A stretch of DNA of 27,419 nt from a virus: the IMG/VR virus record IMGVR_UViG_3300047480_000105, positions 1-27,419 of that record; one strand, written 5' to 3'. The notes under the pieces were generated by a model. It did not search any database and was not told the DNA's origin. It saw only the letters and a list, made by a program, of their open reading frames with translations. Shown here one piece after another: positions 1 to 27,419 of this stretch (its first letter is position 1; each line of letters begins with the position of its first letter). The translations under genes were made by a program, and so were the position numbers.

Positions 1-2
1 GC

Positions 3-236
3 AATGGAGCAATTGTCTGTGCACTTAAACAACAAGTATTTAGATGGTTTAGGGAGAAGTATAATAAAAATTCATTTATTGAATTAGTTTATGAAGATGG
101 GTTAAAGTATGACTATGTTTTATATGTAGATAAAAAAGAAGAAGAATGTGAAAATTATGGAGATGGACCATATAATACTTATGAAGAAGCAGAGAATGCT
201 TGTATAGATAAACTTATACAGATAGCTAAAAAATAA
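3..236 (+). CDS. Small phage protein, 5'-truncated
   Basis: An open frame enters from the left edge and ends at tandem TAA stops (234-239), giving 77 visible residues with no start codon. It begins NGAIVCALKQQVFRWFREKY and ends with YEEAENACIDKLIQIAKK. The pattern of a QxxFRWFREKY segment, an acidic tyrosine-rich middle and a C-terminal TYEEAExACIxKLI helix resembles a small hypothetical protein common in Bacteroidota phages and prophages. No function is known to me. The next gene starts 4 bases downstream, so it belongs to the same early operon. Codons are AT-rich, unlike most of the phage. Confidence 0.7.
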   Translation, partial: NGAIVCALKQQVFRWFREKYNKNSFIELVYEDGLKYDYVLYVDKKEEECENYGDGPYNTYEEAENACIDKLIQIAKK

Positions 237-240
237 TAAA

Positions 241-432
241 ATGACAAGAAAACAATTTGCAGTAAGTTTAGTGAAGCGTTTCCAGGAAGCGCACCCACAA
301 ATCAAGAAAAACAAAGAGGAGGCAATCGCTTCCGCAATCCTAGCGACAGAGATCGTCTTAGAGTCGATTGCTTTAGGAGATTTAGATCTTAGCCACTGGG
401 CAGATATAAGAGAGGATATCATAAATTTGTAA
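241..432 (+). CDS. Small early protein (63 aa), hypothetical
   Basis: A 63-aa soluble, helical protein starting MTRKQFAVSLVKRF. Its second half (AILATEIVLESIA then SHWADIREDIINL) has the same layout as the next two genes: a helix that in those proteins reads AKECALIAVDEIL, and a C-terminal W-x(3)-V/I-x(2)-I-x(2)-L motif. I read it as a member of a small tandem paralogous family of unknown function. It lies 4 bases from the gene before and 4 bases before the next. Confidence 0.65.
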   Translation: MTRKQFAVSLVKRFQEAHPQIKKNKEEAIASAILATEIVLESIALGDLDLSHWADIREDIINL

Positions 433-436
433 GACA

Positions 437-646
437 ATGACACCTAAAGAAAAAGCAGAAGAACTATATCGTAAATATTGGGTTTATTTTACATACGAAC
501 AAAGCGTTAATAGCATATTTAAACACGCCAAAGAATGTGCTTTAATTGCAGTAGATGAGATATTGAATAATGATGGATTCACGCAATTTGATATTTACCT
601 AACAGAATTTTGGCAAGAAGTTAAACAAGAAATAGAGAAGCTATGA
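437..646 (+). CDS. Small early protein (69 aa), MTPKEKAEEL family
   Basis: A 69-aa protein starting MTPKEKAEELYRKYW, with a central AKECALIAVDEIL helix and the C-terminal motif FWQEVKQEIEKL. This N-terminal, middle and C-terminal combination recurs widely in Bacteroidota phages as a tiny protein of unknown function. Its stop codon overlaps the next start (ATGA at 643-646), so the two are translationally coupled. It has no cysteine pairs, membrane segment or catalytic motif. Confidence 0.7.
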   Translation: MTPKEKAEELYRKYWVYFTYEQSVNSIFKHAKECALIAVDEILNNDGFTQFDIYLTEFWQEVKQEIEKL

Positions 647-843
647 CACCAAAAGAAAAATCAGACGATATAATCAACTATATCAGCGAAACTCATCTAA
701 AGCAATACGGCAAGATTCAGATGAAATACGTCTTAGAAGAAGCACTGGAAAACTCCAGGCTGATCATTAAAAATAGAATCATCGACGGACTAGACGCGAC
801 GTACTGGCGCGAGGTAGTTAGTCACATAAAGGAAAGACAATGA
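643..843 (+). CDS. Small early protein (66 aa), paralogue of the preceding gene
   Basis: A 66-aa protein starting MTPKEKSDDIINYI, with the middle helix LEEALENSRLIIKNRII and the ending YWREVVSHIKERQ. The shared MTPKEK start and W-x-E-V ending mark it as a diverged paralogue of the gene at 437. Start and stop both overlap neighbours by ATGA. Unlike its paralogue it uses GATC-rich, less AT-biased codons, so the copies may have arrived at different times. Function unknown. Confidence 0.68.
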   Translation: MTPKEKSDDIINYISETHLKQYGKIQMKYVLEEALENSRLIIKNRIIDGLDATYWREVVSHIKERQ

Positions 844-1031
844 CACTAGAGGACCAATGCTTTCACGCTGTCGTAAACGTGCGAATCGCACACGAACAGC
901 AAACGATTTCGGATTATTCTAAGATCATGAAGTATTACAATCCAGAGGTCAAAGCTTTCGATCTGATCCTTGATAAGATCAGCGAAGCGGAGGCAGAGAT
1001 CCAGCGATTAACGGAGCTGTTAAATTCTTAG
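840..1031 (+). CDS. Small early protein (63 aa), C-terminal coiled coil
   Basis: A 63-aa protein whose last third (ILDKISEAEAEIQRLTELL) is a heptad-like leucine and isoleucine repeat, so a short coiled coil or dimerisation helix is likely. It overlaps the preceding gene by ATGA. It closes the first gene run: a promoter and a structured RNA follow at once. I recognise no family. Confidence 0.6.
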   Translation: MTLEDQCFHAVVNVRIAHEQQTISDYSKIMKYYNPEVKAFDLILDKISEAEAEIQRLTELLNS

Positions 1032-1037
1032 AAATAA

Positions 1038-1068
1038 TTTGTTATTTAAAAATTTTGTTTTAAATTTG
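1038..1068 (+). promoter_or_regulatory. Bacteroidota-type promoter (TTTG-N19-TAAATTTG)
   Basis: TTTG at 1038-1041 and TAAATTTG at 1061-1068 are separated by 19 bases, a full match to the consensus of the Bacteroidota primary sigma factor (TTTG near -33, TAnnTTTG near -7). Transcription should start near 1072-1076. It reads directly into the structured RNA that ends at the terminator at 1167. This is the best promoter match I found in the window. Confidence 0.75.
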
Positions 1069-1072
1069 AGAA

Positions 1073-1167
1073 CACAATAGGCCGAGCGAGTGGAAGCGAT
1101 CGGGTTATTTTAAGGGTTTAAAAAACCGAAGCCGATTTTGCTCTTCCACGCAAGTCGGCTTTTTTTT
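1073..1167 (+). ncRNA. Putative small structured RNA or transcribed attenuator leader
   Basis: A stretch of about 95 bases lies exactly between a consensus promoter and an intrinsic terminator and has no credible reading frame. GTGGAAG (1090-1096) is complementary to CTTCCAC (1143-1149), and AGGCCGA (1079-1085) can pair with TCGGCTT (1155-1161), so the 5' and 3' ends can close into a long rod. TCGG (1100-1103) can pair with CCGA (1126-1129) inside it. The terminator stem competes for the same 3' bases and holds CTTCCAC in its loop, so two folds are mutually exclusive. It could be a free-standing sRNA or a switchable leader for the HNH gene starting at 1174. I do not recognise a named RNA family. 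Confidence 0.6.
1129..1167 (+). terminator. Intrinsic terminator
   Basis: AAGCCGA (1129-1135) pairs with TCGGCTT (1155-1161), the stem can extend inward by one G-U and two A-U pairs, and the hairpin is followed by an uninterrupted T run to 1167. The loop contains CTTCCAC, complementary to upstream GTGGAAG, which would allow an alternative non-terminating fold. Confidence 0.75.
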
Positions 1168-1173
1168 ATTGTA

Positions 1174-1725
1174 ATGATGCAAAAAAGAAAAAGCATTACC
1201 AAGAAAACTCGCTTTGAGGTATTTAAGCGAGACTCATTCACATGTCAGTATTGTGGGGCTAAAGCTCCAGATGCTATCCTAGAGATAGATCATCTTAATC
1301 CAGTTAAACATGGAGGAGATAATGATTTATTAAATCTTATTACAAGCTGCTTTGTTTGTAATAGGGGGAAATCAGATAGGAAGCTTTCTGATAATTCAGT
1401 GGTAGAAAAACAGAGGATTCAAATAGAGGAGCTTAACATTAGAAGACAGCAACTTGAAATGATTCTTGAATGGCGAAATGAATTAAAGAAAGATTCCAAT
1501 TATCAATTTAATCAAATATCTAAATATTGGAATAGTAAATTTATTGGATTTGAGATAATACATCCAGAAATATATTTTTCAAAATTCCTTAAAAATTATG
1601 GATTAATTGAGATACTTGATTGTATTGACATTGCATACGATCAATATTTTAGAGGGAATAAAGAAAGTGCAGTAGAGGCATTGCAAAAATTAGGCGGAAT
1701 TTTATATAATAGATCAAGAAATTAA
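1174..1725 (+). CDS. HNH endonuclease (183 aa)
   Basis: This is an HNH-family nuclease with a zinc ribbon. Counting from the ATG at 1174, the CxxC pairs are C24/C27 (CQYC) and C59/C62 (CFVC), the metal and catalytic motif is D39-H40 (EIDHLNP), and N54 and N63 complete the fold (LLNL, CNRGK). The C-terminal 110 residues are helical and unassigned. The frame is open further upstream, but those codons lie inside the terminator hairpin, so ATG 1174 or 1177 is the real start. In phages such nucleases are free-standing homing enzymes or assist packaging or replication. Here it sits before replication genes, not beside terminase. The gene is AT-rich and nearly free of GATC, like the next gene, suggesting they moved as a pair. 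Confidence 0.88.
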   Translation: MMQKRKSITKKTRFEVFKRDSFTCQYCGAKAPDAILEIDHLNPVKHGGDNDLLNLITSCFVCNRGKSDRKLSDNSVVEKQRIQIEELNIRRQQLEMILEWRNELKKDSNYQFNQISKYWNSKFIGFEIIHPEIYFSKFLKNYGLIEILDCIDIAYDQYFRGNKESAVEALQKLGGILYNRSRN

Positions 1726-1726
1726 A

Positions 1727-2425
1727 ATGGATATATACTCATTAACTCGAAACTTTTGGGATTATTCATTTGAGAATCCTGATAGATTAAAACCTAATCA
1801 TGCAGCAATTTATTTCTTTGCTATTGAACATTGCAACCGATTAGGATGGAAAGAAAAATTTGGACTTCCTACTACTATGGTAATGGAAGCAGTAGGTATA
1901 AAAAATTACAAAACTTATCACACTGCTTTAATGGATCTTATTGAAATTGGTTTAATAGATTTAATTGAAAAGTCTAAAAATCAATACTCAAGCAACGTAA
2001 TTGCTCTGGTAAATTTTACCAAAGCAAACACCAAAGCACTTGACAAAGCATTGTCGAAGCACGTACCAAAGCAAGTCCAAAGCACTGCTAGTATAGATAT
2101 ACAATCTTACAATACTACAAATTTACCTATTAACAATATAAAGAGCGATTCTGATTTTGAGAAATTCTGGAATGCTTACGGAAAGAAAGTCGATAGGGTT
2201 AAATGCGAAAAGGCTTGGAATAAATTGACCAAGGATGAGATTGAAAAAATCAATACAACTGTTGAGGCTTACGTTAAGTCTAAGCCAGATGTTCAATACA
2301 GAAAGAATCCACTTACCTATCTGAATGGGAAGTGCTTCAACGATGAGCTTCCAGGATTAGGAAGAAATCAAAATAATATTTTACCTTTGAATGACAAACC
2401 TATAATAAATCAAGAATGGCTTTAA
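1727..2425 (+). CDS. Replication initiator or helicase-loader-like protein (232 aa)
   Basis: The N-terminal part (about residues 1-110, IYSLTRNFWDYSFENP onward) looks like a winged-helix DNA-binding domain of the kind found in phage replisome organisers. A variable Lys/Thr/Ala-rich linker follows. The C-terminal part (about 145-215, FEKFWNAYGKKVDRVKCEKAW, ending NPLTYLNGKCFNDE) matches the module seen at the end of many phage O-like or DnaT-like replication proteins. It overlaps the start of the DnaB gene by 10 bases, so a role in loading that helicase at the origin is the natural inference. No ATPase motif is visible, so it is not a DnaC-type loader. It is AT-rich, unlike dnaB. Confidence 0.65.
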   Translation: MDIYSLTRNFWDYSFENPDRLKPNHAAIYFFAIEHCNRLGWKEKFGLPTTMVMEAVGIKNYKTYHTALMDLIEIGLIDLIEKSKNQYSSNVIALVNFTKANTKALDKALSKHVPKQVQSTASIDIQSYNTTNLPINNIKSDSDFEKFWNAYGKKVDRVKCEKAWNKLTKDEIEKINTTVEAYVKSKPDVQYRKNPLTYLNGKCFNDELPGLGRNQNNILPLNDKPIINQEWL

Positions 2426-3825
2426 AACTAAACCTTAGCGATCTACACCTTGAGAAGGATATCATCGCTCACTTACTCAGCTATCCTCACTTATTTTCGG
2501 AGGCTGACAAAATAATCAATGCTGAATCGTTTACTGACACTTTATTTAAGGCGTCATATTTGGCGTTTAAGGAACTATCGCTAGAAGATAAGAGGATCAC
2601 TAGAGCAGATGTATTTCGTGTCCTTAAAAGCAAAGAAAAAGAGAAAGGAATTTCTTCGGAGCTTGTCCTGAAATTAATGCCAGACCGAGTGATTAACTTA
2701 GAGGACTCCTGCTATTTGCTAAAAGAAACAGAAGGTAAGAGAAGATTTCACGATCTGGCATTCAAGATCCAGGCAGCGATCCTCGATAACAAAGAAGTCT
2801 CAGACTTACAGACGATCATCGAGAAGGAGATGGACTCACTAGAGCGATCTATCGAATCGACAGAGGTGTTCGACATCGCTAATCTATACGACGATGTGAT
2901 CAATCGCCTAGAAGAAAATGCTGGAAAGATAAAATTCTCAGGGATCGATACTGGATCTAGGGACCTGAACTATATTCTTGGAGGATTTCAGGAAGGAATG
3001 ACGGTGATCGCTGGGCGTCCAGGTATGGGAAAGACTATCGTAGGATTACAACACGCTAAGAGCGCTGCTAAGTCTGGAAAAAGAGTTTTATTCCTTAGCC
3101 TAGAGATGCCTAAAGAATCGCTTATGTTTCGCCTTATCAGCTCAGAAAATCATGAATATAAATACTCTGATCTAAAAGCGAACAGAGTCAAGCCAGATGA
3201 TATTCTGAAAATCAGGAACTCAAACGCGATGATCCTTAAATCCTTACCGATCTTCTTTTATGACTCAGATAATCGCGACATCAACTATCTGTCCATGATC
3301 CTGACCTCTGAAGCTAAGCGGAATAAAATCGACATCGTAGTGATCGACTATCTGCAACTAATTAGAGACAATCAGCTAAAGGATCAGTCAGACTTCGCTC
3401 AGGTTTCGTCTGTATCAAATAAGATCCAGAAGCTAACAAGGAAACTAAAGATTCCGATCATCGCCTTGTCTCAGTTATCCAGGGGAATCGAGGGAAGATC
3501 TTCAAGACTTCCTCAGCTATCGGATATCAGATCAAGCGGGAACGTAGAGCAGGACGCGATCGCGGTGATCGGTCTCTATCGGGATGACTATTACAAGTAC
3601 ACAGACGCCAGGGCTAACAATATGCCAAAGGCACCAGACGATAATATCCTCAACTATGTGATCCTAAAAAATCGAGATGGGGAAACCTGCACGATCGATC
3701 GATATGTCGATGTGACTACGAATAGGATCGCGGATTCATTTGATGAGCTGAGAGCTTATCAGGTATCCACTCAGACGAGCGCGATCAATACGATTAAAAA
3801 TGAGTTTGAAGAATCTAAATTTTAA
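2416..3825 (+). CDS. dnaB: DnaB-like replicative helicase
   Basis: A 469-aa protein with the full DnaB layout: an N-terminal helical domain (about residues 8-110), a linker, and a RecA-like ATPase domain beginning FSGIDTGSRDLNYILGGF. Walker A is GRPGMGKT at 200-207. Walker B is IVVIDYLQL with D311. The later motifs IALSQLSRGIEGR, LSDIRSSGNVEQDA and the arginine-containing IGLYRDDYY are all present. It is the hexameric 5'-3' helicase of the phage replication fork. Length is normal and it overlaps the initiator-like gene by 10 bases. The gene is unusually rich in GATC (about 28 sites by eye). Confidence 0.95.
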   Translation: MALKLNLSDLHLEKDIIAHLLSYPHLFSEADKIINAESFTDTLFKASYLAFKELSLEDKRITRADVFRVLKSKEKEKGISSELVLKLMPDRVINLEDSCYLLKETEGKRRFHDLAFKIQAAILDNKEVSDLQTIIEKEMDSLERSIESTEVFDIANLYDDVINRLEENAGKIKFSGIDTGSRDLNYILGGFQEGMTVIAGRPGMGKTIVGLQHAKSAAKSGKRVLFLSLEMPKESLMFRLISSENHEYKYSDLKANRVKPDDILKIRNSNAMILKSLPIFFYDSDNRDINYLSMILTSEAKRNKIDIVVIDYLQLIRDNQLKDQSDFAQVSSVSNKIQKLTRKLKIPIIALSQLSRGIEGRSSRLPQLSDIRSSGNVEQDAIAVIGLYRDDYYKYTDARANNMPKAPDDNILNYVILKNRDGETCTIDRYVDVTTNRIADSFDELRAYQVSTQTSAINTIKNEFEESKF

Positions 3826-3828
3826 GCT

Positions 3829-4020
3829 ATGAAAGAAAAAAGTTCCATCGAGTGGTTAATCACTCAGATTCAATTTTATATTGATAATAAAGAAAAACTA
3901 GAGCGATTAAAATCAACTGCTTTAGAGATGCATAAAAGCGAGATTCTTCACGCTTATAGAGCAGATTTATATCCATGCTCAGAAGATGACGCAGAACAAT
4001 TTTATAATCAATTTTATTAA
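3829..4020 (+). CDS. Small acidic protein (63 aa), IEWL...AEQFYNQF family
   Basis: A 63-aa protein starting MKEKSSIEWLITQIQ and ending AEQFYNQFY. The S-x-(I/V)-(E/D)-W-L start, a helical EMHKSEILHAY middle and a DAEQFYN ending are shared with the gene at 4377 (AVDWLVEQL, EMEKHQIKNAY, ENYYQETY), making these two diverged paralogues. The pattern is common in Bacteroidota phages, with no known function. It lies 3 bases after dnaB and 1 base before rusA. The gene is AT-rich. Confidence 0.7.
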   Translation: MKEKSSIEWLITQIQFYIDNKEKLERLKSTALEMHKSEILHAYRADLYPCSEDDAEQFYNQFY

Positions 4021-4021
4021 A

Positions 4022-4375
4022 ATGATCACAATCCTAGGCCAGGTTCCTAGCAAGTCAAACGGCTACCGAATCGCAAATAATCGCCTTTTTAAATCTGTAG
4101 AGCTTAAGAGCTACGAGGTTAGCTTTGAATGGCAGGTTAAAAAACACTTGAAGGATAATGAATCTGTCGAGGTTCCCTTCCAAATCTGGATCGACGTCTA
4201 CTTTCAGTCTAATCGATCGGACCTTGACAATTCAGCGAAGGTAATCCTGGACTGCTTACAAACGTCGGGCGTTATCAAAAACGATCGGCTCTGTCAGGTG
4301 CTTGTCATGAGGAAGCACATCGACAAGGAAAATCCTAGGATTGAGTTTGAGATTAAAAAACTAAACGAAAAATAA
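4022..4375 (+). CDS. rusA: RusA-family Holliday junction resolvase
   Basis: A 117-aa protein with the RusA fold signature. D67, D69, K73 and D88 (in RSDLDNSAKVILD and IKNDRL) have the same spacing as the catalytic D70, D72, K76 and D91 of E. coli RusA. The start at ATG 4022 gives the usual beginning, a beta strand followed by PxSKSNGYR. The enzyme cuts four-way junctions and would resolve replication or recombination intermediates before packaging. It follows the previous gene by one base and precedes the next by one base, so it is operonic with the helicase. Confidence 0.93.
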   Translation: MITILGQVPSKSNGYRIANNRLFKSVELKSYEVSFEWQVKKHLKDNESVEVPFQIWIDVYFQSNRSDLDNSAKVILDCLQTSGVIKNDRLCQVLVMRKHIDKENPRIEFEIKKLNEK

Positions 4376-4376
4376 A

Positions 4377-4715
4377 ATGGAAAATAAAATAAGGTATTAT
4401 AAACAAAACGGAGAAGAATATTCATTTTCAAAAGAGCCACAAATTAAAATAACGCAAACAAGTAATGCAGATATGAATATTGGTATCCCTAAAAAACAAA
4501 CGGCAGTAGATTGGCTTGTGGAGCAATTAGCTACACAGAATGGATCATTCCATGCTATAGCATTTTATAATGATAACAAATATATTATCGATCAAGCCAA
4601 AGAAATGGAGAAACATCAGATAAAGAATGCATATTTAGAAGGCGAAAGCGATGCAGAACATCTAATTGATTCAGATGAAAATTACTACCAGGAAACCTAC
4701 GCAATTGGACACTAA
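4377..4715 (+). CDS. Hypothetical early protein (112 aa), VDWLVEQL family
   Basis: The N-terminal 45 residues are polar and lysine-rich. From residue 43 the protein shows AVDWLVEQLATQNG, then AKEMEKHQIKNAYLEGESDAE, then ENYYQETY, the full version of the pattern seen in shorter form in the gene at 3829. This is a frequent small Bacteroidota-phage protein without assigned function. The AT-rich codons contrast with rusA directly upstream. The next gene starts inside its 3' end in another frame. Confidence 0.7.
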   Translation: MENKIRYYKQNGEEYSFSKEPQIKITQTSNADMNIGIPKKQTAVDWLVEQLATQNGSFHAIAFYNDNKYIIDQAKEMEKHQIKNAYLEGESDAEHLIDSDENYYQETYAIGH

Positions 4716-4935
4716 CAAAAATCTGCCAGCTAATTATCAGGCTTGCATCGCCTGGATCGAGTCACAACTGACACGAGAGACACGATCTATCTCCTTGCCC
4801 GGTGTTGTTATCAACGACGTAAATGGATCGCTTAGAATTAATCTATTGCGGATACTAAATAACCACGGAGCGGAGCGAAGGGCTGCGTTCCTGAGGACCA
4901 AAAGAATAAAGGACTATCTAAATCAAAACCAATGA
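4675..4935 (+). CDS. Hypothetical small protein (86 aa)
   Basis: An 86-aa basic protein starting MKITTRKPTQLDT and ending RTKRIKDYLNQNQ. I chose the ATG at 4675. A TTG three codons earlier (4666) is possible. It overlaps the preceding gene by 41 bases and shares ATGA with the next gene, a layout typical of compressed phage operons. The C-terminal half is rich in arginine (NHGAERRAAFLRTKRIKDY) and could bind nucleic acid. I recognise no family. Confidence 0.55.
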   Translation: MKITTRKPTQLDTNKNLPANYQACIAWIESQLTRETRSISLPGVVINDVNGSLRINLLRILNNHGAERRAAFLRTKRIKDYLNQNQ

Positions 4936-5276
4936 AAAAACTAAAAGAAAAGGAAACGATTGTAATCTATGCCGGACTAATCAACGCGCTGATCGATCAC
5001 ATCGAGGCTGACTTCAGACCTTCGATATTTAATCGCCAGTCTCTGAAGATGAAATCCAAGAGCGTCCTGGATGAACTACTCAAGATAGAGTCTGACATTT
5101 ACAAAGGCGATCCAAGCGGAGAGGTGACAGATCAGTACTTGGACGCTGGGAAGCTCATGATGTTATTCTTTCGCCTAGGCATGGAGATGACAGAAATGAA
5201 TGAGACAAAGAGCGAAGGGCTAAACACTCAGCTCAATATCCTTCTAAAAAATTATGGTATAAATTTGGAATTTTAA
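4932..5276 (+). CDS. Conserved Bacteroidota-phage protein (114 aa), unknown function
   Basis: A helical, acidic protein with distinctive runs: LINALIDHIEADFRPSIFNR, LDELLKIESDIYKGDPSGEV, DQYLDAGKLMMLFFRLGMEM, and the ending NILLKNYGINLEF. I recognise this as a small protein repeatedly seen in Bacteroidota phages, without a known role. It has no membrane segment or catalytic motif. It ends the run that starts with dnaB, since a probable promoter lies just after it. Confidence 0.7.
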   Translation: MKKLKEKETIVIYAGLINALIDHIEADFRPSIFNRQSLKMKSKSVLDELLKIESDIYKGDPSGEVTDQYLDAGKLMMLFFRLGMEMTEMNETKSEGLNTQLNILLKNYGINLEF

Positions 5277-5296
5277 AAAAGTTTTTTTAAGCTTTG
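5265..5296 (+). promoter_or_regulatory. Probable Bacteroidota-type promoter
   Basis: TTG at 5265-5267 is followed after 21 bases by AAGCTTTG at 5289-5296, seven of eight bases of TAnnTTTG. It lies in a 40-base gap ahead of the gene at 5317, one of the few true intergenic gaps in the early region, and would start a transcript covering 5317 to at least 6805. Confidence 0.5.
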
Positions 5297-5316
5297 CATA
5301 ACCAAACGAAAAGAAA

Positions 5317-5580
5317 ATGAATAGTAACGCTGAGCAGGTGGTCAAGCCAGACCACTATCAAGGAAAGGGAGGACTCCAGGCGATCGATGTGATCGAGGCT
5401 TTTGGGCTTGGGTTCTCCCTAGGTAACGTCGTAAAATATGTCCTTCGAGCTGGAAAGAAAGAGGACCGTCTCAAGGACTTAGAGAAGGCGGCTGAATATC
5501 TCAAGTACGAAATCGAAAATACAAAGCGAATCGTTAAAGAGGTGGAGGCTTACATCGCAAACCTACCAGAGGATTTATAG
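5317..5580 (+). CDS. DUF3310 family protein (87 aa)
   Basis: The protein shows the DUF3310 pattern: VKPDHYQGKGGLQAIDVIEA, GLGFSLGNVVKYVLRAGKKE, then a helix with LEKAAEYLKYEIE. This small family is common in phages and is sometimes labelled nucleotide kinase-like, but it is too short for a kinase and has no P-loop. Its role is not established, though it is often found among nucleotide metabolism and replication genes, as here. Its TAG stop overlaps the GTG start of the next gene by one base. Confidence 0.85.
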   Translation: MNSNAEQVVKPDHYQGKGGLQAIDVIEAFGLGFSLGNVVKYVLRAGKKEDRLKDLEKAAEYLKYEIENTKRIVKEVEAYIANLPEDL

Positions 5581-6083
5581 TGAAGACTAGAAACGAGATA
5601 ATCGAGGAGTTATATCTGTCCAAAGATATAAGTCAAGCCCTGCGCAAAATGCAACCGGCTAGCCTCCGCGACGATCTTAGGCAAGAGATGTTCATCTCAC
5701 TTTGCACTCTAAGCGATGAAAAGTTTTGGAACCTTTATGAGAATAATGCGCTCAAGTTCTACCTGGTCAGAGCCATGCTAAACATGATCAGAAGCACTGG
5801 GATGAATCAGCCATTCTTTAAAAACTTTCGGGCGAAGTTTGAGTCAATCGAGGAGATCGACAATATAGCGGACCAGATCGACGATCGGAAAGACGAGAAA
5901 GAGAAGCTATTCGATTTACTGGACGAGAGGCGCAAAGATCTTTGCTGGTACGAGAACACCTTGCTTGATCAATACGTCGCTTCAAACTTTAATCAAATGG
6001 AGCTACACCGAAAGACTCGGATTCCTTATCCATCCATAGTCAAGACGATTTCGCTAATTAAGAATAAACTCAAGGATGAATAA
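5580..6083 (+). CDS. Sigma-factor-like / HTH phage regulator (167 aa)
   Basis: This 167-aa protein uses a GTG start (5580) overlapping the preceding TAG stop. The first two thirds resemble a sigma-70 region 2 helical bundle (DDLRQEMFISLCTLSDEKFW, LKFYLVRAMLNMIRST), joined by an acidic linker to a C-terminal helix-turn-helix like region 4 (NQMELHRKTRIPYPSIVKTI). Similar proteins recur in Bacteroidota phages and are usually called sigma-like or hypothetical. A role in directing host RNA polymerase to later genes is plausible but unproven. The region between the helices is shorter than in a real ECF sigma factor. Confidence 0.55.
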   Translation: MKTRNEIIEELYLSKDISQALRKMQPASLRDDLRQEMFISLCTLSDEKFWNLYENNALKFYLVRAMLNMIRSTGMNQPFFKNFRAKFESIEEIDNIADQIDDRKDEKEKLFDLLDERRKDLCWYENTLLDQYVASNFNQMELHRKTRIPYPSIVKTISLIKNKLKDE

Positions 6084-6267
6084 GAAGCCCGATGAATTCG
6101 CGAAGGATCTGTTTAATAACTGCCTTTACTTTACTGGATCTAAACTAATGGCGCGAGAGTGCGCTCTGTTTGTTTGCCAGAAGTTCCTGGACTATTGCAC
6201 CAGGATGGACGATAAATGTTATCACCTGGAGGTGCAGGAAGCCCTCTATAAAATCGAGATCGTATGA
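6076..6267 (+). CDS. Hypothetical small protein (63 aa), cysteine-rich
   Basis: A 63-aa protein with five cysteines (NNCLY, RECALFVCQ, DYCTR, KCYH) and a helical pattern. The cysteines are not in CxxC zinc pairs. It overlaps the sigma-like gene by 8 bases and the next gene by ATGA, so it is coupled to both. The segment SKLMARECALFVCQKFLDY resembles the amphipathic helix of the small early proteins at 437 and 643, so it may be a remote relative. No function assigned. Confidence 0.6.
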   Translation: MNKKPDEFAKDLFNNCLYFTGSKLMARECALFVCQKFLDYCTRMDDKCYHLEVQEALYKIEIV

Positions 6268-6491
6268 TTCAACTCCTTGCCTCGGTGGCCTTTGTCACTT
6301 TTTTCCAGATGAATAACTTGCACCTGGATCTAAAGCTAAACTTCAAGCCATTCAACTGCGCGCCTTGCCTAGGCTTTTGGGTAGCGCTGGGATTGATGTG
6401 GGCTCCAGTGCTTTTGTCTGAGGTCATAGCGATCACGTTCGGAGCTGGTGTAATATGCGCCATCGTTTACAGACTTTTAATGAAATTATAA
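6264..6491 (+). CDS. Small two-helix membrane protein with CxxC-x-x-W motif (75 aa)
   Basis: Two hydrophobic segments (about residues 3-17 and 37-70) flank the motif FNCAPCLGFWVAL. A Cys-x-x-Cys-x-G-x-W turn next to a membrane helix resembles small DUF1360-like membrane proteins. The second segment is long enough to cross the membrane once or twice (APVLLSEVIAITFGAGVIC). It overlaps both neighbours by 1-4 bases. It could act at the host envelope, but it sits far from any lysis gene, so I do not call it a holin. Confidence 0.6.
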   Translation: MIQLLASVAFVTFFQMNNLHLDLKLNFKPFNCAPCLGFWVALGLMWAPVLLSEVIAITFGAGVICAIVYRLLMKL

Positions 6492-6805
6492 TGACAGATC
6501 AAGACATCAAATTCATCCAGGACAATATCATCAACTTCGAATCGGTGGCCCTGGGATACACTCGAAACCTGGATCACGCGGTCCTAAATGAATACCACGA
6601 AATTTACAAACGATCGCTCGATCCTAGTTACGTCCTAAACGCCTGGTGTGGTGGATGTGTCTTTGACATGCTCAAGCGATTGAAGCATCACTACGAAAAC
6701 GTCATGGCATCCAAGCAAGCGGAGGCAGTGATCCAGACTAACCAAACCAACCAACCAAATGACAAAATCAAAACTTCGAATTCTCGCAGTAGGAAGTCAA
6801 AATAG
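6491..6805 (+). CDS. Hypothetical protein (104 aa) with CGGC motif
   Basis: The start at ATG 6491 overlaps the preceding stop by one base (TAATG) and is preferred over in-frame codons further upstream inside the previous gene. The protein has a central NAWCGGCVFDMLKRL motif and a tail rich in Gln, Asn, Thr, Ser and Lys encoded partly by an AACC repeat. Small phage proteins with a W-C-x-x-C helix are common in this group, with no known function. It overlaps the glycosyltransferase gene by 47 bases. Confidence 0.65.
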   Translation: MTDQDIKFIQDNIINFESVALGYTRNLDHAVLNEYHEIYKRSLDPSYVLNAWCGGCVFDMLKRLKHHYENVMASKQAEAVIQTNQTNQPNDKIKTSNSRSRKSK

Positions 6806-7781
6806 TGGCGTAACCTACCACAGACTGGCGCTTCCTTTGTCGATCATGGAGAAGGAATACTGCCTGATTACAGACACGATCACAGAGGACCTATTGAAGG
6901 AGAAGAACTTCAACGTCGTAGTGGTGAATCGGTTCCTGGAATCAGTTCCACTTCTTCAGCTCCTGGAGTGGCGAGCGAAGTTTGGGTTTAAATTGGTGAT
7001 CGATATCGATGACTACTGGATCCTATTTGACAAGCACCTAAGCGCTGGGACCTATCGCAAGCTTGGGATTACTAGGATTATTCGTGACTACATTAAGTAC
7101 GCGGACCTGGTTACAACGACTCACAATCGACTTTATTTAGAGATAATCCAAATAAACAAAAATTGCGAGATTCTACCTAATGCCTTGCCGTTTGATAAGG
7201 ATCAGTTTACAGATGTAAAAAAGGAGAATGAGAAAGTCACGATCGCTCACACTGGATCCATCACTCACTATCCAGACATCCAGCAACTCAAGCAACCGAT
7301 CGCAGAGCTAGCGAAGTCCAGGGTATTTAGAGAGAACGCCAGAATGCTTCTATGTGGATGGAATAATTTCAACGAGTGGCACTGGAAGCAGATGGCAAAT
7401 CTATACACTGCCAATGAGAACCTTGACTACAAGATCATCGAATCCTTACCAGTGGATCTATACATGAATTTTTACCTTGAAGCTGATATGCTTTTGGTTC
7501 CTTTATTGGATAACAAATTCAATCGTCTAAAGTCAAACCTTAAGGCACTGGAGGCAGGAGCTAAGAACATCCCGATCCTGACCTACAAGCGAGCACCTTA
7601 TGACGATATCCCTACAATCTTCGAAGTGGATAACTGGGAGCGCGACATCAAACGAATGGCGTTCAGTAAGCAGATGCGCGAGGACTATGGTAAGGCAAAC
7701 GGGGAATTTGTCCGCGAGCATTACGACATCTTCAAAATTAACGCTAGCAGATTTGCTATTTACTCAAAACTAATCGAATGA
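6759..7781 (+). CDS. Glycosyltransferase, GT-B fold (GT4-like)
   Basis: A 340-aa protein with a GT-B layout. The N-terminal Rossmann-like domain has LRILAVGSQNSGVTYHRLA and FKLVIDIDDYW, and a mid strand reads ADLVTTTHNRL. The C-terminal nucleotide-sugar domain has VTIAHTGSITHYPDI and the EX7E-like region KSNLKALEAGAKNIPILT, where the Glu contacts the donor sugar in GT4 enzymes. It probably glycosylates phage DNA, a virion protein or a host surface molecule, and the target cannot be told from sequence. It overlaps the previous gene by 47 bases. No signal peptide or membrane helix is visible, so it acts in the cytoplasm. Confidence 0.85.
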   Translation: MTKSKLRILAVGSQNSGVTYHRLALPLSIMEKEYCLITDTITEDLLKEKNFNVVVVNRFLESVPLLQLLEWRAKFGFKLVIDIDDYWILFDKHLSAGTYRKLGITRIIRDYIKYADLVTTTHNRLYLEIIQINKNCEILPNALPFDKDQFTDVKKENEKVTIAHTGSITHYPDIQQLKQPIAELAKSRVFRENARMLLCGWNNFNEWHWKQMANLYTANENLDYKIIESLPVDLYMNFYLEADMLLVPLLDNKFNRLKSNLKALEAGAKNIPILTYKRAPYDDIPTIFEVDNWERDIKRMAFSKQMREDYGKANGEFVREHYDIFKINASRFAIYSKLIE

Positions 7782-7785
7782 AATC

Positions 7786-8217
7786 ATGCCCGTAATTTTG
7801 TGCTCAAATGGAAAGTATCGAATTGGTGAAGGTGCTTGCATCTACGACACCAAAGAGAAAGCAACTGAAGTCTACCAGGCGATCCTGGCGGGTGGTAAGT
7901 TCGCAGAAGATTCCTATACAGACTATCCAGAAGGCGCAGTCGATAACGCTAAGCGCGCTTTGAAGTGGGCTGAGGAAAATGGCTGGGGATCTTGCGGGAC
8001 TGCGGTCGGAAAGATCAGAGCTAACCAGCTAGCAAATAAGGAGGCGATCTCCAGGGATACGATTGCACGGATGGCATCATTCAAACGTCATCAACAAAAT
8101 AAAGACGTACCTTACGATCAAGGATGTGGTGGCCTAATGTGGGACGCCTGGGGAGGGACAGAGGGGATAGAGTGGGCAATCAGAAAATTAGACCAGATAG
8201 ATAATGCAAGCAACTGA
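7786..8217 (+). CDS. Phage protein of unknown function with two recurring virion-gene modules (143 aa)
   Basis: The N-terminal 45 residues hold CSNGKYRIGEGACIYDTKEK, a short cysteine-containing module. The C-terminal part (about 50-138) holds VDNAKRALKWAEENGWGSCG, KIRANQLANKEAISRDTIAR and the ending CGGLMWDAWGGTEGIEWAIR. From memory, both modules appear fused to prohead proteases and portal proteins in related phages. Here they stand alone between a glycosyltransferase and a methyltransferase. Biochemical function is unknown. It overlaps the next gene by 14 bases. Confidence 0.7.
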   Translation: MPVILCSNGKYRIGEGACIYDTKEKATEVYQAILAGGKFAEDSYTDYPEGAVDNAKRALKWAEENGWGSCGTAVGKIRANQLANKEAISRDTIARMASFKRHQQNKDVPYDQGCGGLMWDAWGGTEGIEWAIRKLDQIDNASN

Positions 8218-8737
8218 AAAGGAGTTCTTTGATCATGAGATCAGCATAGGTGTAACGCCAGACAATCCAGACTATTGGGCGCTCATGGACGGCACAGCTA
8301 ACATCATCCAAAACTACGCGAAGAACGTAATCGAGATTGGTGCAGGCATGGGAACCCTAGGCGAGTGCTTAGTCAGCAAAGGTGTGAACTATTACGGCAT
8401 TGAGCCAAACCAATATCACCAGGCTTTTGCTAAAAATCGGGGGCAATTATTGCACGGACTTGATGATTATCCAAACCGATGCGGAATGATTGTCACGATC
8501 GAAGTGTTTGAGCACCTAACAGATGAGCAGATAAATGAGTACATGGAGAGCATTGACGCTAAATACTTGTATTTTTCGTCCACTCCTTACACGACTTCAC
8601 CAGAATTTGACTCCTGGTGGGGCCATATTAATATAAAACAGACCGACGAATGGATCGAGTTCTTCGCTGAGTATGGCTACACGCTAGAAAGACGCCTAAC
8701 AATACCCACAGATTGGACCTTATTATTTAGAAAATGA
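8204..8737 (+). CDS. Class I SAM-dependent methyltransferase (177 aa)
   Basis: The SAM-binding motif I is VIEIGAGMGTLG (E44 to about G53), followed by the acidic end of strand 2 in YYGIEPNQY and by VTIEVFEHLTDEQI at the post-motif II position, all typical of the Methyltransf_11/23 group. No NPPY/DPPY motif of a DNA N6 or N4 methylase is present, so a small-molecule, sugar or protein substrate is more likely. The position two genes after a glycosyltransferase suggests both modify the same glycan or surface target. Its last four bases overlap the terminase small subunit start (ATGA). Confidence 0.82.
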   Translation: MQATEKEFFDHEISIGVTPDNPDYWALMDGTANIIQNYAKNVIEIGAGMGTLGECLVSKGVNYYGIEPNQYHQAFAKNRGQLLHGLDDYPNRCGMIVTIEVFEHLTDEQINEYMESIDAKYLYFSSTPYTTSPEFDSWWGHINIKQTDEWIEFFAEYGYTLERRLTIPTDWTLLFRK

Positions 8738-9186
8738 AAGAGAACACACCAAAGAAAAAGATAGTAGTCAAAAAAGCAGACACCACGATCAGAGAATCTG
8801 AGCTGATCATGGAGTGGGCGAATAAATATATCGACTATTGCCTGGATTCTACGAAGGAAGTCGCAACTGGGGCAGGTGTTAGGATCATCCGTGAACGCCA
8901 CTTGCCTACGATCAGCTACTTTCTATTGATCTGGCTCCCACGCCAGGGTGAAGAATTCTACAAGCGATCGCACTGGTATAACATTATGAAAAATTCTGAT
9001 CATCCACTACACAAAGAGGTCAATCAGATCGACGAAATGTTTCGCGCTCTAGCGGCCGATATTGTCGCTAATGAAGGGAAGGGTATCTTCTACGCTAAGA
9101 ATCTCTTAGGGTGGACGGATCGAGCTAAGAATGAAGAAAAACAAGAAGTAATAATCAGCTTTGCAAACGAAGATCACACTTCCTAG
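8734..9186 (+). CDS. terS: Terminase small subunit
   Basis: A 150-aa protein immediately upstream of and overlapping the large terminase gene. It has a basic N-terminal tail (KKKIVVKK), a helical core (SYFLLIWLPRQGEEFYKRSH) and an ending with NLLGWTDRAKNEEK, a sequence typical of small terminases of this phage group. It would bind the packaging site and load the large subunit. Assignment rests on position plus this C-terminal pattern. The N-terminal helix-turn-helix is not obvious by eye. Confidence 0.75.
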   Translation: MKENTPKKKIVVKKADTTIRESELIMEWANKYIDYCLDSTKEVATGAGVRIIRERHLPTISYFLLIWLPRQGEEFYKRSHWYNIMKNSDHPLHKEVNQIDEMFRALAADIVANEGKGIFYAKNLLGWTDRAKNEEKQEVIISFANEDHTS

Positions 9187-10333
9187 ACCACACACTAACC
9201 AAGCGAAGGTCTTAAACTCAAAAGCAAGGTTCAAGGTGTTAATGTCAGGCAGACGCTGGGGGAAGTCCTTGATCTGTCAAGTAATCACTTGCTTGGAATC
9301 CATGCAAGGGAAGCGCGTCGCGTACATTACACCGACGTATTTATTAGCGAAGGCGTTCTTCGATGAGCTTGCCTTATTGATGCCCGCAAACGTAGCGATC
9401 CCGAACAGATCCGATCTGACCTTCAAGTTAATCTCTGGAGGATCGATCAGGTTCTTCACTGGTGAACGCCTGGATAATCTCCGCGGTTTAAAGTTTCACT
9501 ATGTGATCATCGATGAGGCGTCCTTCATCCCTGATCTGGAAGATGGCTGGAATAACGCGATTCGTCCAACGCTTACCGATTACCAAGGGAAGGCGATATT
9601 CTTGTCTACACCTAAAGGTAAAAACTTTTTCTATTCTCTATTCCTAAAAGGGATTGATCCATCTCCAGAGTGGGAGTCTTTCAAGTTTACCTCTTACGAT
9701 AATCCTCATATATCAGACGATGAGATCGATAGCGCTAGGCTTGCACTGCCTGAGGTAGTTTTTCAGCAGGAATATCTCGCAAATCCTGCGGAGAATAGCG
9801 CGAACCCTTTCGGATCTCAGGCGCTTTCCAAATGTGTTTCTGCGATGTCATCGGAACCCGTGAAGGTTTACGGGATTGACCTTGCGAAATATAGTGACTG
9901 GACCGTGATCATCGGAATGGATGCAAACGGAAACGTCGCGTATTTCGATCGATTCCAGAGCGACTGGGCTAGCACACAGAACAAGATCAGGACGCTTCCC
10001 AGAGCACCGATGCTGATCGATAGCACGGGTGTAGGGGATCCAGTAGTCGAACAACTCCAGCGCGAAGGTTTAGCAATTGAGGGCTTTAAGTTCACATCAC
10101 AATCGAAGCAAGAGTTAATGCTAGGCTTGCAGGTGGCGATCCATCAAGAGAAGATCCACTACCCTCCAGGAATGATCCAGGAAGAGCTCGAGATCTTCGA
10201 GTATCAATACTCAGCTAATGGGGTTAAATACTCAGCACCTAGCGGATTCCACGATGACTGCGTGATGGCTTTGGCGCTTGCCTGGAGGAAGCTAGACTTT
10301 AAGGCTGGAACTGGAAAATACAATTTTGTTTAA
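9161..10333 (+). CDS. terL: Terminase large subunit
   Basis: This 390-aa packaging motor has an N-terminal ATPase and a C-terminal RNase H-like nuclease. Walker A is SGRRWGKS (29-36), Walker B is YVIIDEAS with D118/E119, and the coupling motif is IFLSTPKGK. Nuclease acidic residues are D240 (VYGIDLAKYSDW), D287 (MLIDSTGVGDP) and D365/D366 (FHDDCVMALALAW). A stop at 9152-9154 and the lack of an in-frame ATG before codon 28 leave TTG 9161 as the probable start, inside the small subunit gene by 26 bases, so translation is likely coupled. The length is on the short side for TerL but all motifs are intact. Confidence 0.95.
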   Translation: MQTKITLPRPHTNQAKVLNSKARFKVLMSGRRWGKSLICQVITCLESMQGKRVAYITPTYLLAKAFFDELALLMPANVAIPNRSDLTFKLISGGSIRFFTGERLDNLRGLKFHYVIIDEASFIPDLEDGWNNAIRPTLTDYQGKAIFLSTPKGKNFFYSLFLKGIDPSPEWESFKFTSYDNPHISDDEIDSARLALPEVVFQQEYLANPAENSANPFGSQALSKCVSAMSSEPVKVYGIDLAKYSDWTVIIGMDANGNVAYFDRFQSDWASTQNKIRTLPRAPMLIDSTGVGDPVVEQLQREGLAIEGFKFTSQSKQELMLGLQVAIHQEKIHYPPGMIQEELEIFEYQYSANGVKYSAPSGFHDDCVMALALAWRKLDFKAGTGKYNFV

Positions 10334-10351
10334 ACGCTATTTATAATCAAT

Positions 10352-10999
10352 ATGACTTGGAAAGACGTAACCGTGTGGCAGTGGATCCAGCTCCAGAATG
10401 TTCTCCTAAAGAAGGAGGAATACACAGAGCTTGACATCGCCGTTAAATCCTTGGCTATTCTGACTAACCAAACAGAAAACCAAATCGATTCTTTAAAAAT
10501 AAAGGATCTACAAAAGCAATTAGAGGAGATCAGATTCATTACTGACACGCTACCAGAACCTAAGCCAGTGGATTATATCAAGACACCAGGGCGAAGATAT
10601 CGGTGTGTGTACGATGTGAAAAATATCCCCTATGCAAGATACCTGGAGACTAAGTTCTTCGGGACCGATATAGGTTTGAACATTCACAAAATCTGCGCGT
10701 CAATGGTGATGCCTATGAAGCTCACCTGGAGAGGATGGAAGGTCGCATCTTATGACTCTGCAAAGCACGAGGATTACGCTGAGGATCTTTTGGAAGCGCC
10801 ATTCGAGCAGGTTTATGGATCGATAGTTTTTTTTTGTCAAGTGTTCAGCGACTCGATAAAGAGTTTAGCGGGCTATTTCAAGACGGAGTCAATGAAGGCG
10901 GGGATGACGGAAGAGGAGGCCGAGAAAATGGCTCAGGATTTATGCGACGCTACGGATGGATTTATCAAGCTACGCTCATCGCTGAACACGAAAAAATAA
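10352..10999 (+). CDS. Tail assembly chaperone-like protein (215 aa)
   Basis: A 215-aa soluble protein starting MTWKDVTVWQWIQLQNVLLK. It ends with TEEEAEKMAQDLCDATDGF and a lysine pair just before a TAA inside an A-rich stretch. It lies upstream of the tape measure and is followed in the -1 frame by a short open frame. A run of nine T (10827-10835) and A6 at the stop (10991-10996) are both possible slip sites. That arrangement matches lambda G/GT-type tail assembly chaperones. Sequence similarity to known chaperones cannot be shown by eye. Confidence 0.55.
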   Translation: MTWKDVTVWQWIQLQNVLLKKEEYTELDIAVKSLAILTNQTENQIDSLKIKDLQKQLEEIRFITDTLPEPKPVDYIKTPGRRYRCVYDVKNIPYARYLETKFFGTDIGLNIHKICASMVMPMKLTWRGWKVASYDSAKHEDYAEDLLEAPFEQVYGSIVFFCQVFSDSIKSLAGYFKTESMKAGMTEEEAEKMAQDLCDATDGFIKLRSSLNTKK

Positions 11000-11115
11000 A
11001 ACTGGATGAGGTTTACAATCTATCCACGATTCAGGCACTTAATGACCTGGCATATTTGAAGAGTAAAACCGCGCATGATCGCGAACAAATAAAACAAGCG
11101 TATGCAAAGCATTAG
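10942..11115 (+). CDS. -1 frame extension of the tail chaperone, or separate 57-aa gene
   Basis: This frame overlaps the 3' end of the chaperone-like gene in the -1 phase. The stretch after 10990 (IKLDEVYNLSTIQALNDLAY, then LKSKTAHDREQIKQAYAKH) looks like real protein, while the part before 10942 is Gly/Arg-rich and looks like a shadow of the zero frame. It could be reached by a -1 slip at T9 (10827-10835), by a slip on the A6 at the stop (10991-10996), or from its own ATG at 10942. Its stop overlaps the next gene's ATG region at 11102. A T-like extension is the favoured reading. Confidence 0.5.
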   Translation: MRRYGWIYQATLIAEHEKIKLDEVYNLSTIQALNDLAYLKSKTAHDREQIKQAYAKH

Positions 11116-11797
11116 CCAGGCTCAGGCTTCTTTAGGTTCTAGTTTCGATCCAGGCGGTATCGCCAAAGGTGGAGACGTGCAACTTAATGCAGTCGAGACG
11201 ATCATGTCTCAGGCGGCGCTTAAATTCATTCAGCTTGCAAAAAAGAGATTAACCCAGCGAGGCAAGATCGACACTGGTAATCTGTCCGACATAGTAGTTA
11301 GTCAATTAACTAAGAAGGGTGGATCTTATTCGATCACGATCGGATACGACAGAAGCAATCCAGCGTCTGAGTATTACGATTTTAATGACAAAGGTGTCAA
11401 GGGGATCGGAGGATTTAAGGGCCAGCTTCCTAGAGGATTTCATGAGCCGTCTGGTAGTCCTTATAGCTTTAAGAATTTACGTTTATCTAGTGGCTTTATA
11501 AACTCGATTATCAAATGGTATTTACGTCATAAAAGCTATATAAGGAATGAAGACCAGCGAGAGAACCTAACTGCCTTACAACGTAAAAGAAAGACGCTAG
11601 GTGAGATCGGAAATGAGACAGAGAAAATCAGAAGTCTAGCGATCGCCACTGCCAGAAATATAAAGCGCAAAGGTATCTCACGAACTGGATTCTTTGAAGA
11701 TAATATCGAGCTTGCCTTTGGTGAAGATTTCCAGGCTGATTTATCAAAGGCATTAGGTCAAGATATAGCATTAAGTATTAAACAAACTTTTAAATAA
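11102..11797 (+). CDS. HK97 gp10-like tail completion protein (231 aa)
   Basis: A 231-aa basic protein. The segment AKKRLTQRGKIDTGNLSDIV followed by YSITIGYDRSNPASEYYDF fits the HK97 gp10 / tail-completion pattern, in which a helix with an R-x-D-TGxLxxS/D turn is followed by beta strands. The middle (GFKGQLPRGFHEPSGSPYSF) and the basic C-terminal helices are typical of Bacteroidota-phage tail genes. The stop overlaps the next start by TAATG. It probably caps the tail tube or joins it to the head. Confidence 0.55.
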   Translation: MQSISQAQASLGSSFDPGGIAKGGDVQLNAVETIMSQAALKFIQLAKKRLTQRGKIDTGNLSDIVVSQLTKKGGSYSITIGYDRSNPASEYYDFNDKGVKGIGGFKGQLPRGFHEPSGSPYSFKNLRLSSGFINSIIKWYLRHKSYIRNEDQRENLTALQRKRKTLGEIGNETEKIRSLAIATARNIKRKGISRTGFFEDNIELAFGEDFQADLSKALGQDIALSIKQTFK

Positions 11798-12948
11798 TGG
11801 CGATCACTATCGAGAGCATTCCTGCTAGTTATACATCCGCTCACGACGCGCTTTGGTTCGTAGTGAGTTCGGATAATGTAGGACTATCCAATTTCAAATA
11901 TGTATTTGATGTACAAGTTAATAGCGCAACCGTCGCAAGCTTCAAAGTTTATCCAGACACTAACGATCTCGGGATCATCGATGTCGGCCCTATTGTCAGA
12001 AACTACTTTCAGAGCCAGCTTGTCGATGACGGATCAGGATTTGTCAGAAATGCTGACGGCTTCTTGCATGTCGATTACGGCATTCGATACGGGGAAGAAT
12101 ACGAGGGTGTAACGTACACGAATTTAACTTCTGGAACTTACAAGGGCTGGAACTTCTCACTTGATCCTTTCCGCACTCCGATCACTACTTATGAAAATAA
12201 GTTCTTAACCTCGCGCGATCGCACATCTGCGAAGGTGGTTTCTGGTGAGTCATTCTTGATCACTTACTTTAATTCAGACTTAGCCAGTTCGCTAACTGCT
12301 ACGATCCAAAATCTAAACGAGGATGGATCAAATAACGGGAGCGCTTCGACTGGTTCTAACTTCTTGACTTCAGCAGTTCACGGAATCATTTTGGATCTGT
12401 CTCCTGCTTCGATCAATAGCTATCTAGGGACCACAAAGATCACGGCTTCAACGTATGCTTATCGCGTGTCGATTGGATCGGATTCTATTGTGATAACACA
12501 GACATGCGCTCCTAGATTCACGCCTATTCAGATTGTCTTCCAAAATCAGTTTGGAGGATACGATCAGTTTGCTTTTAGATTACTATCGCGTCAATCCAGA
12601 AAGATGGACCGCAAAACTTACACACGATCAGGCTATGAAATTAACCCTTCAACAAAGACGATGGATTTCAAAGATTCGTCGAACATATTTTACGGTGGCA
12701 CTCGAAGCTTCACGACTGGTATCGATTACGACTATCTTGTTATAAGTGATTATTTGACCGTAGACGATTATAACCTAGGAGCTCAAATTTTAGCTTCTAA
12801 CGAAATATATTTTCTATTTGGTGGTAACTATTACCCAGTAGTATTTACGGGCACCACATGGCAGGAAAAGAATAACACCTCGGACAAGATCTTTAACTAC
12901 GAATTAAACTTCAACCTAGGAATAAAACAATATAGCCAATTCAAATAA
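11797..12948 (+). CDS. Tail structural protein, beta-rich (383 aa)
   Basis: A 383-aa protein rich in Ser, Thr, Asn and Tyr, with alternating hydrophobic strands throughout, starting MAITIESIPASYTSAHDALW and ending NFNLGIKQYSQFK. The central region (FTPIQIVFQNQFGGYDQFAF) is one I associate with Bacteroidota-phage tail proteins encoded beside the tape measure. It could correspond to a distal tail (Dit-like) or tail-tip protein. No enzymatic motif. One-base overlaps (TAATG) tie it to both neighbours. Confidence 0.6.
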   Translation: MAITIESIPASYTSAHDALWFVVSSDNVGLSNFKYVFDVQVNSATVASFKVYPDTNDLGIIDVGPIVRNYFQSQLVDDGSGFVRNADGFLHVDYGIRYGEEYEGVTYTNLTSGTYKGWNFSLDPFRTPITTYENKFLTSRDRTSAKVVSGESFLITYFNSDLASSLTATIQNLNEDGSNNGSASTGSNFLTSAVHGIILDLSPASINSYLGTTKITASTYAYRVSIGSDSIVITQTCAPRFTPIQIVFQNQFGGYDQFAFRLLSRQSRKMDRKTYTRSGYEINPSTKTMDFKDSSNIFYGGTRSFTTGIDYDYLVISDYLTVDDYNLGAQILASNEIYFLFGGNYYPVVFTGTTWQEKNNTSDKIFNYELNFNLGIKQYSQFK

Positions 12949-15116
12949 TGATCACAGAGATAATTTTAGAAAATAGCAGGCTAGACATTTACGAGGACAT
13001 TGGTCTCGAGCTTAATTTGGCGATTGATGATATTAAAGACTTTTCTAGCAGGAATACAACGTATTCAAAAACGATTACGGTTCCAGGCAATGCTAACAAT
13101 AATAAAATTTTTGGGCATATTTATAGCCTTACTAGCGCTAATAATTACGGGGTTAATACAGATCTGCCATCTGTTGGTTATAATTTCGATCCAACTAAGC
13201 AGACAAATGCGAAAATCTTTGTAAATAAAATCCAGGTTTTTAAAGGTGTGCTTCGCTTACTTGAGATCAAGATCAACAAGGGAGCGATCGAGTACGAGTG
13301 TGCGGTGTTTGGTGAGCTTGGAGGATTTGCCTCCGCGATCGCAAATAAAACCCTGGAAGATACTGAGCTAGCTAATTACTTTCAGCAATATGACCAAGTT
13401 TGGAATGAAACTAATATCGCGAATTCGTGGAATGCTTCTGGAACTGGTATCGTTTTTCCTTTAATTGATTACGGAAACTGCAAGCATCCTGCTGGGGGTA
13501 CTGGTAATAATTACCACATGGACGCCTTTCGTCCTGCTTTCTTTGTTCATGAATTGATCGACAAAATAATCGATTATTCAGGCTACACTTATAGCAGTGA
13601 TTTCTTTAATACTACTTTCTTTAGATCCTTAATTATCCCGAATAATTTCGCGAATCTTGAGCAGGTAATCGCGAATCTTTTGAACGCTCAAGCAGCGAAC
13701 ATTACGATCGATCAGCCTGACGAATTACTGACATTCAACTCAACAAATCTGTATCAGTTCACCGTAGCTTCTAGCAATACGTTCACTTTTACTGGCACTA
13801 CTGGAACGCTTGGAAAGTTTACCTTCCAGGGATACGGGACCGTGATCACACAACGCCAGGTTAATATAAAGCTATACCAGAATTTAACGGTGATCGGATC
13901 TTGGACGCTTGCAGATAACGATGACGAGATCACGGAATTCTACATTAACCAGGAGATCGAAGCATCACTGACAAATGGTGACACGATCTATGTGGAAGTG
14001 ACCACGAATCCAGGCTCGAATCCTAACTACGAATTTGTCTCTGAGAATTTAATGCTTGACTTCATGTCAGACGCTTTGGTTCCAGTGCAGGCTGGTTATG
14101 GTGCTAGCTTATCAATGCCTAACCTATTGCCTAAAGGAATTCTTCAAAAGGATTTTTTCATCTCGATCTGTCGAATGTTTAACCTTTACGTTTACGAGGA
14201 TAAATCCCTGGATAAGCATATAATGATCGAGCCGTTCATCGACTTCTATCAGATCGGTGGAGGGTTTATTAAGATCGATGACTTTGGAGATTTACTTTTG
14301 CATGGTCAGCCAGGAGATACGACTGGATTGGTCCTATTAGAGGATCCCGTATCTAACGCGGTAGACTGGAGCGACAAGGTAGACTACTCTCAAGAGGTTA
14401 CAATTAAGCCCATGAGCGAATTGAACGCGCGCTTCTATGACTTTATGTACACAGAAGACGATGATTTCTTCAACGAAAGGTACAATAAAAAGTATTCTGA
14501 GAGCTACGGAGATAGAAAAGAGGACACTGGCTTCCAGTTTACGAAGGATAGAACAGACATTCAGATCATTTTTAGCCCTTCTGTCCTGGTAAAAAGAACG
14601 GGAGACGATAAGCTTTGTGCATCTATATTTGATTTATCGGATAATGTAGAGGAAAGCCGTGATTCAAATATCCGAATTATGCAATTCCAGAAGATCACTG
14701 GTGTGACTGGATGGAGATTAAAGGAACCTTATGCCCAGGGATCTGGAAACGTCGGTCCAGAATACACTTCTTACGGCTACGCTGGACACATAGATCATCC
14801 GACGGCACCAACAAAAGATATTAATTTTGGGGTTCCTAAAGAATTGCTATTCTCTCTATCGGTTCAATACCCAAGCGCGAATTTATTCACGTCATTCTGG
14901 GGGGACTATTTAGCTGAGATCATCAACAAAGATAGTAAGCTCCTAACTTGCTATTTATACCTAGACTTGCAAGACATCTATTCGCTAGATTTTGCAAAGC
15001 TTATCTTGATCGATGGCGCGCTTTGGAGATTAAACAAAGTCAATGACTTTAACCCTAGCGTTCCAAAGACTACCCAAGTAGAACTATTGAGAGTGATTGA
15101 ATTAACATACGCATAA
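12948..15116 (+). CDS. Large tail/baseplate protein (722 aa)
   Basis: A 722-aa protein starting MITEIILENSRLDIYEDIGL, followed by DFSSRNTTYSKTITVPGNAN, an N-terminal signature of large tail proteins in Bacteroidota phages. The middle (about 240-350) has Ser/Thr-rich beta repeats resembling a carbohydrate-binding or jelly-roll insertion (FTFTGTTGTLGKFTF). The rest is mixed alpha/beta without a recognisable peptidase or lysozyme motif. A tail-tip hub (Tal-like) role is the likeliest reading. It is encoded between the putative Dit-like protein and the tape measure, reversed relative to lambda-type order. Confidence 0.6.
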   Translation: MITEIILENSRLDIYEDIGLELNLAIDDIKDFSSRNTTYSKTITVPGNANNNKIFGHIYSLTSANNYGVNTDLPSVGYNFDPTKQTNAKIFVNKIQVFKGVLRLLEIKINKGAIEYECAVFGELGGFASAIANKTLEDTELANYFQQYDQVWNETNIANSWNASGTGIVFPLIDYGNCKHPAGGTGNNYHMDAFRPAFFVHELIDKIIDYSGYTYSSDFFNTTFFRSLIIPNNFANLEQVIANLLNAQAANITIDQPDELLTFNSTNLYQFTVASSNTFTFTGTTGTLGKFTFQGYGTVITQRQVNIKLYQNLTVIGSWTLADNDDEITEFYINQEIEASLTNGDTIYVEVTTNPGSNPNYEFVSENLMLDFMSDALVPVQAGYGASLSMPNLLPKGILQKDFFISICRMFNLYVYEDKSLDKHIMIEPFIDFYQIGGGFIKIDDFGDLLLHGQPGDTTGLVLLEDPVSNAVDWSDKVDYSQEVTIKPMSELNARFYDFMYTEDDDFFNERYNKKYSESYGDRKEDTGFQFTKDRTDIQIIFSPSVLVKRTGDDKLCASIFDLSDNVEESRDSNIRIMQFQKITGVTGWRLKEPYAQGSGNVGPEYTSYGYAGHIDHPTAPTKDINFGVPKELLFSLSVQYPSANLFTSFWGDYLAEIINKDSKLLTCYLYLDLQDIYSLDFAKLILIDGALWRLNKVNDFNPSVPKTTQVELLRVIELTYA

Positions 15117-16990
15117 TGGCAGTAAATGAAACGGTAGGTATTAACCTAGTAGCAGACACCAAGAGTCTCAGAGGGCAACTTCGCGAGGCGATGATGGAAT
15201 TAGTAAAACTCCAGAATACTGCTGGAGCTTCTGCTGGTGAGATCGCGAACGCTGCCAAAAGAGCGGCAGAACTCAAGGACAGAATCGGTGACGCTAAAGC
15301 AACTATCGAGGCTTTTGATCCAGACGCTAAATTCAAGGCGTTTGGTCAATCGATCCAGGGCGTGGCTGGTGCTTTTGCTGCAACCCAGGGAGCTCTGGCT
15401 CTAGTAGGTGTGGAATCTGCTGAGGTCGAGAAGCAACTCTTAAAAGTCCAGGGAGCCCTGGCGTTATCTGAAGGACTTAATACTGTCCTTAGCTCAATCG
15501 ATGGCTTTAAGAACTTAGGGCTAGTGATCAAGACAAACGTCTTGAGTGCTTTTGCTTCTATGAAAGCGGCAGCGATCTCTGCATTCACTACTATGCGAGG
15601 CGCTTTGATTGCCACTGGTGTGGGTGCTTTTGCTATTGCCCTGGGATTAATTGTCGCAAACTTTGACGCAATCAAGGAAGCGGTTTTGAAAGCTATCCCT
15701 GGCCTGGCTAATGTCGGTAAGATCTTCTCTGGTATAGTGGAGAAAGTGACCGACTTTGTAGGGATCACAAATGAAGCAGACAGAGCGCTTGAGAAATTCA
15801 CGAAAACTTCAGCTAAAAGAAAAGAAAGTCTTGAATCAGAATTAAAAATCCTAGAAGCTTCTGGAGCTGGAGAAAAGGCGCTATCTGAAAAAAGAAAACA
15901 GATCGTAAACACTGATCTAAATGTCCTTCGCGAAAAACTAAAAACGACTGGCAAGCTATCAGATGAGGAGGCGAAGAAATTTCGTGAATTAAAAACTGAT
16001 CTAGTCGTAATCGATGCAAAATATAATAAATCTGTAATCGATGAAAATGCGAAGCGTCATGAGAAAGTAGCTCAGCAAAATAAAGAGGCTAGAGACAAGG
16101 AGCTAGCAGCAGAGAAAAAACGTCTTGAGGATCTTCGCAAAGGCGCAGAAGATGCACGTTCAGAATACGAAAAAAATCAAGCGAGGATCAATGCTGAAGA
16201 TGAAAATATCGCTAATAGAAATGCTGATAAATTCTTAAGCGATCAAGAGAAAGAGATCGAAGCAACTCAGGCGAAATATGACAAGCTTTACGAAGAACGT
16301 GTCAAGTTTGGTGGTGATCTAGCTGAGGTGGAATCAGCAAGACAAGAGGAGCTCGCTAAGATCCAGGAGAAGTTTGACCAACAATCGCTGGAAAAAATGT
16401 CTGACGTAGCAGAAGAAACGGTTCAGACTAACAGAGCTACGCTTCAGATGCAGGTAGCAGATGAGAAGAAAGCAACTGAGGCAAAAAAGAAATTAGCTCA
16501 AGAAGAGGCAAAAGCTAAAATCGCCGCAGCATCTGCGACTGCTGACACATTAGCAAACCTTTCCAATCTATTAGGTCAAGAGACTGCAGCAGGTAAAGCC
16601 ATGGCAGTAGCTTCTGCAACTATATCCGCGATCGTATCAGCTCAGAAAGCCTATGAATCTACAATCGGAATTCCTTTTGTAGGACCAGTGCTAGCTCCGA
16701 TCAATGCTGGGCTTGCTTTAGCTTCTGGATACAAATCAATTCAGAACATCTTAGCGGTTCAGGTTCCAGGTCAATCAGGAGGAGGAACGGCGCCTAGCCT
16801 GGGATCAGCACCAAGCGCAGGAGCTGGAGCTCCGATTGCACCAAGAGCATCGGAACCAGTACCAACTGCCTTAGATCAAAAGTCACTTAATACAATTTCA
16901 AATGTAGTCACAAGGGCTTACGTCGTAGAAAGCGACATTACTGGATCTCAGCAAAGAATCCAGAGAATAGAAAAAGCTTCAAGATTTTAA
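15116..16990 (+). CDS. Tail tape measure protein (624 aa)
   Basis: The N-terminus (residues 1-70, DTKSLRGQLREAMMELVKLQ) is helical, then comes an Ala/Gly-rich hydrophobic stretch (about 75-200, with LIATGVGAFAIALGLIVANF as a probable membrane-active helix). A long charged coiled coil follows (about 225-480), and an Ala-rich region and a Gly/Pro/Ser linker lead to the conserved tail RAYVVESDITGSQQRIQRIE. This is the typical tape measure of Bacteroidota phages. It sets tail length; 624 residues would correspond to a tail of roughly 90-95 nm at about 0.15 nm per residue. It starts within TAATG of the preceding gene. Confidence 0.9.
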   Translation: MAVNETVGINLVADTKSLRGQLREAMMELVKLQNTAGASAGEIANAAKRAAELKDRIGDAKATIEAFDPDAKFKAFGQSIQGVAGAFAATQGALALVGVESAEVEKQLLKVQGALALSEGLNTVLSSIDGFKNLGLVIKTNVLSAFASMKAAAISAFTTMRGALIATGVGAFAIALGLIVANFDAIKEAVLKAIPGLANVGKIFSGIVEKVTDFVGITNEADRALEKFTKTSAKRKESLESELKILEASGAGEKALSEKRKQIVNTDLNVLREKLKTTGKLSDEEAKKFRELKTDLVVIDAKYNKSVIDENAKRHEKVAQQNKEARDKELAAEKKRLEDLRKGAEDARSEYEKNQARINAEDENIANRNADKFLSDQEKEIEATQAKYDKLYEERVKFGGDLAEVESARQEELAKIQEKFDQQSLEKMSDVAEETVQTNRATLQMQVADEKKATEAKKKLAQEEAKAKIAAASATADTLANLSNLLGQETAAGKAMAVASATISAIVSAQKAYESTIGIPFVGPVLAPINAGLALASGYKSIQNILAVQVPGQSGGGTAPSLGSAPSAGAGAPIAPRASEPVPTALDQKSLNTISNVVTRAYVVESDITGSQQRIQRIEKASRF

Positions 16991-17001
16991 ATAAATAAAA
17001 A

Positions 17002-18300
17002 ATGAATTTACCTATTTACTTGCTAGAAATTAATGAGGATCTAATGGATGGATCAGAGGTGGACTTCGTCGCTTTGGTGGATAGACCAGCGATCGAGAGA
17101 AACTTCCTAAGATTCAAAGCAGATCGATTAAATTTTGAGATCCAGGATGAAGAGCGTCGAATCATCTCTGGTCCTATCATGCTAGCAGACACACCGATCT
17201 ATCGCAATGATAACGGACAAGAGTACTTCGTTTCATTCCCAAAGGATACGATCTATAAGATAGTTAAGAAAATGTTCCAGAAGGGATACACGTCAAATGT
17301 GAATTTGATGCACGATCCTAATCAGGTAGTAGATGGTGTGACAATGTTTGAGTGCTGGATCACAGATGAGTCAAGAGGTATTAAACCTATGAAAGGTTTT
17401 GAGGATGCACCTGATGGCTCCGCTTTTGCCTCTTATTCAGTCGATAATGATGAGGTATGGGGAAAGGTTAAGTCTGGAGAATTTAAAGGCTTTAGCGTCG
17501 AAGGAATGTTTAATTACAAGAAGGAGCCAAAGACGATGAGTATAGAAGAAAAACTTTGGTCTAAAATCGCAGGGATCCTATATGAGATTGAGTTCGGTGG
17601 TCCAGGTAGTGGAAGACGTCCAGAAGGTGGAGCAGATAAGGAAGCGAAAGGAGCTGGTAGAATTCCTAAAATCGCAAAGGTAGAAAAAGGAGATGCCAGA
17701 GTTTCTAAATTGATGGAAGGCGCTAAAGCTTCAGCTTCTGAAGTAGATAAGGTAGGCAAAGGATACGCGGAAAAACTTGGAGGCGTAGTAACTCCAATCA
17801 ATTTAAAATCTGAAGATAGTATTTTGCGCAAGGTAAATGACGAGGAGGCTGGTAATGTTGGAGCAATCAAAGATGCAGTTAGGAACACCGTAGTAATTGA
17901 TCGAGACAAAATCGGATCAGCTAGAGACTTAGTCAAATCAGATCCAAGATTTAGCCCAGAGAACGGAGGTAGGATTAAGATCCAGGAAGGTGATCAGTTC
18001 TTCGGTTATTCTGGAATGATTGCAAACTACAAGACAGAAAACGGGACCATGGCTGAGATGCAGATCAACACACCTGCAATGATCTACGCTAAGGAATCAG
18101 AAGCAAGCGCTAGAGCAGTTTTAGGAAACGAAAAATATGACGCTATCGCGAAGCAAACTGGACTACCAGGTGGACAAGGTCACAAGCTTTACGAAGAAAT
18201 TAGAGTCTTAAATGTGAAGGGTGCTTCACCTGCTGATCTTAAAAAAGTAGAGGACCTAAAAAATCAGTCAAGAAATTATTATAAAAACTTTGCTTTCTAA
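17002..18300 (+). CDS. Capsid maturation protease (XkdF-like) fused to a RelA/SpoT-like nucleotidyltransferase domain
   Basis: Residues 1 to about 180 are an XkdF-type phage serine protease: RRIISGPIMLADTPIYR, a probable catalytic H104 in NLMHDP, and S165 in GFSVEG. A GGPGSG linker (199-204) and a Lys/Ala-rich segment follow. Residues about 250-425 resemble the RelA/SpoT synthetase: LKSEDSILRK (K269, S273, K277) like the ATP-binding loop, IKDAVRNTVVI (D291) like the catalytic Asp strand, GYSG (Y336) like the stacking Tyr, EMQINTPAM (E352, Q354) like EVQIRT, and GHKLYEE (H394) like the AHWKYK region. The Arg of the R-x-K motif is Asn here, and the loop after D291 is two residues shorter than usual. 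Normal proteases of this family end near the linker, so the C-terminal domain is an added effector. Fold assignment is from motifs only. Confidence 0.75.
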   Translation: MNLPIYLLEINEDLMDGSEVDFVALVDRPAIERNFLRFKADRLNFEIQDEERRIISGPIMLADTPIYRNDNGQEYFVSFPKDTIYKIVKKMFQKGYTSNVNLMHDPNQVVDGVTMFECWITDESRGIKPMKGFEDAPDGSAFASYSVDNDEVWGKVKSGEFKGFSVEGMFNYKKEPKTMSIEEKLWSKIAGILYEIEFGGPGSGRRPEGGADKEAKGAGRIPKIAKVEKGDARVSKLMEGAKASASEVDKVGKGYAEKLGGVVTPINLKSEDSILRKVNDEEAGNVGAIKDAVRNTVVIDRDKIGSARDLVKSDPRFSPENGGRIKIQEGDQFFGYSGMIANYKTENGTMAEMQINTPAMIYAKESEASARAVLGNEKYDAIAKQTGLPGGQGHKLYEEIRVLNVKGASPADLKKVEDLKNQSRNYYKNFAF

Positions 18301-18323
18301 AATAAATTTTATATATTGTGTAT

Positions 18324-18548
18324 ATGAGTGAGATAATGAATTTATACAATCGCTTAAATAGCGAGCCAGTTTATTTGCTTTTAGAAAGCGAAGACCTGGT
18401 CATCAAAAGCTTGCCAGAAAATCCCAATTACATCGCTAAAAGAAAAGGCGGTGATGAATACGAATTAGCATTCAACACCGACTTAGCTATGGAGGCGATC
18501 CACGGAGGTGGTAAAGAGATCAGCGAGGCTGAGTATTTAGCTTACTAA
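18324..18548 (+). CDS. Small acidic protein (74 aa), candidate immunity or antitoxin
   Basis: A 74-aa protein starting MSEIMNLYNRLNSEPVYLLL, then ESEDLVIKSLP, NYIAKRKGGDEYELAF, and ending GGGKEISEAEYLAY. ATG 18324 is preferred over a GTG two codons earlier. The gene starts 23 bases after the protease/RelA-SpoT fusion and is read in the same direction, the place where polymorphic toxins keep their immunity gene. It is acidic and probably folds as a small alpha/beta protein. I recognise no family, so the immunity role is inferred from position alone. It ends tail to tail with the HD hydrolase, overlapping by 4 bases. Confidence 0.6.
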   Translation: MSEIMNLYNRLNSEPVYLLLESEDLVIKSLPENPNYIAKRKGGDEYELAFNTDLAMEAIHGGGKEISEAEYLAY

Positions 18549-19042
18549 TCTTGATCAAAAAAATCTTTGATCTGATCAAATAAATATCTGTAATTTTCAC
18601 GGAGCAGGATTCTATAAAATGTAGGATTCTGCTCTTTGTATTTAGCTAGTTTATCATCATTGTCATCTCTGATACAACACGCTATATTAGCAAACCTATC
18701 GCAAACCTTAATAAAGATCGCTAGATTATCCTGAGCTACCTGCTTAAAATAGCTTTCTGGATCTGATCCGTTTTTTGTTAGCAGTTTGACAAGTAATAAA
18801 ATCCTTGGATTTAAGGCGCGCAAAATTTCGTCCTGGGTGCATAGGGTATCTTCTAAGATATCGTGTAAATAAGCAGCACAAATGACGTCTTCAAGATCTT
18901 CCTTTGGGACCAATACAGAATAAATTCTGACTAAATTAACAACCATTTGTAGGTGATCAGAATATGGATTATCTCCATACATTTGATTTTTGTGATAAGC
19001 AAAAGCCAGTTCCCTGGCTTTGCTGATTAATTGACTTTTCAT
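18545..19042 (-). CDS. Small alarmone hydrolase-like HD protein (MESH1/SAH-like)
   Basis: This HD-domain hydrolase has the SpoT/MESH1 motif set. Counting from ATG 19042: NPYSDHLQMVV (H30), AAYLHDILEDT (H60, D61, E64, D65), LVKLLTKNG, and IKVCDRFANI (D115, R116, N119). The HDxxED spacing and the D-x3-N spacing equal those of MESH1, a Mn-dependent (p)ppGpp 3'-pyrophosphohydrolase. There is no synthetase or TGS domain, so it is a stand-alone hydrolase of 165 aa. An upstream ATG at 19060 overlaps the preceding gene and would add six residues; I prefer 19042 for its A-rich leader. Phage SAHs can neutralise toxSAS toxins by removing alarmones or tRNA 3' pyrophosphate. It lies 245 bases from the RelA/SpoT-like domain, on the other strand. 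Confidence 0.85.
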   Translation of the reverse strand: MKSQLISKARELAFAYHKNQMYGDNPYSDHLQMVVNLVRIYSVLVPKEDLEDVICAAYLHDILEDTLCTQDEILRALNPRILLLVKLLTKNGSDPESYFKQVAQDNLAIFIKVCDRFANIACCIRDDNDDKLAKYKEQNPTFYRILLRENYRYLFDQIKDFFDQD

Positions 19043-19052
19043 ATTTTTATTT

Positions 19053-19619
19053 TTAAGCATACCAACTACAATAAACTCCTTGATCTCCTTTGTTGTAAAC
19101 GCTCATCCAGCCATGTTCACTTTTTAAGTAGTGGTGAGGATTGCCTCCGCTTACCATGGCGTTTACTTTTTTCAAAATCGGATCGCCACAGAAACTATCT
19201 TTAACTGGGGCAGTTAGGCCAGCCATACTGCTATATCCTTCGCTTGGGATCATTTTGCCCTGGATCGGACGAAGCACAACGCTTTTGTTTTTCACTTCGA
19301 CTACCTGGTAGAAATCAATGTTAGTCTGCTCATATCCCCAGCTATCATACATCAACTGACCAACCTGGAACGGATTAACCTCAAGCGCTTTCTTTCTCAC
19401 TGCCTTTCTTTCCTCCTCCAAAGCTTTGATCGCCAGGCGATTTGCTAAGAACTTTTCAAGCCAGGCGATCATCTGATCAGCGTCTCTGAATCTATAATTG
19501 AAAACTGGTTTCGCATAAATACTTTTAGCTCTCAAGTTTCTACCTAAAGCTACGTTTCTTTCTAAATTGATCTCAAGACCGACATTAACACTGGCGAATT
19601 TGCTGATTAAATTTTTCAT
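19053..19619 (-). CDS. Conserved phage protein of unknown function (188 aa)
   Basis: The C-terminal two thirds follow a pattern I recognise from many tailed phages: LMYDSWGYEQTNIDFYQVVE, then SVVLRPIQGKMIPSEGYSSM, KDSFCGDPILKKV, and the ending VYCSWYA. The N-terminal 80 residues are helical and basic, with LEKFLANRLAIKALEEERK as a likely helix. No function is established for the family. It lies between the 28-aa peptide and the HD hydrolase on the minus strand, probably one transcript. Its stop is 10 bases before the chosen hydrolase start. Confidence 0.75.
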   Translation of the reverse strand: MKNLISKFASVNVGLEINLERNVALGRNLRAKSIYAKPVFNYRFRDADQMIAWLEKFLANRLAIKALEEERKAVRKKALEVNPFQVGQLMYDSWGYEQTNIDFYQVVEVKNKSVVLRPIQGKMIPSEGYSSMAGLTAPVKDSFCGDPILKKVNAMVSGGNPHHYLKSEHGWMSVYNKGDQGVYCSWYA

Positions 19620-19639
19620 GATATTAGATGTTTAAAAGA

Positions 19640-19726
19640 TTAAAGACTGATATTTCCGTTTCTCTGAACGTGATCGTTTAAAAAGATCTGGAAAACAAGG
19701 GCGAGTAAAATAAATAAGTAAATCAT
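19640..19726 (-). CDS. 28-aa single-pass membrane peptide
   Basis: Below the usual gene-calling length, this frame reads MIYLFILLALVFQIFL followed by NDHVQRNGNISL and a stop: one hydrophobic helix of about 15 residues with a polar C-terminal tail. ATG 19726 is the first ATG downstream of the promoter-like element at 19767-19774 and follows TTGAAAA. The next gene begins 20 bases after its stop. That placement and the clean hydrophobic/polar division support a real small protein, first in the operon ending with the HD hydrolase. Role unknown; a membrane-anchored regulator or a holin-like peptide are possibilities. Confidence 0.5.
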   Translation of the reverse strand: MIYLFILLALVFQIFLNDHVQRNGNISL

Positions 19727-19766
19727 TTTTCAAGGGGTATAGATTAGTAGCGCACTGACTACATAT

Positions 19767-19774
19767 CAAAGATA
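19767..19774 (-). promoter_or_regulatory. Promoter-like TAnnTTTG element, minus strand, copy 2
   Basis: Read on the minus strand this is TATCTTTG, a full match to TAnnTTTG. It sits in a 16-base repeat (19755-19770) identical to that at 20140-20155. It faces the 28-aa peptide, the 188-aa gene and the HD hydrolase. No clear TTG lies at -33, only a T-rich stretch. Confidence 0.5.
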
Positions 19775-19776
19775 AT

Positions 19777-19803
19777 AAAAGATTTAATAAATAAAAATCT
19801 TTT
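19777..19803 (-). terminator. AU-rich hairpin after the 95-aa gene
   Basis: AAAAGATTT (19777-19785) and AAATCTTTT (19795-19803) form a 9-bp inverted repeat with a 9-base loop, just downstream of the 95-aa gene on the minus strand and just upstream of the second promoter element. It contains only one G-C pair per arm, so termination would be weak. Confidence 0.35.
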
Positions 19804-19823
19804 TTAATCTTTTTTTTCTAGGG

Positions 19824-20111
19824 CTAAATGTTCAGCCCTGGAAAGATTTCTTCAAGTTCGCCAGCTTCGATCGCTTTAAAGATCTTGATCAAATTCTCTG
19901 GCTTGTATAAAATCTGAATAATTCGTAAAGCTTCTTTTTGATTGCCTCCGCTAGCTACCATCAACTGAGCGTAGGCGTCAGCCAGGCTAGGTTCTGCCCA
20001 GTCTAAAATTTTTATCTGGTTTTCATTCAGTCCAGCGCGATCAGCGCGGTGACTATTGAAGAAAGCATTGTAAGCAGCACCGTAGGCAAGTTCTTTTAAT
20101 TGAGCATTCAT
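19824..20111 (-). CDS. Hypothetical protein (95 aa)
   Basis: A helical, mildly acidic 95-aa protein starting MNAQLKELAYGAAYNAFFNS and ending LEEIFPGLNI. ATG 20111 lies about 40 bases downstream of its own TAnnTTTG element at 20152-20159. It has no cysteines, membrane helices or catalytic motifs and belongs to no family I recognise. It is the first gene of the minus-strand cassette, facing away from the scaffold gene, and is separated from the following genes by a weak hairpin and a second copy of the promoter-like repeat. Confidence 0.65.
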   Translation of the reverse strand: MNAQLKELAYGAAYNAFFNSHRADRAGLNENQIKILDWAEPSLADAYAQLMVASGGNQKEALRIIQILYKPENLIKIFKAIEAGELEEIFPGLNI

Positions 20112-20151
20112 GATCGTATTGTTTAGATGTTTTGTCGTTCTGACTACATAT

Positions 20152-20159
20152 CAAATATA
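20152..20159 (-). promoter_or_regulatory. Promoter-like TAnnTTTG element, minus strand, copy 1
   Basis: Read on the minus strand this is TATATTTG, a full TAnnTTTG match, inside the 16-base repeat 20140-20155. It faces the 95-aa gene. The -33 region is T-rich without a clear TTG. The 154-base gap 20112-20265 also contains long T and A runs and two TTTTTTTTCTG repeats (20197-20204 and near 20217-20226). I could not define a plus-strand promoter for the scaffold gene in it. Confidence 0.5.
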
Positions 20160-20265
20160 CGAAAGTGTTTGATAATAAAAAACTTTTTTAAACTTTTTTT
20201 TCTGTAAAGTATAAAGTTTTTTTTCTGGGGTATTTATATACGTTAAGTAAAAAACCAAAATAAAA

Positions 20266-20859
20266 ATGACGGTAAAAGAAGGAATCGAAAAAATCCGCTT
20301 GATGCTGGCTTCAGAATTTGAAGTCGATCAGGTAGAGACTAGCGAACCAGAGGCACCAGTCGCAGAATTAGCTTTTGAAACTTACGATCTAAAAGACGGA
20401 TCTAAGATTGACTTGAGCGGTTTAGAGATTGGAGCTGAGGCGATGTTAGTGGATGAAAGCGGTAATTCATCGCCAGCACCAGACGGTGAGCATGAATTAG
20501 TAGACGGTACTATGATCACGATCGTAGGAGGTAAGGTAGAAGGCATTGAGACACCTCAGGCAGAAGCTGAACCTATTGAGGAACCAGAGGCAGAAATGCC
20601 AATGGAATCAGACAAGTTTGAAGAAATGAACGGAACTATCTCTTATCTGCAAGCAGAGAATGAGGCATTGAAAGCGAAGATCGCATCTATCGAGGGTAAA
20701 TTCTCTCAAGCAATCAATGATCTATCAGACGTAGTTTTGGGACTTGCTTCAACTCCAAGCGCTGGACCTATCCAGGCACCAAAAAATTCTTTCTCACAAG
20801 TAGAGAAAAGAGAAGATAAAATCGAGAGATTTTTGACTAAAGTAAAAAATTTAAAATAA
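20266..20859 (+). CDS. Capsid scaffolding-like protein (197 aa)
   Basis: A very acidic 197-aa protein directly upstream of the major capsid gene. The N-terminal half has a beta-rich module (YDLKDGSKIDLSGLEIG and PAPDGEHELVDGTMITIVGG). A Glu/Pro linker then leads to a predicted coiled coil (ISYLQAENEALKAKIASIEG), and a basic C-terminal tail (REDKIERFLTKVKNLK) is suited to binding the capsid protein. This order fits phage scaffolding proteins, which are needed during prohead assembly and removed by the protease, encoded here at 17002. Start is ATG 20266 with an A-rich leader. Confidence 0.75.
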   Translation: MTVKEGIEKIRLMLASEFEVDQVETSEPEAPVAELAFETYDLKDGSKIDLSGLEIGAEAMLVDESGNSSPAPDGEHELVDGTMITIVGGKVEGIETPQAEAEPIEEPEAEMPMESDKFEEMNGTISYLQAENEALKAKIASIEGKFSQAINDLSDVVLGLASTPSAGPIQAPKNSFSQVEKREDKIERFLTKVKNLK

Positions 20860-20878
20860 CAATTTAACAAACAAAAAG

Positions 20879-21841
20879 ATGGCATTTGTAGTATCTTCAT
20901 TGGCTAACTATACAGAAGAGAACGCTACGCAATTAGTAGCTTCATCTGTATTAGGTGCAAAAACAATCTCTTTGATCAAGGATCAAGGAAACGTTATGTT
21001 AGGCGTAAAGTCTGCTGAAACGGTTAATATCATGGACACTGACGCGTTCTTCCAAGATGGTTCATCTTGCGGATTCAACGCTTCTGGTACAACTACTTTC
21101 ACTCAACGTACATTGACGGTAGGTAAAATTAAGGTAAACGAAGCTTTATGTCCAAAAGACTTAGAAGCTAAGTATTTACAGAAGGCATTACCTGCTGGAT
21201 CATCTTATGATTCAACGGTATTTGCTGCTGAATACTCACAACGTAAAGCTGACAAGATCGCTTCTCAATTAGAGATTGCAGTTTGGCAAGGTGATACTGC
21301 TTCAGCTAACGGAAACTTAAACAAGTTTGATGGTTTCGCTAAGTTAATCGCTGCTGCTTCTGCTTCAGTAATCCACGCTAACACTACTACTTACTACGGT
21401 ACTCCTTTAGCTGCTTCTGCTGGTATCACTACTTCAAACGTGATCGCAGTTATCGATGCAGTTTACAAGGCTTTGCCTGCTGAGATCGTAGCTAAGGATG
21501 ATGCAACTATCTTCGTAGGAATGGACGTATTCCGTACTTACACTATCGCATTGAAAAACGCGAATTTATTCGCTTACACTTTCGATGGTAAGGCAGATTC
21601 TGAAATGATGCTTCCAGGTACTACTATCAAAGTGGTAGCAGTTCAAGGTTTGAATGGAACTTCTAAGATCTATGGTGGTCGCGTTTCTAATATGTTCTAC
21701 GGAACTGACTTATTAGATGAGCAAGAGCGTTTCGAATTGTTCTTCGCTAAAGAAGCAGATCAAGTTCGCTTCGTAGCTGAGTTCAAGGCTGGCGTTCAAA
21801 TCGCTTTCCCTGCTGAAATGGTAGATTTCATTTTAGCTTAA
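20879..21841 (+). CDS. Major capsid protein (320 aa)
   Basis: A 320-aa protein just after the scaffold gene, using strongly biased codons (GCT, GGT, ACT, CGT), a sign of very high expression. It starts MAFVVSSLANYTEENATQLV and contains KLIAAASASVIHANTTTYYG and a C-terminal ALKNANLFAYTF...MLPGTTIKVVAVQGL region. The last of these matches the P-domain/A-domain end of HK97-fold capsid proteins of Bacteroidota phages. It is followed at once by a strong hairpin. There is no long N-terminal delta domain, consistent with the separate scaffold gene. Confidence 0.85.
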   Translation: MAFVVSSLANYTEENATQLVASSVLGAKTISLIKDQGNVMLGVKSAETVNIMDTDAFFQDGSSCGFNASGTTTFTQRTLTVGKIKVNEALCPKDLEAKYLQKALPAGSSYDSTVFAAEYSQRKADKIASQLEIAVWQGDTASANGNLNKFDGFAKLIAAASASVIHANTTTYYGTPLAASAGITTSNVIAVIDAVYKALPAEIVAKDDATIFVGMDVFRTYTIALKNANLFAYTFDGKADSEMMLPGTTIKVVAVQGLNGTSKIYGGRVSNMFYGTDLLDEQERFELFFAKEADQVRFVAEFKAGVQIAFPAEMVDFILA

Positions 21842-21858
21842 TTCTTACCAATAAGTTC

Positions 21859-21895
21859 GGGGAGCTTCCATTGGATTGGACTCCCCTAATTTTAA
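21859..21895 (+). terminator. Hairpin downstream of the major capsid gene
   Basis: GGGGAG (21859-21864) pairs with CTCCCC (21881-21886), and after a two-base bulge TCCA (21867-21870) pairs with TGGA (21877-21880), leaving a six-base loop. A short T-rich segment follows. It lies 18 bases after the capsid stop and could end part of the transcripts or protect the capsid mRNA 3' end. Confidence 0.65.
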
Positions 21896-21914
21896 CCTTT
21901 TAAATTTAAAAATA

Positions 21915-22427
21915 ATGGCTTGCGCATTAACTCAAGGATATTCCTTAGATTGCAGAGATTCATTAGGCGGAATCACGGAAGTGTATTTCATTGAAAAAGG
22001 TAACGTATCTAGCACGACTGAGGCGAGCGGTGTAATCACTGCGATCACTAAGGGAAGCGGTAAGGTTTTTAGAAAATATGAATTAGTTCCAGGAACTTCT
22101 TCTTTAACTGAGAACATTAACGCTAACGTGCAAAACGGGACCGTATTCTACGCTCAAGAATTATCAATCATTCTTAACAAATTGCAAGCTAACACAAGAA
22201 ACGAAATTCTTTTGTTAGCACAGAACACTTTGCTAGCGGTCGTAGGTGACAATAATGGCAAATACTGGTTCTTAGGTAAGGTCCACGGATTGAACCTATC
22301 AGGAGGTAACGGTGCAACTGGAACGGCTCAAGGAGATCGCTCTGGATACACTTTAACTTTCTCAGCTTCTGAGTCTTCTTTGGCTCCAGAAGTAGCTTCA
22401 AACATTATCGCAGGATTAACTGCATAA
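21915..22427 (+). CDS. Tail tube / structural protein (170 aa)
   Basis: The start at ATG 21915 follows AAAAATA and gives the conserved beginning MACALTQGYSLDCRDSLGGI, then TEVYFIEKGNV. A codon further upstream lies inside the capsid hairpin and is rejected. The body (LNKLQANTRNEILLLAQNTL then GKYWFLGKVHGLNLSGGNG) and the ending PEVASNIIAGL are typical of an abundant structural protein of Bacteroidota phages, most likely the major tail tube protein. It also uses highly biased codons. It sits between the capsid and portal genes, flanked on both sides by terminator-like hairpins. Confidence 0.7.
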   Translation: MACALTQGYSLDCRDSLGGITEVYFIEKGNVSSTTEASGVITAITKGSGKVFRKYELVPGTSSLTENINANVQNGTVFYAQELSIILNKLQANTRNEILLLAQNTLLAVVGDNNGKYWFLGKVHGLNLSGGNGATGTAQGDRSGYTLTFSASESSLAPEVASNIIAGLTA

Positions 22428-22452
22428 TACGATAGTCGTTTGGTTAGACGGG

Positions 22453-22481
22453 GAGGAGGCTCATCGCCTCCTCTTTTTTTT
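22453..22481 (+). terminator. Strong intrinsic terminator
   Basis: GAGGAGGC (22453-22460), loop TCATC, GCCTCCTC (22466-22473), then eight T. This perfect 8-bp GC-rich stem with a U run is the strongest terminator in the window. It separates the highly expressed capsid and tube genes from the portal operon. Confidence 0.9.
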
Positions 22482-22518
22482 GTTTAATAAAAAAATAATC
22501 CTTTGCTATTTAATATCG

Positions 22519-22905
22519 ATGATTCACTTGACTAAAGGACAGACCGAAAAAGTTATTTTAACTCTGAAGGAAAAACAAACCCTATCGGGTGCAAATTTTC
22601 TATTCTATTTCACGTCCAGAGTGACTGATCAAAACGTCGCTTTCGTAGTCCTTGGATCCAGCGATCTGTCTGGATTTAAGGACCGTTACAACGCGTTTAA
22701 TATCGTAGTTAATACACACTTTGCAAACATGCCTAGTGGGGAGTTTAATTACTCGATCTATGAGCAAGCATCAAGCTCAAATTTAGATCCTGCTTTAGCT
22801 ACTGGATTAGTAGAATCTGGACAGATGTCTTTAAAGAATTCGACTGAATTTGAATTCACCACATACAACCAAACGAATAACACTTACAAGGTTCGCGATA
22901 TATGA
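22519..22905 (+). CDS. Structural/hypothetical protein upstream of portal (128 aa)
   Basis: ATG 22519 gives the conserved start MIHLTKGQTEKVILTLKEKQ. A frame extension upstream would reach into the terminator and is rejected. The body is beta-rich (FLFYFTSRVTDQNVAFVVLG, then FNIVVNTHFANMPSGEFNYS), ending with YEQASSSNLDPALATGLVES and SLKNSTEFEF. I recognise this as a recurrent protein of Bacteroidota phages found beside portal or capsid genes, of unproven function. A beta-sandwich decoration or fibre-associated protein is possible. It overlaps the portal start by ATGA. Confidence 0.65.
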   Translation: MIHLTKGQTEKVILTLKEKQTLSGANFLFYFTSRVTDQNVAFVVLGSSDLSGFKDRYNAFNIVVNTHFANMPSGEFNYSIYEQASSSNLDPALATGLVESGQMSLKNSTEFEFTTYNQTNNTYKVRDI

Positions 22906-24878
22906 GCAATACCAATTTTTTAAATGTCCTAACCTTCGCAGAAGCAAGGCAGCCAGAATACATCGAGAAAAAAGGTGAAAATGGCGGTTACATTCAATTC
23001 GGAAAAAAGAATGATTACCCAGATTACCTGGTGGAATTGTTTAATAAGTCTGCCAAGCACAACGCGATCGTAAAGAGCAAGGTAAATTACATCACTGGGA
23101 ACGGATTTAAGCCAGTAGATGAGAATGATTTAGTAGCTCAGGAGTTTATTGACAAACCAAACCAGTTTGAATCCTTAAATGATATTCTAAAAAAGGTATC
23201 AACTGACGTCGAATTATTCGGAGGTGCTTATCTTCAGGTTATCTGGAGCCAGGTAGCTGGACAAATTGCAGAGATCTATCACCTAGATTATACAAAAGTT
23301 CGCACAAACGAAGACAATACACAATTCTGGTATAGTGAAAATTGGCAAGATAGTAAGTACAAGCGTGATATTTATAACGCTTTCAACGAAAAACTACCAG
23401 TAGGAACCCAGATTTTGTACCTAAAAGAATACCGTCCTAACCTTTCGGCGTATTCTTTACCTGGTTATTTAGGTGCTTTGAACTACATCGAGTCAGACAT
23501 CGAGGTTTCTAAGCACGTTTTAGGTAACGCGCAGACTGGATTTAGTGCTTCAAAGTTAATCACGCTTCCTAATGGTGAACCACAAGACGAAGAAAAACGC
23601 CAGGTAGAGCGCAAATTTACTGATCGTTTCTCTGGATCCGATGGCAAGAAGTTTATTCTATCCTTTGTGAACGATGCTTCAAGAAAGCCGATCATTGAGG
23701 ACCTAGGAGCTTCTGACATTACGAAGGAAGATTTCCAGAATGTCGATAAGATCATCGAAAAAAATGTGTATGCTGGACACCAGATCACGTCTCCAGATTT
23801 ATTTGGTATTGCAACTCCTGGACAATTAGGATCACGCCAGCAAATGCGCGATTCTTATGAGATATTTAAAAACACTTATGTCAATGATAAGCAAATATAT
23901 CAGGAACAAGTATTCAGTCTACTTGCCAAACTACGCGGTGCTATCGATGGGCTACAAATAATCCCAGTCGAGCCGATCGGCATGGAGTTCTCTGAGGCTA
24001 CGATCGCGCAAAACCTAACTAAGGATGAGATTCGTGAAAAACTTGGAGCTCCTAAGTTAGAAGCTAAGACTTCTGGAACTTCTCAGGATGTGATCGACGC
24101 GATCAATAGCTTGTCTCCTTTAGTAGCGAACAAGGTTCTTGAGTCAATGACTCCGAATGAGGTCCGTGCTTTAGTAGGATTGAAAGATGAGCAAGGCGGT
24201 TCTTCTTTAGATACTGCACCAGTGCAAGCAGGCGCTTTTAAGTTTAGCGAAGACGATGTGATCTCGATCTTTGATCAGTTTGGAGAAAGCAAATCTAATT
24301 ACTCGATATTTCGATCAAGAGACACGTTCTCTGACTTACCTAATGACTTAGAAGAGTCGCTTAATTTGGACTTCGCTACACAAGAATTAACGCGTTTAGA
24401 AGCGAATGTCTTGGACTTAATCCAGAAGGATAAGAGAATCACTCCAGAGATCATCGCTGGGACCGTAAAAACGGATCTAGGGATCATTAATAAAATCATG
24501 GATAGCTTGGAAGAGCGCGGATTGATCAAGTCCACAAATGTAAAAGGAACCGTCGAGAGAATCTTGACTTCTCCCCTATCTGAGATCACTGACACTAAGC
24601 CATCAACAAAGAGCTTCATGGTCCGTTATTCTTATGAGTGGAGATCATCGATCCCAGTAGCTCAGAGAAATTCTGCTGATCATCCATCGCGTCAATTCTG
24701 TGCGCGCTTGATGCAACTAGATAAACTTTATACCAGGGCAGAGATCGAAGCGATCAGTTTACGCCTGGGTTATTCAGTGTTTGATCGCAGAGGTGGCTGG
24801 TGGACAATGCCAGACGGAGAACATTCTCCTTCTTGCCGTCACGTCTGGGCTTCTCAAGTGGTAATAAAAAAAGACTAA
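22902..24878 (+). CDS. Portal protein with C-terminal winged-helix and RRGGW/CRH domain
   Basis: Residues 1 to about 390 are a phage portal: KNDYPDYLVELFNKSAKHNA, IVKSKVNYITGNGFKP, LFGGAYLQVIW, and the region ITSPDLFGIATPGQLGSRQQ. An unusual C-terminal extension follows: a winged-helix-like segment (about 495-545, LTRLEANVLDLIQKDKRITP, LEERGLIKS) and a final domain (about 575-658) with RYSYEW, QFCARLMQL, RLGYSVFDRRGGWW (629-634) and SCRHVW (C645, H647). The last part resembles the Cys/His tail of MuF/gp7-type minor head proteins. At 658 aa it is about 250 residues longer than a simple portal, so it may combine portal and head-morphogenesis functions. Confidence 0.85.
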   Translation: MSNTNFLNVLTFAEARQPEYIEKKGENGGYIQFGKKNDYPDYLVELFNKSAKHNAIVKSKVNYITGNGFKPVDENDLVAQEFIDKPNQFESLNDILKKVSTDVELFGGAYLQVIWSQVAGQIAEIYHLDYTKVRTNEDNTQFWYSENWQDSKYKRDIYNAFNEKLPVGTQILYLKEYRPNLSAYSLPGYLGALNYIESDIEVSKHVLGNAQTGFSASKLITLPNGEPQDEEKRQVERKFTDRFSGSDGKKFILSFVNDASRKPIIEDLGASDITKEDFQNVDKIIEKNVYAGHQITSPDLFGIATPGQLGSRQQMRDSYEIFKNTYVNDKQIYQEQVFSLLAKLRGAIDGLQIIPVEPIGMEFSEATIAQNLTKDEIREKLGAPKLEAKTSGTSQDVIDAINSLSPLVANKVLESMTPNEVRALVGLKDEQGGSSLDTAPVQAGAFKFSEDDVISIFDQFGESKSNYSIFRSRDTFSDLPNDLEESLNLDFATQELTRLEANVLDLIQKDKRITPEIIAGTVKTDLGIINKIMDSLEERGLIKSTNVKGTVERILTSPLSEITDTKPSTKSFMVRYSYEWRSSIPVAQRNSADHPSRQFCARLMQLDKLYTRAEIEAISLRLGYSVFDRRGGWWTMPDGEHSPSCRHVWASQVVIKKD

Positions 24879-24881
24879 GGA

Positions 24882-25463
24882 ATGAAAAATATCTGCTTTA
24901 TAAACGTAAACACGATCAAGGAAAGATCAGCTCTTCATTCTAATGTAGATGATAAACTTATTTTGCCAGAAGTTCTTGCGGCGCAGGACATGTACATCTT
25001 GCCTGCTTTAGGGACGGCTTTGTACAATCGCCTTCAGGACGGTATTGATAATAATAACCTAACGACTGACGAGGTGGACTTACTAGATAATTTCATCACT
25101 AACGCCTTAGTTTATTACACGCTATCTGAGCTTCCAGTGGGATTGTCATATCAATTCTACAATAAAGGATTAGTTCGCAAGACCAGCGATAACACAGACA
25201 CGCCAAACATGCAGGATCTGATCGATGTCGCTAACAGATATCGTACACGCGCTGAGTTTTACACACAGAGATTGATTAAGCACCTTAAGCAGGTATCTTC
25301 TACGTCTGACAAGTTCCAAGAATATGTCAACTACGGATCAGGTGTGGATATTGTAAAGCCAGAGCGTGACGCTTACCAGGCTTCAATCTGGTTAGGCGAT
25401 CCTTATGAGTGTAAGCCTATGAGTTTCGAAGAAAGATACCAGGGCGAAAATGGTCTCTGCTAA
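24882..25463 (+). CDS. Head-tail connector-like protein (193 aa)
   Basis: A 193-aa mostly helical protein three bases after the portal stop. The pattern, with DDKLILPEVLAAQDMYILPA near the N-terminus, LGTALYNRLQDGI, DEVDLLDNFITNALVYYTL and a later helix NRYRTRAEFYTQRLIKHL, fits the gp6/gp15-like adaptor proteins that bind the portal ring. In Bacteroidota phages this is usually the gene after the portal. Likely role: adaptor between portal and tail. Confidence 0.7.
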   Translation: MKNICFINVNTIKERSALHSNVDDKLILPEVLAAQDMYILPALGTALYNRLQDGIDNNNLTTDEVDLLDNFITNALVYYTLSELPVGLSYQFYNKGLVRKTSDNTDTPNMQDLIDVANRYRTRAEFYTQRLIKHLKQVSSTSDKFQEYVNYGSGVDIVKPERDAYQASIWLGDPYECKPMSFEERYQGENGLC

Positions 25464-25474
25464 AAAATAAAAAG

Positions 25475-25588
25475 ATGCCGAAAGCGTATAGCACAAAAAA
25501 CATTAAAAAACTCCAGGTTTACCTGGCTTCCCAAACAAATGGCAATCAAGCAACTGACATTAAATCAAACAATCAAACTAATAAGTGA
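25475..25588 (+). CDS. Possible small overlapping gene (37 aa)
   Basis: ATG 25475 follows the A-rich leader AAAAAATAAAAAG, a good start context for this phage, and opens a frame MPKAYSTKNIKKLQVYLASQ, TNGNQATDIKSNNQTNK to a TGA at 25588. It fills the 75-base gap after the connector gene and overlaps the next gene by 50 bases. The basic, polar composition is unremarkable, so the start context and placement are the only support. Confidence 0.4.
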   Translation: MPKAYSTKNIKKLQVYLASQTNGNQATDIKSNNQTNK

Positions 25589-25994
25589 TTTAGGCTTAGC
25601 ACATGAGCAGATAAACACGGTTTACTTTGGTGATGTATGGGAGTTTTTAAAGACTGACAATATCTATCCAGCGATGTTCTTTTCATTGACTGGATCGTCG
25701 ATCTCTGGCAAATCATTGAACCTAGATTTCTCTTTGTTCTTCCTGGATCGTCAATTACAAGACGAGTCAAATGAGAATGAGGTCCTTTCTGATCAGTTAT
25801 TGATCGCGCAGGATATCATCTCAATGATGAGATATCCAAAGTTTGACTGGGAGATCGGTGATCAGGTATCGCTTGAGTTTTTCACAGAGAAAGAAGAAGA
25901 CTATTTAGCAGGAGTGAAGGCAGATGTAAGCGTTTCATTCCCAATGTTATCAGACAGATGTCAAGTTCCAACAGATTTTAATTATCCTAACTAA
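25539..25994 (+). CDS. Neck / tail-completion-like protein (151 aa)
   Basis: A 151-aa protein with alternating strands and helices: TIKLISDLGLAHEQINTVYF, NIYPAMFFSLTGSSISGKSL, NLDFSLFFLDRQLQDESNEN, EVLSDQLLIAQDIISMM, and the ending FPMLSDRCQVPTDF. This pattern recurs in Bacteroidota phages immediately after the connector and fits a tail terminator or head-closure protein. The stop overlaps the next start by one base (TAATG). Confidence 0.6.
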   Translation: MAIKQLTLNQTIKLISDLGLAHEQINTVYFGDVWEFLKTDNIYPAMFFSLTGSSISGKSLNLDFSLFFLDRQLQDESNENEVLSDQLLIAQDIISMMRYPKFDWEIGDQVSLEFFTEKEEDYLAGVKADVSVSFPMLSDRCQVPTDFNYPN

Positions 25995-27419
25995 TGGCAA
26001 ATAAAAAAGTAAGTCAATTAACCAGCAAGCCCTCAGTTCTTACGACTGATTTATTCCCGATCGCTGATCCTTCAACTGGTCAGCTATTCAAGACTACTAT
26101 TTCGGATCTAGGCACTGCCATAGGTTCGGGGGTTAGTTCGGTTAATAGCTTAGTGGGTGCAGTGGTTTTAGATACTGACGATATCCAGGAGCTAGTAAGT
26201 CCTACTAATAAATGGTTTACAGATACCAGGGCGAGAGCGGCGCTCTCTGCTTCGTCTCCTTTGACTTATAATTCTGGAACTGGCGCCTTTGGTATTCAAG
26301 TGGCTACGGGTTCTCAGAATGGATATCTAAGCTCTGCGGACTGGACAACTTTTAATTCTAAACAAGCGGCGCTTTCTGGAACTGGTTTCGTTAAATCTAC
26401 GGGAGGCACTATCTCTTACGATACAAATACTTATTTAACTACCAGCGCCGCGGCTTCGACTTACCTAGCTTTAGGCGGGGGAACATTAACTGGAACTTTA
26501 ATAGGAACTAGAGCAGAATTTACAACTTCAACCTTAGTTGATGGGGTGCTAGTAAATAACGGCTCAGGTAGAGGTATTCGAGTAAATAACTCAGGTGCAG
26601 GTTACGGTATTATAATAAATAACGAAACCGCTTCTAGTGCTATTCCTTTCTTGATTCAAAAGAACGGAACTAATAAAATTAGTTTTACTGATGCTGGCGG
26701 AGCAACTTATAGCGATAGGATTAATACACCTACTTTATACGCTACTGGTTCAAGCTCTGAATCTGCTATTACTATTAATCAGAATAGTGGATATCACGCT
26801 TTAAGCATTACTCAATCGGGTGTAGGTAATGCTATTTATGCGACTGGTGCGGTTACAATTACTGGCACCACATACGTAGGCGGTCAGCTTACTTTAGGTT
26901 CTACTATTAGCAATTTATCGGGTTATACTTACACGCTACCTAGTGCAACTGGTACCCTTGCCTTAACTTCTGATTTATCCTCTTACCTACCTTTAAGCGG
27001 AGGCACATTAACTGGAGCTTTAAGCGGTACGAGTGCAACGTTTAGCGGAAATCTAAATCAAAACGCACCTATATTTATAGATAATTCAAATCACGAATTA
27101 GCATCATTTTCTAATAATAATTTACAATTATTTTTTAGTTCAATTTATGATGGCACTAATATCATTGCAAAAAGTGGGGCAGGTGGTAGATTAATAATGA
27201 ACGGTGGAGCGTTTACCTTTCAAACTTTTGGAGGTGCTACAATTGGCAATGTAGTAACACCAATACAAAGATTTAATATTGCAAATGATGGGGCCGCCAC
27301 GTTTTCGAGTAGTGTTACGGCAACAAGCGGAATTCTTAGTGGGAATTTATTTATGCAAGCAGCAGCTGGCATTGGTACATTTATAACTTTTAAGAATGAT
27401 AGTAATACAGATGGGTTTG
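25994..27419 (+). CDS. Tail fibre / receptor-binding protein, 3'-truncated
   Basis: An open frame of 475 codons starts at ATG 25994 and runs off the right edge with no stop. The N-terminus (MANKKVSQLTSKPSVLTTDL, then FPIADPSTGQLFKTT) is the short virion-anchoring module seen in many phage fibres. The rest is Ser/Thr/Gly/Asn-rich with repeated fibre units, including YLALGGGTLTGTLIGT (about 26460-26510) and YLPLSGGTLTGALSGTSATF (about 26988-27047), and shorter LTLGSTISNLSGYTYTLPSA units. Such fibres form trimeric beta-helical shafts and often end in a self-cleaving S74 chaperone, which would lie outside the window. Confidence 0.85.
   Translation, partial: MANKKVSQLTSKPSVLTTDLFPIADPSTGQLFKTTISDLGTAIGSGVSSVNSLVGAVVLDTDDIQELVSPTNKWFTDTRARAALSASSPLTYNSGTGAFGIQVATGSQNGYLSSADWTTFNSKQAALSGTGFVKSTGGTISYDTNTYLTTSAAASTYLALGGGTLTGTLIGTRAEFTTSTLVDGVLVNNGSGRGIRVNNSGAGYGIIINNETASSAIPFLIQKNGTNKISFTDAGGATYSDRINTPTLYATGSSSESAITINQNSGYHALSITQSGVGNAIYATGAVTITGTTYVGGQLTLGSTISNLSGYTYTLPSATGTLALTSDLSSYLPLSGGTLTGALSGTSATFSGNLNQNAPIFIDNSNHELASFSNNNLQLFFSSIYDGTNIIAKSGAGGRLIMNGGAFTFQTFGGATIGNVVTPIQRFNIANDGAATFSSSVTATSGILSGNLFMQAAAGIGTFITFKNDSNTDGF

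Follow-up and report, generated by a model that had tools for sequence, protein, structure and literature searches.

A short transcription unit in front of phage replication genes, located at 1038-1167 of the viral record IMGVR_UViG_3300047480_000105 (positions 1 to 27,419; this whole stretch of 27,419 nt is termed the window), likely constitutes a cis-acting, attenuator-type 5′ leader of the replication operon. It is predicted to specify an RNA in which the loop of the first hairpin is exactly complementary to the loop of the terminator hairpin. Since this kissing pairing is kept through compensating mutations and recurs in otherwise unrelated RNAs, it probably governs the timing of replication-gene expression. 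Secondary structure, kissing pair, and genomic position are well supported by comparison of homologous sequences.

The promoter of the RNA lies downstream of an ORF of 63 amino acids (840-1031). Further upstream (437-843), adjacent small ORFs starting with MTPKEK have the appearance of tandem paralogues and are reshuffled among relatives. The first downstream gene encodes an HNH endonuclease (1177-1725, plus strand; Pfam HNH, 1.2e-13). Its ATG codons at 1174 and 1177 are located 6 and 9 nt past the U-run of the leader, and homologues use the second one, position 1177 being the start adopted here and 1174 also a possible start. It is followed on the same strand by a putative replication-initiator gene (1727-2425), assigned by its position before the helicase gene and giving no confident match in a Pfam search, and by a DnaB-like replicative helicase gene (2416-3825; Pfam DnaB_C, 1.2e-61).

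The predicted RNA covers ~93 nt of the plus strand (putative ends 1074 and 1167), scores 93 bits with the covariance model based on a 61-sequence alignment, and contains no conserved reading frame. This bears out the initial annotation, which had described a structured promoter-RNA-terminator unit of a phage with about 95 bases lacking coding potential. A conserved leader peptide was rejected, as the GTG of the window reads GTA or GTC in other alleles. The minimum-energy fold (-29.9 kcal/mol, z -2.6 versus shuffles) consists of three hairpins on the plus strand. Hairpin H1 (1076-1109) is built from stems 1076-1080/1105-1109 and 1082-1088/1097-1103, interrupted by the mismatch G1081xG1104 and, in the window sequence, by 1086x1099, and carries the loop 1089-1096. 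H2 (1115-1127) is a linker hairpin formed by GGTTT/AAACC. H3 (1129-1167) is the predicted intrinsic terminator, already recognized as such by the initial annotation, with stems 1129-1135/1155-1161 and 1139-1141/1150-1152 (hairpin 1129-1161) and a U-run of eight (T8, 1160-1167). A GC-rich stem followed by a U-run is kept in 61/61 homologues; a simple terminator scan missed H3 due to the internal loop in its stem, which the scan disallows.

The kissing segments GTGGAAG (1090-1096, plus strand; family rule GTNNNAG) and CTTCCAC (1143-1149, plus strand; CTNNNAC) had been recognized earlier as complementary, together with GGCCGA and TCGGCTT, and both complementarities are real. They had been interpreted as mutually exclusive with the terminator. 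However, GTGGAAG occupies the apical loop of H1 and CTTCCAC that of H3; the two can, therefore, pair loop to loop with both stems standing, which makes the kissing pair compatible with the terminator. A rough geometrical estimate puts a straight H1-kiss-H3 stack at ~80 angstrom, a distance that the linker of ~20 nt, once H2 has formed, would only just bridge; thus, H2 and the kiss may be coupled.

The promoter assigned to the unit (1038-1068, plus strand) is composed of a -33 element TTTG (1038-1041), a 19-nt spacer, and the -7 element TAAATTTG (1061-1068). It fits the TTTG/TAnnTTTG form of the Bacteroidota promoter consensus, reported as TTTG/TANNTTTG (PMC6847099), whose -7 box is placed at -12 to -5 relative to the start (PMC9723704). 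Transcription would accordingly begin at approximately 1073-1074, two or three bases 5′ of the H1 foot. The initial annotation had rightly placed a promoter in front of the RNA and called it a consensus promoter; a sigma-70 type was rejected, since a sigma-70 scan of this site found no promoter, and the element is of another type. Within the 27 kb, the Bacteroidota-type consensus matched twice versus 2.4 matches expected, a single match thus being not above chance, while a TAnnTT box is located 26-28 nt 5′ of the kissing loop in 94/102 homologues among the matches listed. The promoter type, as the sole basis, suggests Bacteroidota-type hosts. In four loci (L059, L066, L088, and L127) and about 25 others, the leader promoter carries TAnnTTGY in place of TAnnTTTG; this resembles the SM5 motif reported from Flavobacterium psychrophilum (PMC9723704), with an alternative sigma factor being possible. 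An inverted repeat TGTCAC-N16-GTGACA, likely a repressor operator, overlaps the -7 box of the leader promoter in some phages and occurs elsewhere in L116 (sites at L016:4160, L017:4195, L019:3978, L020:4194, L024:4194, L026:4154, and L116:6833).

Homologues were collected in two ways. With the helicase protein as bait, 50 loci were obtained, and the RNA was present in 26/26 close relatives whose contig reaches the region; in eight other relatives, the contig starts too near the helicase gene to include it. A terminator-pattern scan of viral contigs revealed at least 107 places with distinct flanks and a perfect complement in the H1 loop. The 24 listed pattern matches devoid of this complement were all unrelated terminators except one truncated copy (L168), showing that the covariation did not arise from filtering by the complement. 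As the scan prescribed CT...AC in the H3 loop, besides stem and U-run, the invariance of these four positions rests on the protein-found sets. Rejected in the course of the screening were the listed pattern matches in genome contigs, lacking the H1 complement, as well as the pattern hit L305 and loop matches in L138 and L150, all located inside genes. The covariance model separated the family (79-109 bits) from everything else (≤32 bits), with one truncated member (L132) at 58 bits; a candidate at 32 bits (L261) was inspected and not counted. Each locus hosts one copy, and no ectopic copy was seen with this model.

In the alignment of 61 representative homologous RNAs, the 29 pairs of H1, H3, and the kiss were paired in 99.0% of cells, 19 of them changed on both sides. 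The covariation score amounted to 0.438, compared with 0.149 for shuffles and 0.05-0.08 (at most 0.083) for slid controls. Compensatory changes were found in 11 of the 12 pairs of H1 (97.5% of cells paired) and in five of the 10 pairs of H3 (100% paired), and a linker hairpin H2 of 3-6 bp could be drawn in all 61 homologues. The pair 1090-1096/1143-1149 is formed in 61/61 sequences, the three NNN positions covarying freely through the loop alleles AGG, GAG, GGT, GGA, CAG, CGG, and CGT of GTNNNAG. The apical loops are hence maintained as complements by covariation, whereas the physical complex is predicted; a homodimer is equally compatible with this pattern as an intramolecular kiss. The loop covariation led us to reject an ordinary terminator. 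A scan of all column pairs in the 61 RNAs yielded no helix alternative to H1, H3, and the kiss; covarying pairs elsewhere were isolated.

The position of the RNA is just as regular. Among the matches listed, an ATG-started ORF follows 6-15 nt past the U-run in 105 of 107 places (98 of them at 8-11 nt), and the remaining two run off the contig end; the terminator thereby lies between the promoter and the first gene of the operon in the same 105. About 17 different first genes were found behind the leader, including Lin1244-like or helix-turn-helix initiators, HNH genes, and small ORFs. Such a short distance leaves no room for another promoter, in contrast to an ordinary upstream terminator of the same phages, which is followed by a promoter and a spacer of >100 nt. 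Phage genomes being compact, the short spacing could partly reflect packing.

To this, a search in which the RNA played no part added an independent set: two initiator proteins as baits returned 140 loci. The window-type family was located upstream in 83 of them; in 70, the initiator starts at an ATG 9-12 nt past the U-run, and in 13 a further gene lies in between. Most of the remaining loci had other RNAs of the same kissing design. Screened automatically for a 7-nt complement with stems around both copies, a U-run, and an ATG within 26 nt, 91 of 112 distinct initiator leaders contained a kissing terminator, whereas dinucleotide shuffles gave an expectation of 0.1. Of the 21 leaders missed, L311, L326, and L370 belong to the window family by eye, L354 represents its own type, and most others have another ORF directly upstream.

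The leaders of this wider class differ in sequence. The GTNNNAG/CTNNNAC type appears with six alleles in the initiator-bait set. Type B forms an 8-bp kiss (loops CTCACTAC, CTCTCGAC, GTTCTCAC, and CTTCTCAC with their complements). In types C and D, 7-nt loops are paired over their full length (ATGGTAC/GTACCAT, GTCGCAT/ATGCGAC, and GTCGTAT/ATACGAC); their stem and loop pairs are formed in 6/6 sequences (one outer terminator pair in 4/6), many of them compensated. The L354 leader kisses through AACACAC/GTGTGTT, and a distant phage (L042) through TGGGGG/CCCCCA, with an ATG 7 nt past the U-run. A second, sequence-unrelated kissing leader, GTTGCAGC/GCTGCAAC, at L049:469-585 (same in L306:10733-10849) directly precedes a homing-type HNH endonuclease gene, where relatives carry an ordinary terminator and promoter. 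Types C and D align with each other, while the other types are without evident sequence similarity. The retention of this loop-to-terminator-loop pairing in several sequence-unrelated RNAs means that the contact itself must be under selection. One further initiator leader (L447:1365-1503) shows long-range complementarities fitting none of the described types.

The placement between promoter and replication genes, the lack of room for a second promoter, and a terminator loop with a partner already waiting point to an attenuator-type leader. We infer that the unit is transcribed and ends at its terminator, that the replication genes are expressed by readthrough, and that the kiss adjusts termination. 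Transcription would start at the base of H1, which would fold first and expose a loop of 7 nt. The putative terminator H3 is the strong hairpin that comes next, and its loop, exactly complementary to that of H1, would enter the kiss; because H1 is finished before H3 is transcribed, the H1 loop could capture that of the terminator while the latter is emerging from the polymerase. The majority of transcripts would stop at the U-run as a compact ~93-nt RNA, whereas readthrough transcripts would carry the replication genes, with the first start codon ~10 nt later. By raising or lowering termination, the kiss would determine the frequency at which RNA polymerase stops and, thus, act as a built-in attenuator.

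The strongest competitor, which we nevertheless regard as unlikely, is a stand-alone small RNA with targets in trans, either RNAs or proteins of phage or host; the terminator would then simply form its 3′ end, and the replication genes would be served by readthrough from the upstream operon. An own promoter, a predicted 5′ end at the H1 base, a fully structured body, and a terminator would suit it. Yet in every case the RNA immediately precedes an ORF, with a short and constant gap, and no copy was located elsewhere; the loops best exposed for pairing match each other instead of being free, and between types only the architecture is conserved, not the sequence.

Less probable still is a 5′ structure that protects the readthrough mRNA or keeps its ribosome-binding region accessible; the kiss would be a clamp stabilizing it against nucleases, and termination would be incidental. 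H3 stops 13-20 nt short of the start codon and leaves the A/U-rich initiation region unpaired, and structure near the start codon lowers initiation in Flavobacterium johnsoniae (PMC6847099); but stem and U-run form a textbook terminator in 61/61 aligned homologues, a feature that the pattern search required. Of comparably low probability is the proposal that, once terminated, the leader RNA has an additional function in trans, its exposed loops pairing with the matching loops of nascent leaders and raising termination as phage genomes multiply, so that the variable loop bases would define allele-specific groups of replication control or superinfection immunity. This would explain differing loop alleles beside identical neighboring genes: the upstream 63-aa protein is 100% identical at loci with the alleles GGA, AGG, GAG, or GGT. 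If true, immunity or copy control would be exerted by one self-complementary RNA, not by a sense-antisense pair.

The attenuator or riboswitch logic of the initial annotation holds as far as the attenuator-like position and the covariation are concerned, but not regarding alternative folds or a riboswitch match in Rfam. Neither the window nor the other leader types matched Rfam at the gathering score, with no known aptamer family among the results, permissive thresholds gave chance matches only, and the downstream genes are replication or cargo genes with no metabolic theme. The switch between a terminator and an end-to-end rod that breaks it, as originally proposed, is highly improbable: the rod lies only 1.4 kcal/mol above the minimum in the window sequence, which accounts for the first impression, but averages 8 kcal/mol worse across the 61 homologues (within 2 kcal/mol in only 5/61), its segment is 70% paired (pair 20-98 in 3/61, pair 18-100 in 37/61), and its GGCCGA/TCGGCTT half is neither conserved nor covarying, in contrast to the strongly covarying GTGGAAG/CTTCCAC. 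A conserved antiterminator helix excluding the terminator, as present in classical attenuators, was not found among these RNAs, which speaks against the attenuator reading.

Related principles are known from plasmids and a satellite phage. In the ColE1 RNAI/RNAII kissing complex, 7-nt loops pair along their entire length, like those of types C, D, and L354, although that complex is intermolecular and controls a replication primer. In the repZ leader of I-complex plasmids, loops of separate hairpins pair upstream of the replication initiator, similar to the phage leader. A few loop bases of this pseudoknot set RNA specificity (PMC10724649). The switch acts on translation with an antisense Inc RNA and without terminator. 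The repA leader of the RepA_N plasmid pSA564 likewise combines a replication-initiator gene with an intrinsic terminator; the terminator hairpin of its RNA1 doubles as putative kissing loop, and kissing-loop mutations raise the copy number (PMC8129170). In that plasmid, however, the partner in the kiss is supplied by a distinct antisense RNA, and the leader alternates between an ON and an OFF fold (PMC8129170), whereas the phage RNA holds both loops, with no alternative fold or antisense transcript evident. For the latter, a scan of the minus strand for one promoter type gave a single TTG-N-TAnnTTTG match in 27 kb, at ~24.3 kb and far from the leader. In the CI RNA immunity of satellite phage P4 (PMC4825925), phage replication genes are also controlled through transcripts that stop prematurely within an untranslated leader and carry complementary segments themselves. 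P4 relies on a processed antisense CI RNA that targets seqA and seqC; in the present leader, complementarity is loop-loop and confined to a ~93-nt unit with an intrinsic terminator at its end. Common to RepA_N, P4 CI, and I-complex repZ is a leader structure controlling replication genes, with kissing loops in two of them and a separate antisense partner.

Our (incomplete) literature search retrieved no report of a leader hairpin kissing the loop of its own terminator in cis in phages. Homologues were found in metagenomic viral contigs only, none in cultured phages and plasmids, and a covariance-model search of 397 and 395 Bacteroidota genomes gave no homologue; one 38-bit hit was rejected as two adjacent chromosomal terminators with non-complementary loops. 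The architecture, absent from Rfam, occurs in >100 phage loci before the replication genes in a large group of uncultured phages. It makes a general question testable, namely whether a tertiary contact with a terminator loop can tune intrinsic termination, and the covariance model together with the loop rules can be used for annotating these phages.

The same phages contain a second conserved promoter-terminator stretch downstream of a metallophosphatase-like gene (L003:985-1110; also L015, L012, L024, L149, and others), in which TTTTCATAG...TATAGGTTTAGA is followed by a terminator centered on a GGATNTTATC-like sequence; its conserved unpaired blocks suggest another small RNA. In L003, L012, L020, L024, and L080, the next promoter is followed by short 5′ leaders with a AGCAACGAAGCT-like hairpin, located ~150-260 nt past the metallophosphatase-like gene and preceding differing first genes.
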